Assembly (NCBI RefSeq): GCF_014879975.1
Contig: NZ_CP062500.1
Coordinates: 558,001-622,000, forward strand
DNA length: 64,000 nucleotides
Direction of reading: 5' to 3'
Origin: Vibrio bathopelagicus
GTDB taxonomy: Bacteria > Pseudomonadota > Gammaproteobacteria > Enterobacterales > Vibrionaceae
The position numbers and the translations under genes are program-made. Numbering within the stretch: the first letter of the stretch is position 1; the number at the start of each line of letters is the position of its first letter. Shown piece by piece: positions 1-64,000 of this stretch. The notes beneath the pieces were generated by a model. The model searched no databases and had not been told where the DNA came from. It saw only the letters and a program-made list of their open reading frames with translations.

Positions 1-1
1 T

Positions 2-817
2 CGTGTGCCTGCGAATCACGATACTCAGGCTCTGATTAAGACGCCAAGAAAGCAGTCGAACCTTAAGATCTTCATGGTCGAAGATATTGAACTTAACATT
101 ACGGTTGCTCGTTCTCTGCTTGAAAGCTTAGGCCATGAAGTCACGGTGGTGATGACAGGACAAGAGGCACAAATCGTTTTCCATCCAGAAGACTATGATT
201 TGGTGTTGCTGGATATCCAACTGCCAGATATGACAGGTTTCGATATTGCTCAGTACTACCGAGAGAAATACAGCAAGCTGCCACCTTTAGTCGCCTTAAC
301 GGCCAATGTCTTAAATAACAAACAAGAGTATCTGCAAAAAGGGATGGATGAAGCGATCAGCAAACCGCTGTCGGTGAAAGCCATCCAAGACGTGATATCC
401 AAATTTATCGAGAACAAACCTGAAGTGATAGAAAAAGTAGAGGTTATTAAACCGGTTGTTTCTTCGATTGACACCACTTTGCTTGATATTGATATGCTAG
501 AGTCTTATGTTGACATTGTTGGGCCGAAACCGGTTTTGGATAGCATCGTGATGTTTGAAGATATGATGCCGGAGTATATGGAAATATTGAATTCCAACAT
601 GGTCGCAAAAGATCAAGCTAGCATCGTTTCTGAAGCACATAAGATCAAAGGTGCCGCAGGTTCAATTGGCTTGAAGCGTATCCAGCAAGTTGCTCAGAAA
701 GCTCAATCACCAGATATGCCTGCTTGGTGGGAGAATATTTCAGATTGGGTTGATGAAATTAATAACGAATACCAAAATGACATTGAAGTCTTAAAGAGTT
801 GGTTAAATCAAAGGTAG
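2..817 (+). CDS. arcB: Aerobic respiration control sensor kinase ArcB, C-terminal part (5' end outside window)
   Basis: ArcB is the membrane-bound hybrid histidine kinase that senses the quinone pool and phosphorylates ArcA. Only the last ~271 residues are here; the frame is open to the window edge, so the sensor and kinase domains lie upstream. A receiver domain comes first, with acidic residues in MVEDIELN and a phospho-acceptor Asp in LVLLDIQLPD. A C-terminal HPt domain follows, with its phosphotransfer His in SEAHKIKGAAGS. This receiver-then-HPt order is the ArcB tail. The partner arcA lies about 600 bp downstream on the other strand. Another hybrid kinase is possible without the N-terminus but unlikely given arcA next door. 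Confidence 0.93.
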   Translation, partial: RVPANHDTQALIKTPRKQSNLKIFMVEDIELNITVARSLLESLGHEVTVVMTGQEAQIVFHPEDYDLVLLDIQLPDMTGFDIAQYYREKYSKLPPLVALTANVLNNKQEYLQKGMDEAISKPLSVKAIQDVISKFIENKPEVIEKVEVIKPVVSSIDTTLLDIDMLESYVDIVGPKPVLDSIVMFEDMMPEYMEILNSNMVAKDQASIVSEAHKIKGAAGSIGLKRIQQVAQKAQSPDMPAWWENISDWVDEINNEYQNDIEVLKSWLNQR

Positions 818-824
818 AAGAATA

Positions 825-1268
825 ATGAAAAAATTAGCATTCGCCGCATGCGTTGTGGCATTAGCGGGTTGTTCTGCACCACAAGTTGAATGGCAGCAAG
901 ACAATCAAGTAGAAGTCTCTGCAGCGACAGTCACAATGAAAAGCAACCTTTGGCTGAACAAGATGCCGACGATTGGAGAGACTCAAGATAAGACTCTGCA
1001 CGGTGCTATTTACCTAGAATCGACCTCAGAACTGCCAGCAACACTCGCGGTTGAGAGTGTTACGGTCAAGCAGGGTGCAGATACTTTGTTGGTGACGGCT
1101 GACGATCTTGATTTAAGAACGCACAGTGAAACTCAGTGGGAAGTCGCTTTTGTATGGCAACTAGAGATCGACAGCGAACAGCCTGTTGATGTTGCAGTAG
1201 AGCTTAAAGATGGCGAAACCGTGAAGTGGTTGGTTGAGAAAGACGTGAAGGTCGATACAGTCTACTAA
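825..1268 (+). CDS. Putative lipoprotein of unknown function
   Basis: A 147-residue protein with a lipoprotein signal: a Lys-Lys start, a short hydrophobic run and the lipobox LAGC around residues 13-16, so it is probably lipidated and periplasm-facing. The mature part is acidic and beta-rich, with no motif I can name. It starts 7 bp after the arcB stop and ends before a strong terminator, so it is very likely co-transcribed with arcB. Its role is unknown; a link to redox control is suggested only by position. Confidence 0.85.
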   Translation: MKKLAFAACVVALAGCSAPQVEWQQDNQVEVSAATVTMKSNLWLNKMPTIGETQDKTLHGAIYLESTSELPATLAVESVTVKQGADTLLVTADDLDLRTHSETQWEVAFVWQLEIDSEQPVDVAVELKDGETVKWLVEKDVKVDTVY

Positions 1269-1303
1269 TTGACTTGCCTAATGGTTCACATTGAATGAAC
1301 AAC

Positions 1304-1335
1304 AAAAAAGGGAGAATGCGTTGGCATTCTCCCTT
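1304..1335. terminator. Intrinsic terminator between arcB-lipoprotein and arcA
   Basis: An A-run, an 11-bp GC-rich stem (GGGAGAATGC pairing with GCATTCTCCC), a 4-nt loop and a T-run. The A and T tracts let it work in both directions between the convergent genes. Confidence 0.9.
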
Positions 1336-1363
1336 TTTAATAACGATTGATTCTGCTTCTGAT

Positions 1364-1397
1364 GTTAGAAGGACTAAACGGTTAGAAGAACTAAACG
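1364..1397. repeat. 17-bp tandem duplication
   Basis: Two adjacent copies of GTTAGAAGGACTAAACG; the second has one change (GGA to GAA). They sit between the terminator and the arcA stop codon, outside any gene. Confidence 0.85.
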
Positions 1398-1415
1398 GGC
1401 AGAAGCGTAATCAAA

Positions 1416-2132
1416 TTAGTCTTCTAGGTCACCACAAAAGCGGTAGCCTTCACCGTGAATCGTTGCGATGATTTCTGGCGTACCAGAAACTGATTCAAAG
1501 TGCTTACGAATACGACGGATTGTTACGTCTACAGTACGATCGTGTGGCTTAAGCTCACGGCCAGTCATCTTCTTAAGAAGATCAGCACGTGTTTGGATCT
1601 TACCTGGGTTCTCACAGAAGTGAAGTAGAGCACGGAACTCTGAACGAGGAAGCTTGTAGCCTTCGCCATCTGGGCTAACCAGAGAACGACTGTTGATATC
1701 TAGTACCCAACCGTTGAACTCGTACTTCTCAACGCTACGCTTTTCTTCTTGAACAGAGCTTGTGCTCATTGAACGGTTAAGAAGGTTGCGTGCACGGATA
1801 GTCAGTTCACGAGGGTTGAAAGGCTTAGTGATGTAGTCATCAGCGCCGATCTCTAGGCCAAGGATCTTATCAACTTCATTATCACGACCAGTTAAGAACA
1901 TAAGCGCTACGTTTGCTTGCTCACGTAGTTCACGCGCAAGTAGTAGGCCATTCTTACCTGGAAGGTTGATGTCCATAATTACAAGGTTAACTTGGTTGTC
2001 AGATAGCACTTGGTGCATCTCTTCACCGTCGCTAGCCTCAAAAACAGCATATCCCTCTGCTTCAAAAATACTCTTTAGAGTGTTACGAGTTACTTGCTCA
2101 TCTTCAACGATAAGAATCTGCGGGGTTTGCAT
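1416..2132 (-). CDS. arcA: Two-component response regulator ArcA
   Basis: ArcA is the DNA-binding partner of ArcB; when phosphorylated under low oxygen it represses respiratory genes and adjusts central metabolism. The 238 residues hold a receiver domain (acidic pair in VEDEQ, phospho-acceptor D54 in [10 protein letters not shown], Lys in the switch KPF) and an OmpR/PhoB winged-helix domain (residues ~135-235, ending in [13 protein letters not shown]). The open frame extends 35 codons further upstream, but [12 protein letters not shown] is the family start and gives the usual 238-residue length. It runs convergently to arcB and ends before the shared terminator. A long upstream region with an FNR box suggests oxygen-dependent expression. 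Confidence 0.97.
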
Positions 2133-2710
2133 TTGGCGGTACCTAAATTTGTGACGAAACTGTGCTAATAGAATAAATTCTAGGCAAAAACATAACATAC
2201 AGGTAATGTAATTTTGATGATAACTTAAAGTTTTCAAAAAAACACTTACTTCCAGCTATCTGCCTTCCTTGAAGTATTGCCCAATAACGTAGATCCAGTA
2301 CGCCTTTCAATCATTCTGTTAGTGATTGCAGTGGATTCTATAATGTTAACAGCATGCTAACAACGCGAGAATGTTAATTCCATTCACTTTGTTGATTTAC
2401 ATCAATTGCCGTATCGCAACAAACTTTAATAGTATGGCTACAACTTAACCAGTGTTATGGTGACTATTTAGCAGCAAAACTAGAATGATTATTCGAGATA
2501 GTTCTCACACCTCGCCTGCTAAAGACCAGATTTTGAACCAAGGAAGCTGAAAGCTGTTCTTAGAGTCTAGTAGATAAATATGCGCAATCAACTCTAATTC
2601 AATATTAAATTGAGCATAGAACAATGAAAACAAAGGATTAATTCTAACAACATATAAAAGCATAGAGGCACAGCCGCATTAGCTGGCAACGCCTTACTCA
2701 CGGAGGATAT
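2133..2710. other. 578-bp divergent intergenic region, arcA to rraA-like gene
   Basis: No open frame with a credible ribosome site is visible. It holds the FNR box at 2392-2405, an IR TTCAATATTAAATTGA near 2609-2624, and the strong Shine-Dalgarno GGAGGAT directly before the plus-strand gene. There is no clear intrinsic terminator, so a discrete sRNA gene is not supported by sequence alone. Confidence 0.6.
2392..2405. promoter_or_regulatory. Perfect FNR box in the arcA / rraA-like intergenic region
   Basis: TTGATTTACATCAA is an exact match to the FNR consensus TTGAT-N4-ATCAA. On the plus strand a -10-like TAGTAT lies at 2430-2435, about right for class II FNR activation. I see no good -10 at the same distance on the minus (arcA) side. 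Anaerobic control of arcA by FNR is known in E. coli, so either direction is possible. Confidence 0.7.
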
Positions 2711-3196
2711 ATGCACGATATAACACCTGATTTGTGTGACGAGTTTGAAAGCAAAGTCACCTTACTGAACATGCCATTACAGAACTTCGGCCAACGTGGT
2801 GCGTTCTGGGGAAAAATTGTAACAGTTCGTTGTTATCACGATAATTCCAAGGTTCGTGAGGTTTTAGAGACCGATGGCTGCGGCAAAGTACTCGTCGTAG
2901 ACGGTAATGGCTCGTGTCAAAAAGCGTTACTTGGCGACCAATTGGCGATTCTTGCCATAGAAAATGGTTGGGAAGGCGTCATTGTGAATGGTGCGGTTCG
3001 AGATGTGGCGATGATGGCGCAGATGGATCTTGGTATTCAAGCTCTCGGAGCCTCTCCATTTAAAACCGAAAAGCACGGTGTTGGGCAGGTTAATGTCACG
3101 CTCACGGTACATAATCAACTGATTCAACCGGGCGATTATATTTATGCTGACTGGAACGGTGTCTTAATCTCAACTGAGTTGTTGATGGAATCCTAA
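2711..3196 (+). CDS. RraA-family protein (RNase E regulator-like / aldolase-like)
   Basis: A 161-residue RraA-family protein, the same length as E. coli RraA. It has the family core [19 protein letters not shown], then [14 protein letters not shown], and ends with [10 protein letters not shown]. Members act as trimeric inhibitors of RNase E or, in other lineages, as 4-hydroxy-4-methyl-2-oxoglutarate/oxaloacetate aldolases. Vibrio genomes usually also carry an rraA near the menaquinone genes, so this copy is probably a paralogue; I therefore give no symbol. The start is supported by GGAGGAT six bases upstream. It stands alone. Confidence 0.8.
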
Positions 3197-3370
3197 TCAC
3201 TGGATTGAATCGCGTGAGGTTCTGTTAAGAGGGATTGGATGCTTCCGAATTGATACTGAAGCGATCTTTCAAGGTGAGTTTCAGTGGGTAATTTTAGTTT
3301 CCAGGATAACTGAGCTCGCAGGGTAACTTAGGCTCACTGGGAAACACCGCTCACTGGACTCATCAACAGG

Positions 3371-3847
3371 TTAAAAGCGAAAGCCTAATCCCACTTCAAC
3401 ACCGCGTTGCCACTCTTCATAATCAAGGGTGGCATGCATATCTAAATTGTCTGTTAGCTGGACTCGACTCGATACTTCGGCAGCCACTGACTTGTCGTTA
3501 TCTTCTGTCTCGTCTTTATATGTATGCAGAGAGCTGTTGAAAGAGATGCGTTCAGAGAATTGATAGCTCACTCCACTCAAGAAACCACTTTCGTATTTGA
3601 GAGAGGCACTGTTAATACGTGCTCCCACATAAAGGTCCACATCAGTAAATAAACTGTAGGAATAGCCGCTGTCTACTTTCCACGTATCGAAGCTTTCACT
3701 AGAAGCGTTTTGGGTTGAGATAAAGAACTTATGAGAAGAGCTGTCTATCTGGCTTGGTAACAGAGGTAAACCGCTTAATATAGGTAAGTCATCCGCAGAA
3801 CAAACAGCAGGCACAGCAAAGACTAAAAGAATAAGTAATCTCTTCAC
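3371..3847 (-). CDS. Small secreted, probably outer-membrane beta-barrel protein
   Basis: 158 residues with a clear Sec signal peptide (MKRLLILLVFAVPAVCSA, cleavage after about residue 18). The rest alternates polar and hydrophobic residues in strand-like blocks (YSYSLFTDVDLYVGARI, FLSGVSYQF, EVGLGFRF) and ends in Phe, the usual C-terminal signature of outer-membrane barrels. At this size it would hold about 6-8 strands. No specific family is recognised. It is monocistronic and divergent from the thr operon; function unknown. Confidence 0.75.
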   Translation of the reverse strand: MKRLLILLVFAVPAVCSADDLPILSGLPLLPSQIDSSSHKFFISTQNASSESFDTWKVDSGYSYSLFTDVDLYVGARINSASLKYESGFLSGVSYQFSERISFNSSLHTYKDETEDNDKSVAAEVSSRVQLTDNLDMHATLDYEEWQRGVEVGLGFRF

Positions 3848-4151
3848 TTCCCACTCCTGATGTCATTATTATTGTTCTTCGAACGTTATCGTTCAATTAA
3901 AGCACAGAATTTGTACGTTCGCTGCACAATCGATATAGCATTTTGTTATTACTATATATGCAACTGCTTACCCTTGTTTGTTTGATGAGTTAATCCAGTC
4001 TCTGAATGGTAGGTTGATGCAGGGTGTTTTATCCCTTAAATGACGGTTTGCTCTGAAAAACGGTGTGAATGTAAAAAAAACGCAACTTTTCATTGACGTC
4101 TAGTGGTAAAAATTGATACACGTAGAGTAAAGCACAAGCAGAGAATTTGAT
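3848..4151. other. Intergenic region upstream of the thr leader
   Basis: About 300 bp between the divergent small secreted protein and thrL. Apart from the thr promoter candidate at its right end I see no gene or strong structure; it is AT-rich with scattered short inverted repeats such as GTTCTTCGAAC near 3876. Confidence 0.5.
4093..4120 (+). promoter_or_regulatory. Candidate thr operon promoter
   Basis: A -35 TTGACG followed after 16 bp by a weak -10 GATACA. It lies about 30 bp upstream of the leader peptide start. Only the -35 is close to consensus. Confidence 0.5.
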
Positions 4152-4229
4152 ATGCAGCACGTAAGCCACCTAGTAATGACCACCACCATTATTATTACCG
4201 ACATTAACATTGTTGGGGCAGGCTGCTAA
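4152..4229 (+). CDS. thrL: thr operon leader peptide
   Basis: A 25-codon frame reading MQHVSHLVMTTTIIITDINI then VGAGC. Four Thr and six Ile codons cluster in its middle (TTTIIITDINI), the signature of the thrABC attenuation leader, in which scarcity of charged tRNA-Thr or tRNA-Ile stalls the ribosome. It is followed 14 bp later by a terminator and then thrA, the arrangement known in enterics. The frame is recognised by composition and position, since leader peptides diverge quickly. Confidence 0.93.
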   Translation: MQHVSHLVMTTTIIITDINIVGAGC

Positions 4230-4242
4230 GTAACGGATTTTA

Positions 4243-4282
4243 AAAAAAAGGCCTGTATCCAACAAGATACAGGCCTTTTTTT
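4243..4282 (+). terminator. thr operon attenuator terminator
   Basis: A10-bp stem AGGCCTGTATC/GATACAGGCCT with a 6-nt loop, followed by seven T. It sits between the leader peptide and thrA, so transcription into the operon depends on whether this hairpin forms. Confidence 0.93.
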
Positions 4283-4312
4283 GTACCATTTTTATGACTT
4301 ATGGAGAAAGGG

Positions 4313-6772
4313 ATGCGCGTTTTAAAGTTTGGAGGTTCATCATTAGCTGATGCAGATCGTTTTTTACGAGCAGCAGATATCATCGCTAATAATGCCCAGC
4401 AAGAAGAGCTAGCCGTTGTACTATCGGCTCCAGGAAAAACAACTAATAAGCTGGTTGCTGTTATTGAAGCAGCACTAAAAAATGGTGAAGCAGACGTACA
4501 GATCGCCGAGATCGAATCATCATTCGCTGCATTGTTTACAGAGATTCAAGCGGTATTGCCGTCAGTTGATGGCTCTGCGTTTCAAGAGCAGGTCGATACC
4601 TCTCTTGCTCAACTTAAGCAGTTCGTGAATGGTATTAACTTACTGGGCATGTGCCCGAACCATGTTAATGCTCGCATCATCAGTAAAGGTGAGCGAATCT
4701 CGATTCAGTTAATGAAAGCGGTATTAGAAGCGAAAGGTCAGCCAGCAAGCCTGATTGACCCAGTGGAATACCTATATGCTAAAGGTGACCACCTTGAAGC
4801 GATGGTTGATGTGGACATTTCTACACAGAACTTCCGTCAATCTCCACTTCCACAAGGTCACGTTAACATCATGCCTGGCTTTACGGCGGGTAATGAAAAA
4901 GGCGAGCTAGTCACACTAGGTCGTAATGGCTCAGACTATTCTGCGGCTGTATTGGCTGCATGTCTACGTGCAGACTGTTGTGAGATCTGGACTGACGTCG
5001 ATGGTGTTTACAACTGTGACCCACGCTTAGTAGATGATGCCCGTCTTCTTAAATCACTTAGCTACCAAGAAGCGATGGAGCTTTCTTACTTCGGTGCTTC
5101 AGTTCTACACCCGAAAACAATCGCACCTATTGCACAATTCCATATTCCATGTCTGATCAAAAACAGCTTCAACCCACAGGGTGCAGGAACTTTGATTGGC
5201 CAAGACACTGGCGAAGATAACCTAGCGATCAAAGGTATCACTACGCTAAGTGACCTAACCATGGTTAACGTATCAGGCCCTGGTATGAAGGGCATGGTAG
5301 GCATGGCGAGTCGTGTATTCGGCGCGATGTCTTCTGCAGGCGTTTCTATCGTCCTTATTACTCAATCTTCTTCTGAGTACAGCATCAGCTTCTGTATTGA
5401 ATCAGCTGACAAAGTGAAAGCGAAGCAAGTGTTGTCGGATGCGTTTGAACTTGAACTTAAAGATGGCCTATTAGAGCCAGTTGAGTTCATGGATGATGTC
5501 GCGATTGTAACGCTGGTGGGGGACGGCATGCGTACTTCACGCGGCGTTGCTTCTCAGTTCTTCTCTTCTTTAGCTGAAGTGAACGTCAACATTGTTGCTA
5601 TCGCTCAAGGCTCTTCAGAGCGTGCTATCTCAGCGGTTATCCCTGAAGATAAAATCTCAGAAGCAATCAAAGCGTGTCACGAAAATCTATTCAACTCTAA
5701 GCACTTCCTTGACGTATTCGTCGTTGGTGTTGGCGGTGTCGGCGGTGAACTTGTCGATCAGATCCAACGTCAACAAGGCAAACTGGCTGAAAAAGGTATT
5801 GTGATTCGCGTATGTGGTTTAGCAAACAGCAAAGGCTTATTGCTAGACAGTGAAGGCTTACCATTAGAACAATGGCGTGATCGCATGTCGAGCGCGACAG
5901 AAGAGTTCAGCCTAGCGCGTTTAGCGGCACTTGTTCAACGTAACCACATCATCAACCCTGTATTGGTTGATTGTACGTCTAGCGAAGGTATTGCCGGACA
6001 ATACGCTGATTTCCTAGCAGCTGGTTTCCACGTTGTAACACCAAACAAAAAAGCCAACACAGCAAGCATGGCTTACTACCATCAGCTCCGTGAGGTTGCA
6101 CGTAACTCTCGTCGTAAGTTGATGTACGAGACAACAGTAGGCGCAGGTCTACCGGTAATCGAAAACCTACAGAACCTAATTTCTGCAGGTGATGAGCTTG
6201 AGAAGTTCAACGGCATTCTTTCTGGTTCACTGTCTTACATCTTCGGCAAACTTGATGAAGGTATGACACTCAGCCAAGCAACCAACATTGCTAAAGATAA
6301 CGGCTTTACTGAACCGGACCCTCGTGATGATCTGTCTGGTATGGACGTTGCGCGTAAGCTGCTTATTCTTGCACGTGAAGCGGGTATGGCACTTGAGCTT
6401 GAAGATGTTGAAGTTGACCAAGCATTGCCACCGGGTTTTGATGATTCAGGTACGGTTGACGAGTTCATGGCTCGCTTGCCAGAAGCGGATGCATACTTCA
6501 AAGAGCAATCAGCTATCGCAGCAGAAGAAGGCAAAGTACTTCGTTATGTGGGTGAGATCGCTGAAGGTAAATGTAAGGTTCGTATCGCAGCTGTTGATGG
6601 CGATGATCCAATGTTTAAGATTAAAGATGGCGAGAACGCTCTAGCATTCTACAGCCGTTACTACCAGCCAATCCCACTCGTTCTACGTGGCTACGGTGCA
6701 GGTACTGAAGTTACAGCAGCAGGCGTATTCTCTGATGTGATGCGTACTCTTGGTTGGAAATTAGGAGTTTAG
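4313..6772 (+). CDS. thrA: Bifunctional aspartokinase I / homoserine dehydrogenase I
   Basis: Catalyses the first and third committed steps from aspartate to threonine. The 819 residues match the E. coli length. Order: aspartokinase domain (start [30 protein letters not shown] around residues 190-210), a central regulatory region with two ACT-like units (~315-460), then homoserine dehydrogenase (nucleotide-binding [16 protein letters not shown] near 470; TPNKKAN near 580). An ATG 12 bp upstream is possible, but GGAGAAAGGG then becomes an ideal ribosome site for the chosen start, and MRVLKFGG is the family N-terminus. First structural gene of thrABC, 2 bp before thrB. Expression is controlled by the attenuator; feedback inhibition by threonine is expected from the family. 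Confidence 0.97.
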
Positions 6773-6774
6773 GA

Positions 6775-7746
6775 ATGAGTTCAAGTGATATGGATGTTGT
6801 CGTTTATGCTCCTGCATCAATTGGCAATGTCAGTGTAGGTTTTGATGTGCTGGGGGCCGCTGTGTCTCCAGTGGATGGCACATTACTGGGTGATCGAGTA
6901 ATGGTTAAAGCCGGTGATGAACCATTCTCGCTAAAAACAGTTGGCAGCTTTGTTTCTAAGCTGCCAACTGAAACCAAAGAAAATATTGTCTACGACTGCT
7001 GGGTTGTGTTCTCTCGCGAGTTAGACAAGAAAGGTATCTCAGTTAAATCTCTAGAGATGACGCTAGAGAAGAACATGCCTATCGGTTCCGGTTTAGGGTC
7101 GAGTGCATGTTCAATTGTCGCAGCGCTTGATGCCTTGAACCGTTTTCATGGTCAACCGTTGAATGAAACTGAACTGCTTGCTCTTATGGGTGAAATGGAA
7201 GGTAAGATTTCAGGTGGCATACATTACGATAACGTTGCGCCATGTTACCTTGGTGGTGTGCAGTTAATGTTGGAAGAGCTTGGCATTATTAGCCAAGAGG
7301 TTCCATGTTTTGACGATTGGTATTGGGTAATGGCTTACCCTGGCATCAAGGTTTCAACGGCCGAAGCGCGAGAGATCTTGCCTTCTCAGTATCGCCGTCA
7401 AGATGTGATTGCTCATGGTCGTCATTTAGCTGGCTTTATTCATGCTTGTCACTCTGGTCAGCCCGAGCTAGCGGCTAAGATGATCAAAGACGTGATTGCT
7501 GAACCATATCGTGAGAAACTGCTTCCAGGGTTTGCTGATGCACGCAAATATGCAACGTCAGCAGGAGCATTAGCTACTGGAATTTCTGGTAGTGGCCCTA
7601 CGCTATTTAGCATTTGCAAAGAACAAGATGTCGCCGAGCGTGTTGCACGCTGGTTAGAACAAAATTACGTACAAAATGAAGAAGGATTCGTCCACGTTTG
7701 TCGCTTAGATAAGCAAGGTTCGATCGTTACAGGAAGTGAGTTATGA
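6775..7746 (+). CDS. thrB: Homoserine kinase
   Basis: GHMP-family kinase that phosphorylates homoserine with ATP. 323 residues. The ATP-binding glycine loop [13 protein letters not shown] is near residues 104-116 and the C-terminal GHMP motif [11 protein letters not shown] near 270. The ATG follows the thrA stop by 2 bp with TTAGGAG upstream; a second Met five codons on would give a 318-residue form. It overlaps thrC by 4 bp (ATGA), indicating translational coupling. Confidence 0.96.
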
Positions 7747-9026
7747 AGCTGTACAACATCAAAGAAAACGATGAGCAAGTCTCTTTTGGCCAAGCCGTTC
7801 GTCAAGGTCTAGGCCGTAACCAAGGTCTATTTTTCCCATCAGAACTGCCTAAGTTCGATGACATCGATGCACTACTTGCAGAGGACTTTGTCCCTCGTAG
7901 TTCAAAGATTCTTTCTGCTCTAATTGGTGATGAGTTACCAAAAGAACAGATTGATCAACTAGTGGATGCGGCATTCCAATTCCCAGCACCGATCAACCAA
8001 GTGAAAGACGGTGTTTACGCACTTGAACTGTTTCACGGTCCAACGTTAGCATTTAAAGATTTCGGTGGCCGTTTTATGGCTCAATCTTTAGCTGCGGTTT
8101 CTGATGGCGGTCAAATCACTATCTTAACGGCTACATCGGGTGATACTGGCGCTGCGGTTGCACATGCTTTTTACGGTATGGAAAACATCAATGTTGTGAT
8201 CCTTTACCCGAAAGGCAAGATCAGCCCACTGCAAGAAAAGCTATTCTGTACGCTAGGTAAGAACATCCACACTGTCGCGATTGATGGCGATTTTGATGCG
8301 TGTCAGGCACTAGTAAAAGACGCGTTTGACGACGCTGAACTGCGCAAAGAGATTGGCTTGAACTCAGCAAACTCAATCAACATCAGCCGTTTGATGGCTC
8401 AGATTTGTTACTACTTTGAGGCAGCTTCTCAGCTAACCAAAGAGCAACGTGAAAATCTGGTTATCTCTGTACCAAGTGGTAACTTTGGTAACCTAACTGC
8501 TGGCCTATTAGCGAAAGCGCTAGGCTTACCAGTTAAACGCTTCATTGCAGCAACCAACGAAAATGACACGGTTCCTCGTTACCTAGAAACAGGCCAATGG
8601 GATCCAAAACCAACGGTTGCGACAACATCGAACGCGATGGATGTGAGCCAACCAAACAACTGGCCACGTATCGAAGAGCTTTGCCAGCTGAAAGGTTGGG
8701 GACTGGATACTTTGGGTAAAGGTAAAGTATCTGATGAGCAGAGTGCTGAATCAGTACGCGACCTAAAAGCTCAAGGTTACCTATGTGAACCTCATGGTGC
8801 GATTGCTTACCGTCTATTGGAAGAGCAGCTGCAAGAGAACGAGACCGGTCTGTTCTTATGTACGGCACACCCGGCTAAATTCAAAGAAGTGGTTGATGAC
8901 ATCTTAGGTACTGACATTGAACTTCCTGGCCCGCTGGCTAAGCACGCGGTGATGGAGTTGTTGTCTGAAGACCTAGATAATGATTTTGAAGCTTTGAAAG
9001 TGGTACTTCGTCGAGTTCAGCCATAA
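7743..9026 (+). CDS. thrC: Threonine synthase
   Basis: PLP enzyme converting O-phosphohomoserine to threonine, the last step of the operon. 427 residues, matching the E. coli-type enzyme. The PLP lysine lies in [15 protein letters not shown] (around residue 107) and the substrate/PLP loop [15 protein letters not shown] follows near 135. The start overlaps the thrB stop. A strong terminator 27 bp downstream closes the operon. Confidence 0.97.
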
Positions 9027-9052
9027 CGTACTTCTGTATTGTTTGAACAAAT

Positions 9053-9081
9053 AAAAACGGCGCTCAATGAGCGCCGTTTTT
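9053..9081. terminator. Bidirectional terminator between thrC and grcA
   Basis: AAAAACGGCGCTC, 4-nt loop, GAGCGCCGTTTTT: a long perfect stem with A and T tracts on both sides, suited to the convergent thrC and grcA. Confidence 0.93.
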
Positions 9082-9105
9082 GTATTCTAATCTGAGTTCT
9101 AAAAA

Positions 9106-9483
9106 TTATAGAGACTCAGTGAATGTACGTGCAATAACGTCACGTTGCTGTTCAGTTGTTAGAGAGTTGAAACGTACAGCGTAACCCGATACACGGATAG
9201 TTAGCTGTGGGTAGTTCTCTGGGTGAGCAACTGCGTCTTCAAGCGTTTCACGCTTAAGAACGTTAACGTTTAGGTGTTGACCACCTTCGATACGTGGTGC
9301 TGCTTCGATTGCAACTTCACGGCTCTCGTATTCACCTAGATCTGCAGCTGGGATAACTTGGTCAGCTTCAAAACCAGCAGTAGCTGCAACACAACGAGCT
9401 TCATTCTTCTCGCTATCTAGTAGCCAGATTGAGTTTAGTAGGTCGTCGTTTGCTGCTTTAGTAATTTGAATACCTTGGATCAT
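9106..9483 (-). CDS. grcA: Autonomous glycyl radical cofactor GrcA
   Basis: A spare glycyl-radical domain that restores pyruvate formate-lyase damaged by oxygen. 125 residues (E. coli YfiD 127). The C-terminus carries the glycyl-radical signature [13 protein letters not shown], with the radical Gly in it, and homology to the PflB C-terminus throughout. GGAGATAGTT lies just upstream of the start. It is monocistronic and preceded by two FNR boxes, so strong induction in low oxygen is expected. Confidence 0.96.
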
Positions 9484-9581
9484 AACTATCTCCTAGTCCA
9501 CTGAATGTGGTTTGATTATGGTGTTAACTTTCGATTTTTATTGAGCTGGGTAATATATACCTAATATTAGTAAGGTTAACA

Positions 9582-9595
9582 TTGATTTAAGTCAA
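9582..9595 (-). promoter_or_regulatory. Proximal FNR box of grcA
   Basis: TTGATTTAAGTCAA matches TTGAT-N4-ATCAA at 9 of 10 positions. On the grcA strand a -10-like TATATT (complement of 9552-9557) follows at the spacing expected for FNR at about -41.5. Confidence 0.8.
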
Positions 9596-9634
9596 AAAAC
9601 AACCAAAAACCATATTTTTACAAAGGTGATTATA

Positions 9635-9648
9635 TTGAGGTAAATCAA
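9635..9648 (-). promoter_or_regulatory. Distal FNR box of grcA
   Basis: TTGAGGTAAATCAA, 9 of 10 consensus positions, centred exactly 53 bp upstream of the proximal box. In E. coli grcA (yfiD) the two FNR sites at -40.5 and -93.5 are also 53 bp apart. The rest of the 9484-9809 gap is AT-rich with nothing else recognised. Confidence 0.75.
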
Positions 9649-9809
9649 TAAAACCTTTGAAAACAAAGTAATTACAAAATATTTTAAAGTATAAAAAATA
9701 TTTAACAGTCTTATTTGTTGTAAGTTTACTACATTTGTTGTGTTTTTATTGAACTACAAACGATACGACCCTTTATTTATTAAGCATTCTGAAAGTGTAA
9801 AGTGATTTA

Positions 9810-10718
9810 ATGACAAACAATAATTCATCTTCAAAACCTCAAACCAATATTAAGTTTATTGGTGCTCATGTGTCTGCTGCTGGTGGTGTTGATCAGGCGC
9901 CAATGCGCGCTCGTGAGATTGGCGCCAATGCGTTCGCACTGTTTACCAAAAACCAGAGACAATGGGCTGCAAAACCATTGGAAGCTAAAACAATCAGCGC
10001 CTTTAAGGCCAATTGCAAAATGTTAGGTTTTAGCGCTGAACACATTCTTCCTCATGATTCCTACCTTATTAACTTAGGAGCACCAGAAGAAGAGAAGCTA
10101 GAGAAATCACGTGCGGCTTTTATTGATGAAATGGAGCGTTGTAATCAACTTGGACTAACGCTTTTGAATTTTCATCCTGGGAGTCATTTAAAGAAAATCT
10201 CAGAAAGCGAATGTTTGGCCAAGATCTCTGAGTCGATCAATTTGGCTCACCAAGCGGTGCCTGATGTAATTGCGGTGATTGAGAATACCTCAGGGCAGGG
10301 CACTAATCTGGGTTGGAGGTTTGAGCACCTAGCAGAGATCATCGACCAAGTAGAAGATAAGTCACGCGTCGGCGTATGTTTAGATACCTGCCATACCTTT
10401 ACTGCCGGTTACGACCTACGAACAAAAGAAGCGTGCGAGCATACTTTTGCAGAGTTCGACCGTATTGTGGGCATGCACTATCTAAGAGCAATGCACATCA
10501 ATGATTCAAAAGCTGAGTTCGCAAGCCGAGTAGATAGACACCATTCTTTAGGAAAAGGTGAAATTGGCTGGGATTGTTTTGAGTATATTGCCTCGGATTC
10601 TCGCTTTAACGGTATCCCTCTTATCTTAGAAACGATTGATTCGACGATCTGGAAAGAGGAAATTCAACAACTTAGAATGTTTCATCGCTCAGCAGCGCTA
10701 GCTAGCGAAGAAGCGTAA
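9810..10718 (+). CDS. nfo: Endonuclease IV (AP endonuclease)
   Basis: Zinc-dependent AP endonuclease of base excision repair. 302 residues against 285 in E. coli; the excess is a polar N-terminal tail ([11 protein letters not shown]). Family landmarks: [78 protein letters not shown], which contain the His/Glu/Asp metal ligands of the TIM barrel. No convincing ribosome site precedes the ATG, so translation may be modest or start slightly downstream. It stands alone between two intergenic regions. Confidence 0.95.
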
Positions 10719-10757
10719 TAATAGAGGGGATAATTAATTTCCTTCTATTTCTAAAAA

Positions 10758-10786
10758 TTGGCACCTTTCTTTCATAGTATTAAAGT
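10758..10786 (+). promoter_or_regulatory. Candidate promoter for a 36-codon gene
   Basis: TTGGCA, 17-bp spacer, TAAAGT: five of six and four of six consensus positions. It is 38 bp upstream of the small frame. Confidence 0.5.
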
Positions 10787-10824
10787 GAATATGTAGTTCA
10801 CGATGTCTTAGAGGAGGTGCCTTT

Positions 10825-10935
10825 ATGTATTCACAAGCCCAAACTTCAACTGTTGCTGTCGCCAGTCGTTTACCGACACCAAATCGTCACGTGCATAGTC
10901 ATGGTCATCATCGTACACCGCAAAAAAGCGGTTAA
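10825..10935 (+). CDS. Small 36-residue His-rich protein (hypothetical)
   Basis: An ATG seven bases after a near-perfect Shine-Dalgarno (GAGGAGGTG) opens a 36-codon frame. It starts MYSQAQTSTVAVASR and has a His-rich middle (RHVHSHGHHR) and a basic end (TPQKSG). A reasonable promoter lies upstream. There is no signal peptide or membrane segment. I recognise no family. The strong ribosome site is the main reason to call it; it could be a leader, but no terminator follows. Confidence 0.5.
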   Translation: MYSQAQTSTVAVASRLPTPNRHVHSHGHHRTPQKSG

Positions 10936-10972
10936 TCGAACTTAACTTAAATTGCAGCGTCGCTATTAGTTT

Positions 10973-11068
10973 TCAAGAAACGGTGTTTACTCAAGAAAGG
11001 TGATTTCTTAAGAAACGATGTTTACTCAAGAAGCTGTGACTGCTCAATAAATCATGACTTCTCAAGAA
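10973..11068. repeat. 18-bp tandem repeat, six degenerate units
   Basis: Units start with TCAAGAA or a close variant at 10973, 10991, 11008, 11026, 11044 and 11062, so the period is 18, 17, 18, 18, 18. The better units read like TCAAGAAACGGTGTTTAC. No open frame spans the array. It fills most of the gap before ung. Confidence 0.8.
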
Positions 11069-11202
11069 GCCAACCCTACACATCATGTTTATTGATAGCT
11101 GTATGAGGTATAACTAGAGCCTTATTTAGGACAGTTAGCCGATACAGCTATTTTTTGTCTGGCGAAAGGCCCTAGAAATCTTGATGATTGGGAAGTAAAA
11201 CG

Positions 11203-11883
11203 ATGAGCGCACCAAAGACTTGGGAATCCATTATTAGTGATGAACGTGAGAAAGAGTACTTTCAGAGTGTTCTCGCTTTTGTCGAGCAGCAACGTAATAG
11301 TGGGAAAACCATTTATCCTCCCCAAGAGCAGGTGTTCAGTGCTTTCGATATGACGCCTTTTGAGTCTGTACGCGTGGTTATCCTTGGGCAAGACCCGTAT
11401 CACGGTGCCAACCAAGCTCACGGCTTAGCATTCTCAGTGCTTCCTGGCGTGAAAATCCCACCGTCTCTGCGTAATATGTACAAAGAGCTCGCACAAGATA
11501 TAGAGGGCTTTGAGATCCCTAGTCATGGTTACCTTGATACTTGGGCATCTCAAGGGGTGTTAATGTTGAATACGGTACTGACGGTAGAAGAGGCCAAAGC
11601 ACACTCACATGCCAAGTGTGGTTGGGAAACCTTTACCGATGCCATCATTGCAGAGCTAAATCAGCGTTCTGAGCCGATCATCTTCTTACTGTGGGGCGCG
11701 CATGCCCAGAAGAAAGGCCAAGCTATTGATGCAGATAAACACCATGTGTTGGTCGCACCTCATCCATCGCCACTATCAGCACGCCGTGGTTTCTTCGGTT
11801 GTAAGCATTTCTCGATGACCAACGAGCTACTCTCTTCTATTAAGCAACAGCCTATCGATTGGACATTACCACTGGTGTTGTAG
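11203..11883 (+). CDS. ung: Uracil-DNA glycosylase
   Basis: Removes uracil from DNA at the first step of base excision repair. 226 residues. The catalytic water-activating loop GQDPYHG holds D64, and the minor-groove loop [14 protein letters not shown] is near the C-terminus. The chosen ATG follows GGGAAG; an in-frame TTG five codons earlier is less likely. Standalone gene, near nfo, another base-excision enzyme. Confidence 0.97.
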
Positions 11884-11969
11884 ATTGATGATTTTCTGAG
11901 CAGGGTCAAACCACAAATTGCCATCTTCATATACACTTATAAATAGTAGGTGTAATGGAGTGCAATACT

Positions 11970-12521
11970 ATGATGATTGAAAGGATAAGACGAGAGCACG
12001 GCTATATGGCTCGTTTGCTCGCGATTCTCAAAAATAAATTAGAGTGCCTGAAGCAAGAGCGTGACATTAACTATAGCTTGATCGCTGAGGTGGTTCATTA
12101 CTTGATGAACCATTCAGATAAGGTGCATCACCCTAAAGAAGACATTATTTACCGCTACTATCTCAAGCAGTATGGCAGTGACCAAGTGATTGAAGACTTG
12201 GAATTAGAGCATCAACTGCTTTCTGAGAAAACAGCTGACTTTTTAGGTTTGGTCGACATGATCCTGCAAGATGCGGTTGTCCCTCAACAGTTTTTCATTG
12301 AGCAATTAGAAGGTTTTGTCTCTGTTCAGAAAAAGCATATGGAACTGGAAGAGAGGTTCATTATCCCTAAGATTGTGGACGCGTTTACGGTACAAGATTG
12401 GCAAGAGGTTGAATCGCAGTGGCAACTGCCTGAAGATGACCCTGTATTCGGCCAAACCATCGCAGACCAATATAAGCAATTAGCTGCTCGAGTTCGCCAA
12501 AGTGAAGGCGAATGTGTGTAG
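11970..12521 (+). CDS. Hemerythrin HHE-domain protein
   Basis: About 183 residues, mainly helical, with His and Glu residues placed as in hemerythrin-like four-helix bundles (REHGYM, NHSDKVHHPKEDIIY, ELEHQLL, KKHMELEERFIIPKI). Such proteins bind a di-iron centre and take part in oxygen, NO or iron handling. The start is ambiguous: ATG codons at 11955, 11970 and 11973. GGAG nine bases before 11970 favours that one. Specific role unknown. Confidence 0.8.
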   Translation: MMIERIRREHGYMARLLAILKNKLECLKQERDINYSLIAEVVHYLMNHSDKVHHPKEDIIYRYYLKQYGSDQVIEDLELEHQLLSEKTADFLGLVDMILQDAVVPQQFFIEQLEGFVSVQKKHMELEERFIIPKIVDAFTVQDWQEVESQWQLPEDDPVFGQTIADQYKQLAARVRQSEGECV

Positions 12522-12547
12522 TGAATGGATTAGTCCTCACAAAAAAT

Positions 12548-12570
12548 AAAGGCACCGTTTAGGTGCCTTT
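12548..12570. terminator. Bidirectional terminator
   Basis: AAAGGCACC, 5-nt loop, GGTGCCTTT. The T-run is better on the minus strand (downstream of the DUF3545 gene) but it also ends the hemerythrin-like gene. Confidence 0.8.
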
Positions 12571-12596
12571 ATCATTCTATTTATTTGTTGTTCTGA

Positions 12597-12785
12597 TTAA
12601 AGCTTAATATCGTCTAAGCTAAAATCGAGACCGAGGTTCATCTCTCTGAGCTCTTTCTCAAGCTGTCGACGGTCGTTGATCGCCTCGATTTCTCGCCATT
12701 TTCGTTTAAGTGGTTTTGAGCGAGTCTTGGTAGTAGCACGTGGTAATTCTAGTTCTGATATTTCATCAAATTGAAAGTTGTCCAT
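12597..12785 (-). CDS. DUF3545-like small protein
   Basis: 62 residues, highly charged, with no signal peptide. The central KRKWREIEAINDRRQLEKEL is probably a helix or coiled coil, followed by an acidic, hydrophobic tail (LDFSLDDIKL). The WREIEA core and tail fit the short family DUF3545 as I remember it from Vibrio and Shewanella. GGAGATATAGC precedes the start. Function unknown. Confidence 0.75.
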   Translation of the reverse strand: MDNFQFDEISELELPRATTKTRSKPLKRKWREIEAINDRRQLEKELREMNLGLDFSLDDIKL

Positions 12786-13495
12786 AAGCTATATCTCCAT
12801 CCGTGGGCTAGTCTTTACAGACTATTAGATACCATATTTGGTTCTACAATAACCTTGATTTGTTTCTCATTTGTTTCAAAATCATGAAGGTTTTGTTTGC
12901 ATTTCCTATGCATGCTCACACATTGCTCTTTATTTTCTGTATAAAAAACAAGCAAACAGACTGACGTAAACGATTAAATTATCTGTGTTTTAATGTTAAT
13001 TCATTGTGCGAAAGGAATAGTACTTTAACGACAATGCATACAGCTGCGTATTGTGTGATGAGGGAGAGGGATTTAATCGCTATAGAAAAAATCACAGATC
13101 TTCACTATACCTTGTAAAACCTAGGCTGGTGCTATTTTTATCGAATGTCATTCTTGTTAAACCAAGGCGCTGGCCATTGTTGATATTATGTCCCGATAAT
13201 GTGACTTTTATTGGGCTTGATTGTTGAAAATTGTGTTAACAAAAGGTGTGTTATTAGTGAAATGTCATTTAAATATTAATCAATTTGCATATTGATTTTT
13301 AGGTCATCTCACTGCATTATCCGCCCGTCAAAAAATACACTGATACGTAAAATGGATGCATGAAGCGACATTTACAATCTAGATCGCAACAAATAAATAT
13401 AAAACGAATGCCGATACAACATTGACACTGGCATAGGCGATTTAGAGGAAGGCTCGGAAGCAAGATCAGTGCTTAAACTCAATTACGAGGTTCAC
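12786..13495. other. Long intergenic region before the AGCS symporter
   Basis: About 710 bp, AT-rich and without a gene. TAGTCT-TTAC-AGACTA (12810-12825) is a short inverted repeat just upstream of the DUF3545 gene. I looked for the conserved cores of a glycine riboswitch, which controls related symporters in some vibrios, and did not find them. The length hints at regulation or a lost gene, but I see no further structure. Confidence 0.5.
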
Positions 13496-14926
13496 GTGAC
13501 AGACTTAATCAATTTGATGAACGATCTCCTTTGGGGATCTATCTTAGTTTACTTACTCGTTGGTGTGGGTATCTACTTCACTGTACGACTAGGCTTCATT
13601 CAATTCCGCCATTTCGGCCACATGTTCTCTGTTCTTAGAAACAGCCGTAAAGCAGACAGTGCTGGTATCTCTTCTTTCCAAGCTCTTTGTACTAGTCTAG
13701 CAGCTCGTGTAGGTACAGGTAACATGGCAGGTGTTGCTGTTGCTCTTACCGCTGGTGGCCCTGGTGCTATCTTCTGGATGTGGCTAATTGCCATGCTGGG
13801 TATGGCAACATCGTTTGCAGAAAGCACACTAGCACAGCTATACAAAACACGTGATAACGACGGTAACTACCGTGGCGGTCCTGCATACTACATGGAGAAA
13901 GGCCTAGGTATGCGTTGGATGGGGGTTCTATTCTCTATCTTCCTAATCATCGCATTCGGTCTAGTCTTCAACGCAGTTCAAGCGAACGCGATTGCAAGTG
14001 CAATGAACACAGCATTCGACTTTGAGCGTAGCTACGTTGGTGTTGGTATCGTTATTATCTCTGCATTCGTTATCTTCGGTGGTATCCGTAAGATTGCTCG
14101 CACTGCAGAAATCATTGTTCCAGTTATGGCGCTGGCTTACTTAGCTATCGCTATTTACGTAATGCTAATGAACATTGAGAAAGTGCCTGAAGTTCTGGCT
14201 CTTATCTTCAAGAGTGCATTCGGTCTGCAAGAAGCAGCAGCGGGTGGCCTAGGTTACGCAATCGCACAAGCGATGATTAACGGCATCAAACGTGGTTTGT
14301 TTTCGAACGAAGCGGGTATGGGTTCTGCGCCAAACGCAGCAGCTTCTGCTACGCCTTACCCACCGCACCCAGCATCACAAGGTTATGTGCAAATGCTAGG
14401 TGTGTTCATGGACACGATTGTTATCTGTTCTGCAACAGTAGCAATCATCCTGATGTCTGGTGAGTATGTACCACACGGTGAAGTAACGGGTATCGAACTA
14501 ACGCAACGTGCACTAACGGCACAAGTGGGCGAATGGGGTGGCATCTTTGTAGCGGTAGCGATTTTCTTCTTCGCTTTCACTTCAATCATTGCAAACTACT
14601 CGTACGCTGAAACGAACCTTATCTTCCTAGAGCACAACAACAAGAAGGGCCTAGTGCTGTTCCGTATCGTTGTACTGGGTATGGTTATGTTCGGTTCTCT
14701 CGCGACACTACCAACGGTATGGGCATTGGCTGACGTATCGATGGGCCTAATGGCGATTGTTAACTTGGTAGCGATTATCTTGCTATCGGGTATCGTGATT
14801 AAGCTAGCGAAAGACTACAACCGTCAATTAGACGCGGGTAAAGTACCTACGTTCGATGCAGATGATTTCCCAGAGCTTAAGGCTCAATTGGAAGATGGTA
14901 TTTGGGTTAACAACAAGAAGAAGTAA
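13496..14926 (+). CDS. Alanine/glycine:Na+ symporter (AGCS family)
   Basis: Inner-membrane symporter that takes up alanine, glycine or D-alanine with sodium. 476 residues with about 10-11 hydrophobic segments. Family signatures: SSFQALCTSLAARVGTGNMAGVAVA near residues 60-85, GPGAIFWMW, and GIKRGLFSNEAGMGSAPNAAA near 260. I chose GTG at this position because TACGAGG lies six bases upstream and MTDLINLMNDLLWGS fits the family start; an in-frame GTG nine codons upstream is less likely. Monocistronic, closed by a terminator. Exact substrate not determined. Confidence 0.93.
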   Translation: MTDLINLMNDLLWGSILVYLLVGVGIYFTVRLGFIQFRHFGHMFSVLRNSRKADSAGISSFQALCTSLAARVGTGNMAGVAVALTAGGPGAIFWMWLIAMLGMATSFAESTLAQLYKTRDNDGNYRGGPAYYMEKGLGMRWMGVLFSIFLIIAFGLVFNAVQANAIASAMNTAFDFERSYVGVGIVIISAFVIFGGIRKIARTAEIIVPVMALAYLAIAIYVMLMNIEKVPEVLALIFKSAFGLQEAAAGGLGYAIAQAMINGIKRGLFSNEAGMGSAPNAAASATPYPPHPASQGYVQMLGVFMDTIVICSATVAIILMSGEYVPHGEVTGIELTQRALTAQVGEWGGIFVAVAIFFFAFTSIIANYSYAETNLIFLEHNNKKGLVLFRIVVLGMVMFGSLATLPTVWALADVSMGLMAIVNLVAIILLSGIVIKLAKDYNRQLDAGKVPTFDADDFPELKAQLEDGIWVNNKKK

Positions 14927-14966
14927 TCTTGTTGGAGTGATTCATCGCTCATCCTAAAATCATTAG

Positions 14967-14996
14967 AAAGGCTAAGGTTTCGACCTTAGCCTTTTT
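14967..14996 (+). terminator. Terminator of the AGCS symporter gene
   Basis: AAAGGCTAAGGT, TTCG tetraloop, ACCTTAGCCTTT and further T residues: a perfect 12-bp stem with a very stable loop. Confidence 0.93.
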
Positions 14997-15151
14997 CTTT
15001 GCCTGCGATTTCTATGTATCTGCGATCTTTCTTTGCAAGCGACTTATAGCTAGATCTGTCTATCAAAGTAATAGGAAGAGTCATAAAGACAAGTTGATGT
15101 TTTTTCTATACTCTAGCTGCATCCAGTTAGATAACCGATTAGGGTAAAGTT

Positions 15152-15928
15152 ATGTTAGTTGTCGTTTCTCCAGCCAAGACATTAGATTACGAATCACCAT
15201 TAGCGACTGAGCGCTTCAGCCAGCCAGAGTTTGTTGAACACTCTGCAGAGCTTATTGAAGTGTGTCGTAAGCTGACACCTGCTGATGTATCAGCACTGAT
15301 GAAGGTAAGCGATAAGATTGCTGGGCTGAACGTAGCGCGCTTTGAGCAATGGAGCGAGACCTTTACCCAAGAGAATGCTCGCCAAGCTATTTTGGCGTTC
15401 AAAGGTGACGTCTACACAGGCTTAGATGCTGAAACGCTGTCGGACGATGATTTTGACTACGCACAGAATCACCTACGCATGCTTTCCGGCTTATATGGGT
15501 TATTGAAGCCATTAGATTTGATGCAGCCATACCGCCTAGAGATGGGCACACGCTTAGCCAATGAGCGTGGCACTAACTTGTACCAGTTCTGGGGCAATAT
15601 CATCACAGATAAGCTGAATGAAGCGTTGAATGCTCAAGGCGATAATGTGTTGATTAACCTAGCATCGAACGAATACTTTAAAGCGGTGAAGCCGAAGAGC
15701 CTTGATGGTCAAATCATCACCCCAGTTTTTAAAGACTGCAAGAATGGCCAGTACAAGGTGATCAGCTTTTACGCGAAGAAAGCGCGTGGCATGATGGCTC
15801 GCTACATTATTGAGAACAAAATCGATTCAGTGGAAGCGCTGACCAAATTTGATACCGCGGGTTACTACTTCGTTGAAGAAGAGTCGAATGCGAAAGAGTT
15901 AGTCTTCAAGCGTGAAGAGCAAAACTAG
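15152..15928 (+). CDS. yaaA: Peroxide stress resistance protein YaaA
   Basis: 258 residues, the usual YaaA (DUF328/UPF0246) length. Landmarks: [14 protein letters not shown] at the start, [32 protein letters not shown] and [10 protein letters not shown]. In E. coli YaaA limits free iron during peroxide stress; the DNA-binding fold is known but the mechanism is not settled. Single gene, convergent with srmB and sharing a terminator with it. I see no clear OxyR site. Confidence 0.95.
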
Positions 15929-15984
15929 CAGCCCTTGGCTAACGAGTTACTCTCGGTTTTAGCCTGATCACAGGCCAGATAGAG

Positions 15985-16019
15985 AAAAGCCCCATGCAGA
16001 GAACTGCATGGGACTTTTT
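15985..16019. terminator. Bidirectional terminator between yaaA and srmB
   Basis: CCCATGCAG, AGAA loop, CTGCATGGG, flanked by AAAA and TTTTT. Confidence 0.88.
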
Positions 16020-16044
16020 ATTGAATCATTGAAAGGCGGTTAGG

Positions 16045-17310
16045 TTACTTGTTCTTAACGGCTTTCTTTTTCTTAGCGATTTTCTTTTTCTTAGCAATCT
16101 TTTGCTTTGCTACCGCTTTCTTATCTTCTTTCTTCGGTTTCTTTTTCTTCGTTACCGCGGCTTTCTTATGCGTTGGACGCATGCCTTCGATGAAGCGTTC
16201 TTTGATCGCATCTTCAGTGTAACGAGCCACACGTTCAATCATTAGCTGATCGTGCGCTTCAATGATAGAAACCGCGTTACCTTTCTTACCTGCACGAGCC
16301 GTACGGCCAATACGGTGTAGGTAGACATCTGCTGTACGTGGCATGTCGTAGTTAATAACGTGGCTCACATCAGGAAGGTCAATACCACGAGCTGCGACGT
16401 CAGTTGCCAGCAGTACGTTGATAGAACCATCGCGGAAACGAGAAATCGCGTTGTTACGACGATCTTGAGGCATTTCACCTTGGATCCATACACACGGGAT
16501 CTGTGCACTTTCTAGTTGAGCTCGAAGGTCACCTAGGCGGTCACGAGTCTTCAAGAAGATGATGCTGCGTTCAGCTTGCTCTGTGATGATATGTTTTAGG
16601 ATATCAAGCTTGTGCTTAGCTGAATCGGCGCGGTGATACCATTGAGTGATCTTCTTACGTTCACGCAATGATGATTTCGCATCGATCTCTGCTGGGTTTT
16701 TCAGAAGATCTTCAGTGAAACCTTCAATACCTTTACCTTCTAGCGTTGCTGAGAAAAGTAAAGTTTGTTTACGCCAGCGACATTCTGCTGATAAACGGTC
16801 CACAACCGGGCCAAAGCCCATATCTAGCATGCGGTCTGCTTCATCCAGAACTAACCATTCAATTGCACGACAATCGAAACGCTCACCTTCAATGTATTCC
16901 ATCAGACGACCTGGTGTAGCCACCACGATATCTTGAGTCGTACTTAAGATGTCAGCGTGCTCTTGGTACATCACGCCGCCTGTGATCGTAAAGATATTTA
17001 GGCTGGTGTACTTAGCGAGTTCACGAGCTTGCTCGGTGATCTGCATTGCTAGTTCACGCGTTGGCGTTAGGATAAGCATACGTGCAGGACCTGACTTCTT
17101 ACGTGGGAAGTCCAGTAGGTATTGCAGTGCTGGCAGTACAAATGAAGCTGTTTTACCGGTACCTGTTGGCGCAGAAGCCAAAACGTCTCTTCCATCTAAC
17201 GCTTGTGGGATAGCTTCAGCTTGTATCTGTGTAGGGCGCTCGTAGCCCATTTCGTCAATTGCTTTAAGCAGCTCTTGGTTTAGATCGAGTTCTGCAAAGG
17301 TTCTGATCAC
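16045..17310 (-). CDS. srmB: ATP-dependent DEAD-box RNA helicase SrmB
   Basis: RNA helicase of early 50S subunit assembly. 421 residues with the full motif set: Q motif PTQIQAEAIP, Walker A APTGTGKT, PTRELAMQ, GG, TPGRL, DEAD as VLDEADRML, SAT, then helicase-C with ATDVAARGIDLPDVSHVINYD and HRIGRTARAG. The last ~40 residues are a lysine-rich tail with repeats of the AKKKK type, probably an RNA-binding extension. The start is GTG with GGAGAAACAACA before it. It lies 107 bp downstream of trmN6 on the same strand; in E. coli these genes are also adjacent. Confidence 0.94.
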   Translation of the reverse strand: MIRTFAELDLNQELLKAIDEMGYERPTQIQAEAIPQALDGRDVLASAPTGTGKTASFVLPALQYLLDFPRKKSGPARMLILTPTRELAMQITEQARELAKYTSLNIFTITGGVMYQEHADILSTTQDIVVATPGRLMEYIEGERFDCRAIEWLVLDEADRMLDMGFGPVVDRLSAECRWRKQTLLFSATLEGKGIEGFTEDLLKNPAEIDAKSSLRERKKITQWYHRADSAKHKLDILKHIITEQAERSIIFLKTRDRLGDLRAQLESAQIPCVWIQGEMPQDRRNNAISRFRDGSINVLLATDVAARGIDLPDVSHVINYDMPRTADVYLHRIGRTARAGKKGNAVSIIEAHDQLMIERVARYTEDAIKERFIEGMRPTHKKAAVTKKKKPKKEDKKAVAKQKIAKKKKIAKKKKAVKNK

Positions 17311-17417
17311 TGTTGTTTCTCCACAAGCAATAAATGTTTCTGCTTCTAACAGCAGACGATAAAAAAGAGTAGTCGGACATTATAGAAGCATTAGTGATTA
17401 GGATCACATGGTATTTG

Positions 17418-18146
17418 CTACATCTTGAGATAAAAATCTTTAGTAAGTGCAATAAATACCTCGCTATAACCGCCATCACCATGGATTGTAAGCGATTCAC
17501 ACTGAAGATCTCGCTCACAAGCAGGATCTTTAGATAGTTCAAATAGGATTCTGCTTGGCGGTTTTTTGTCGGTTGTTTTCACATCAAGGCGCTTTGCTAG
17601 GTACCAACCACATTGCTCGGCCAGTTTTATAAAGCTTTCCCCTTCTGGCGTTGGCAGTATGAAGCTTGCGGTTGCACTCTCTGTTGTGAGCTTGAAACAG
17701 CGTTTGGCGAGTTCAAGATGATCCAAACTTGTTGTGTGTCTAGCGGTGGCCCTTTGACTTTGCTTTGCCTGCTCGCCTGAATTGAAATAAGGGGGATTAC
17801 AAACGATGGCATCAAATGCTTGAGGAAACGCGGCCGTTAAAATACTGCCTTGGTGAAGGCTAATACGATCTTGCCAAGGCGACTGTTCAATATTGATGGT
17901 CGCAGCATGGATCGCATGCTGATCAATATCAATGGCCGAGATTGAGGCACCTTTGAAACGTTGAGCCGCCATCAGAGCTAACAATCCTGTGCCTGTCCCT
18001 ATATCGAGTACCGACTCTTTTTCCGTAAGGTTAACCCATGCACCGAGTAGTACTCCATCGGTACTGACAGGCATACCGCTCTGCCCACCGTAAATAGAGA
18101 ATTTTTTGAAATCGAAGCTTTTGGTTTCTATGGTTTTGTCTTTCAT
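17418..18146 (-). CDS. trmN6: tRNA1(Val) (adenine(37)-N6)-methyltransferase
   Basis: Rossmann-fold methyltransferase that makes m6A37 in tRNA-Val. 242 residues. SAM-binding motif [17 protein letters not shown] (near residues 45-61), acidic loop SAIDIDQHA, and the adenine-N6 signature NPPYF near residue 118. [18 protein letters not shown] at the N-terminus is typical of the YfiC group. The location beside srmB supports the call. Confidence 0.92.
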
Positions 18147-18460
18147 GAATGTTCTGAGTATCGAGATATTTTAAGTGATTAGCTCTAATGTTAATCAGTT
18201 GTATGAATCAATGTTCTGCTTGGAGAACTATTGTTGTGAATTATGGTTAGTTTATAATTATGGCTATTTTTCCATATCCAGTGGAATCCACTGCTTTTTG
18301 TTCGTATATGCAAATTTATATGGTGTTTTTTTATGGTGACTTGCAGCTAGGCGAGCGTTTCGTCATTATGCGCGACTATTTTATAGATTGATTGGCAGCC
18401 TTGAGCTGTAACATTCATGTAAGCACAACATAAATTCATAAATATAATTAAGGATTATCT
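18147..18460. other. Divergent intergenic region trmN6 / brnQ with a leader hairpin
   Basis: Holds the candidate brnQ promoter and, 20 bp after its -10, a short hairpin CAGTGG-AAT-CCACTG followed by CTTTTTG (18279-18300). That is terminator-like, so the brnQ leader could be attenuated. No leader peptide fits between promoter and hairpin. Confidence 0.4.
18231..18258 (+). promoter_or_regulatory. Candidate brnQ promoter
   Basis: TTGTTG, 16-bp spacer, perfect -10 TATAAT. It would give a leader of about 195 nt before brnQ. Confidence 0.5.
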
Positions 18461-19774
18461 GTGAAACAGAGTCTAAAACTAACAGATATAATGGCATTGG
18501 GCTTTATGCTTTTTGCGTTTTTCTTAGGTGCGGGTAACATCATCTTCCCACCTCTTGCTGGCCAATTGGCTGGTGACCACTTTCTTCCAGCGATGTCTGG
18601 TTTCCTGCTGACCGCCGTTGGTCTGCCGTTAATCACTATCGTCGCAGTCGCAGTGGCGGGTGGCTCTTGGGGTCATCTAACCAAAGATCTTCCTAAGCAA
18701 GCTGCAACTATCATGGCTGTGCTGATCTTCATCATTATCGGTCCTGCATTTGCTGCGCCACGTACCGGTCTTGTTGCTTATGAGATGGCGGTGAAACCGT
18801 TCTTCATCGATGCCTCTCAAGCTCACCTCACTCTTTTTTCGATTGCATTTTTTGTGGTAGCGATGTTCTTCTCATGGTCGCAAGGTAAGCTTATCGACGT
18901 GATTGGTAAGGTACTAACACCAGTACTGTTCGTTGGTTTAGTTGTACTGGCGATCGCTGTATTCGTTAATCCTCAAGGCGATATTCTTGCGGCTCACGGT
19001 GAGTACATCACTCAGCCACTGACCAAAGGTTTCCTTGAAGGCTACAACACCATGGATACTTTTGCTTCTTTGATGTTTGGTATGCTGATTGTTGACGCGA
19101 TTCGTAGCAAGGGCATTACTGACCGTGCAGCGACGACTAAGTATCTGATCAGCGCAGGTTGCATTGCTGCTGCTGGCCTAGCGTTTGTTTACATCTCTCT
19201 GTTCTTCCTCGGCGCAACAAGCGCAACAGTTGCAGCGGGTGCGGACAATGGCGGTGCTATCTTAAGCCTTTATGTTCAATCGTTGTTTGGTCCTTCTGGT
19301 CAGCTAGTGCTTTCTGCCATCGTACTATTGGCGTGTCTAACAACGGCGATTGGCCTTGTATCAGCATGTTCTGATTACTTCAGCTCGCTAACACCGCTGT
19401 CTTACAAGACTTGGGTCATCATCAATGGTGTAGCTTGTGCAACCGTAGCGAACGTTGGTCTTTCTCAGCTGATTTCACTGTCTGTACCTGTATTGTTTGC
19501 GCTTTACCCAGTAGCTATCGCTCTAGTAGCACTGACGTTCTTGCGTAGCCGTTTCCCTAATCCAAAAGCGGCTTACCGCGTGGTGGTATTAGTGTCACTG
19601 CTGTTTGCTCTTATCGATGGCGCTAAAGTAGCGGGTGTAGATGTGTCTGCACTTAAGATGCTGCCATTGTTTGAGATTGGTATGGGTTGGTTGCTTCCAA
19701 CTGCTGCCGCAATCATCTGTATGTTCTTTGTTGGTAAATCGACAGAACAAGAGATGGCGGAAAAGACAGTTTAA
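18461..19774 (+). CDS. brnQ: Branched-chain amino acid:cation symporter BrnQ
   Basis: LIV-II type inner-membrane carrier that imports leucine, isoleucine and valine with Na+ or H+. 437 residues with about 12 hydrophobic segments. Family landmarks: DIMALGFMLFAFFLGAGNIIFPP at the start (17 residues in), GPAFAAPRTGLVAYEMAV near 95, and NTMDTFASLMFGMLIVDAIRSKG near 195. The start is GTG with AAGGAT upstream. Monocistronic. Confidence 0.95.
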   Translation: MKQSLKLTDIMALGFMLFAFFLGAGNIIFPPLAGQLAGDHFLPAMSGFLLTAVGLPLITIVAVAVAGGSWGHLTKDLPKQAATIMAVLIFIIIGPAFAAPRTGLVAYEMAVKPFFIDASQAHLTLFSIAFFVVAMFFSWSQGKLIDVIGKVLTPVLFVGLVVLAIAVFVNPQGDILAAHGEYITQPLTKGFLEGYNTMDTFASLMFGMLIVDAIRSKGITDRAATTKYLISAGCIAAAGLAFVYISLFFLGATSATVAAGADNGGAILSLYVQSLFGPSGQLVLSAIVLLACLTTAIGLVSACSDYFSSLTPLSYKTWVIINGVACATVANVGLSQLISLSVPVLFALYPVAIALVALTFLRSRFPNPKAAYRVVVLVSLLFALIDGAKVAGVDVSALKMLPLFEIGMGWLLPTAAAIICMFFVGKSTEQEMAEKTV

Positions 19775-19825
19775 TCTTCCGTTGAGATTAAATCGTTAGC
19801 CCGTATTCAATCAAAAGTTGAATAG

Positions 19826-19862
19826 AAAAGGCCTCATTACTTCGCAGTAATGAGGCCTTTTT
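19826..19862. terminator. Bidirectional terminator between brnQ and fldB
   Basis: AAAAGGCCTCATTACT, TCG, AGTAATGAGGCCTTTTT: a long perfect stem with A and T tracts. Confidence 0.93.
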
Positions 19863-19944
19863 GTATCTAATCGATAATGTTCTTTCGGCTTGGAGTTAGA
19901 AACTCGCGCTTAATTCTTAACGCTTAGCTCTAAGAAAACTGAGC

Positions 19945-20466
19945 TTAAAGCTTTTCGCTGTACTCGACGAGTACTTGTTCAACCCAAGTTGCGATGCGTT
20001 CGTCGCTGAGTTCATACTGTGAATCTTCATCCAGAGCTAAGCCAACAAATTGAGATTTGTCTTCCGTTAACGCTTTAGATGCTTCGAACTCGTAGCTGTC
20101 ATCGTTTGGCCAGAAGCCGACAAATTCAGCGCCTGCGGTTTTCAGTTCATCATGCAATAGTCCCATCGCATCTAAGAACCATTCACCGTAGCCCTCTTGA
20201 TCACCTAGACCAAACAGAGCCACAACCTTGCCTTTCATTGGCGTGGTTGCGATGTCTTCCCACAACTCATTCCAGTCTTCTTGAATCTCACCGAAATCCC
20301 ATGTTGAGATACCAAGCAGTAATAGGTCGTAGTCCGCCATAAAAGAAAGAGGGGTTTCTTTCACGTTATGGATATCAACTAGGTCTTCACCAATAATGCC
20401 GCGAATCTTCTCTGCTGCCATTTCGGTATAGCAGGTGGTTGAGCCGTAAAATAATCCAATTTTCAT
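19945..20466 (-). CDS. fldB: Flavodoxin FldB
   Basis: Small FMN electron carrier of the long-chain flavodoxin class. 173 residues. FMN phosphate loop [18 protein letters not shown] at residues 3-20, isoalloxazine loops [12 protein letters not shown] and [13 protein letters not shown]. The neighbouring divergent xerD matches the E. coli fldB-xerD-dsbC-recJ neighbourhood and separates it from fldA. Probably supplies electrons to reductive enzymes; its exact partners are not known. Confidence 0.93.
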
Positions 20467-20616
20467 AGCAAACGTTCGATTTTAATTTCAGATGGCGAAT
20501 TCTAACCATAAATCGACTTCGATTGCAGCGATTATCCGCTCAAGTCGTAATTTTTATGGCATTCATATTTGCTCTGACATACTCTCAAAATAGTTTCCAA
20601 TATTGTGAGTAACACT

Positions 20617-21531
20617 ATGCAGTCGCCTCAAGGGCAGAGCGCAGACCACGGTCTAGTTGAACAGTTTTTAGATGCTATGTGGATGGAGAGAGGGTTATCA
20701 GAGAATACACTCGTCTCTTATCGTACGGATTTATCCAAACTACTGACGTGGATGGAAAAGCACAATTATCGCCTCGATTTTATTAGCCTTTCGGGGCTAC
20801 AAGACTATCAAGGTTGGTTAGCCGACGCCGATTTCAAGCAGACTTCTCGTGCTCGTATGTTGTCTGCCATTCGTCGTTTGTTCCAATATTTACATCGCGA
20901 GAAAGTAAGAGCCGACGACCCTAGTGCATTGTTGATCAGCCCGAAACTGCCGAAGCGCTTACCGAAAGATCTAAGTGAAGAGCAAGTGGATTCACTGCTT
21001 GAAGCGCCAGATCCAAACGACCCCATTGAGCTTCGCGATAAAGCGATGCTTGAGTTACTCTATGCAACTGGACTTCGTGTGACTGAGCTCGTTAGCTTGA
21101 CCATGGAAAACATCAGCCTAAGGCAAGGTGTGGTGCGTGTGATCGGTAAAGGTGGCAAAGAGCGCTTAGTACCAATGGGCGAAAATGCGGTGGATTGGAT
21201 AGAGACATTTATTGAGCAAGGTCGTCCACAATTGTTGGGTGATAATAGTTCGGATGTGGTTTTTCCGAGTAAACGAGCAAAGCAAATGACCCGTCAAACG
21301 TTCTGGTATCGTATCAAGCATTATTCGGTGATAGCGGGCATCGACACGGAATTATTGTCGCCACACGTATTAAGGCATGCTTTTGCAACGCATTTACTGA
21401 ACTATGGCGCAGATCTCAGGGTCGTACAGATGTTGCTTGGGCATAGTGACTTATCGACAACCCAAATTTATACTCACGTGGCGACTGAAAGGCTGAAGCA
21501 AATTCACGCTCAGCACCACCCACGTGCTTAA
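20617..21531 (+). CDS. xerD: Site-specific tyrosine recombinase XerD
   Basis: With XerC, resolves chromosome dimers at dif in an FtsK-dependent reaction. 304 residues from this ATG; an in-frame GTG four codons earlier is the alternative, and neither has a strong ribosome site. An N-terminal SAM-like domain (~1-100) is followed by the catalytic domain with the R-K-H-R-H-Y set: Arg in ATGLRVTEL, Lys in GKGGKERLVP, HVLRHAF, LGHSDLSTTQIYTHV with the nucleophilic Tyr. First gene of xerD-dsbC-recJ, so the dif enzyme and not XerC by context. Confidence 0.95.
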   Translation: MQSPQGQSADHGLVEQFLDAMWMERGLSENTLVSYRTDLSKLLTWMEKHNYRLDFISLSGLQDYQGWLADADFKQTSRARMLSAIRRLFQYLHREKVRADDPSALLISPKLPKRLPKDLSEEQVDSLLEAPDPNDPIELRDKAMLELLYATGLRVTELVSLTMENISLRQGVVRVIGKGGKERLVPMGENAVDWIETFIEQGRPQLLGDNSSDVVFPSKRAKQMTRQTFWYRIKHYSVIAGIDTELLSPHVLRHAFATHLLNYGADLRVVQMLLGHSDLSTTQIYTHVATERLKQIHAQHHPRA

Positions 21532-21557
21532 ATCCATTTATTTTTAAGGTGAACTTA

Positions 21558-22337
21558 ATGAGCGTATTACGCCGTCTTCCTCTATTAGCGCTTCCTCTCA
21601 TGATTACTGCATGTAATGCATCAGAAGCGAAAGTAGAACAAACATCAACAGCCGTCGAAGTTGCTTCAGCTCAAGCTGTTGATACAGCTGCGTTAACTAA
21701 GCGCTTTGAAAAAATCGGTATTAAGGTAGAGAAGATTGTTCCTTCAGATATCGATGGCCTGTTAGAAATTCAAACCAACAGCGGCATTATCTTTTCTTCT
21801 CCAGAGGGCGATCACTTTCTAGCGGGCACTCTTTACTCTTTGGATGACAACGGCAAGTTCAGTGATGTGCTGGCCGAGCGTCAAGCTCCGCTTAATGCTG
21901 AAAAAGTCGCGGCATTGTCAGATACGGTTATCGAATATAAAGCCGATAACGAAAAGTACGTTGTGACGGTGTTTACTGACATTACCTGTGGCTACTGTGT
22001 TCGTCTACATAGCCAGATGCAAGGCTATAACGATCTGGGTATTACCGTTCGTTACATGGCTTACCCACGCCAAGGTGCGACCGGGCAAGTTGCCGACCAA
22101 ATGGCAGCAATCTGGGCTTCTGACGATCCAAAAGCAGCGATGCACAGTGCTAAAGCAGAACGTAAAATGCCAGCAGCGGGCAAAGACCTTAGCGAGCAGA
22201 AGCAAATCATAGCGAAGCAGTATCAACTAGGCCGTGAGCTTGGTATTAATGGTACTCCTGCTATCGTGCTAGCAAGTGGTGAGTTGGTGAGTGGTTACTT
22301 ACCGCCAGCACAACTTCTTCAGCGTTTAGAGCAGTAA
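21558..22337 (+). CDS. dsbC: Thiol:disulfide isomerase DsbC, possibly lipid-anchored
   Basis: Periplasmic disulfide isomerase. 259 residues: secretion signal, N-terminal dimerisation domain (~35-95), linker helix and thioredoxin-fold domain with active site CGYC at about 144-147 (TDITCGYC). The cis-Pro loop NGTPAIVLASGELVSGY is near the C-terminus. The signal ends MITAC, which fits a lipobox with Cys directly after it, unlike soluble E. coli DsbC. The ATG follows AAGGTG. Lies 26 bp after xerD. Confidence 0.93.
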   Translation: MSVLRRLPLLALPLMITACNASEAKVEQTSTAVEVASAQAVDTAALTKRFEKIGIKVEKIVPSDIDGLLEIQTNSGIIFSSPEGDHFLAGTLYSLDDNGKFSDVLAERQAPLNAEKVAALSDTVIEYKADNEKYVVTVFTDITCGYCVRLHSQMQGYNDLGITVRYMAYPRQGATGQVADQMAAIWASDDPKAAMHSAKAERKMPAAGKDLSEQKQIIAKQYQLGRELGINGTPAIVLASGELVSGYLPPAQLLQRLEQ

Positions 22338-22457
22338 GCTTTATTCCGAGCAAATCAGTTTGGTTTAGAACGGCATGATTTGTTCAGAGCGATGAGATTC
22401 GTTGAAAGTTATCTAGCCTCGTCGCTCGTTGTTTAAATTCCCCCATGTTTTTGATTT

Positions 22458-22493
22458 AAGGAGTGGCCTGATTGATATCGGGCCCATTTTTAT
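22458..22493 (+). promoter_or_regulatory. recJ ribosome site with an intervening hairpin
   Basis: The only good Shine-Dalgarno before recJ, AAGGAG (22458-22463), is 30 nt from the ATG, too far in linear sequence. Between them GGCCTGAT-TGAT-ATCGGGCC (22465-22484) can form an 8-bp stem with one G-T pair. Folding would leave a 10-nt gap. The same hairpin followed by CATTTTTAT could instead be a weak terminator. Confidence 0.55.
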
Positions 22494-24230
22494 ATGATAG
22501 AGATCCAACGCCGTCCTGAGGTCGATACTTCAGTTTTACCTGCTCACTTACCTGATTTGTTAAAGCGCATTTATGTAAGTCGCGGAATCGACAGTGCAGA
22601 GCAACTGGAGACAGCTGCGAAAGGCTTACACTCCTATCAAAAACTGGGTGGTATCGATGCCGCGGTAGAGCTGCTTTTCAATGCGATTAAGCTTCAGAAG
22701 CGCATTATTGTTGTCGGTGATTTTGATGCCGATGGCGCGACTAGTTCAGCTTTGTCGGTGTTGGCACTGCGCATGCTGGGCAGTTCGAATGTCGATTACC
22801 TAGTACCGAACCGCTTTGAAGATGGCTATGGATTGAGCCCGGAAGTTGTTGAACAAGCGATTGAGATTGGTGCCGAAGTAATCATGACCGTAGATAACGG
22901 TGTCTCTTCGATTGACGGTGTTCGCTTTGCTAAAGAGCAAGGCCTTGATGTGCTGGTTACTGATCATCACTTGCCTGGCTCTGAACTACCGATTGCCGAT
23001 GCAATGGTTAACCCCAACCTAGAAAGCTGTGCATTTCCTTCAAAAGCACTAGCAGGTGTTGGTGTGGCGTTTTACCTGATGATGGCGCTGTGTGTTCATA
23101 TGCGTAAATTGGGTTGGTTCGCACAGCACGGCATGACAGAACCTAAATTGATGGAACTGATTGACCTTGTGGCGCTAGGCACTGTAGCCGATGTGGTTCC
23201 ACTCGATGAGAACAACCGTATTTTGGTTCATCAAGGTTTGCAGCGTATCCGTGCAGGCAAAGCGCGCCCGGGTATTCAGGCCTTGATTGAAATTGCTAAG
23301 CGAGACGCTAAGCGTTTGGTGGCTTCTGATTTTGGTTTTGCTCTTGGCCCGCGTATCAATGCAGCAGGCCGATTGGATGATATGTCGTTTGGTGTTGAGT
23401 TGTTGATGAGCAATAACATTCACGCCGCGCGTCGAATGGCCAGCGAGTTAGATGGCTTGAACCAGACACGTAAAGAGATTGAAGAGGGCATGAAACAAGA
23501 GGCGATGGCTTTTTGTGAGCGCCTTGAGTTTGGTAAAGACGATCTGCCTTCCGGTTTAGCCCTGTTCCAACGTGATTGGCACCAAGGTGTGATTGGTATT
23601 TTGGCTTCGCGTATCAAAGACAAATACCACCGCCCAGTGATTGCGTTCGCTGATGGTGGGGAAGGCAGTATTAAGGGTTCATGTCGCTCGATTCCGGGTT
23701 TGCACATGCGCGATGCGCTCGACCGAATCGATACTCAAAACCCTGGTTTGATCTTGAAGTTTGGTGGCCATGCGATGGCGGCCGGTTTGACCATTATGGA
23801 AAAAGACTTCGAGCGATTCAGTAAGATGTTTGATGACGTTGTGCGCAAAGAGCTGGGTGAGACAGCGCTGAAGGGCATCATCTTGTCTGATGGTGAACTG
23901 TTACCAGAAGAGTTCTCTATGCACACCGCTGAAACGTTGCGTTCAGGTGGTCCTTGGGGGCAAGCGTTCCCTGAGCCAATCTTCGACGGTGAATTCAAAG
24001 TGTTGCATCAAAAATTGGTCGGTGAGAAGCACCTTAAATTGATGCTAGAACCTTTATACAAAGGCCATCCAACCAATGTAATGATCGATGGTATTGCCTT
24101 CAACGTTGATTTACGTCGCTGGCCAGATGCGTCAGTGAAAAGGGTGAATCTCGCATTTAAGCTGGATATCAACGAGTTTCGTGGCAACCAATCTTTGCAG
24201 TTGATGATTGATCATATTGAAGCAAAATAG
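22494..24230 (+). CDS. recJ: Single-stranded-DNA-specific exonuclease RecJ
   Basis: 5'-3' exonuclease on single-stranded DNA, used in RecF-pathway recombination, mismatch repair and base excision repair. 578 residues (E. coli 577). The DHH-family metal motifs are visible: VVGDFDADGATSSAL near residue 75, DNGVSS, and VTDHHLPGSELP near 155; DHHA1-type GGHAMAAG follows near 425. The N-terminus MIEIQRRPEVD aligns with the family start. Third gene after xerD and dsbC, ended by a terminator. Confidence 0.96.
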   Translation: MIEIQRRPEVDTSVLPAHLPDLLKRIYVSRGIDSAEQLETAAKGLHSYQKLGGIDAAVELLFNAIKLQKRIIVVGDFDADGATSSALSVLALRMLGSSNVDYLVPNRFEDGYGLSPEVVEQAIEIGAEVIMTVDNGVSSIDGVRFAKEQGLDVLVTDHHLPGSELPIADAMVNPNLESCAFPSKALAGVGVAFYLMMALCVHMRKLGWFAQHGMTEPKLMELIDLVALGTVADVVPLDENNRILVHQGLQRIRAGKARPGIQALIEIAKRDAKRLVASDFGFALGPRINAAGRLDDMSFGVELLMSNNIHAARRMASELDGLNQTRKEIEEGMKQEAMAFCERLEFGKDDLPSGLALFQRDWHQGVIGILASRIKDKYHRPVIAFADGGEGSIKGSCRSIPGLHMRDALDRIDTQNPGLILKFGGHAMAAGLTIMEKDFERFSKMFDDVVRKELGETALKGIILSDGELLPEEFSMHTAETLRSGGPWGQAFPEPIFDGEFKVLHQKLVGEKHLKLMLEPLYKGHPTNVMIDGIAFNVDLRRWPDASVKRVNLAFKLDINEFRGNQSLQLMIDHIEAK

Positions 24231-24273
24231 CGTTATCTTCACTGAATAATGTTCATCATTTAGCCCCAAATTC

Positions 24274-24310
24274 AACAAGCTCTGTTCAAAAACAGGGCTT
24301 GTTTTCTTTC
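24274..24310 (+). terminator. Terminator after recJ
   Basis: AACAAGCTCTGTT pairs with AACAGGGCTTGTT across a short A-rich loop (one mismatch), followed by TTTCTTTCTTT. Confidence 0.75.
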
Positions 24311-24466
24311 TTTCCCTTATAAATCCTACGTCTTTTTTCAGCCAGTCAAATTTATATCCCACTAAGTTATTGAATCTTGGCTTTCCACTCTAAAAAATTC
24401 TGTATCTCCGTCACACTTTTGAGTACAATTCTTCGGTTAAATTCTACTCATAAATGATGAGCTAAA

Positions 24467-25565
24467 ATGTTTGAAATCAATCCTATTAAAAACCGTCTGC
24501 AGGATGTGTCTGAACGCACAAATATCCTGAGGGGGTATCTTTGACTATGACGCTAAGAAAGAGCGTCTAGAAGAAGTAAACGCAGAATTAGAACAACCGG
24601 ATGTATGGAACGAACCTGAGCGTGCACAAGCGTTGGGTAAAGAACGTTCTGCATTGGAAGCGGTAGTAGAAACAATCGACCAACTTGACCAAGGTGTTGA
24701 GGATGTTGAAGGTCTATTAGAGCTTGCGGTTGAAGAAGAAGATCAAGAGACGTTTGACGAAATTGAACCGGAACTGGCTGAGCTAGAAGCTAAGCTAGAA
24801 AAACTGGAATTCCGTCGTATGTTTGCTGGCGATCACGACGCATCAGATTGCTACATCGATTTACAGTCAGGCTCGGGCGGTACAGAAGCTCAAGACTGGA
24901 CTTCAATGATGTTGCGCATGTACTTACGTTGGGCAGACTCGAAAGGCTTCAAAACTGAAGTTATCGAAGTGTCTGATGGCGATGTTGCTGGCCTTAAAGG
25001 CGCAACGGTACGTATTTCTGGTGAGTACGCATATGGTTGGTTGCGCACAGAGACCGGTGTTCACCGTCTGGTTCGTAAGTCACCATTTGATTCAAGTGGT
25101 CGTCGTCATACTTCATTTGCATCTGCGTTTATCTACCCAGAGATTGATGACAACATTACGATCGACATTAATCCTTCTGACTTACGTATTGACGTATACC
25201 GTGCCTCTGGCGCTGGTGGTCAGCACGTAAACACCACTGAATCGGCGGTACGTATTACTCACGTTCCAACCAACACTGTGGTTCAATGTCAGAATGATCG
25301 TTCGCAGCATAAGAACAAAGATCAAGCGATGAAGCAGCTACGTGCTAAGCTTTTTGAACTTGAGATTCAAAAACAAAATGCTGAAAAACAAGCGAGCGAA
25401 GAGACGAAATCAGACATCGGTTGGGGCAGTCAAATCCGCTCTTACGTACTGGATGATTCTCGTATCAAAGATTTGCGCACCGGCATCGAAAATCGCAATA
25501 CTCAAGCGGTTCTTGACGGTGACTTAGACAAGTTTATTGAAGCTAGCCTGAAATCAGGTCTGTAA
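24467..25565 (+). CDS. prfB: Peptide chain release factor 2 (programmed +1 frameshift)
   Basis: RF2 reads UGA and UAA stop codons. The first 25 codons end at an in-frame TGA (24542-24544) in the context AGGGGGTATCTTTGAC, the same site as in E. coli. An internal Shine-Dalgarno and CTT-TGA make ribosomes slip +1, so the product joins 24467-24541 to 24543-25565 and is 365 residues. Codon recognition motif SPF is in [11 protein letters not shown] and the peptidyl-hydrolysis motif GGQ in [12 protein letters not shown]. Frameshifting gives feedback control: low RF2 raises slippage. Followed 98 bp later by lysS, as in E. coli. Confidence 0.98.
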
Positions 25566-25663
25566 GCTTTACCAACTATTAAGCTTTACCAATAATATTG
25601 GTAAAAATGCCTATATTTGAAAAAATATAGCTGTCCAAATTATAAAAGCAGGGTACATCTCTA

Positions 25664-27196
25664 ATGACTGATGCTGTTCAAAACGAAAACGCACAAGAAG
25701 CTTCTTCACCTGAAGAGAACAAACTAATCGCTGAGCGCCGCAGCAAGCTGGATCACATCCGCCTGAACTGTAAAGCTAACGGTCACCCAAATGATTTCCG
25801 TCGTGAGCACCTAGCTGGCGACCTTCAAGCGGAATTCGGTGAGAAGACTAAGGAAGAGCTAGAAGAGCTTAACCACATCGTTGCGATCGCTGGTCGTATT
25901 ATGGCGAAGCGTGGTCCATTCCTTGCGATTCAAGAAACTTCTGGTCGTATCCAAGCATACGCAGCGAAAGACGTTCAAAAAGTACTAAAAGAGAAGTACC
26001 AAGGCCTAGATATCGGTGACATTATCGGTGTTAAAGGTGCGCTTCACAAGTCTGGTAAAGGCGACCTTTACGTGAACATGGAAGAGTTTGAATTGCTAAC
26101 GAAAGCACTTCGTCCTCTGCCAGAGAAGTTCCACGGTCTAACTGACCAAGAGATGCGTTACCGTCAGCGTTACGTTGACCTAATCGTGAACGAAGACTCT
26201 CGTAACACATTCATCGTGCGTTCTAAGCTTGTGTCTTCAATCCGTAACTTCATGAGCTCAAAAGGCTACCTAGAAGTTGAAACGCCAATGATGCACGTGA
26301 TCCCGGGTGGTGCAACAGCACGTCCATTTATCACTCATCACAACGCACTAGACATCGACATGTACCTACGTGTTGCACCTGAGCTTTACCTTAAGCGTCT
26401 AGTGGTTGGTGGTTTTGACCGTGTATTCGAGATCAACCGTAACTTCCGTAACGAAGGTCTATCTCCACGTCACAACCCTGAATTCACAATGATGGAATTC
26501 TACCAAGCGTACTCTGACTACAAAGATCTAATGGATCTGACAGAAGAGATGCTAAGCACAGCAGCGATGGACGTTCTTGGTTCGACTTCTATGCCTTACG
26601 GTGACGAAACCGTTGAGTTCGGTGGCACTTACGCTCGTATGAGCATGTTCGATGCAATCAAACACTACACACCTGAAAATGCAAACATTCAAGCTCTGAC
26701 TGAAGATGATCTTCAGAACAGAGAATTGATGGTTAAAATTGCAGAAGAAGTGGGTCTGTACGTTGAGAAGTTCTGGACATGTGGTCAGCTTCTTGAAGAG
26801 ATCTTTGGTGAAACGGCTGAGCCTCAGCTAATTCAACCAACGTTCATCACAGGCTACCCAGCGGACATTTCTCCACTGGCTCGTCGTAGCGATAGCAACC
26901 CATTCTTCACAGACCGCTTTGAGTTCTTCATCGGTGGCCGTGAAGTAGCGAATGGTTTCTCTGAGCTTAACGATGCACAAGACCAAGATGAGCGTTTTAA
27001 AGCACAAGTTAACGCAAAAGACGCGGGTGATGATGAAGCTATGTACTACGATGCAGACTACATTACTGCACTAGAGCACGGCCTTCCGCCAACAGCAGGT
27101 CAAGGTATTGGTATCGATCGCCTAGCGATGCTATTTACTAACACGCACACAATCCGTGACGTGATCTTGTTCCCGGCGATGCGCCCTCAAGCGTAA
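25664..27196 (+). CDS. lysS: Lysyl-tRNA synthetase, class II
   Basis: Charges tRNA-Lys. 510 residues (E. coli 505). An N-terminal OB-fold anticodon-binding domain (~60-150; [14 protein letters not shown]) precedes the class II catalytic core: motif 1 around [23 protein letters not shown], motif 2 [24 protein letters not shown] (near 265), motif 3 [15 protein letters not shown] (near 485). Downstream of prfB, ended by a strong terminator. Confidence 0.97.
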
Positions 27197-27231
27197 TTTT
27201 CGCTGACAGGCTGTAACAGCCGATTCAATTT

Positions 27232-27255
27232 AAAAGCCACCTTCGGGTGGCTTTT
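27232..27255 (+). terminator. Terminator after lysS
   Basis: AAAAGCCACC, TTCG, GGTGGCTTTTT: 10-bp perfect stem with a stable tetraloop. Confidence 0.93.
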
Positions 27256-27469
27256 TCTGTTTATAAGTGTCCAAAACCTTGCCTGTACCGCACTCTTGAT
27301 TCGAAAAATCATTATTTCTGACATAGTCTTACTATTGAGACAAAAAATCTAAGATAGTCTCACTACTATACGTCTCTGCGCTGAATACGATCTCGCGGCA
27401 TTTTTGTCGAACGATGAAGCAGTGACTCGTATTAGCCTGATTTAAATAAAAATAGAATAAGGAAGAAGG

Positions 27470-28804
27470 ATGGGAACTCAATTTAAGATGGATTCCTTAC
27501 CAGGTTCTCTTATCGTCGTTGGTGGTGCGTACGAACCCTGGTTATCTGTATTAGAACAAGTGGGTTGGCAGTGTACCCAGTGTGCAGATTTACGAAAAGC
27601 CGATGCATTGATTGCCGACATAGGCCCATGCATTGGCATTGTGGACCTTAGCCATGATGAGTTCAGCCTAAATGGCATTGCAAACTTGGTGAGTAACAAT
27701 AAGCAGGTTAGGTGGCTCGCCTTTATCCGTGAATCGCAATTAAGCTCCGATACTATTTGCCAGTTTATCGTTAACTTCTGTATCGACTTTTTCACGGCAC
27801 CCATTCCAGATGCGCAGCTACTGAGCACCATAGGTCACCAGCTTGGTATGCTTAAGCTTGAGCAGAAAGTATGGCCAAACTACGGCATTAACAACAATAT
27901 GGGCTTATTGGGCGACTCGGTGGCAGTAAAGCGCCTAAGAGACCAAGTAAAGCGTATTGGGCCAACTGATGTCAGCATCTTAATTTATGGCGAGAGTGGG
28001 GCCGGTAAAGAGACGATTGCACGCTCTATTCATCAAAACTCTTCGCGCGCGCAAAAGCCATTTTTAACGGTCAATTGCCGAGCTCTGTCTGAGATGAGAA
28101 TTGAGGCTGAAGTCTTTGGCATTTCAGCTTCATCTGATGTTGCCCCCTGTATGTTGGAAGAGGCGGACGGCGGCACGATATTACTCAATGATGTACTGGC
28201 GATGCCCCGCAATCAACAGTTGAATCTGTTGCGCTTCTTACAAGAAGGGAAAATAGAGACGGAGACTGGATCTAAATCGGTAGATGTTCGTATTCTAGCG
28301 GCTAACTCTTCTGATATTGAAAAGGCACTGATTGAAGGTGATTTCAATGAAGAGCTTTACCACTATATCAATGTTCTACGAATCCAGGTTCCGAGTTTAA
28401 AAGAGCGGGTTAGTGATATCTCTGTGCTGGCTAATCATTTCTTACGTCAGTATTCGAAAGAGTTTAATGCTCAAGCTAAGAGCTTCTCTGACGAAGCGCT
28501 TCGCTCGATGAATCGTTATCACTGGCCGGGTAATGTCCGTGAGTTGATGAACCAAATCAAACGTGTTGTGTTGATGTCGGATTCGGTGATCATTGACGAT
28601 CATCAGCTGGATTTACCTAAGCAAAATGATGAACGACGCAGTCTCAAAAGTATTCGTGAGCGTTCCGAGCGAGATGCATTATTGATTGTTCTGGAATCTT
28701 ATGGTGGTCAAGTATCGTTGGCCGCTAAGGAACTTGGAGTTTCACGCGCAACCATGTACCGATTGCTTAACAAACATAGCCTGATTTCTGAAGGTGTTGT
28801 TTAG
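27470..28804 (+). CDS. vpsR: Biofilm regulator VpsR (NtrC-like, c-di-GMP responsive)
   Basis: 444 residues, the V. cholerae VpsR length. A receiver-like N-terminal domain (~1-130), an AAA+ domain (~145-370; Walker A YGESGAGKETIA) and a Fis-type helix-turn-helix at the end (GGQVSLAAKELGVSRATMYRLLNKH). The GAFTGA loop that contacts sigma-54 is absent: VFGISASSDVAPCML stands in its place, and Walker B reads GGTILLND. This agrees with VpsR acting with sigma-70. VpsR activates exopolysaccharide and biofilm genes with c-di-GMP. The lysS-vpsR neighbourhood is a Vibrio feature. Own transcription unit. Confidence 0.92.
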   Translation: MGTQFKMDSLPGSLIVVGGAYEPWLSVLEQVGWQCTQCADLRKADALIADIGPCIGIVDLSHDEFSLNGIANLVSNNKQVRWLAFIRESQLSSDTICQFIVNFCIDFFTAPIPDAQLLSTIGHQLGMLKLEQKVWPNYGINNNMGLLGDSVAVKRLRDQVKRIGPTDVSILIYGESGAGKETIARSIHQNSSRAQKPFLTVNCRALSEMRIEAEVFGISASSDVAPCMLEEADGGTILLNDVLAMPRNQQLNLLRFLQEGKIETETGSKSVDVRILAANSSDIEKALIEGDFNEELYHYINVLRIQVPSLKERVSDISVLANHFLRQYSKEFNAQAKSFSDEALRSMNRYHWPGNVRELMNQIKRVVLMSDSVIIDDHQLDLPKQNDERRSLKSIRERSERDALLIVLESYGGQVSLAAKELGVSRATMYRLLNKHSLISEGVV

Positions 28805-28847
28805 AGCTCTCAATTAATCGAATTTATCCGGTTAGTGTCAATCTAAG

Positions 28848-28873
28848 AGCCACGCATGATGCGTGGTTTTTTT
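28848..28873 (+). terminator. Terminator after vpsR
   Basis: CCACGCA-TGA-TGCGTGG followed by seven T. Confidence 0.9.
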
Positions 28874-29029
28874 GTTACCTATCGCTACAACTTCCTGTTG
28901 GCTGATAGATTGAGCTATTGGACGCTCGGTCGTTAAGATAGATGTTCTGTGATTTTATATAATCATAGTGAATATGTTATATATAAAGTGATATGCAACT
29001 AATATTTAGGTGAATCATTTGTTTTGAAA

Positions 29030-29058
29030 TTGTTAATCAATTATCGGTTGAATAATAT
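29030..29058 (+). promoter_or_regulatory. Candidate promoter for small-protein genes
   Basis: TTGTTA, 17-bp spacer, TAATAT. An IR GGTTA-GACTT-TAACC (29067-29081) lies at or just after the expected start of transcription. The remaining sequence from 28874 to 29164 is AT-rich with no other gene seen. Confidence 0.5.
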
Positions 29059-29164
29059 ACTCACTTGGTTAGACTTTAACCGTGAAAGCAATGGTTTAAC
29101 AAAGACTTATTTGCTTTTATTATCTCATTTCTTTTTGGATTTTTTAGTTAGTTTGGAGGCGCAA

Positions 29165-29287
29165 ATGAAACATTTCGATTTTATGCAGCATATTTGCGCG
29201 TCGTTTGATCCGTGTACTGACATGGTGACTGTTATGTCACAAGCATCAGCCATGGCCGATCGAAACACCCAAGATAAACCTAACTAA
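29165..29287 (+). CDS. Small 40-residue protein (hypothetical)
   Basis: ATG preceded by a strong Shine-Dalgarno (GGAGG, five bases upstream) opens a 40-codon frame starting MKHFDFMQHICASFDPC. The frame stays open 47 codons further upstream, but that part is odd in composition and lacks a ribosome site. There is no signal peptide or membrane span; two Cys and seven Met stand out. It lies ~110 bp before a DUF1127-like gene, probably on the same transcript. Not a family I recognise. Confidence 0.5.
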   Translation: MKHFDFMQHICASFDPCTDMVTVMSQASAMADRNTQDKPN

Positions 29288-29396
29288 TAGATCCGTATCC
29301 TTATTTGGCTGCGGAAAAATAGCAGCTAAGTGAGAAGCCCTCATACTATCTAGAACGCTATTTTTCCTCAGTTTATTCCACAACTGGAGAGTTATT

Positions 29397-29648
29397 ATGC
29401 GTCACTCAGTATATTTAAAACTAGCAACAGTCCTTATCCGTGCAGACCTTCGTCGTGAAGAACGTGAATGGCAACGAAAAGTTCGTCGTAGTTCATATGA
29501 TCTACCATGGAACAATACTCACTTATTGAGAGATATTGGCCTTGAAGCCGATGGTCGACCAATTGGTTTTTCTGAGCCTGAAGTAGTCACGATTGAGCGT
29601 CGAGTTCGTCATCTTCGTCGAGTCTTAAGCGCGCGAATACCGACGTAA
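29397..29648 (+). CDS. DUF1127-like small arginine-rich protein
   Basis: 83 residues, about a fifth of them Arg, with no signal peptide. The core WNNTHLLRDIGLEADGRPIGFSEPE resembles the DUF1127 (YjiS-like) signature, in which a short helix is followed by LxDIGL; some members bind RNA and affect phosphate or carbon metabolism. CTGGAGAGTT precedes the ATG. Role in Vibrio not known. Confidence 0.75.
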   Translation: MRHSVYLKLATVLIRADLRREEREWQRKVRRSSYDLPWNNTHLLRDIGLEADGRPIGFSEPEVVTIERRVRHLRRVLSARIPT

Positions 29649-29740
29649 TCTTGTGGGGTGATAGCGCATTTCACCCCTTAAGATAAATATCAGAGATAGT
29701 TATGGCGTCTAAAGCACAAGCTTTTGAACTAGATCTGGCC

Positions 29741-29770
29741 AAAAAAGAGAAGCACTTGCTTCTCTTTTTT
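29741..29770 (+). terminator. Terminator after the DUF1127-like gene
   Basis: AAAAAAGAGAAGC, ACTT loop, GCTTCTCTTTTTT. Confidence 0.9.
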
Positions 29771-29771
29771 G

Positions 29772-29815
29772 CTTTTTAAGCCGTTATGTATGATTTTTTA
29801 AGTCGTTATCTAGTA
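29772..29815. repeat. 22-bp imperfect tandem duplication
   Basis: Two adjacent copies of a TTTTTAAGYCGTTATSTA unit, differing at about five of 22 positions, directly after the terminator. Confidence 0.55.
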
Positions 29816-29861
29816 AAGGAAAAGAGTTCTACTAAGCTTTATGTAGCAATGGAGGCAGGCT

Positions 29862-30173
29862 ATGCAAAAGCATCAATTAGACATGTGGTTACATGGAGAG
29901 CATAAAGACTCTTATCAAACACCTAAAGTGTACGTTATTGGGTGTTCCGATATATCGGAATATCTATTGGCGGTGGAATATAAACACAAGCTGGAACCCG
30001 TTAAGCAGGACGGAGAACCGCTTCATTTTGGCTCCTTAGATCAAGTGAAAGAGGAGTTGCTCCGGCTGGGCTTTGAAAAGGCATACCTGCGTTTGCACAA
30101 TGCGTATGACGAGTTTGGTAATGAACCAAGCCAAAGCTACTGCGATATAGAGTTAGCTTTAAAATCGCATTAA
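29862..30173 (+). CDS. Conserved hypothetical protein, DUF6482-like
   Basis: 103 residues, soluble, no signal peptide. It opens MQKHQLDMWLHGEHKD and contains VYVIGCSDISEYLLAVEY then LGFEKAYLRLHNAYDEFG. I think it belongs to the small gammaproteobacterial family DUF6482, from memory and with limited certainty. The ATG follows GGAGGCAGGCT. Stands alone; function unknown. Confidence 0.65.
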   Translation: MQKHQLDMWLHGEHKDSYQTPKVYVIGCSDISEYLLAVEYKHKLEPVKQDGEPLHFGSLDQVKEELLRLGFEKAYLRLHNAYDEFGNEPSQSYCDIELALKSH

Positions 30174-30266
30174 AACGCCTCTGTAACACACGACAACCAA
30201 TGACATCTACTCGTTAGTCATTGGCGAAACCAGTATTAAGCGCTAGGCACAGTGGCTGTGAGCTAT

Positions 30267-30932
30267 TTATGCGTAGTGTGTTGTGAGCAAGTTATGAGTG
30301 AACTGGGTTCGTAGGTAGAAACCACGAGGTTTGGTCTTGATAGGCTTTCCACTTGCACCATACGCTTCTGTTAATACTCGGCTGTTTGCTGCTTTCGGTC
30401 GTAAGTGCAATGCTTCTCCGTGCCTTGCTGTGATCTGCTCAACATTACCTAACACGATCAACTCCATGAGCTCTTCCCAATCTCTTTTTAAGATCTCGTC
30501 TTCTGCTTGGGTTGGTGTCCAGAGTAGTGGGGAGCCAACATGCCTTTCTGCTAGCGGGATCTCTCGCTCACCTTCAACTGGGATCCACAACACTTTAGAT
30601 AGCTTGTTTCGGACGTGACTGGTTTCCCATGTTAATCCTTGTACTCCCATTAAAGGTGCTACACAGACAAAGGTTGTTTCTAAAGGCTTACCAGAATAAC
30701 CGATAGGAATACTTTTTAGTTCGATCCCTAACTTAGCAAAATCTTGTTCTGGCTTACTGCCTGCTGCCGCACCCAAGTGCCATTCTAATAGTTGTCCAAC
30801 CCAGCCTTTATCGCGCTTAAGATCGTTTGGCATGATCATCTCAGCTTCATCCGCGAGCTCTTTGAATGTCATTCCGGCGATAGCATACGCTCTGTCTAAG
30901 AGCTCTTGTTGTGTTTGTGGTTCTGGTTTCAT
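30267..30932 (-). CDS. mutH: DNA mismatch repair endonuclease MutH
   Basis: Nicks the unmethylated strand at hemimethylated GATC after MutS-MutL activation. 221 residues. Active-site region: [14 protein letters not shown], then the D-E-K nuclease signature in [14 protein letters not shown] (residues ~70-83); the C-terminal LRPKAANSR and FYLRTQFT match MutH. The chosen ATG gives [15 protein letters not shown], the Vibrio start; an ATG four codons earlier cannot be ruled out. It implies Dam methylation. The upstream gap holds a cluster of DnaA boxes. Confidence 0.95.
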
Positions 30933-31548
30933 AATAAAAGGCATGATCAAAAAAATGATTTTATCAGAAGTTATCACCAAATGCCGACTGGTTAAGAAAT
31001 GATCTCATTGCTATAAAAGGGATCAAACTCATGGTTATCCACAGGTCATGAAGGTAATTAATTGGAATATTAATTTAGTGTATAAATAAACAGGGGTTTG
31101 TGGTGGATAAAATGCTTGCTAAATGGGGTTCAAAATGAATCTTTGACCCACCAGTGTGGATAAGCAGCGGAGTGGTTGATCTTTGACCATGTTTGATTTT
31201 GAAAAGATCTTTTGGTTTTTGAAGATTGTTTATTTTATGATTTTTCTCTTAACTTTATGATTTTGTGTGTTTTTTATTGTTGGTGGTGAAAGGTCCACTT
31301 TCGGTGTTGATGAATGTATGGATTAAAAAAAACGATTGCGGGTAATTCTTCACATAGTTATTCACAGAAAAGGTGAATAAATGTGGTCTATGTCTCACTC
31401 TTGTGTGGGTAACTAAGATTTGAACAAAACTTATCCATATTCTTAGTTAATCTTCATAAATATAGCGCTTGTCACGTCACTAAGTTTGCTCCAATTGGGG
31501 ATATGTGGAAAAATCAGTGTAATTAAAAATTTAGATAGAGGTTGGCCA
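30933..31548. promoter_or_regulatory. mutH-rppH intergenic region with a DnaA-box cluster (DARS2-like)
   Basis: Perfect DnaA boxes TTATNCACA lie at 31035-31043 (+), 31155-31163 (-) and 31358-31366 (+). One-mismatch boxes lie at 31102-31110 (-), 31372-31380 (-), 31404-31412 (-) and 31431-31439 (+). Between them, 31190-31280 is very AT-rich and holds GATCTTTTGGTTT (31206-31218), one mismatch from the oriC 13-mer. The 10-mer ATCTTTGACC occurs twice, 40 bp apart (31139, 31179). In E. coli the mutH-rppH (ygdP) gap is DARS2, which reactivates DnaA by nucleotide exchange. Function here is inferred from position and boxes. Confidence 0.65.
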
Positions 31549-32067
31549 GTGATAGATGGCGATGGTTACCGATTAAATGTTGGTATTGTAATCTGTAACA
31601 ACCATGGTCAGGTCTTCTGGGCTAAACGATACGGGCAACATTCATGGCAATTCCCTCAAGGGGGAATAGATGAAGGTGAAACTCCGGAACAGGCAATGTA
31701 CCGCGAGTTGTATGAAGAGGTTGGCCTTACAAAAAAGGATGTAAAAATCGTCGCGACAAGTCGTCATTGGTTACGCTATAAGCTACCCAAACGACTGGTT
31801 CGGTGGGATTCGAAACCTGTCTGTATTGGACAAAAACAGAAGTGGTTCCTTTTGCGCTTAGATTGCGATGAATCGCATATCAATATGCAGCGTGGAAGTA
31901 CACCTGAGTTTGATGGTTGGCGTTGGGTGAGTTACTGGTACCCAGTTCGACAAGTTGTTTCTTTCAAGCGAGATGTTTACCGTCGAGCAATGAAGGAATT
32001 CGCATCTTTAGCAATGCCGTTTAAAGAGCGAAAAACAAAAGGAAAACGCAAATTGCGTAGAGGTTAA
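31549..32067 (+). CDS. rppH: RNA pyrophosphohydrolase RppH
   Basis: Nudix enzyme that removes pyrophosphate from 5'-triphosphate mRNA and starts its decay. 172 residues. The Nudix box is [22 protein letters not shown] (G-x5-E-x7-REUxEExGU), near residues 38-59. The GTG start gives [16 protein letters not shown], the family N-terminus, and AGAGG lies 7 bases upstream; an upstream in-frame extension is unlikely. The C-terminus is Lys/Arg-rich. Two bp before ptsP. Confidence 0.95.
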
Positions 32068-32069
32068 GC

Positions 32070-34319
32070 ATGCTCAGCCAACTAAGGGAAATAGTTGAAC
32101 ACGTATCAAGAGTTGAAGATGTGTCGACGGCTCTTGATATTTTGGTGAAAGAGACATGCAGTGCGATGCAGACAGAGTGCTGCACCGTGTATCTAGCGAA
32201 TAATGATATGCAGCGCCTTGAGTTGATGGCAACTCAAGGCCTGATCTTCGAAGGGAATAGTATTCACATTGGTTTTGACGAAGGCTTGGTTGGCCTTGTC
32301 AAAAGAAGTGCTGAACCTATTAACCTTGCACAGGCATCTGCTCACCCTGCTTATAAGTTTTTTCCAGAACTAGGAGAAAGTGTTTACCACTCTTTTCTAG
32401 GCACTCCGATTATCCATCGTAAGCAAGTGCTTGGCGTTTTGGTTATTCAACAGAAATCTCCTCGTTTATTCAGTGAAATGGAAGAGTCTTTCCTTGTCAC
32501 TCTCTCAGCTCAACTTGCGGTTATTGTGGCGCATGCCCAAACTCAAGGCCATTGGCTTCTTGAGCAACAAAAGCTGCCAGCCATTAAAGGTATTGCTGCA
32601 TCATCCGGTGTCGCTATCGGTGATTTATGGTGGGACAACACACAACCTGAATTAACCGATGTTTACCCGGCATCGACGCTCAACGTTGAAAGAGAGCATG
32701 AGTTGTTGGCGGTTGCGGTCGAAAATGCCCTCAACGACTTCAAGCGCATGCGAAAGCGCTTAGATAGTGAAATCAACAAAGATGCGCTGGCGATCTTTGA
32801 CTTGTTTACCCACTTACTCAACGACCCTATGTTGCGTAAGGATCTGAAAAGCCAAATTCAAAAAGGTGACAAGGCGGATTGGGCATTAAGACAGGTTGTT
32901 GAGAGTTACTCTAACCGCTTTGCCCGTATGTCTGATGTCTACCTTCGAGAGCGGGCACAAGACATTCGCGAACTGGGTCAAAGGCTGCTCTATTTCCTTC
33001 ATAACTCAGAGCACGAGCTGCGGACTCTAGATAAACCGATTGTCTTGGTGGTACGTGAGTTAACGGCTTCAGTCTTAGCGTCGATTCCAAAAGAAAAATT
33101 GTTGGCGGTAGTCTCGCTTGAAGGGGCAGCTAACTCGCACGCAGCCATTTTATCTCGCGCATTAGGCATTCCCTCGGTAATGGGAGTAAATCTCAATCTA
33201 GCTGAAGCTAATGGCAAACAAGCGATTGTTGATGGTTACAGCGGTGAGATCTTTATTGAGCCGACTCAGAGCCTACTGAGCGAATACCAAGGGCTAATTC
33301 TAGAAGAGAGTGAGCTCTCCTCTATGGTTAACCGAGAATTGTACTTACCTGCAAAAACTCAAGATGACCGACAAGTCGAGATCTTGCTTAATGCAGGCTT
33401 AAGTGCCGATACCAATATTGCGATCAACCAAGGGGTGGATGGCGTAGGCCTGTATCGAACAGAAATCTCTTTCTTGCTGCAGCAAAGATTCCCGTCAGAA
33501 GACGAGCAGTTCAAGCAGTATCGATCTGTGCTCGCGAGTTACCCAGAGAAGCAAGTCGTGATGCGAACCTTGGATATCGGTGGCGATAAGGCGTTACCTT
33601 ACTTCCCTATAGAAGAAGATAATCCATTCCTTGGCTGGCGTGGTATTCGTTTTACGCTCGATCATCCCGATATATTTATTATCCAGTTGCGTGCAATGTT
33701 GCGTGCGAGTTGTGATAGCCAGAACTTGAGTATTTTGTTGCCAATGATCTCTAGCACTCAAGAACTGGATGATACTGTTCAACTCATCGAGCAAGCCTAC
33801 GATGAAGTGCATGAACTCGACAATCGAGTACGTATGCCGCGTATTGGTATCATGATTGAAGTACCATCAATGCTTTACCTTCTTCCGCTTATTGCGGATA
33901 AAGTTGACTTCGTTTCGGTGGGCACCAATGACTTAACTCAATATTTATTGGCGGTTGACCGGAACAATTCCCGTGTCTCTGATGTCTATGAATCCATGCA
34001 CCCTGCAGTGATCATGGCATTGAAACATATCCATGATACTTGTAAACAGCATCAATTGCCTGTGTGTATATGTGGAGAGCTCGCGGGCGATCCAATGGGC
34101 GCATTGCTCTTGATTGGGTTAGGGTATGAGACGTTAAGTATGAATACCTCAAATGTCGCAAGGACTAAGTATTTGATTCGTCAATCTAAGCTTAGTGAAC
34201 TGCAAGATTTGGCAAATGAGGCGCTATCAAAACCGTATGGAAGTGACATCTATAGTATGATGCTCAACTATTTCGAAGAGCGTGAATTTACAGGCTTCAT
34301 TCGAGCGGGTAAAAAATAG
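32070..34319 (+). CDS. ptsP: Phosphoenolpyruvate-protein phosphotransferase PtsP (EI-Ntr)
   Basis: First enzyme of the nitrogen PTS; passes phosphate from PEP to NPr. 749 residues: N-terminal GAF domain (~1-160), then the EI domains. The active-site His is in GAANSHAAILSRALGIPSVMG (near residue 357), the PEP-binding barrel follows with MRTLDIGGDKALPYFP, SVGTNDLTQYLLAVDRNN and CGELAGDP near the end. Translationally close to rppH (2 bp) and to the TSUP gene (8 bp), as in E. coli rppH-ptsP. Confidence 0.96.
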   Translation: MLSQLREIVEHVSRVEDVSTALDILVKETCSAMQTECCTVYLANNDMQRLELMATQGLIFEGNSIHIGFDEGLVGLVKRSAEPINLAQASAHPAYKFFPELGESVYHSFLGTPIIHRKQVLGVLVIQQKSPRLFSEMEESFLVTLSAQLAVIVAHAQTQGHWLLEQQKLPAIKGIAASSGVAIGDLWWDNTQPELTDVYPASTLNVEREHELLAVAVENALNDFKRMRKRLDSEINKDALAIFDLFTHLLNDPMLRKDLKSQIQKGDKADWALRQVVESYSNRFARMSDVYLRERAQDIRELGQRLLYFLHNSEHELRTLDKPIVLVVRELTASVLASIPKEKLLAVVSLEGAANSHAAILSRALGIPSVMGVNLNLAEANGKQAIVDGYSGEIFIEPTQSLLSEYQGLILEESELSSMVNRELYLPAKTQDDRQVEILLNAGLSADTNIAINQGVDGVGLYRTEISFLLQQRFPSEDEQFKQYRSVLASYPEKQVVMRTLDIGGDKALPYFPIEEDNPFLGWRGIRFTLDHPDIFIIQLRAMLRASCDSQNLSILLPMISSTQELDDTVQLIEQAYDEVHELDNRVRMPRIGIMIEVPSMLYLLPLIADKVDFVSVGTNDLTQYLLAVDRNNSRVSDVYESMHPAVIMALKHIHDTCKQHQLPVCICGELAGDPMGALLLIGLGYETLSMNTSNVARTKYLIRQSKLSELQDLANEALSKPYGSDIYSMMLNYFEEREFTGFIRAGKK

Positions 34320-34327
34320 GATTTAAC

Positions 34328-35119
34328 GTGTCATACGAACTCATTGGCTTGTTAGCAGGTCTTGGTGCTGTTGTTGGTGTTTTAGCGGGTTTGCTGGGCA
34401 TTGGTGGTGGTTTGCTGGTGGTTCCAGCCTTACTGTTTTTGCTTCCTAAAGCGGGTATTCCTCAAGAGTTTGCAATGCAGATGGCGTTAGCGACTTCATT
34501 ATCAACCATTATTGTTACGTCAGGATCTTCTGCGATTAATCACCTAAAGCTAGGCAACGTCGAGATCTTTGTTGTGAAGTGGTTGATGCCCGGAGTGGTG
34601 GTCGGTGGTTTCCTAGGTTCTTTCATCGCAGACGTTATTCCTGCGCAATATCTGCCGAAGGTGTTTGGTGTGATTGTCTTGGTATTGGCACTGCAAATGC
34701 TTCTATCCATTCGCTCAACAAGCCAAAAAGTGATGCCTAGTTCTGCAAAGACGATGATGTATGGCGGCGGAATTGGTGTGGTATCGAGCTTAGCTGGTAT
34801 CGGTGGAGGCTCTTTATCTGTGCCTTTCCTGAATCACCACGGTGTGGAAATGCGTAAAGCCGTAGGTTCATCTTCAGTATGCGGTTGTGTCATTGCGATT
34901 TCAGGGATGCTTGGATTCATTTGGCATGGTTCATCGGTTAACGATTTACCCGCTTTCAGTTTAGGTTACGTTTATCTACCCGCTCTGGTTGCGATATCCT
35001 GCACCTCAGTGTTGACTACTCGAATTGGCGCTAAGTTGGCGACTCAACTGCCAACGCCTGTGCTGAAAAAATTCTTTGCGGTATTTTTAATGTTTATAGC
35101 ATCGATGATGCTGCTGTAA
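34328..35119 (+). CDS. TSUP-family (TauE/SafE) membrane transporter
   Basis: 263 residues with about eight hydrophobic segments in two repeats, each with a glycine-rich start (GVLAGLLGIGGGLLVVPALLF near 18, and GVVSSLAGIGGGSLSVPFL near 155), the hallmark of TSUP proteins. These export or import sulfite, sulfonates or other organosulfur anions; the substrate here is unknown. Between ptsP and lgt in the same apparent operon. Confidence 0.88.
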   Translation: MSYELIGLLAGLGAVVGVLAGLLGIGGGLLVVPALLFLLPKAGIPQEFAMQMALATSLSTIIVTSGSSAINHLKLGNVEIFVVKWLMPGVVVGGFLGSFIADVIPAQYLPKVFGVIVLVLALQMLLSIRSTSQKVMPSSAKTMMYGGGIGVVSSLAGIGGGSLSVPFLNHHGVEMRKAVGSSSVCGCVIAISGMLGFIWHGSSVNDLPAFSLGYVYLPALVAISCTSVLTTRIGAKLATQLPTPVLKKFFAVFLMFIASMMLL

Positions 35120-35207
35120 TGTATTTCTCCGTTGGTTGTTTTGCTGAGTTGTTTAACTTCAGTGAAGCAGTTACCCCATTGTTTATTATTTAGATAGAGA
35201 GCCAAGT

Positions 35208-36029
35208 ATGTCTCAGGGTTTTATCGAATTCCCAAATATCGATCCTGTTCTTATTGAACTAGGACCAATCTCAGTTCGTTGGTATGGCCTAATGTACCTG
35301 GTCGGTTTTATGTTCGCGCTTTGGTTAGCAAACCGCCGAGCTGATCAACCTGATAGTGGTTGGACTCGAGAGCAAGTATCAGATCTCCTGTTTGCTGGCT
35401 TCCTTGGTGTGGTGCTTGGTGGTCGTATTGGTTATGTGCTTTTCTACAACTTTGACCTTTTCTTAGCAGACCCACTTTACCTCTTCAAGGTATGGACTGG
35501 TGGTATGTCTTTCCACGGTGGTTTGCTTGGTGTTATCACTGCGATGTTCTGGTATGCGAAAAAGAATGGTCGAACCTTCTTTGGTGTAGCAGACATGATC
35601 GCGCCACTGGTTCCATTTGGTTTGGGTATGGGTCGTTTAGGTAACTTCATGAACAGTGAGCTTTGGGGCCGTGTGACTGATGTGCCATGGGCAATCGTGT
35701 TCCCGAATGGTGGTCCACTCCCTCGTCACCCATCTCAGCTTTATGAAATGGCGCTTGAAGGTATTGTGCTGTTCTTTATCTTGAACTGGTTTATCAAAAA
35801 GCCGCGTCCTCTTGGTTCAGTGTCAGGGTTATTCCTAGCAGGATATGGTACATTCCGCTTCTTAGTAGAATACGTACGTGAACCTGATGCTCACCTAGGT
35901 TTGTTCGGTGGATTTATCTCTATGGGACAAATTTTGTCACTGCCAATGGTTATCATCGGCGTGCTGATGATGGTTTGGGCATACAAGCGTGGTCACTACA
36001 AAGATGAATTACCACAACAAACGAAGTAA
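35208..36029 (+). CDS. lgt: Prolipoprotein diacylglyceryl transferase
   Basis: Inner-membrane enzyme that adds diacylglycerol to the lipobox Cys, first step of lipoprotein maturation. 273 residues with seven hydrophobic segments. Landmarks: [36 protein letters not shown] (catalytic-region His), and the Lgt signature [14 protein letters not shown] near 145. Nine bp before thyA, an order shared with E. coli. Confidence 0.96.
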
Positions 36030-36038
36030 GGAATTGGT

Positions 36039-36890
36039 GTGAAACAGTATTTAGATCTCTGTCAGCGTATCGTTGATGACGGTACTTGGATTGAAAATGA
36101 ACGCACGGGCAAGCGCTGCCTAACTGTGATCAATGCTGACCTTGAATATGATGTTGGTAATAACCAATTCCCACTGGTAACAACGCGTAAGAGCTTTTGG
36201 AAAGCAGCAGTTGCTGAACTGCTTGGCTATATCCGAGGTTACGATAACGCTGAAGATTTTCGCAAACTAGGGACTAAAACTTGGGATGCGAATTCGAACT
36301 TGAACGAGGCATGGTTGAATAACCCTTACCGCAAGGGGGAAGACGACATGGGCCGCGTTTACGGCGTTCAAGGACGTGCATGGGCAAAACCTGATGGTGG
36401 TCATATCGACCAACTGAAGAAGATTGTTGATGATCTGACAAATGGTATTGATGACCGCGGCGAGATCTTAAACTTTTATAACCCGGGTGAGTTCCACATG
36501 GGTTGTTTACGTCCGTGTATGTACAGCCACCACTTTTCTTTGCTTGGTGACACTCTGTACCTAAACAGTACTCAGCGCTCTTGTGACGTACCTTTAGGTT
36601 TGAACTTCAATATGGTTCAAGTGTATGTGTTCCTCGCTATCATGGCGCAGATCACAGGCAAGAAAGCGGGTGTGGCTTACCACAAGCTTGTTAACGCTCA
36701 TATTTATGAAGATCAACTTGCACCAATGCGCGATGTTCAGTTGAAGCGTGAGCCTCTAGCTGGCCCTACATTCCATATAAACCCTGAAATTAAGTCTCTA
36801 GAAGATCTGGAAACGTGGGTAACGATGGATGACTTCTGGGTTGAAGGTTACGAATGCCACGAAGCGATTAAGTACCCGTTCTCGGTGTAA
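36039..36890 (+). CDS. thyA: Thymidylate synthase
   Basis: Makes dTMP from dUMP with methylene-tetrahydrofolate. 283 residues. Active-site Cys is in [11 protein letters not shown] and the dUMP-phosphate and substrate loop is [30 protein letters not shown] near the end is conserved. The sequence at the active site differs from E. coli (PCHAFFQ) but follows the longer Vibrio-type enzyme. Start GTG with AAGGAATTG upstream. Last gene of the rppH-ptsP-TSUP-lgt-thyA run. Confidence 0.95.
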
Positions 36891-36911
36891 TCTAATCTAT
36901 GATTTTGATCG

Positions 36912-36938
36912 AAAGGCTGCCTCTGTGCAGCCTTTTTT
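36912..36938 (+). terminator. Terminator after thyA
   Basis: AAAGGCTGC, CTCTGT loop, GCAGCCTTTTTT. Confidence 0.9.
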
Positions 36939-36992
36939 GTATCTGAGGGAGCAGTGACGAGTAAACGGGATGCGAGATACGAAGATAAAAAG

Positions 36993-37101
36993 CAACCGTC
37001 ACTCCCTAGACTGACGAAGGAAGGAGTAGGGAATCTTTGGGTGTTATGTGTTGGGTAGACTCCCAATCACGCTCGTGCCTTGCTGTAGGGAATGACGGTT
37101 G
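36993..37101. repeat. 109-bp REP/MITE-like element with terminal inverted repeats
   Basis: Begins CAACCGTCACTCCCTA and ends with its complement TAGGGAATGACGGTTG (15 of 16 pairs). Inside, a second pair GGGAATCT / AGACTCCC (7 of 8) makes a two-hairpin layout. It is flanked by a near-identical 16-mer, ATGCGAGATACGAAGA at 36970 and ATGCGGGATACGAAGA at 37148, with further TGTTTAGATG-like copies to 37175. No frame inside codes for a transposase, so it would be non-autonomous. Confidence 0.7.
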
Positions 37102-37282
37102 TTTAGGTGTGAGATTCGAAAGGATTGTTTAGATGCGAGTAGCCGAGATGCGGGATACGAAGAGCGTGTTTAGATTTGAGTCAGTGAGATACTGAATATC
37201 AAACGCAGACAATTAGAGGGAGTAGCTTTTCGTTACTCGTTTACCCGAATCTCGTCTCTTCTTTTGATACTCGTATCGATCC

Positions 37283-37320
37283 CAAAAAGAAAAAGCCCGC
37301 AACCTAGGTTACGGGCTTTG
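37283..37320 (-). terminator. Terminator of nptA
   Basis: On the minus strand: AGCCCG-T-AACCT/AGGTT-G-CGGGCT followed by TTTTCTTTTT. It lies 25 bp past the nptA stop. Confidence 0.88.
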
Positions 37321-37344
37321 CTATAAGCGATGTTTGTTTTGCTA

Positions 37345-38490
37345 TTAAGCAGTCAGTGCTAATACGCTACCTGGCAGTACAAGGAATACCGCAATAAGGT
37401 AACCAGCCACTACAGCTTTGTTTTTCACAGCCATGTCAGAAATGATATCAGCTGCTTTCACTGGAAGCTCACGTAGGAACGGAATACCGAAGATGAATAC
37501 CGTTGCCATAATGTTGAACACCAAGTGTACTAGAGCAATCTGAAGTGCGAATACTGCGAACTCACCAGATACTGCTGTTGCTGCTAATAGAGCGGTAATA
37601 CACGTACCGATGTTTGCACCCAGAGTGAATGGGTAAACGTCACGTACTTTAAGAACACCTGAGCCTACTAGTGGAACCATCAAGCTTGTTGTCGTTGAAG
37701 AAGACTGAACAAGGATAGTAACGATAGAGCCTGAAGCGATACCGTGGATAGGACCGCGACCGATTGCGTTCTTTAGAATTTCACGAGCACGGCCAACCAT
37801 TAGGCTCTTCATTAGCTTACCCATTACAGTGATAGCTACGAAGATAGTCGCGATACCCAGAACGATAAGCATTACACCGCCAACAGTGTCGCCAAATGTT
37901 GATAGTGGCTCTTTAATCGCACTTACTACAGGTTTAGTGATTGGCTTGATGAAGTTTAGTCCACCCATGCTCATATCACCTGTTGCTAGCATCGGTGATA
38001 CTAACCAGTGAGAAATTTTCTCTAGAATACCAAACGCCATCTCTAGTGGTAGGAAGATAGCAACGGCTAATAGGTTAAAGAAGTCGTGAATCGTTGCACT
38101 TGCGAATGCACGTTTGAATTCATCTTTACAACGAACATGACCAAGGCTAACTAGCGTATTGGTTACTGTAGTACCAATGTTTGCACCCATGATCATAGGG
38201 ATTGCTAGCTCAACAGGTAAACCACCTGCCACAAGGCCAACGATAATTGAAGTAACTGTACTTGATGATTGAATAAGTGCTGTTGCCACTAAACCAATCA
38301 TTAAGCCTGCAACTGGGTGTGAAGCAAATTCGAAAAGAACCTTTGCTTGCTCGCCTGTTGCCCATTTGAAGCCTGTACCAACCATTGAAACTGAAAGTAA
38401 TAGTAGGTAAAGCATGAATGCCAAGTTAGCCCAGCGTAGCCAACGAGTTGTGCTCGAGATAGGCGCTGCTGCAGTAGTAGCTTGGTTCAT
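37345..38490 (-). CDS. nptA: Na+/phosphate cotransporter NptA
   Basis: Type II Na/Pi symporter of the inner membrane. 381 residues with two inverted half-repeats, each with the QSSST signature: ALIQSSSTVTSIIVGL near residue 72 and VTILVQSSSTTTSLMVPL near 258, plus matching GANIGT motifs after each. This is the layout of V. cholerae NptA and animal NaPi-II proteins. Adjacent and divergent to nhaR. It provides low-energy phosphate uptake in salt water. Confidence 0.93.
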   Translation of the reverse strand: MNQATTAAAPISSTTRWLRWANLAFMLYLLLLSVSMVGTGFKWATGEQAKVLFEFASHPVAGLMIGLVATALIQSSSTVTSIIVGLVAGGLPVELAIPMIMGANIGTTVTNTLVSLGHVRCKDEFKRAFASATIHDFFNLLAVAIFLPLEMAFGILEKISHWLVSPMLATGDMSMGGLNFIKPITKPVVSAIKEPLSTFGDTVGGVMLIVLGIATIFVAITVMGKLMKSLMVGRAREILKNAIGRGPIHGIASGSIVTILVQSSSTTTSLMVPLVGSGVLKVRDVYPFTLGANIGTCITALLAATAVSGEFAVFALQIALVHLVFNIMATVFIFGIPFLRELPVKAADIISDMAVKNKAVVAGYLIAVFLVLPGSVLALTA

Positions 38491-38879
38491 AATGTTTTCT
38501 CCATTGGACCGTTTAAGTCTGTGTTTGGTCTGTTTGTTTAATCTGAGCGTGATGTTAGAGGGGAAATATTTCAGTAATATTACATTTTGGTTTAGGTGAG
38601 ACTTTTTTGTGATGATTTACTCTCTAAATATTCCAATAGCTAATGTGGGTGTTTTAAGTGCTTGTTTTCATTTGACTTTTAAGGTGATTTCTATAGGTGA
38701 TATAGATCTTAAAAGTTAGAAAAAAATTGAAAATAATCGATGAAATATTACATTATGAAATCACACACTTCGAAAAAATAAGTGGTAACAACCATTTAGA
38801 TTAGGTTTTTCCGAGTTTGTTGAGGGGAGGTGTCATATTTGATATAAAAGGTTATCTACTCTTTTACCACGGCGCACTT
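38491..38879. other. nptA / nhaR divergent intergenic region
   Basis: About 390 bp, AT-rich. AATATTACATT occurs twice in the same orientation (38576-38586 and 38744-38754). No other clear regulatory match or gene was found. Confidence 0.45.
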
Positions 38880-39770
38880 ATGTCGCATCTCAACTATAAC
38901 CATCTTTATTACTTCTGGATGGTTTGCAAACAAGGCTCTGTTACTAAAGCCGCAGAAGCTCTGTTTTTAACGCCACAAACGGTAACTGGCCAGATCAAGG
39001 CGTTAGAAGAACGTATGGATGGCAAGTTAACAAAGCGTAATGGGCGCAGTGTTGAGCCTACAGAGCTTGGCCAGTTGGTATTCAAGTACGCCGATCGCAT
39101 GTTTGGCCTGAGTTATGAAATGCTGGATATCGTGAATTATAGCCAGCACTCCAATATTCTATTTGATGTTGGCGTTGCGGATGCTCTGTCGAAAAGATTA
39201 GTCAGTAAGATATTGATGTCGACTATCCCACCCGATAACAGCATTCATTTACGCTGTTTTGAGTCGACCCATGAAATGCTACTCGAACAACTCTCTCAAC
39301 ATAAACTCGATATGATTCTTTCCGACTGTCCCGTTGATTCAAGCCAAAGCCCTGGTCTTTTTAGTAAGAAATTGGGTGAGAGCGGAATGAGCTTTTTCTG
39401 TTCTGGTAAGGTTGAAGGGATTAGTTTTCCTGCCGTGTTAGAACAAAGGAAGCTTTTGATCCCTGGAAGCCGAACTTCTATGGGGCGAAAAGTACTGCAG
39501 TGGTTTGATAGGCAGGGTTTAAAACCCGATATTTTGGGCGAGTTTGATGATGTTGCTTTGATGAAAGCTTTTGCGCGTTATCATCATGATGCCATTTTCC
39601 TTGCTCCCACTCTTTATATGTCTGAAGTGGAAGAAGACACCTCTTTGCAACTTTTGTGTGATATTGAAGAGTTAAAAGAAGAGTACTACGTCATATTTGC
39701 GGAAAGGATGATTCAACATCCAGCAGTAAAAAATGTATGTGACGCAGATTTTAGTAAATTGTTCGAATGA
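38880..39770 (+). CDS. nhaR: Transcriptional activator NhaR (LysR family)
   Basis: 296 residues. N-terminal LysR helix-turn-helix ([20 protein letters not shown], then [22 protein letters not shown]) and a substrate-binding domain. In E. coli and Vibrio NhaR senses Na+ and activates the antiporter nhaA; nhaA itself is not in this window. The ATG chosen gives the family N-terminus; an upstream in-frame extension of 21 residues has no support. The ribosome site is weak. Confidence 0.93.
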
Positions 39771-39788
39771 GTTAGTTTGTTAATGAAT

Positions 39789-39803
39789 TGATATCGATTA
39801 TCA
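39789..39803 (+). promoter_or_regulatory. Predicted Fur box upstream of hlyU
   Basis: TGATATCGATTATCA against the 7-1-7 Fur consensus TGATAAT-N-ATTATCA: 12 of 14 positions match, with one perfect half. It is ~70 bp before the hlyU start, between nhaR and hlyU. Confidence 0.5.
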
Positions 39804-39871
39804 TACCCAAGCAATATGCCGTAAATACTGATAGCCCGTAGTTGGCGTAATAAGTCGTTGGGAGCCAGACT

Positions 39872-40165
39872 ATGAACTTAAAAGAGATGGAGAAGAACTC
39901 GGCGCAGGCCGTTATTCTACTCAAAGCCATGGCCAACGAGCGACGTTTACAGATCTTGTGCTTATTGCATGGCACAGAGCTGTCGGTCGGGGAGTTATGT
40001 GGCAAGTTGGAATTGAGTCAATCAGCGTTATCTCAACACCTTGCTTGGTTGAGAAGAGATGGCTTAGTCGAAACTCGTAAAGAAGCTCAGACGGTGTATT
40101 ACACATTGAGCAGTGAAGAAGTAAAAGCGATGATTAACCTACTGCATGGTATGTATTGCAAGTAG
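39872..40165 (+). CDS. hlyU: Virulence-linked transcriptional activator HlyU (ArsR family)
   Basis: 97-residue winged-helix regulator of the ArsR/SmtB fold. Helix region SVGELCGKLELSQSALSQHLAWLRRDGLVETRKEAQTVYYTLS spans ~35-80. It closely resembles HlyU of V. cholerae and V. vulnificus, which relieves H-NS silencing of haemolysin and RTX toxin genes; two Cys suggest redox rather than metal sensing. Position between nhaR and rpsT matches V. cholerae. GGGAGCC lies before the ATG. Confidence 0.92.
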   Translation: MNLKEMEKNSAQAVILLKAMANERRLQILCLLHGTELSVGELCGKLELSQSALSQHLAWLRRDGLVETRKEAQTVYYTLSSEEVKAMINLLHGMYCK

Positions 40166-40293
40166 CTTATTGCTGGTGGATTAGCTCATTTCCTATCAGA
40201 AATAAGATAGGCACAAGGAAGTGTCGCTATTTATTCGTAAGGCTTAAACGATTATTAGTAAGACTTAGAGATGTGTTCGCCAAATTTCAGATA

Positions 40294-40322
40294 TAAAAAA
40301 ACCGGCCGAGGCCGGTTTTTTT
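40294..40322. terminator. Bidirectional terminator between hlyU and rpsT
   Basis: AAAAAAACCGGCC-GA-GGCCGGTTTTTTT. It sits 26 bp past the rpsT stop. Confidence 0.9.
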
Positions 40323-40348
40323 CGTTTTGCGTTGTAATCAAATTTCTA

Positions 40349-40609
40349 TTAAAGAGCTTTGATTGCAGCAGCGAAACGAGACTTATGACGTGCAGCTTTA
40401 TTCTTATGAATAAGGCCTTTAGTCGCCATACGGTCTAGAAGAGGTGTAACTTCTACAAGAGCAGCAGTTGCAGCTTCTTTATTGCCAGCTTCAATAGCTG
40501 CAATAGTTTTTTTCATGTAAGTGCGCATCATAGAACGACGGCTAGCATTGTGCTGGCGACGTTTCTCAGCTTGGATAGCGCGCTTCTTAGCAGATTTACT
40601 GTTTGCCAA
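40349..40609 (-). CDS. rpsT: 30S ribosomal protein S20
   Basis: 86 residues, highly basic, starting [20 protein letters not shown] and ending AAIKAL, with helical repeats rich in Lys, Arg and Ala. It binds 16S rRNA early in 30S assembly. GGAGTTAGACC precedes the start. Monocistronic and divergent from murJ, as in E. coli. Confidence 0.97.
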
Positions 40610-40859
40610 GGTCTAACTCCCAAAAACTTAGTTCGGTGACAATTTAAGGGCGAGGACTATCCCTCATAGGCGCTTAATTGTCAAATGATTTGTGCAAAAA
40701 CCAATCTCAGCCAAACAAATTTTGGTATGGAAAGGTCATCGCGGTTAAGATGGCGGGGATTCTAACAGCATTTTTAGACCAATGCTAATAATTATGCTTC
40801 TAAGGATAGGATAGTATTTATCCTTGCTTGAAAGTAATCAACCAGTGTCAGAGGTTTCT

Positions 40860-42422
40860 GTGAGTAAACGACTATTAAAGTCAGGGCTGATTGTCAGTGT
40901 AATGACTTTTGTTTCCCGTGTCTTGGGGCTAGTGCGTGATGTCGTAGTAGCAAACTTAATGGGGGCAGGAGCAAGTGCAGACGTATTTTTCTTCGCCAAT
41001 AAAATTCCTAATTTTTTACGTCGACTGTTTGCCGAAGGCGCTTTTTCTCAAGCCTTTGTACCAGTATTAACGGAATATCACGCCGCCGGTGATAAAGATA
41101 AAACTAGAGACTTGATAGCAAAGGTATCCGGTACACTAGGGGTGTTGGTTTCTATTGTCACTGTGCTTGGGGTATTAGGCTCTGGGGTTATCACCGCAAT
41201 GTTTGGTGCGGGTTGGTTTATTGATTGGCTTAACGACGGCCCCTCGGCGCCTAAGTTTGAACTCGCCAGCCTAATGTTGAAAATTACTTTTCCTTATTTA
41301 TGGTTCATTACGTTTGTCGCGTTATCGGGTGCAATCCTCAATACCATGGGCAAATTTGCGGTTTCGTCATTTACGCCTGTGTTCTTGAACGTAATGATCA
41401 TTGCTTGTGCTTGGTTTCTTGCTCCTAATTTAGAACAGCCTGAAATTGGTTTATCCATCGGCGTTTTTCTTGGAGGCTTAGTTCAATTCCTGTTCCAAAT
41501 GCCTTTCTTGATTAAAGCAGGAGTATTGGTTAAGCCTAAGTGGGGTTGGAGAGATCCGGGCGTGGTTAAGATCCGCACGTTAATGATCCCAGCTTTGTTT
41601 GGTGTTTCAGTGAGTCAAATCAATTTGTTGTTCGATACCTTCATTGCCAGTTTTCTAGCGACGGGCTCTATCAGTTGGCTGTACTACTCGGATCGATTAT
41701 TGGAATTTCCACTCGGTTTGTTTGGTATTGCCATTGCGACGGTTATTCTTCCGGCTTTATCTCGTAAACACGTTGATGCTGAAGGAGAAGGGTTTGCTCA
41801 TACCATGGATTGGGGTGTGCGCATGGTACTGCTGCTAGGCATTCCTGCGATGTTCGGCCTTATTGTGTTAGCAAAACCGATGTTGATGGTGTTGTTCATG
41901 CGTGGAGAGTTTTCTCCCCATGATGTCAATCAGGCTTCCATGTCTTTGGTGGCGTACGCTTCAGGTTTGCTGAATTTCATGCTCATTAAAGTATTGGCTC
42001 CCGGCTATTATTCTCGTCAAGACACCAAAACACCGGTGAGATACGGCATCATTGCGATGGTCACTAACATGGTGTTTAACGCAATTTTCGCTTATTTCTA
42101 TGGCTATGTTGGTTTGGCGATCGCAACGGCGTTGTCTGCGTTCGTGAACATGACTCTGCTTTATCGTGGTTTGCATTTAGCGGGTGTTTATCGTTTAACC
42201 AAGACTACATTGTTGTTTAGCCTTAAATTATTGATCTCAGGTACGGTAATGGTTGGCGTGATTTTATGGCAGCTAGACAATATGCAATTGTGGCTTGCTT
42301 GGGGCTTTAACCAAAGAGCGTTGACACTAACAGGGTTGATCACACTTGGCGCCTTTGCTTATATTGTGTCGATACTGGTTTTAGGTATCCGAGTAAAACA
42401 TTTAAAAGCAGCGACAGATTAA
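40860..42422 (+). CDS. murJ: Lipid II flippase MurJ
   Basis: Polytopic MOP-family protein that flips lipid II across the inner membrane. 520 residues with about 14 hydrophobic segments. Conserved parts: SKRLLKSGLIVSVMTFVSRVLGLVRDVVVA at the start, FFFANKIPNFLRRLFAEGAFSQAFVP near 45-70, LAPGYYSRQDTKTPVRY near 370. The GTG start follows AGAGG by six bases; a TTG-initiated extension of 12 codons is less likely. Precedes ribF by 70 bp. Confidence 0.95.
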   Translation: MSKRLLKSGLIVSVMTFVSRVLGLVRDVVVANLMGAGASADVFFFANKIPNFLRRLFAEGAFSQAFVPVLTEYHAAGDKDKTRDLIAKVSGTLGVLVSIVTVLGVLGSGVITAMFGAGWFIDWLNDGPSAPKFELASLMLKITFPYLWFITFVALSGAILNTMGKFAVSSFTPVFLNVMIIACAWFLAPNLEQPEIGLSIGVFLGGLVQFLFQMPFLIKAGVLVKPKWGWRDPGVVKIRTLMIPALFGVSVSQINLLFDTFIASFLATGSISWLYYSDRLLEFPLGLFGIAIATVILPALSRKHVDAEGEGFAHTMDWGVRMVLLLGIPAMFGLIVLAKPMLMVLFMRGEFSPHDVNQASMSLVAYASGLLNFMLIKVLAPGYYSRQDTKTPVRYGIIAMVTNMVFNAIFAYFYGYVGLAIATALSAFVNMTLLYRGLHLAGVYRLTKTTLLFSLKLLISGTVMVGVILWQLDNMQLWLAWGFNQRALTLTGLITLGAFAYIVSILVLGIRVKHLKAATD

Positions 42423-42492
42423 TACTGATTAGTATATAATCCGTCGGTTTCACACAATAAATGATGTAAATAACAGGTTTTAGCTGATCACA

Positions 42493-43428
42493 ATGGAACT
42501 GATCCGAGGTATACACAATATTAAAGCACAGCATCATGGCTGTGTATTAACCATAGGTAACTTCGATGGTGTTCATTTAGGGCATCAAGAGGTTCTGAGC
42601 CAGGTTTCTAAACAAGCTGCAGCATTAGGGCTCCCTTCTGTTGTCATGACGTTTGAGCCGCAACCTATGGAGTTGTTTGCCAAAGGTAAAGCACCAGCAC
42701 GTTTAACTCGCTTACGAGATAAATACGTGCAACTGAGTAAGCTAGATATCAGTCGTTTATTGTGTGTGAATTTTAATCAGTATTTTGCAAGCTTGTCTGC
42801 GGAAGCGTTCATTAAAGACCTTTTGGTTGATAAGCTTGGCGTGAAATTCTTGGTTGTCGGTGACGATTTTTGCTTCGGTAAGGGTCGTACTGGTAATTTC
42901 GCTATGCTTCAAGAAGCGGGCGAGAAGTATGGTTTTGAGGTGGTGAGCACCCAAAGCTATTGCTTAAACCAATTACGAGTAAGCAGTACTGAGATACGAA
43001 ATGCGTTAGCGGCCAATGATTTGGCTTCTAGTGCTACCATGCTAGGGCGTGACTACAGTATCAGTGGTCGTGTTTCTCATGGTCGTAAATTAGGGAGAAC
43101 TATCGGTTTCCCTACCGCTAATATTCCATTAAAGCGTTGTGTTTCTCCTGTTTCTGGAGTGTATGTTGTTGAAGCATTAGATATCGACGGTGTTCCTGTC
43201 GGTGGCGTTGCTAATATTGGACAACGACCAACGGTTAATGGTGTAAGGCAGCAATTAGAAGTGCATTTTTTTGACTTTAAAGCCAATTTATATGGTAAAC
43301 AGTTAGAAGTACGACTTTTACACAAACTGCGCGACGAGATAAAGTTTGAATCGTTCGACGCATTAAAGAATCAAATAGAATTGGATGCTGAAGCCGCAAG
43401 GGTGTGGCTGCTTCAGCTAAAGAATTAG
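42493..43428 (+). CDS. ribF: Bifunctional riboflavin kinase / FAD synthetase
   Basis: Turns riboflavin into FMN and then FAD. 311 residues. N-terminal adenylyltransferase with TIGNFDGVHLGHQEVL (near residues 19-34) and the SSTEIRNAL motif; C-terminal flavokinase with SGRVSHGRKLGRTIGFPTANI near 193. No FMN riboswitch is visible upstream. 63 bp before ileS, the E. coli ribF-ileS-lspA order. Confidence 0.96.
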   Translation: MELIRGIHNIKAQHHGCVLTIGNFDGVHLGHQEVLSQVSKQAAALGLPSVVMTFEPQPMELFAKGKAPARLTRLRDKYVQLSKLDISRLLCVNFNQYFASLSAEAFIKDLLVDKLGVKFLVVGDDFCFGKGRTGNFAMLQEAGEKYGFEVVSTQSYCLNQLRVSSTEIRNALAANDLASSATMLGRDYSISGRVSHGRKLGRTIGFPTANIPLKRCVSPVSGVYVVEALDIDGVPVGGVANIGQRPTVNGVRQQLEVHFFDFKANLYGKQLEVRLLHKLRDEIKFESFDALKNQIELDAEAARVWLLQLKN

Positions 43429-43491
43429 TCGGATGATTCCACCGATTAACATAATGTCTAACTTCGCCCAATATAACGGAATTAAGAATCG

Positions 43492-46350
43492 ATGAGTGAT
43501 TATAAAGATACCCTGAACTTACCAGAAACAGGGTTCCCAATGCGTGGCAATCTGGCAAATCGTGAACCAGAAATGCTTAAGCGTTGGTACAAAGAAGACC
43601 TTTACGGTGAAATCCGTAAGGCAAAGAAAGGTAAAAAATCTTTCGTGCTGCATGATGGCCCTCCATACGCGAACGGCGACATTCACATTGGCCACGCGCT
43701 GAACAAGATTCTTAAAGACATTATTATCAAATCTAAGACCCTTTCTGGTTTTGATGCACCGTACATCCCTGGTTGGGACTGTCACGGTCTTCCAATCGAG
43801 TTGATGGTTGAGAAGAAGAAAGGTAAGCCTGGTCAGAAGATTTCGGCTGCTGAATTCCGCGAAGAGTGTCGTAAGTACGCTGCGGGCCAAGTTGAAGGTC
43901 AGAAAGAGAGCTTCAAACGTCTTGGTATCATGGGCGAGTGGGACAAACCTTACCGCACTATGGATTTCGGCACAGAAGCGAACATCATTCGTTCTCTAGG
44001 TAAAATTGCAGACAAAGGTCACCTACTTAAAGGTTTCAAACCAGTTCACTGGTGTACTGACTGTGGTTCTGCTCTGGCTGAAGCTGAAGTTGAATACAAA
44101 GATAAAGTTTCTCCATCTATCGATGTGAAATTTTCTGCAGCTGACGAAGCGGCTCTACTAGAGAAATTTACTCTAGCTGAAGGCCACGCTGGTCAAGGCG
44201 AGATCTCTATCGTTATCTGGACAACAACACCATGGACTCTGCCGGCTAACCGCGCAGTATGTCTACGTGATGATCTTGAATACGTGCTTATCCAAGTTGA
44301 AGCGAATGGCGAACTGCCTGCTCAACGTATTATTGTTGCTTCTGAACTAGCAAAAGACGTAATGGATCGTGCGGGTATCGAGCGTTTCCATAACCTAGGT
44401 TTTGCAACTGGTGCTGATCTTGAGCTTTCTCAGTTCAACCACCCGTTCTACGACTTTACGGTTCCTGCAGTTCTTGGCGAACACGTAACAACTGACTCTG
44501 GTACTGGTGTGGTTCATACCGCTCCTGGTCACGGTCAAGAGGATTTCGTGGTTGGTAAGAAGTACAACCTAGAAATCGCTAACCCAGTTGGTTCAAACGG
44601 TGTTTACCTGCCAGACACTGAGCTTTTTGCTGGTCAGCATGTATTCAAAGCGAACGATTCTGTTTTAGAAGTTCTAAAAGAGAAAGGTGCACTACTGCAC
44701 CACCACGCTTACGAGCACAGCTACCCACATTGCTGGAGACATAAAACTCCAATCATCTTCCGTGCAACACCACAATGGTTCATCTCTATGGATCAAGCTG
44801 GCCTACGTGCAAAAGCACTAGAGTCAACAAAGAGTGTTGAGTGGATGCCTGAATGGGGTCAAAGCCGAATCGAAGGTATGATCGAAGGTCGCCCTGAGTG
44901 GTGTATCTCTCGTCAACGTACTTGGGGTGTGCCAATTGCTCTGTTCGTTCATAAAGAAACATCAGAACTTCATCCAGATAGCCCAGCTCTTATTGAAAAA
45001 GTAGCGAAGCTTGTGGAAGATAAAGGCATTCAAGCTTGGTGGGATGTAGATGCTGCTGAACTGATGGGGGCTGAAGACGCTGACAAGTACGAGAAAGTAC
45101 TTGATACGCTAGACGTATGGTTCGACTCAGGTGTAACGCACTTCTCTGTTGTAGATTCTCGTGAAGAGTACAACTTCCCGAATGAAGAAAGAACGCACAG
45201 TGCTGATCTTTACCTTGAAGGTTCTGACCAACACCGTGGCTGGTTCCAGTCATCTTTGATTTCATCTATCGCGATGAAAGATGAAGCACCATACAAGCAA
45301 GTGCTAACGCACGGTTTCGTGGTTGATGGTAACGGCCGTAAGATGTCTAAATCTATCGGTAACGTTGTTGCTCCTAAAGATGTAACTAACAAGCTAGGCG
45401 CAGATATTCTACGTCTATGGGTTGCTTCTACGGATTACACTAACGAAGTTGCGGTTTCTGACGAGATCCTTAAGCGCTCTGCTGATGCTTACCGTCGTAT
45501 TCGTAACACGGCTCGTTTCTTCCTAGCGAACTTGAACGGTTTCAACCCTGAAACTGACCTAGTTCCTGCTGAAGAAATGGTAGCACTTGATCGCTGGGCT
45601 GTTGGCCGTGCTCAAGCTGCACAAGAAGAGATCGTTAAAGCATACGGTGAGTACAACACTCACGGTGTGACTCAACGTCTAATGCAGTTCTGTTCTATCG
45701 AAATGGGTTCTTTCTACCTAGACGTAATTAAAGACCGCCAGTACACAGCGAAACAGGGCAGCCATGCTCAACGTAGCTGTCAAACGGCGCTTTACTACAT
45801 CGTAGAAGCTCTAGTTCGTTGGATGGCTCCTATCATGTCGTTCACTGCAGATGAAATCTGGAACGAGATGCCAGGCGAGCGCGATACGTTTGTATTCACA
45901 GGCGAGTGGTTCGAAGGCCTATTTGGTCTTGCTGACGACGAAGAGCTAAGCAACGAATTCTGGACTGAAATCCAGTCAGTTCGTGGTGCAGTGAACAAGC
46001 TTCTTGAAGATGCTCGTAAAGAGAAAACAATCGGTGGTGCACTGCAGGCTGAAGTTACTCTATACGCTGACGATGCACTAGCGGCTAAAATCAACAAGCT
46101 AGAAGATGAGCTATGTTTCGTACTTATCACTTCTGCTGCTGTTGTTAAGCCACTTAGCGATAAGTCTGATACAGCTCAAGCGACAGACGTTGAAGGTCTA
46201 TACGTTGAAGTTGCCGCAACTGAAGCTGAGAAGTGTGACCGTTGCTGGCACCACACTCCTGATGTAGGCACAATTGAAAGCCACGAGAAAATTTGTGGTC
46301 GTTGTGTGTCGAACATCGACGGTGAAGGCGAAGTGCGTAAGTACGCATAA
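43492..46350 (+). CDS. ileS: Isoleucyl-tRNA synthetase
   Basis: Class I synthetase for isoleucine. 952 residues. HIGH box in [12 protein letters not shown] (near 63), editing domain with [30 protein letters not shown], and KMSKS in [12 protein letters not shown] (near 618). A C-terminal zinc finger is present ([12 protein letters not shown] ... ICGRCV). Length and features are those of the bacterial, pseudomonic-acid-sensitive type. Confidence 0.97.
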
Positions 46351-46385
46351 CGACTCAGAGAAAGACTGAACTTTTTGTAAAAATC

Positions 46386-46417
46386 ATAGCCCCAGTATCA
46401 ACTGGGGTTATTTTTAA
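46386..46417 (+). terminator. Terminator-like hairpin after ileS
   Basis: CCCCAGT-ATCA-ACTGGGG then TTATTTTTAATT. It lies between ileS and lspA, so part of the transcripts may end here. Confidence 0.7.
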
Positions 46418-46511
46418 TTATAGGAAATGTGTTTAACCAAGCTGACTTCTCGTATTCATTCTTGAGAGTGGATAATGAGATGATTTGACTGAGTAGATAC
46501 TAGGAATAGAA

Positions 46512-47012
46512 ATGAGTGAAGTTTCGTTAAAACAATCTGGTGTTCGTTGGTTATGGCTGGCTTTGCTGGTGTTCCTTGCTGATATCGGCATCAAACTCTT
46601 TGTCATGGACAACATGGGTTATGGTTGGGCAAACCGTATTGAGGTGTTGCCATTCTTTAACTTTTTGTATGTTCATAACTATGGTGCAGCATTTAGCTTT
46701 CTGAGCGATCAGAGCGGATGGCAGCGTTGGTTATTTACGGGTATCGCATTTGCGGTAACGGGTATGCTGACATACTGGATGAGTAAACTACCGGCGACAG
46801 AAAAGTGGAATAACATTGCTTATGCGATCATCATTGGTGGCGCGGTAGGTAACGTATTCGACCGTGTTGTGCATGGTTTTGTGGTTGATTACCTAGATTT
46901 CTACTGGGGCACCTACCATTGGCCTGCATTCAACTTGGCTGATATGGGGATCTGTATCGGTGCTGCGATGATCATCTTAGATGGCTTTCGCAAGAAAGAT
47001 GAAAGCAAATAG
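46512..47012 (+). CDS. lspA: Lipoprotein signal peptidase (signal peptidase II)
   Basis: Cleaves signal peptides from diacylglyceryl-prolipoproteins. 166 residues, four hydrophobic segments. The two catalytic Asp are in [21 protein letters not shown] (near 117-135) and [11 protein letters not shown] (near 145). Next in line after ileS, as in E. coli, and works downstream of Lgt, also in this window. Confidence 0.96.
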
Positions 47013-47102
47013 GTTACTCAGGCATTAATGAGTATTAAGTAAATCGCTTTGAAATAGATTGCCCTAAAGTCAGTCTATGACTCACAGAATAGAATAGCCT
47101 TA

Positions 47103-47137
47103 AGCGCTGTCGGTTGATTCCGACGGCGCTTTTTTTT
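47103..47137 (+). terminator. Terminator between lspA and fkpB
   Basis: AGCGCTGTCGG pairs with CCGACGGCGCT over a 6-nt loop (11 bp, one G-T) and is followed by seven T. Confidence 0.92.
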
Positions 47138-47206
47138 ATGCTTCAGTTAACAAGGAAGCAAAGCACAACGCGTCCTCAAATAATAAAGAAATCTAAGGAA
47201 AGTAAC

Positions 47207-47638
47207 GTGGCAGCAATTAAAAATGATTCAGCAGTAACTCTACATTTTACGATTAAAATGAAGGATGGTTCAGTTGCCGATAGTACCGAAAATATGGGTA
47301 AACCCGCTAAGTTCGTTATGGGTGATGGTAGCCTAAGCGAAAACTTCGAAGCGTGTTTGCTTGGGCTTGAAGCGGGTACAGAAAAGTCTATCGAACTGAC
47401 AGCACAAGATGCGTTTGGTATGCCTAATCCAGATCATATCCACCACATGGATAAAGCGAAGTTTGCTGGTGGTACTGATGTTGAAGTCGGTACTATCATG
47501 GCGTTCTCTGGCCCTGACGGTATGGAAATTCCTGGTATTATCACTGATATCGCAGGTGATTCAGTGACCGTTGATTTTAATCACCCATTAGCAGGCCAAG
47601 ACGTTACGTTTGACGTTAACATCTTAGCGGTGGACTAA
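47207..47638 (+). CDS. fkpB: FKBP-type peptidyl-prolyl isomerase FkpB (SlpA-like)
   Basis: 143 residues. The FKBP domain is split by an insert-in-flap domain: VTLHFTIKMKDGSVADST, FEACLLGLEAGTEKSIEL, then the insert DAFGMPNPDHIHHMD and FNHPLAGQDVTFDVNIL. Catalyses proline isomerisation and acts as a cytoplasmic chaperone. The GTG start after AAGGAA is preferred, since an upstream extension would cross the lspA terminator. The last codons (ILAVD-stop) are the first unit of a 20-bp tandem repeat. Confidence 0.94.
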   Translation: MAAIKNDSAVTLHFTIKMKDGSVADSTENMGKPAKFVMGDGSLSENFEACLLGLEAGTEKSIELTAQDAFGMPNPDHIHHMDKAKFAGGTDVEVGTIMAFSGPDGMEIPGIITDIAGDSVTVDFNHPLAGQDVTFDVNILAVD

Positions 47639-47700
47639 CTATCTTAGCGTTGGAATAACTATCTTAACGGTGGAGTAGCTATCGTAACGATAGAATCACA
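47621..47700. repeat. 20-bp tandem repeat, four units, starting inside fkpB
   Basis: Units at 47621, 47641, 47661 and 47681: ATCTTAGCGGTGGACTAACT, then copies with 2-4 changes, then a more degenerate last one. The first holds the fkpB terminal codons and stop codon. Confidence 0.85.
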
Positions 47701-47811
47701 TCGCCTTACAGGTGTGATACAACCCAGAGCTTCACTGTCTAGGCGCTTCACTGTAGAATGCGAACCTCGCTGACAGCGAACTCTATAGAAACAACCTTAG
47801 TACCGCGGTAA

Positions 47812-48771
47812 ATGATGAGCAATGAAATGAAAATAATGTTAGCTAACCCTCGTGGCTTTTGTGCTGGTGTCGATCGTGCGATCAGCATCGTAGAACGCGC
47901 ACTGGAAATGTATCAGCCACCGATCTATGTTCGCCATGAAGTGGTGCACAACCGCTTTGTTGTTGAGGGGCTCAAGCAGCGTGGTGCTATTTTTGTCGAA
48001 GAACTGAGTGAAGTGCCAGACGACAACATCGTGATCTTCTCTGCTCACGGTGTCTCTCAAGCGGTTCGTAAAGAAGCGAAAGAGCGTGAACTCACGGTAT
48101 TTGATGCAACATGCCCATTGGTAACCAAAGTACATATGGAAGTTGCTCGTGCTAGCCGCAAGCATATGGAAGTGGTTCTGATTGGTCACGCGGGTCACCC
48201 AGAAGTGGAAGGCACGATGGGTCAGTACGCTAGCCAAACCGGTGGAATGTACTTGGTTGAGAGGCCTGAGGACGTACAGAACCTCGTGGTGAATGACCCA
48301 AGCAACCTGCATTACGTTAGCCAAACTACGCTGTCAGTTGATGAAACGGCGGATGTGATTGAAGAGTTACGCCGCGTATTCCCTGAGATCCAAGGGCCAC
48401 GTAAAGATGATATTTGCTACGCAACACAAAACCGTCAAGACGCAATTCGTGAGATGGCTGGTGATGTCGATGTCGTGATTGTTGTCGGTTCTAAGAACTC
48501 ATCGAATTCAACACGTTTGAAAGAGCTGGCTGAGAAGCTAGGCACGCCAGGTTACCTAACCGATTGTCCTGAAGACATTCAAACTGAATGGGTTGAAGGG
48601 AAAAAGAAAATTGGTGTGACAGCGGGTGCTTCAGCTCCTGAAGAGCTAGTAAACCAAATCTTAGACCGTATTCGTGAGCTAGGTGCAACTGAAGTCGAAG
48701 AGATTCAAGGTCGCGAGGAGAACATGTTCTTCGAAGTACCGAAAGAGCTACAGATTAAGCAAGTCGATTAA
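47812..48771 (+). CDS. ispH: 4-hydroxy-3-methylbut-2-enyl diphosphate reductase
   Basis: Last enzyme of the MEP isoprenoid pathway; reduces HMBPP to IPP and DMAPP using a [4Fe-4S] cluster. 319 residues. The three cluster Cys are in [24 protein letters not shown] and [23 protein letters not shown] follows. The start is not fixed: ATG codons occur at 47812, 47815 and 47827. Downstream of fkpB, as in E. coli, separated by the tandem repeat region. Confidence 0.96.
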
Positions 48772-48825
48772 TCTCTATCGATTTGTGATACTAGCGATTC
48801 GTAACAAAGTCGATTCTTGAACAGT

Positions 48826-48857
48826 AAAAAGCCAACGTTGATACGTTGGCTTTTTTG
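48826..48857. terminator. Bidirectional terminator between ispH and btsR
   Basis: AAAAAGCCAACG, 5-nt loop, CGTTGGCTTTTTT. Confidence 0.92.
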
Positions 48858-48894
48858 ATCGTGCCTTGAAACAAGGCGCCGAATTTCTAACGGG

Positions 48895-49626
48895 TTACTG
48901 AAGACCGAGCTGTTCTTTTAAGGTTTTGAGATAACGGCGACTAACAGGTACTTCAAAGCCAGTCAGTGTAATGATCTCGGCTAATCCATTCTCTAACAAT
49001 TTGATCTCTTGGATCGATTTTATGTTGATCAAATATTGTCGATGACAGCGGATCAAATCGGTCTTTTCTTCTAGGATCTTCAGAGTTAACTGTGAGGTCG
49101 CAGTTTGTGATGAGCTACGAACATGCACACCACTGATATCTGAATAAGCGCACTCGACCGTTTGGCTTGCCATGATCACAATACGGTTGTGACCAATACA
49201 CGGAATTTGCTCTAAATGGCAGGGAGCAATCGCAGATATGTTTTGTTCTGGCGCTTTCTGGTTCTGATTGATGACTTTATTCAGACGACAAACACTCTTG
49301 TTTAATCGACAAGGCTCAACTGGTTTAAGTAGGTAATCAAAGGCATTGTCTTCAAATGCTTGAATCGCATATTGGTCGTAGGCGGTGACGAACACCACGT
49401 AGGGCATGGTGTCTGGGTCAAGCATGCTCAGTAGTTCTATCCCGGTAACTTGAGGCATTTGGATATCCAAGTACACCACATCCGGCTTGAGAAGGTTGAT
49501 CTGTTTCAGTCCTTCGATCGCGTTACTCGCTTGGCCAATAATTTCTACTTCACCGGTTTCAGTCAGTAGTTCAATCAGCTCCTCACGAGCAAAAAGCTCA
49601 TCATCGACAACTAGTGCCTTTAACAT
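48895..49626 (-). CDS. btsR: LytTR response regulator BtsR (YehT-like)
   Basis: 243 residues. Receiver domain with acidic residues in VVDDELFA, phospho-acceptor D54 in VVYLDIQMPQ, and KPV; then a LytTR DNA-binding domain (~140-243; IRCHRQYLINIKSIQEIK, VPVSRRYLKTLKEQL). In E. coli BtsSR senses extracellular pyruvate and induces the transporter btsT. Here it follows btsS by 103 bp, and a CstA-family transporter gene lies just upstream of both. LytTR proteins bind direct repeats about two helical turns apart. Confidence 0.9.
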   Translation of the reverse strand: MLKALVVDDELFAREELIELLTETGEVEIIGQASNAIEGLKQINLLKPDVVYLDIQMPQVTGIELLSMLDPDTMPYVVFVTAYDQYAIQAFEDNAFDYLLKPVEPCRLNKSVCRLNKVINQNQKAPEQNISAIAPCHLEQIPCIGHNRIVIMASQTVECAYSDISGVHVRSSSQTATSQLTLKILEEKTDLIRCHRQYLINIKSIQEIKLLENGLAEIITLTGFEVPVSRRYLKTLKEQLGLQ

Positions 49627-49729
49627 CCTACAATCTTCATCTTGATTCTATCCCTGCTTGATTCGCGCTTTTCTTTTAAATGTCTGCTTCTAAATTTCAA
49701 CTCGGAGCGATTCGTCTCTGAAAGTATCA

Positions 49730-51400
49730 TTAATTAAGTATAGGTATGATAAAGCTCATTCGAGTAAATTGCTGTGGTTGAGATTCTATTTTTAGTGCTG
49801 AATCTTGTCCAAAGAAATTAGTGAGTCGTTTATCAACAATTTCCATCCCTAAACCGACATGATCTTGAGATGGCTTCTGATAATTGCCAGCGTTGTCTTC
49901 AACGGTTAACTTGAACCCACCCTCGAAAGCCTCGCTATAGATCTTCACTTTGCCACCTTCCAGCATATTCGATATCCCATGTTTGATGGCGTTTTCTACC
50001 AGTGGTTGCAGGGTAAAGCTCGGCAGTTGCGATTCATACAGCTGTGGGTCGATATCCCACTCCACTTCTAATCGGTCGGTGAAACGAGCCTTCTCAATAG
50101 TGAGGTATGCATTGACGTGTGCCAGCTCGTCTTTGAGCTTTACGGTATTGATATTCTGCTTCAGGTTACTTCTAAAGAAGTGAGACAGATGCTGAATAAG
50201 CTCTCGTGCTTTATCTGGGTCACGGCGAGTAACGGCACTGATGGTGTTGAGCGCATTAAACAAGAAGTGTGGGTTCACTTGAGCGTGCAGCAGTTTGATT
50301 TCCGCTTGGGTGAGCAGTGTTTGCTGTTGCTGATAGTTGCTAAACAGGATCTGGCTCGACAAGAGTTGAGCGATACCTTCTGCCATCGACATGTTGATTG
50401 TTGAGAATAGCTTGAGTTTTGGCTCGTATAGTTTGATGGTTCCGACTACTTCATTACCTGCACGCAACGGAATAATTAACGCAGAACCTAATTTACAATC
50501 TTGAGATAGAGAGCATTGGTATGGGTTCTCTTTACCATCAAGGTAGATGATGTCGTTTTTTTCCATCGAGGTAAGGGTGCTTTGTGATGAAATCGGCGTG
50601 TTTGGAATATGGTGTTCATCGCCAATGCCGACGAACGCGAGGATTTTCTCTCGATCGGTAATCGCCACTGCACCAACATTGGTTTCTTCGTAAACGATAC
50701 GCACGATTTTTTGTGCGTTATCGGAATTAAACCCGCCATGCAGAATACCTACTGAACGTTCGGCGATGGTTAATGCGCGGCGAGAGAAGGTCGCTGAGTA
50801 TTTTTCGAAGATGGTTTTCCTGTCTTGGATGATGCTCATGAACAGCGCCGCACCCACAGAATTTGCGATGATCATTGGCGCGGCAATATCAGAGACTAGA
50901 GCGTAGGATTGTTCGAACGGTTTAGCGACTGCGAGCAAGATGCTCATCTGAATGATTTCGGCAAAAAGGGTCACAGAGAACACCACTAGAGGATTAAATA
51001 GCTGGCTGGCTTTGTTCTTTCTCACGAGGTAAACGTGTAACAAGCCACCAATCAAGCCTTCTGCTGTGGTTGAAATCGCGCAAGCTAGATCTGTGAATCC
51101 ACCCAAAGAGTAACGATGGATACCGCCAGTAAAACCGACCGCGAAGCCGACAACCGGACCACCGAACAGACCGCCCATTACCGCTCCCATCGCACGGGTG
51201 TTAGCGATGGCATCATTAATCTGTAATCCAAAATAGGTGCCCATAATACAGAACAGGGAAAACAGAACGTAGCAGCTGATTTTATGACTTAAGCGTGAAG
51301 AGATGCTCAACAAAGGGAGAATCAGTGGAGTCTTACTGAGCATGTAAGCAATCACTAAGTAGACACAAGTTTGTTGCAGAAGAGAGAGAATGAGTTCCAT
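49730..51400 (-). CDS. btsS: Sensor histidine kinase BtsS (YehU-like)
   Basis: 556 residues. Multi-pass N-terminal 5TMR-LYT sensor (~1-190, with MGAVMGGLFGGPVVGFAVGF), a GAF region (~220-350), a His_kinase domain with the phospho-acceptor in HAQVNPHFLFNALNTISA (near 375) and HATPase (LQPLVENAIKHG near 460; GVGLGMEIV-like glycines as HVGLGMEIVDKRL). The architecture matches E. coli BtsS (561 residues). Partner btsR lies downstream. Confidence 0.9.
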   Translation of the reverse strand: MELILSLLQQTCVYLVIAYMLSKTPLILPLLSISSRLSHKISCYVLFSLFCIMGTYFGLQINDAIANTRAMGAVMGGLFGGPVVGFAVGFTGGIHRYSLGGFTDLACAISTTAEGLIGGLLHVYLVRKNKASQLFNPLVVFSVTLFAEIIQMSILLAVAKPFEQSYALVSDIAAPMIIANSVGAALFMSIIQDRKTIFEKYSATFSRRALTIAERSVGILHGGFNSDNAQKIVRIVYEETNVGAVAITDREKILAFVGIGDEHHIPNTPISSQSTLTSMEKNDIIYLDGKENPYQCSLSQDCKLGSALIIPLRAGNEVVGTIKLYEPKLKLFSTINMSMAEGIAQLLSSQILFSNYQQQQTLLTQAEIKLLHAQVNPHFLFNALNTISAVTRRDPDKARELIQHLSHFFRSNLKQNINTVKLKDELAHVNAYLTIEKARFTDRLEVEWDIDPQLYESQLPSFTLQPLVENAIKHGISNMLEGGKVKIYSEAFEGGFKLTVEDNAGNYQKPSQDHVGLGMEIVDKRLTNFFGQDSALKIESQPQQFTRMSFIIPILN

Positions 51401-51522
51401 ATTTTCACCTATTGAGACGCTTGTTAAGTGTAAAGCTCATTGCGGGGTAACGGTAGCTTTGCTTGTCTTTTCATTGGTTATATCGGCCTCCCAGAGTCGG
51501 AGCACTAACGCCTACAAACAAT

Positions 51523-51548
51523 AAAGCCCATCACAGTGGACGGGCTTT
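51523..51548 (-). terminator. Terminator after cstA
   Basis: On the minus strand AAAGCCC ... GGGCTTT with a 12-nt loop, then ATTGTTTG. It lies between cstA and btsS, so the two are probably separate transcripts with partial readthrough. The stem is short. Confidence 0.6.
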
Positions 51549-51663
51549 AGTTTTAATTTCCACGAATCACCGAGTGATTGCGGGAGCAAGCGAAGTTGTG
51601 CTTGGCAGTTCTTTTGTCTCTTTCTATGAAGATTGGTTTCTTGTTATCAAGAGCCTTAAAGAA

Positions 51664-53157
51664 CTAGGCTGTTTTAGTAACTGGTTTTGACTCTTGATCT
51701 TGCTCGTCGTCAGCTAGGTCGATATCGCCTTTGCCTTTTGAAATCTTGATAACGTAAGCCGTAATCAGTAGAGATGAAACCACACCTACGATTGTTGAGA
51801 TTTGCATAGGTAGACCAAAACCTAGTTGGCTGTTGTTCAGGATGAATGTGATACACACAGACGTCATGAAGATAGCTGGAACCGTTGTTACCCAGTGCAG
51901 TTTGTTGTGACGAAGTAGGTAAGCTGAAGCAGTCCACAGCATCATTACTGCTGTTGATTGGTTAGCAAAACCGAAGTAGCGCCAGATGATACCGAAATCT
52001 ACTTGAGTCAGGATGCCACCAAGAACGAATAACGGTAGTGCCATTAATAGTCGGTTACGCAGCGTTTTCTGTTCCATGTTGAAGTATTCAGCAAGGATAA
52101 GACGGCTTGAACGGAACGCTGTGTCACCAGAAGTGATAGGTAGGATAACCACGCCAAGGAAAGCAAGGATACCGCCAAATACACCCAGTAGGCCAAATGA
52201 AGCGCTGTATACCACGTTACCTGGACCACCATTTGCAATCGCGTCAGACAAAGACTCAACTGAACCGAAGAACGACAGAGCAAGTGCACACCAGATTAGA
52301 GCGATGATGCCTTCACCAATCATTGCGCCGTAGAATACGAAGCGGCCGTTCTTCTCGTTTTCCATACAACGCGCCATCAAAGGAGACTGAGTTGCGTGGA
52401 AGCCAGAGATAGCACCACATGCGATGGTGATGAATAGAGCAGGCCAAAGTGGTAGGTCATTCGGGTTCATGTTGGTGAACATGTCGCTCATCTCAAAACC
52501 ACCCATGATTTGGTGTTCGTCAGATAGACCAATCGCCGTGATTAGGCCAACAGACATAAAGATAAGTAGTGCACCGAACAGTGGGTAGAAGCGACCAATG
52601 ATTTTATCGACAGGGACAATCGTTGCGATGATGTAGTAAGCAAAGATGATAACAACCATAGTGCTTGCAGACATTACGAAATCAGTTTGGTCGTTCACTA
52701 GGTTAGTGATCATGCCGGCAGGAGCAGAAACGAATACCACACCAACAAGAAGCAGTAGAACAATGGCAAAGATGTTCATAAAGTGTTTTGCGCCATTGCC
52801 TAGGTAACGTCCAGTGATGGTTGGAACCGAAGCGCCGCCATTACGGATAGATAACATACCTGAGAAGTAGTCGTGTACTGCACCTGCGAAGATACAACCT
52901 AGTACAATCCAAAGCATTGCTGCTGGGCCGTAAAGGGCACCCATGATAGGGCCGAAGATTGGACCGACACCTGCAATGTTAAGCAGTTGAACTAGGTAAA
53001 CCTTTGGCGTCGACATTGGAACGTAGTCCACGCCGTCTTGCTTGGTATGCGCTGGGGTTTGACGCTTTTCATTGATACCGAAAATCTTCTCGATAAAGGC
53101 ACCGTAAATAAAGTAGCCACCAATGAGTGCTGCGACGCAGGTAAGAAACCACATCAT
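51664..53157 (-). CDS. cstA: CstA-family (pyruvate/peptide) transporter, short form
   Basis: 497 residues with about 14-16 hydrophobic segments. The family core is clear: NIAGVGPIFGPIMGALYGP (near 62), FAGAVHDYFSGMLSIRNGGAS (near 90), GAISGFHATQSPLMARCMENE, and LPITSGDTAFRSSRLILAE. E. coli CstA and BtsT are about 200 residues longer; this is the short form. Homologues move pyruvate or peptides. The LytTR system btsSR next door and the box array upstream suggest BtsSR control; the symbol follows the family, and substrate is not shown by sequence. Confidence 0.85.
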   Translation of the reverse strand: MMWFLTCVAALIGGYFIYGAFIEKIFGINEKRQTPAHTKQDGVDYVPMSTPKVYLVQLLNIAGVGPIFGPIMGALYGPAAMLWIVLGCIFAGAVHDYFSGMLSIRNGGASVPTITGRYLGNGAKHFMNIFAIVLLLLVGVVFVSAPAGMITNLVNDQTDFVMSASTMVVIIFAYYIIATIVPVDKIIGRFYPLFGALLIFMSVGLITAIGLSDEHQIMGGFEMSDMFTNMNPNDLPLWPALFITIACGAISGFHATQSPLMARCMENEKNGRFVFYGAMIGEGIIALIWCALALSFFGSVESLSDAIANGGPGNVVYSASFGLLGVFGGILAFLGVVILPITSGDTAFRSSRLILAEYFNMEQKTLRNRLLMALPLFVLGGILTQVDFGIIWRYFGFANQSTAVMMLWTASAYLLRHNKLHWVTTVPAIFMTSVCITFILNNSQLGFGLPMQISTIVGVVSSLLITAYVIKISKGKGDIDLADDEQDQESKPVTKTA

Positions 53158-53531
53158 AATTTGTTATCCCTGAATGTATTAATTAAGTCAGGGTGTATAT
53201 TAAAGGAGTCGATGAGAAGAAACTTCCGCTACTGGAGTTAGTGGTCGAATAGCCAATTTAGTGGTGCTATAACTGATTGAGTGGTTTGTCATCTTCACGG
53301 AGTGGTTGATTCTTTGTGTCGAGCGGCTTATTGACCCAGTAGACAGGTTGATAGATCTAGCAGAGAGGTGGATTGAAGCTGTGGGCGGTAGGTTGCTGCT
53401 CTTGAGTGGTCTGTATCAGTCTCAAGCGGAGAACATGAGACAATGAGTGGACATCAGTACTCGTTCAGCGGAGAATCAGCACAAAGGCAACGCTTCGTCA
53501 GGAAGTGGTTAGGTAAATATAAAGGACTGAA
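53158..53531. other. cstA / DUF2799 divergent intergenic region
   Basis: No gene. It contains the box array and, next to the cstA start, an inverted repeat CCCTGA (53168) with TCAGGG (53188) that could fold in the cstA leader. The DUF2799 gene starts ~20 bp after the last box. Confidence 0.6.
53240..53509 (-). promoter_or_regulatory. Phased AGYGGW box array upstream of cstA (putative BtsR operator array)
   Basis: Boxes (plus strand) start at 53240, 53260, 53280, 53301 (all AGTGGT), 53322 AGCGGC, 53343 ACAGGT, 53364 AGAGGT, 53384 GGCGGT, 53405 AGTGGT, 53425 AGCGGA, 53446 AGTGGA, 53467 AGCGGA and, after one irregular step, 53504 AGTGGT. Spacing is 20 or 21 bp throughout. On the cstA strand the boxes read ACCACTCA at 53285 and 53410, matching the E. 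coli BtsR motif ACC[AG]CT[CT]A, which occurs there as two copies with a 21-bp period. The first box is 82 bp from the cstA start. Confidence 0.6.
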
Positions 53532-53882
53532 ATGAAAAAAATAATCGCACTATTCGCCGTGGCATTTAGCCTTGCAGGATGCAGCGCTAATGTTCAAGAT
53601 TTAGCGGCTGAAGGTAATTGGCAAGAGATTGGCTACCGTGATGGCATCAAGGGCCATACTCAGCGTTCGTATTCAGAGATGACTGAGCTTGGTGCTGTTG
53701 ATCAAGCCAGTTATACAGAAGGTTATCACTTAGGTGTGACCGAGTTCTGCAACCCTAACCATGCTTATCAGATTGGTTTGTCTGGTCAGGTATATGAAGG
53801 TGTGTGTTCTGGTACAGAAGACGCTCAACGTTTTCGTATGGAATGGCAACGTGGTTGGGATGAGTTCTCGAACGATTATTAA
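53532..53882 (+). CDS. DUF2799 lipoprotein
   Basis: 116 residues. Lipoprotein signal with lipobox LAGC at residues ~14-17, predicted lipidated. The mature region fits DUF2799: WQEIGYRDGIKGHTQRS, then YTEGYHLGVTEFCNPNHAYQIGLSGQVYEGVC, with paired Cys. Function unknown. It starts beside the box array and so could share regulation with cstA, though that is inference. Confidence 0.85.
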   Translation: MKKIIALFAVAFSLAGCSANVQDLAAEGNWQEIGYRDGIKGHTQRSYSEMTELGAVDQASYTEGYHLGVTEFCNPNHAYQIGLSGQVYEGVCSGTEDAQRFRMEWQRGWDEFSNDY

Positions 53883-53909
53883 TCCGGCTTACGGTTAATT
53901 CACTATCTT

Positions 53910-53960
53910 GCTAAATAAAAAACATCTAGCTAAATAAAAAACATCTAGCTAAATAAAAAA
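53910..53960. repeat. 19-bp tandem repeat, 2.7 copies
   Basis: GCTAAATAAAAAACATCTA at 53910 and 53929 (identical), and a partial third copy at 53948 that runs into the terminator stem. Confidence 0.85.
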
Positions 53961-53987
53961 ACCAGTACCTCATGTGTACTGGTTTTT
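53955..53987. terminator. Bidirectional terminator between DUF2799 gene and murQ
   Basis: AAAAACCAGTAC, CTCATGT loop, GTACTGGTTTTTT. Confidence 0.9.
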
Positions 53988-54026
53988 TGTATCACGCTTT
54001 CATCAGTATCGAAGACTAATCGGCGT

Positions 54027-54968
<942 letters not shown>

Positions 54969-55044
54969 CTAAAATGATGGTTCTAAAATTGTTTAGACAG
55001 CACCGTGAAATCAGTATTGTTACTAAGTTAGCACGGCTATCAAG

Positions 55045-56157
55045 TTAATCTGCACGATATAGAACGCCTAGAGAGGCAGCTCTACTTGCGCCAGTCACTT
55101 CTGGTAAATTGCTGGGTAGTTGATGAACATGACGTTGAGCAAGCCATGCAAAGGCCATGGCTTCCATGTAATCGGCATCAACGCCTTTACTGGTGGTCGA
55201 CTCAACCTCCCAGCTAGGAAGCAGTTCAGACAGTCTCTTCATCAACAATGGATTTCTCGTACCACCGCCACATACATAAAGTGCAGGTTGGCTACCCAAG
55301 CGATAATCCTCCACTTCACTGGCTATCGTCAATGCGGTGTATTCACAAAGTGTGCGCTGAACATCTTCTGCTGCAAGGTCTTTAAACTCTGTTAATTGTT
55401 GCTCTAGCCACGGTAGATTAAACAGCTCTCTGCCAGTGCTTTTCGGTGGCATTTGGGATAGATAAGATTCATTCAACAGCTGTTCGAGTAAAGCTTGATT
55501 GAGTTGGCCTTTTAGCGCGAACAGTGCATCACGGTCAAATTTCTCACCCGTATGTTTATCTACCCAAGCATCCATCAACATATTGCCCGGGCCAGTATCA
55601 TAACCAAGAGTTGGCTGATTAGGGCGCAGCACTGAAATATTCGAGATACCACCAATATTCAAGACCACAACCGAGCTGTCTTGCGGGTGAAAGATCGTAT
55701 GGTGAAAGGCGGGTACTAATGGCGCACCTTGCCCGCCAAGCGCCATGTCTTTACGTCTGAAATCGGCGACTGTTTGAATCTGTGTTTTAGCGGCAATGAT
55801 ATTGGCGTCACCCAACTGCATGGTAAATGGCGAATCACCGGTTGGCTGGTGGAATACTGTTTGGCCATGATTACCAATGGCAGTCACAGAAGATACAGGT
55901 GTATCTGACTTGTCGAGAAGTTGTAGAACCGCATCAGCAAATAGATGACCAAGCTGGTGGTCGAGTTCGCCAATGGCAATCAAATCTGTTTTCTGACCAA
56001 TACAAACTTCAAGTAGGTGGGCCTTGATATTATCTGGCATAGGGAATTCATCATGAGCGAGCAATGTAATACGAGTGTCTTCTATCGAAACTAAGGCCGT
56101 ATCAACGCCGTCCATACTCGTTCCCGACATCACACCAATGTATAACTCTGACTTCAT
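55045..56157 (-). CDS. anmK: Anhydro-N-acetylmuramic acid kinase
   Basis: Phosphorylates and opens 1,6-anhydroMurNAc to MurNAc-6-P during wall recycling. 370 residues. GVMSGTSMDGVDTALV at the start is the AnmK nucleotide loop; GNHGQTVFHQP, GQGAPLVPAFH and VLNIGGISNISVL follow. The ATG overlaps the upstream kinase stop by 1 bp (TAATG), so they are coupled. Confidence 0.97.
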   Translation of the reverse strand: MKSELYIGVMSGTSMDGVDTALVSIEDTRITLLAHDEFPMPDNIKAHLLEVCIGQKTDLIAIGELDHQLGHLFADAVLQLLDKSDTPVSSVTAIGNHGQTVFHQPTGDSPFTMQLGDANIIAAKTQIQTVADFRRKDMALGGQGAPLVPAFHHTIFHPQDSSVVVLNIGGISNISVLRPNQPTLGYDTGPGNMLMDAWVDKHTGEKFDRDALFALKGQLNQALLEQLLNESYLSQMPPKSTGRELFNLPWLEQQLTEFKDLAAEDVQRTLCEYTALTIASEVEDYRLGSQPALYVCGGGTRNPLLMKRLSELLPSWEVESTTSKGVDADYMEAMAFAWLAQRHVHQLPSNLPEVTGASRAASLGVLYRAD

Positions 56158-57038
56158 TACGAGTCTCCTAAGTTGAGCTGATTAATCTTCTGGTTAGCCA
56201 ATACTTCTGCGCCATCCAGAGCGTTCCCTTGAACATGTAAACTACGAGCTTGAATCGCTGGTGAAAGACGCTCACGATAGAACTGTCCTAAGCTACCCAA
56301 GAACATAATAGGTAGCGTGTTGTTATTAGAACAAGCCTGAGTGAGCAGCTCTATTTGAGTGGTACCTTGTTCTATAATCGCTTTTGCTGTTTGGCATTGT
56401 GATTCAATGTCGACCAGAGCTCTTGCAAATTGAGCATAATCAGTCGCGTTTGCTTGGCTAATCCATTCTAATATTTGGCTACGTTTGCTACCGGTTTTCT
56501 TCATGACTAAATCGCGAGTCAGAGATGCCCCCTGACTGTCGAACTCGGTGAGGGTCTGTTGAACCGCTCGAAAGCCAAGCCAAGCGCCACCGCCTTGGTC
56601 GCCAATTGGAAATCCCCATCCGCCAAATTGCAGAGTCTCATGTAGGGAGTTCAATTGAATGGCAACTGAACCAGTCCCTACGGCGATACAATTGACTCCT
56701 TGTCCGGCATTGGCACCAAATACTGATGCTTCCGCATCGGTTGTGATGTACAGGTGAGGACAATGCGCTAAAGCGGACTTTAACTTGGACTTTAGCTGCG
56801 TATTACCCGCTCCCGCAACACCCAACACAATATAACATTGTTTCGGTATTATCTGGTTTGTCGCTAGAATTTCATCAATATAATGAGTGAGTTGAGTCAC
56901 CGCAGCTTCACCGTATAGGGTCAGTGAAGTCGCCGGTAAAATTAACTCCTCAATCACTATTGATGTGGGCTCTATTTTCTTAAGCCTGACAGCGGTTTTT
57001 GTACCGCCGCCATCGACTGCCAAAGTGTGTGTAATCAT
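56157..57038 (-). CDS. BadF/BadG-type sugar kinase, probable N-acetylglucosamine kinase
   Basis: 293 residues of the BadF/BadG/BcrA ATPase fold. Phosphate-1 loop LAVDGGGTKTAV at the start, then AGAGNTQ, DAEASVFGANAG, AVGTGSVAIQL and GWGFPIGDQGGGAWLG (near 135-150). Relatives phosphorylate GlcNAc or glucosamine. As NagZ releases GlcNAc and this gene sits with anmK and murQ, GlcNAc kinase is the likely role; substrate not proven. Three bp after the transporter remnant and coupled to anmK. Confidence 0.8.
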   Translation of the reverse strand: MITHTLAVDGGGTKTAVRLKKIEPTSIVIEELILPATSLTLYGEAAVTQLTHYIDEILATNQIIPKQCYIVLGVAGAGNTQLKSKLKSALAHCPHLYITTDAEASVFGANAGQGVNCIAVGTGSVAIQLNSLHETLQFGGWGFPIGDQGGGAWLGFRAVQQTLTEFDSQGASLTRDLVMKKTGSKRSQILEWISQANATDYAQFARALVDIESQCQTAKAIIEQGTTQIELLTQACSNNNTLPIMFLGSLGQFYRERLSPAIQARSLHVQGNALDGAEVLANQKINQLNLGDS

Positions 57039-57041
57039 TCA

Positions 57042-58635
57042 CTAGACCGTTTGTAGCTTGTTGACTTCTTGAGTCTGTTTTTTACCTGCTAGGCAGACAA
57101 CCAACGAGACAAAGGTGCCAATACATAATTGATAAGGGAAAGCCAATCGAACACCAACCCAGTCAGCGTTAATTACGCCCATCACGCTATCCCACACGTA
57201 AGCTTGCATCAGTAATGTCGTTAAGAAGCCTGCAATAAGGGCTAGAGCAACCGAGGTTTCGTTGCCACGTTCAGTAAAGATTGCAGTGAAGTACACGCCC
57301 AGTAAACCTGTGTAGGCAAACACCATCACACTCAGTGCAAATGATAACAGTGGCATGTCGGTGTATTGCTGCCAGTAGTAACACAATATGCCCATGCTAC
57401 CCAGAGCGACTGCTGCTACAGCCATACCAACGCGTCCAGCTTTCACGTAATGGAAGTCATCCTGCCCTCCTTTGCGTGCTTCTAACCAAGGCTTGTAGAT
57501 ATCTTGTACCGCAACCGAAGACATAGAGTTTAAGCCCGAGTTTAACGTTGAAAGCGCTGCGGCAACGACCCCAACAGTCACTAAGCCACGAAGACCCGCA
57601 GGCATTTCATTCAGCACGTAATACATGAAGATTGTTACGTTTTCACCATTAAAGTTTTGCACGACTTCTTTGCCTTCAAAACCCATTAGATCAGGTCTTT
57701 GATAGAAGACATACAAGTAGCAAGCCAATAGACATGAATACGAGTACAACTGGAATCGAAAAGATGATTGAGTTGATCATCGCCTTTGAACCTTGTTTGG
57801 CATCTTTGCAGGTCAATACACGTTGCGTCATGTCTTGATCAAGGCCAAATGCACCGATGTTTAACAGGACAAAACCAGTGATACATGCCCAGAAACTAAA
57901 GGTGCCTGCAGGGCTAAAGTCGAGAGTGAAATCGAGTAAGGTCAGCTTAGAAGATTGGCCTTCGCCAGGGTTTGCCAGTACTTGAGCTATTTGACTGAAG
58001 TCGGCTGGAATTTGTCCCAATAAATAGATGATCACAGCAATGGCCGCACCGACATAAACCACAAGTTGGATAAGGTCGCTCCAGATGACCGAACGAATGC
58101 CACCCATGTAGGTATAAGCAAGGCCGACAGCCACCAAAATGACAACCGAAGTCACTACACTGCTAGGGTCAATATTGGTAAACAGAATCATGGAGACCGC
58201 AATCGCTGCCATGTAGAGGCGAGCTCCTGAAGCAAACACTCTACCGACCAAATACATCACTCCTGCACGCTGTTTGGTTTTCTCGCCAAAGCGCACTTTC
58301 AGTAGCTCATAAACGGTTGAGACTTTGTTTTGGTAGAAGCGAGGGATAAGTACCAAGGCAACGAAGATGGCACCAATAATGCCGCCAATATTGGTGGCTA
58401 AATAAGTTAAATCACCACGGTAACTAGACTCAGGTCCACCTAAAAATGTCGCGGCAGATTGTGATGTCGCCAGTACTGAGATAGCTACGACCCACATTGG
58501 CATCGAATTACCACCTAAGAAATAGTCTTTAGTGCTCGTTATTTTTGTTCGGCTGAAGTGCCAACCTGTAAAAGCAATGATGGCGAAATATATCGCAAAT
58601 ACGGCCCAGTCCAGTGAGGTAAATAGTGAATTCAT
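57042..58635 (-). pseudogene. Sodium:solute symporter (SSS family) split by a frameshift
   Basis: An N-terminal frame (58635-57691, 314 residues) and a C-terminal frame (57749-57042, 235 residues) together make one SSS transporter. The first carries GGNSMPMWVVAISVLATSQS and AYTYMGGIRSVIWSDLIQ; the second carries LSTLNSGLNSMSSVAVQDIY. Both are intact; they overlap in different phases. Reading shifts near 57714-57720, where ...SIGLL should run directly into YVFYQRPDLMG; one extra base there explains it. It may be a young pseudogene or a sequencing error. Substrate is probably an amino sugar from the cluster context. Confidence 0.8.
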
Positions 58636-58717
58636 AGCAGCTCCGTAGCATGAATAGGGTAGAGGGTACTTATAATTATTTTTTCAGAATGTCAGTTTGA
58701 ATAATGAGTTTCAAAAT

Positions 58718-58736
58718 CTATTCCTTGGTGGAATAG
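58718..58736. promoter_or_regulatory. Palindromic operator 1 (CTATTCC-N5-GGAATAG)
   Basis: Perfect 7-bp arms with a 5-nt spacer, between the divergent symporter and MurR-like genes. Confidence 0.6.
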
Positions 58737-58781
58737 TGACCAATGCTTTTCTTTGACCATGATCCCAGAAGGTTGTGTTAG

Positions 58782-58801
58782 CTATTCCATATGGGAGAAT
58801 A
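58782..58801. promoter_or_regulatory. Operator 2, imperfect
   Basis: CTATTCC then, after a short spacer, GGGAGAATA: the same TATTCC arm facing an imperfect mate. Confidence 0.45.
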
Positions 58802-58805
58802 CGAA

Positions 58806-58819
58806 GGAATAATTATTCC
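58806..58819. promoter_or_regulatory. Palindromic operator 3 (GGAATAATTATTCC)
   Basis: A perfect 14-bp palindrome with the same arms in the inverted order, about 64 bp upstream of the regulator start. Confidence 0.6.
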
Positions 58820-58882
58820 AATGAAAATACAAAACTCGTTATGATAACGAAGAACTGGCAGAAGGAAGGGGAAGGGCATTTA

Positions 58883-59731
58883 GTGAAAGGCATTGCGAAA
58901 GTAAAAGCGCTGTTACCCAAGCTGTCTCCATCTGATGCGCTGGTGGCGCGATATGTTCTTGATCACCCACAACAGGTGAAGCAATTATCTTCGCCTGAGT
59001 TGGCCAAAGCGGTCGGGGTGAGTCAGTCAACGATAGTGAAGTTTAGTCAGAAGCTTGGTTATAAAGGGTTTTCAGAAATGAAGGTCAAACTCTACCAAAG
59101 CGATATGACTTATCAGCCCGTATCTCAACGTGGCATACATGGCACGATCACTCGTAAAGATCCGCCCGACATGGTGATGGACAAACTTCTTGCAAGCAAA
59201 ACACAATCGCTTGAGCGTACTGTGCTATTAAACGAAGGTGAGCAGTTAAACCATGCCGCAGATATTTTGCATCTTGCGCGTAAGGTGCAGATCTCAGGTG
59301 TAGGCGCCTCATCATTGGTAGCGAAAGATCTTGCTTATAAGTTGATGAAAATAGGCCACGCCGCCAATGCAGAGCAGGATGCCCATATTCAAATTGCCAA
59401 TGCCGCTTCTCTTTCTGAAAACGATGTGTTGATTGCGATTTCTTATTCTGGAAACACCAGAGAAGTGGTGAAGGTTGCTCAGCTAGCCAGATCTAAAAAG
59501 GCCAAAGTGATTGTGATTAGTCAGTTATCACCTTCTGCTTTAGACAAATACGCTGATATTAAGTTGATATCAGCAGCCGACGAAAATCATATTCGCAGTT
59601 CATCTATAACTGCTCGTGATAGCCAACTTTTTATTACTGACTTGTTGTTCATTGCGTTAACTCAGCAGGAAGAGCAAGCCGATCAATTAATTGAACAAAG
59701 CAAATCTGCAGTAGCAGAATTTAAGCAATAG
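58883..59731 (+). CDS. RpiR/MurR-family transcriptional regulator
   Basis: 282 residues: N-terminal RpiR helix-turn-helix (~1-77; [31 protein letters not shown]) and a C-terminal SIS sugar-phosphate domain (~115-250; [40 protein letters not shown]). GTG is chosen because GAAGGGGAAGGG lies six bases before it; in-frame ATG at 58841 is an alternative. Divergent from the transporter and kinase genes, so it likely controls them in response to MurNAc-6-P or GlcNAc-6-P, as MurR does. 11 bp before nagZ. Confidence 0.85.
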
Positions 59732-59742
59732 AAGGACATTGT

Positions 59743-60732
59743 ATGGGACCGTTGTGGGTAGATGTTGCGGGCTATGAGCTAACAGCTGAAGACAGAGAAA
59801 TTTTAGAGCACCCAACCGTTGGTGGTCTCATCTTATTTGCTAGAAACTACCACGATAGCAAACAGCTATCGGCGTTAAATAAAGAGATCCGCAAAGTTGC
59901 AAAACGTCCTATTTTAATCGGTGTCGACCAAGAAGGTGGTCGAGTTCAGCGTTTTCGCGACGGTTTTTCAATTATCCCGGCAGCTCAGGAATTTGCGACC
60001 AAGAATAATGGCGAACAATTAGCAGAACAAGCGGGTTGGTTGATGGCGGCAGAGTTGATTGCCCATGATATCGATCTGAGCTTTGCGCCTGTTTTAGACA
60101 AAGGTCACGACTGTAAAGCGATTGGTAGCCGAGCGTTTGGTGAAGATATTGATACCATCGTTCGCCACAGCAGTGCTTTTATTAAGGGCATGAAATCGGT
60201 TGGAATGGCGACAACAGGGAAGCACTTCCCAGGACACGGTGGCGTGATTGCTGATTCGCACCTTGAAACGCCTTACGATCCTAGAGACGATATCTTTGAA
60301 ACTGATATGGCGATCTTCAAGGCTCAAATTGAAGCTGGAATATTAGATGCGATGATGCCTGCGCACGTGGTTTTTTCTCACTATGATGATCAGCCAGCGA
60401 GTGGCTCTGAGTATTGGTTGCAGAAAGTCTTGAAGCAACAGCTTGGATTTAAAGGCTTGGTGTTCTCTGATGACCTAACTATGGAAGGTGCTGCGATTAT
60501 GGGAGGGCCAGCCGACAGAGCGAAGACCGCTCTGAATGCGGGTTGCGACATGGTGTTGATGTGTAATAAACGAGATGCACAAATTGAAGCTCTTGATCAC
60601 TTAGCTATTCAAGAGGTGCCTTTAGCCAACTCATTGCTTAAAAAGCACAACTTTGATTTACCGACTCTTCACTCGGATAGCCGATGGAAAGAGGCCTCAG
60701 AACAAATTAAGCGAATGTTAAACGCTGGGTGA
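59743..60732 (+). CDS. nagZ: Beta-N-acetylhexosaminidase NagZ
   Basis: Cytoplasmic glycoside hydrolase family 3 enzyme that removes GlcNAc from anhydromuropeptides. 329 residues. Landmarks: [23 protein letters not shown], and [17 protein letters not shown] with the catalytic His/Asp loop; the nucleophile is in [17 protein letters not shown]. It supplies GlcNAc and anhydroMurNAc to the kinases across the divergent promoter. Terminator 27 bp after. Confidence 0.96.
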
Positions 60733-60758
60733 TAAATAAACACTCTATAAGTTTTAAG

Positions 60759-60787
60759 AAGGCGATATGAAAAATATCGCCTTTTTT
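60759..60787 (+). terminator. Terminator after nagZ
   Basis: AAGGCGATAT, GAAAA loop, ATATCGCCTTTTTT. Confidence 0.92.
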
Positions 60788-60844
60788 GTATGTGTGAAGC
60801 GTGGTTTAGTCCTATTTGTGTCTCATAACGAACTAAAGTTAATA

Positions 60845-60862
60845 TGTAAACTTAAATTTACA
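60845..60862 (+). promoter_or_regulatory. Strong TyrR box upstream of aroF
   Basis: TGTAAA-N6-TTTACA, an exact match to the TyrR consensus, ~120 bp before the aroF start. Confidence 0.85.
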
Positions 60863-60867
60863 CTAAA

Positions 60868-60885
60868 TGTTTTTTATTGTTTACA
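60868..60885 (+). promoter_or_regulatory. Second, weaker TyrR box
   Basis: TGTTTT-N6-TTTACA, one perfect half, 23 bp downstream of the strong box. Paired strong and weak boxes are typical of tyrosine-dependent repression. Confidence 0.65.
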
Positions 60886-60886
60886 C

Positions 60887-60914
60887 TTGCAATCGTTTTT
60901 GTAGCTGTTATTGT
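60887..60914 (+). promoter_or_regulatory. Candidate aroF promoter
   Basis: TTGCAA, 16-bp spacer, TATTGT. It follows directly after the weaker TyrR box, so TyrR bound there would meet RNA polymerase. Confidence 0.45.
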
Positions 60915-60978
60915 GTTTTTAAAGATTGTTAGCCCATGTGGATGTCTTGGGTGTAAAAATAAATATACAGGTTGAGTT

Positions 60979-62052
60979 ATGCAAAAAAGTGAATTAAGCA
61001 ATGTCAATATCATCGACGAACAGGTACTGATTACTCCAGAGGAGTTAAAAGCGAAATTACCTTTGAGCGATAATGCTCGTCGTTTTATTCAAGAGTCTCG
61101 TGAAACGATTGCGAATATCATTCATAAGAAAGATCACCGTATGCTAATTGTGTGTGGCCCATGTTCTATTCACGATCTAGAAGCTGCGAAAGAGTACGCA
61201 AAACGCCTTAAAGCACTTTCTGAAGAACTGAGCGACCAACTGTATATTGTTATGCGTGTTTACTTTGAAAAGCCTCGTACCACTGTTGGTTGGAAAGGTT
61301 TGATCAACGACCCACATCTAGATGGTACGTTCGATATTGAGCATGGTCTGCATGTTGGTCGTGAGCTTTTAGTTGAGCTAGCTGAGATGGAAATCCCATT
61401 AGCGACAGAAGCACTAGACCCAATCAGCCCCCAATACTTAGCAGATACATTCAGCTGGGCTGCGATTGGCGCACGTACCACTGAATCTCAAACTCACCGT
61501 GAAATGGCAAGTGGCCTTTCAATGCCAATTGGCTTTAAGAATGGTACTGACGGTAACTTAGGTACTGCAATTAATGCGATGCAGGCTGCTTCTTCTAGTC
61601 ACCGTTTCATGGGTATCAGCCGCGAAGGTGAGGTTGCACTGCTAACGACTCAGGGTAACCCAAATGGTCACGTTATTTTACGTGGTGGTAAGCAAACGAA
61701 CTACGATTCAGTATCGGTACATGAATGTGAACAAGAACTGGGTAAATCTGGTTTAGAAGCTGCGTTGATGGTTGATTGCAGCCACGCAAACTCTCGCAAA
61801 GATTTCCGTCGTCAACCATTGGTTGCTGAAGACGTTATCCACCAAGTGCGTGAAGGCAATAAATCGATTATTGGCCTGATGATTGAGAGCCATATTAACG
61901 AAGGTAATCAGCCGTCAGATATTCCTCTAAATGAGATGGAATACGGCGTTTCTATTACCGACGCGTGTATCAATTGGGAGTCAACTGAGGCACTATTGAA
62001 ACATGCACATACGGAGTTAGTCCCGTTTTTAGAGAACCGCCTGAAAGGTTAG
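60979..62052 (+). CDS. aroF: DAHP synthase, tyrosine-regulated type
   Basis: First step of aromatic amino acid synthesis, from PEP and erythrose 4-phosphate. 357 residues, class I. CGPCSIHD (near 59-66), YFEKPRTTVGWKG, GARTTESQTHREMASGLSMP, GFKNGTDG and VDCSHANS hold the metal and PEP ligands. Called the Tyr-sensitive isoenzyme because it is followed by tyrA and preceded by TyrR boxes, as in E. coli aroF-tyrA. Confidence 0.93.
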   Translation: MQKSELSNVNIIDEQVLITPEELKAKLPLSDNARRFIQESRETIANIIHKKDHRMLIVCGPCSIHDLEAAKEYAKRLKALSEELSDQLYIVMRVYFEKPRTTVGWKGLINDPHLDGTFDIEHGLHVGRELLVELAEMEIPLATEALDPISPQYLADTFSWAAIGARTTESQTHREMASGLSMPIGFKNGTDGNLGTAINAMQAASSSHRFMGISREGEVALLTTQGNPNGHVILRGGKQTNYDSVSVHECEQELGKSGLEAALMVDCSHANSRKDFRRQPLVAEDVIHQVREGNKSIIGLMIESHINEGNQPSDIPLNEMEYGVSITDACINWESTEALLKHAHTELVPFLENRLKG

Positions 62053-62124
62053 TCAGAGTTTAAATTTAAGTGCCTCATCTAATGGGGCATTTTAAGATCT
62101 GTCGCTAACGAACCTGCGTCAATG

Positions 62125-62160
62125 CGGGCTTTTAGATTAGTACGGGCTTATAGATTAGTA
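62125..62160. repeat. 18-bp tandem duplication before tyrA
   Basis: CGGGCTTTTAGATTAGTA followed by CGGGCTTATAGATTAGTA: two adjacent copies with one difference. They lie 10 bp before the tyrA start. Confidence 0.85.
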
Positions 62161-62169
62161 AGGAATAAA

Positions 62170-63297
62170 ATGGCCGTTGAACTGAACGAATTACGCGACC
62201 AAATCGATGCTGTCGATAAACAAATGTTGGATTTACTGGCTCAACGACTTGCTCTAGTAGAGAAAGTAGGCGAAGTAAAAAGTGAACATGGTTTACCTAT
62301 TTATGTACCGGAACGTGAAGCCGCGATGTTGGCATCTCGTCGTCAAGAAGCCGAGAAAATAGGGGTTCCGCCGCAGTTAATCGAAGATATTTTGCGTCGT
62401 ACTATGCGTGAGTCTTATGCCAGTGAAAAAGATTCTGGTTTTAAGTGTCTTAACCCAGAGTTGCGTTCAGTGGTTATCGTGGGTGGTAATGGTCAACTTG
62501 GCGGCCTGTTTGGCCGTATGTTCAAGCTTTCTGGCTACGAAGTGAAAATCCTTGGCAGCCAAGATTGGGATAAAGCCGATGAGATCTTAGATAATGCTGG
62601 CCTTGTGGTTGTAACGGTTCCAATTCACCTAACAGAAGGTGTCATTGCGAAGCTGGGTAACCTACCAAGCGATTGTATTCTTTGTGATTTGACGTCGATT
62701 AAATCAAAGCCTCTGCAAGCAATGATGAACATGCACCAAGGTCCAGTGGTTGGATTACACCCAATGTTTGGTCCTGATGTTCCAAGCCTTGCGAAACAAG
62801 TGATTGTTTACAGTGATGGGCGTGGTTCTGAAAGCTACCAATGGTTACTGAATCAATTTGGTATCTGGGGCGCGAGTCTGTGCCAAATGGATGCTGCTGA
62901 ACACGACCATGGTATGACTTTGATTCAAGCACTTCGTCACTTCACCTCGTTTGCTTACGGCTTACACCTGAGTAAAGAGAACCCGAACATTGATCAGCTT
63001 CTGAAACTAAGCTCGCCAATCTACCGACTTGAGATTGCGATGGTTGGCCGTCTGTTTGCTCAAGACCCGAACTTGTACGGCGATATCATTCTTTCTTCAG
63101 ATGAGAATATTGAGATGATTCGACGTTTCCATAGTCGTTTCGGTGAAGCATTAGAAATCTTGGATGGGAAAGATAAAGCCAAGTTTGTTGATAGCTTTAA
63201 TCAAGTCAGTGATTGGTTTGGCGACTACTCACAGCAGTTCTTGCAAGAGAGCCAAAACCTTTTAAAACAAGCACATGACTCGATTCATCGTGGCTAA
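62170..63297 (+). CDS. tyrA: Chorismate mutase / prephenate dehydrogenase (T-protein)
   Basis: Bifunctional enzyme of tyrosine synthesis. 375 residues. Chorismate mutase helices at ~1-90 ([20 protein letters not shown]), then the NAD-binding loop [17 protein letters not shown] near 102 and the prephenate dehydrogenase part with [22 protein letters not shown] sits before the ATG; an in-frame extension upstream has no ribosome site and runs through the tandem duplication. Downstream of aroF and likely co-transcribed, so TyrR-controlled. Confidence 0.96.
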
Positions 63298-63313
63298 TCA
63301 CTATTTGAAATCA

Positions 63314-63347
63314 TAAAAAAGAGCGACCATCAGGTCGCTCTTTTTTT
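63314..63347. terminator. Bidirectional terminator after tyrA
   Basis: AAAAAAGAGCGACC, ATCA loop, GGTCGCTCTTTTTTT. Confidence 0.92.
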
Positions 63348-63439
63348 ATCTAATTCAGGACTAAAAGTAGTTGACCTACAGTAGTCTAAAAGCAATTAGA
63401 TCATCGTAGGCCAAACCAACAGGTCTTAGTAATTAACAG

Positions 63440-64000
63440 CTAGTTAGTCGTGATAGGTTTTTTACTATCTTCACTCGATACTGTGTCGATAGTTGAACTG
63501 ATGTAAGGCACGTTAGTCAGGTTGATCTGCAAGCGAACCACATTATCAATCAGTTGAACCAGTGGACCCCACTTAACCTTTTTCTCTTTCTCGAACACGT
63601 AGTTGAAGTTTTCCGGTGTCCAGTCCATTAAGTATTGAGGGTTCAATGAACGACCAAGGAAGCGTACTTCATAATGCAGGTGTGGCCCGGTTGAGTTTCC
63701 TGAGTTACCACAACTTGCAATCACATCACCTTTACTAACAAACTGACCGCTGCGAACTTTGAATTTTTGTAGGTGCGCGTAAGAACTCATGAAGCCGAAT
63801 GAGTGACGCATAGTAATAAAGTTACCGAAGCCTTTTTTACTTGGGCGTACCGTTTCAATGACTCCATCTGCGGGCGCGACAATATCTTCACCACGCTTAC
63901 ACGTCAGATCGATACCAGTATGTACATGGCGTTTACCTGAAATAGGGTTAGTGCGACTGCCATAAGAAGAAGAGATACGTTGATAAGCCATAGGACTGTC
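63440..64000 (-). CDS. M23-family metallopeptidase, partial (N-terminus outside window)
   Basis: The reading frame is open to the right edge, so the start lies beyond it; about 186 residues are visible. The LytM/M23 zinc site is present: HTGIDLTCKRG (His and Asp ligands) and SGNSTGPHLHYEVRF (HLH). SSYGSRTNPISGKRHVH is a typical pre-domain. Such enzymes cut peptidoglycan cross-links during wall growth or separation. The ~60-residue C-terminal tail after the M23 fold is unfamiliar. The upstream part would show whether it is anchored or secreted. Confidence 0.85.
   Translation of the reverse strand, partial: DSPMAYQRISSSYGSRTNPISGKRHVHTGIDLTCKRGEDIVAPADGVIETVRPSKKGFGNFITMRHSFGFMSSYAHLQKFKVRSGQFVSKGDVIASCGNSGNSTGPHLHYEVRFLGRSLNPQYLMDWTPENFNYVFEKEKKVKWGPLVQLIDNVVRLQINLTNVPYISSTIDTVSSEDSKKPITTN

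Follow-up and report, generated by a model that had tools for sequence, protein, structure and literature searches.

The window (the whole stretch of 64,000 nucleotides analysed here) contains a cstA/btsU-type pyruvate transporter gene on the minus strand, encoding a CstA family protein of 497 aa (51664..53157, PF02554). Downstream of cstA and on the same strand lie btsS, coding for a LytS-type histidine kinase (49730..51400, 57% identity to E. coli BtsS), and btsR, coding for a LytTR response regulator (48895..49626, 49% identity to E. coli BtsR). A terminator-like hairpin is found between cstA and btsS (51522..51549, minus strand), one of four terminator-like matches on both strands versus 0.3 expected from shuffles. 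The divergent neighbour of cstA is a DUF2799 gene on the plus strand (53532..53882, PF10973), and just past it there is a tandem repeat, ATCTAGCTAAATAAAAAAC, of 2.9 copies (53905-53960). The closest named locus is that of V. splendidus (99% over CstA), by which the window is placed in the splendidus group.

The 374-bp gap between the cstA start codon, which ends at 53157, and the DUF2799 start at 53532 holds a phased array of 12 BtsR-type boxes (53238..53472), which read TRAGYGGT on the plus strand and ACCRCTYA on the cstA strand and recur with a period of 20-21 bp. The AGYGGW-like boxes start at 53240, 53260, 53280, 53301, 53322, 53343, 53364, 53384, 53405, 53425, 53446 and 53467, head to tail and all in one orientation, and every step between these in-phase positions is 20 or 21, in agreement with the original prediction. 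That prediction had counted about 13 phased boxes; the phasing stands but the number does not, since the thirteenth box, at 53504, lies 37 bp after the one at 53467 and is therefore out of phase. This off-phase box (GAAGTGGT, 53502..53509, plus strand), 37 bp past the last phased unit, is probably not a member of the array, although it has to be included for six boxes to read exactly AGTGGT, as had been claimed. The three boxes nearest to the cstA promoter form a core (TTAGTGGT, TTAGTGGT and TGAGTGGT, 53238..53285, plus strand), followed by boxes 4-11 (53299..53451, plus strand; starts 53299, 53320, 53341, 53362, 53382, 53403, 53423 and 53444), of which the one starting at 53341 (53343 in the AGYGGW count) is weak, being read by eye as ACAGGT with two changes. 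Two boxes of the array match TRAGYGGT at 8/8. The motif of E. coli BtsR, ACCACTCA on the cstA strand and TGAGTGGT on the plus strand, was correctly placed in two boxes, at 53278 and 53403.

Boxes were scored by their matches to the 8-bp TRAGYGGT, and a chain counts the boxes of at least 6/8 that follow each other at allowed steps. By this measure, the gap in the window holds one chain of 11 boxes, whereas none of 2000 dinucleotide-preserving shuffles reached 11 and the longest shuffled chain was 4. Chains built on the real sequence with any other period from 12 to 39 also had at most 4 boxes, and the opposite strand of the gap gave a chain of 1. Tandem Repeats Finder (minimum score 30) reported no repeat at the array, because only the box and the spacing recur and the spacer does not. 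The non-repeating spacers indicate an array of sites and not a satellite, and a simple tandem repeat was rejected, as the whole unit is not repeated. An RNA element was likewise rejected, the one Rfam match over 47000-54100 being at 47067-47137 (E 0.041, 24.2 bits versus a gathering score of 43), and so were CsrA-type GGA sites on the cstA mRNA, since the boxes read ACCACT on that strand.

A second array with a 20-bp period, TAACTATCTTAGCGGTGGAA in 3.4 copies, lies between slpA and ispH (47617-47690). The slpA-ispH gap of splendidus-group relatives varies in length by steps of about 20 bp, and its units resemble the slpA 3′ end. It was rejected as a further BtsR array, given that its units are like copies of the slpA 3′ end and occur only in splendidus-group loci among those listed; the box-like TTAGCGGT within it looks like a coincidence of codons.

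Conservation of the boxes and co-occurrence with BtsR

The genus sample comprised 118 genomes, with cstA in 114 and BtsR (E 1e-60) in 110; these genome loci overlap with the named loci. As had been suggested, the boxes in other Vibrio cstA promoters were counted, and at least three phased boxes (at least 6/8) precede cstA in all 110 BtsR-positive genomes, with a range of 3-11 and a chain of just three in 26 of them. When at least 7/8 was required, 109 of the 110 genomes have two or more boxes (G023 has one), and at least three are present in 102 of the 110 regions, compared to 0 of 2200 shuffles. The distance from the first box to the cstA start codon is 71-100 bp in 109 of these genomes and exactly 80 bp in 32. 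Chain steps were 20 (536 times), 21 (151 times) or 40-42 (29 times), under a rule that permits no others. The distances between pairs of boxes, free of such a limit, were counted in 150 distinct cstA-DUF2799 gaps, kept from 194 loci after dropping duplicates, loci with no DUF2799 within 800 bp and sequences with N. In these gaps, exact AGYGGT occurs 579 times on the plus strand and 5 times on the other, with pair distances of 20 bp (269 times), 40 bp (203 times) and 60 bp (89 times), while reversed and complemented control motifs gave no 20/40/60-bp peak. Hence, the periodicity, whose absence from closely related species was to count against the original prediction, is present in them.

Four genomes (G032, G067, G088 and G112) keep cstA and have no BtsR orthologue, a looser search giving nothing but matches of 29-39% identity, none of which extends past residue 175 of the 243-residue query. 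They have 0, 0, 1 and 1 boxes at 7/8 or better; in G112, three weak boxes form a chain at 6/8, and chains of that length also arise in 62 of 2200 shuffles of BtsR-positive regions. On the CstA tree, which covers 111 of the 114 genomes (G002, G117 and G059, from which no full protein was taken, were left out), the four represent two losses of BtsR, both concordant with loss of the array; as there are only two losses, the pairs test (p 0.5) cannot reach significance.

A strict triple-box pattern, used to see how specific the boxes are to cstA, gave 71 matches in 57 of the 118 genomes, and 70 of these, from 56 genomes, are found upstream of cstA at a distance of at most 450 bp; the sole strict triple elsewhere (G075) is, judging from the sequence, an ordinary tandem repeat. 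With the pattern reversed, the control matched 18 times, twice in G061 and 16 times in G071. The window's own genome is missing among the strict matches because one box departs from the strict form. Paired boxes matched four times in that genome, including the window's own, versus nine times for the reversed control, and thus give no evidence of a wider regulon.

BtsR-type boxes outside the genus

In the wider order, this CstA (E 1e-150) was found in 72 of 197 genomes and BtsR (E 1e-45) in 88, and here T or C was accepted at the last box position, whereas only T was accepted in the genus count. The scoring left out L287 (G294, start not found), G299 and G230. The 49 BtsR-positive regions outside the genus have 2-5 boxes at 6/8; at 7/8, three of them have one box, 42 have two or three, and four have four. 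All seven BtsR-negative regions have none or one box at 7/8, but they represent two families, in which CstA is only 53-62% identical to the query and is perhaps another target. Close relatives of E. coli BtsT (85-94% identical, 11 loci) have one to three boxes, and no more than one is present at any of 16 remoter CstA-type paralogues, the start of two of these (L273 and L277) being placed by a weak match.

The BtsR motif was reportedly described by Kraxenberger in 2012 as a pair of copies, and the original prediction took the E. coli site to be two copies. This needs correction, since the E. coli K-12 btsT promoter has three phased boxes, TGAGTGGT, TAAGCGGT and TGAGCGGC, at steps of 21 and 20 (L201:5916-5984), and a weak fourth box 20 bp beyond the third. 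All three boxes fall inside the oligonucleotide that Behr et al. 2016 list, in the accessible part of the paper, as the yjiY YehT (BtsR) binding site (PMC4847170). The E. coli picture is thereby extended to a phased triplet with a weak fourth box, two or three boxes being usual across the order, and the promoter-proximal triplet of the window is the counterpart of these.

In summary, the claim that the boxes are BtsR-type and belong to cstA is upheld by the element at E. coli btsT, by their presence in 110 of 110 BtsR-positive genomes and by there being at most one at 7/8 in BtsR-negative ones. The box match, the direct repeats at 20-21 bp, the CstA-family gene and the co-occurrence with BtsR were all found as for a BtsR (YehT) operator. 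As judged from its sequence, the array is a real, conserved and expanded BtsR-type (LytTR) operator.

Promoter elements and proposed mechanism

A candidate -10 element of cstA, TAATAT (53197..53202, minus strand), is conserved as TAnnaT in 91 aligned regions, which had been picked for holding a strict pair of boxes; it lies 36-41 nt from the end of box 1. The hexamer 17 nt upstream of it (A-t-G--T, minus strand), which would be a weak -35 position (53220-53225), is weakly conserved in the same regions, with 12 nt between it and box 1. This layout resembles that of a LytTR-activated promoter. In the accessible part of a survey of LytTR regulatory systems (PMC6193735), a bias to 10 bp upstream of the -35 is described, the repeats of LRS operons lying mostly at about that distance. 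On the DUF2799 side, a sigma-70-like TGGACA-17-GAGAAT (53448-53476, plus strand) lies inside the last two array units (53444..53476) and is a candidate DUF2799 promoter. It is one of two promoter-like matches in 501 bases, versus 0.8 expected from shuffles, and the other overlaps the cstA start codon. Both hexamers are largely conserved in the splendidus-group alignment. Should DUF2799 indeed be transcribed from here, a fully occupied array would lie over its promoter.

We consider it quite likely that the array is the BtsR operator of cstA, loaded at its proximal end, filled by outward spread, lowering the threshold of the response and grown unit by unit. The pyruvate-sensing pair BtsS/BtsR would switch on cstA/btsU through it, with one LytTR domain of BtsR per box. 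Neighbouring boxes are two helical turns apart, so that all boxes would lie on one face of the DNA. Phosphorylated BtsR would load at the strong proximal triplet, just upstream of the weak -35 and the good -10, and recruit RNA polymerase to cstA. From there it could spread to the weaker distal boxes by contacts between neighbours, and the extra boxes would stabilise the proximal complex, so that a lower pyruvate level may be needed. Ancestrally there would have been two or three boxes, and whole units of 20-21 bp, gained and lost, would have brought the array to its present length. We infer BtsR occupancy, activation, cooperativity, the threshold effect and the ancestral box number from the arrangement of the sites.

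Binding was modelled with nearest-neighbour coupling and assumed parameters. When the number of boxes is raised from 3 to 12, the half-point drops by as much as threefold if coupling is strong and by about one seventh if it is weak. Most of the gain in threshold is obtained by 5-8 boxes and then fades, and the slopes, of about 1.4-2.4, do not rise further after 3-5 boxes. This suggests that, under the assumed parameters, boxes beyond about 3-5 would lower the pyruvate threshold and would not sharpen it, and a sharp threshold from many sites, one of the effects named in the original prediction, was rejected on account of this plateau. As the gain fades beyond about 5-8 boxes, the model alone does not explain 11 or 12.

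Variation in array length and alternative explanations

The gap varies in length among close relatives of the window (about 250, 290, 310, 332, 354 and 374 bp), and in the alignment, the differences amount to about whole units and lie inside the array. Arrays of at least eight boxes are seen in members of the splendidus and harveyi groups, as well as in a few other lineages, with 10-11 boxes in V. owensii, V. harveyi, V. jasicida and V. rotiferianus of the harveyi group. Such variation could mean that only the proximal triplet works and that the distal boxes arose as a side effect when units were duplicated and were tolerated for being in phase and harmless, a possibility that we take seriously but regard as rather unlikely. 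It is consistent with the consensus match, which is highest on average in units 1-3 (7.5-7.75 of 8) and about 7 and less outward (151 distinct regions), with the 6-10 boxes found among three genomes labelled V. splendidus (separate species in the collection), and with V. fortis (L018), whose array is one 20-bp unit longer than that of a close relative and near twin (L126), the extra unit being a near-exact copy of its neighbour. The 26 BtsR-positive genomes that manage with chains of just three also fit it. However, long arrays recur in several clades, and the distal boxes are better conserved than the spacers. In the harveyi group, conservation is 0.851 for distal boxes versus 0.688 for spacers (p 0.0008, four distinct sequences), and in the splendidus group, it is 0.892 versus 0.796 for units 4-10 (p 0.005) in 13 sequences, from a length class of 15 from which L167 and L127 were removed; columns were taken as independent in the permutations. 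The splendidus difference is modest for units 4-8 alone (p 0.03), and a run that included the Photobacterium row L167 and a one-base misregister in two units gave no difference (p 0.33).

Beyond the operator proposed above, a bolder and doubtful extension would make the array a length-variable track on which BtsR polymerises, acting as an evolved dial of pyruvate sensitivity, with the far end of the track lying over the DUF2799 promoter. One and the same filament would then switch on the uptake of pyruvate and shut off the divergent DUF2799 gene.

The array could also titrate BtsR, soaking it up and thereby buffering or delaying the response, with the number of units setting the dose of decoy sites. 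By strict triples (70 of the 71 matches), cstA is the one BtsR target in the genus sample, so that 12 sites in one place could bind a large part of a regulator that is scarce. Among 107 of the 110 BtsR-positive genomes, moreover, btsS follows cstA directly on its 3′ side in 34, of which 23 have at least seven boxes, versus 3 of the 73 with btsS elsewhere. This link is, however, not independent of descent (one pair on supported branches), for which reason the btsSR layout was also rejected as the cause of long arrays, and the sites are in register with the promoter rather than elsewhere. We regard titration as improbable.

That the array is the operator of the DUF2799 gene, instead of or besides cstA, is less probable still. 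In 112 of 114 genome loci, a DUF2799 gene starts on the far side of the array, no more than 450 bp from cstA, and the candidate DUF2799 promoter overlaps the last two units. Yet the boxes are still next to cstA in those Photobacterium, Grimontia and Enterovibrio loci that yielded no DUF2799 gene within 3 kb. They also remain there in V. penaeicida, where DUF2799 is 1.6 kb off, and in other families, and the first box keeps a fairly constant distance from the cstA start. Finally, it is very improbable that a direct-repeat-binding regulator other than BtsR occupies the array: the LytTR proteins CoxC and RcoM-1 also use evenly spaced repeats, according to the accessible part of PMC11347149, but the element matches that in the published YehT (BtsR) site oligonucleotide, as far as the paper is accessible, and the array is lost together with BtsR.

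Relation to known LytTR operators

The operator of AgrA is a LytTR operator of two repeats. According to the accessible part of PMC4847170, almost all sites of LytTR regulators consist of two repeats, of 9-11 nt each and 11-13 nt apart. The array agrees with this in its spacing (8-bp boxes with 12-13 nt between them) and exceeds it in number, with 12 boxes. The YpdB and HdrR operators (PMC4847170 and PMC6193735, accessible parts) share the direct repeats two turns apart and have two repeats only. Operators of three repeats are described for RcoM-1 and CoxC in the part of PMC11347149 that is accessible; like the window array, they are evenly spaced 8-bp direct repeats bound by LytTR proteins, 12-13 bp apart in the case of RcoM-1, but they stop at three, have a different consensus and, in the case of CoxC, serve repression. 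BldC is alike in its working only, as a cooperative multimer on direct repeats, and is MerR-like and not of the LytTR family (PMC5859096, accessible part).

BtsR motifs have been deduced for a set of species that includes one Vibrio (PMC5552118, accessible part). Within the literature that could be searched, which did not include Going et al. 2021 or Kraxenberger et al. 2012, no BtsR array of comparable size was found, and no BtsR box is given in the accessible parts of PMC10653868, PMC9504724, PMC3875573 and PMC7730263. The BtsS/BtsR-btsU system of Vibrio campbellii (Going et al. 2021, as cited in the accessible parts of PMC10653868 and PMC9504724) has the same kind of genes as the window; V. 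campbellii is outside the named loci, and the four harveyi-group species listed above have 10-11 boxes.

Across the related species, one promoter thus occurs with anything from 3 to 11 phased sites for the same regulator, and in this naturally graded set the effect of site number on cooperativity, threshold and output could be measured. The closest known counterpart is the BtsR site of E. coli btsT (yjiY), which has the same 8-bp box, the same orientation to the transporter gene and the same 20-21 bp steps, with three boxes and a weak fourth where the window array has 12. Hence, the novelty is an unusually long, length-variable form of a known LytTR operator.
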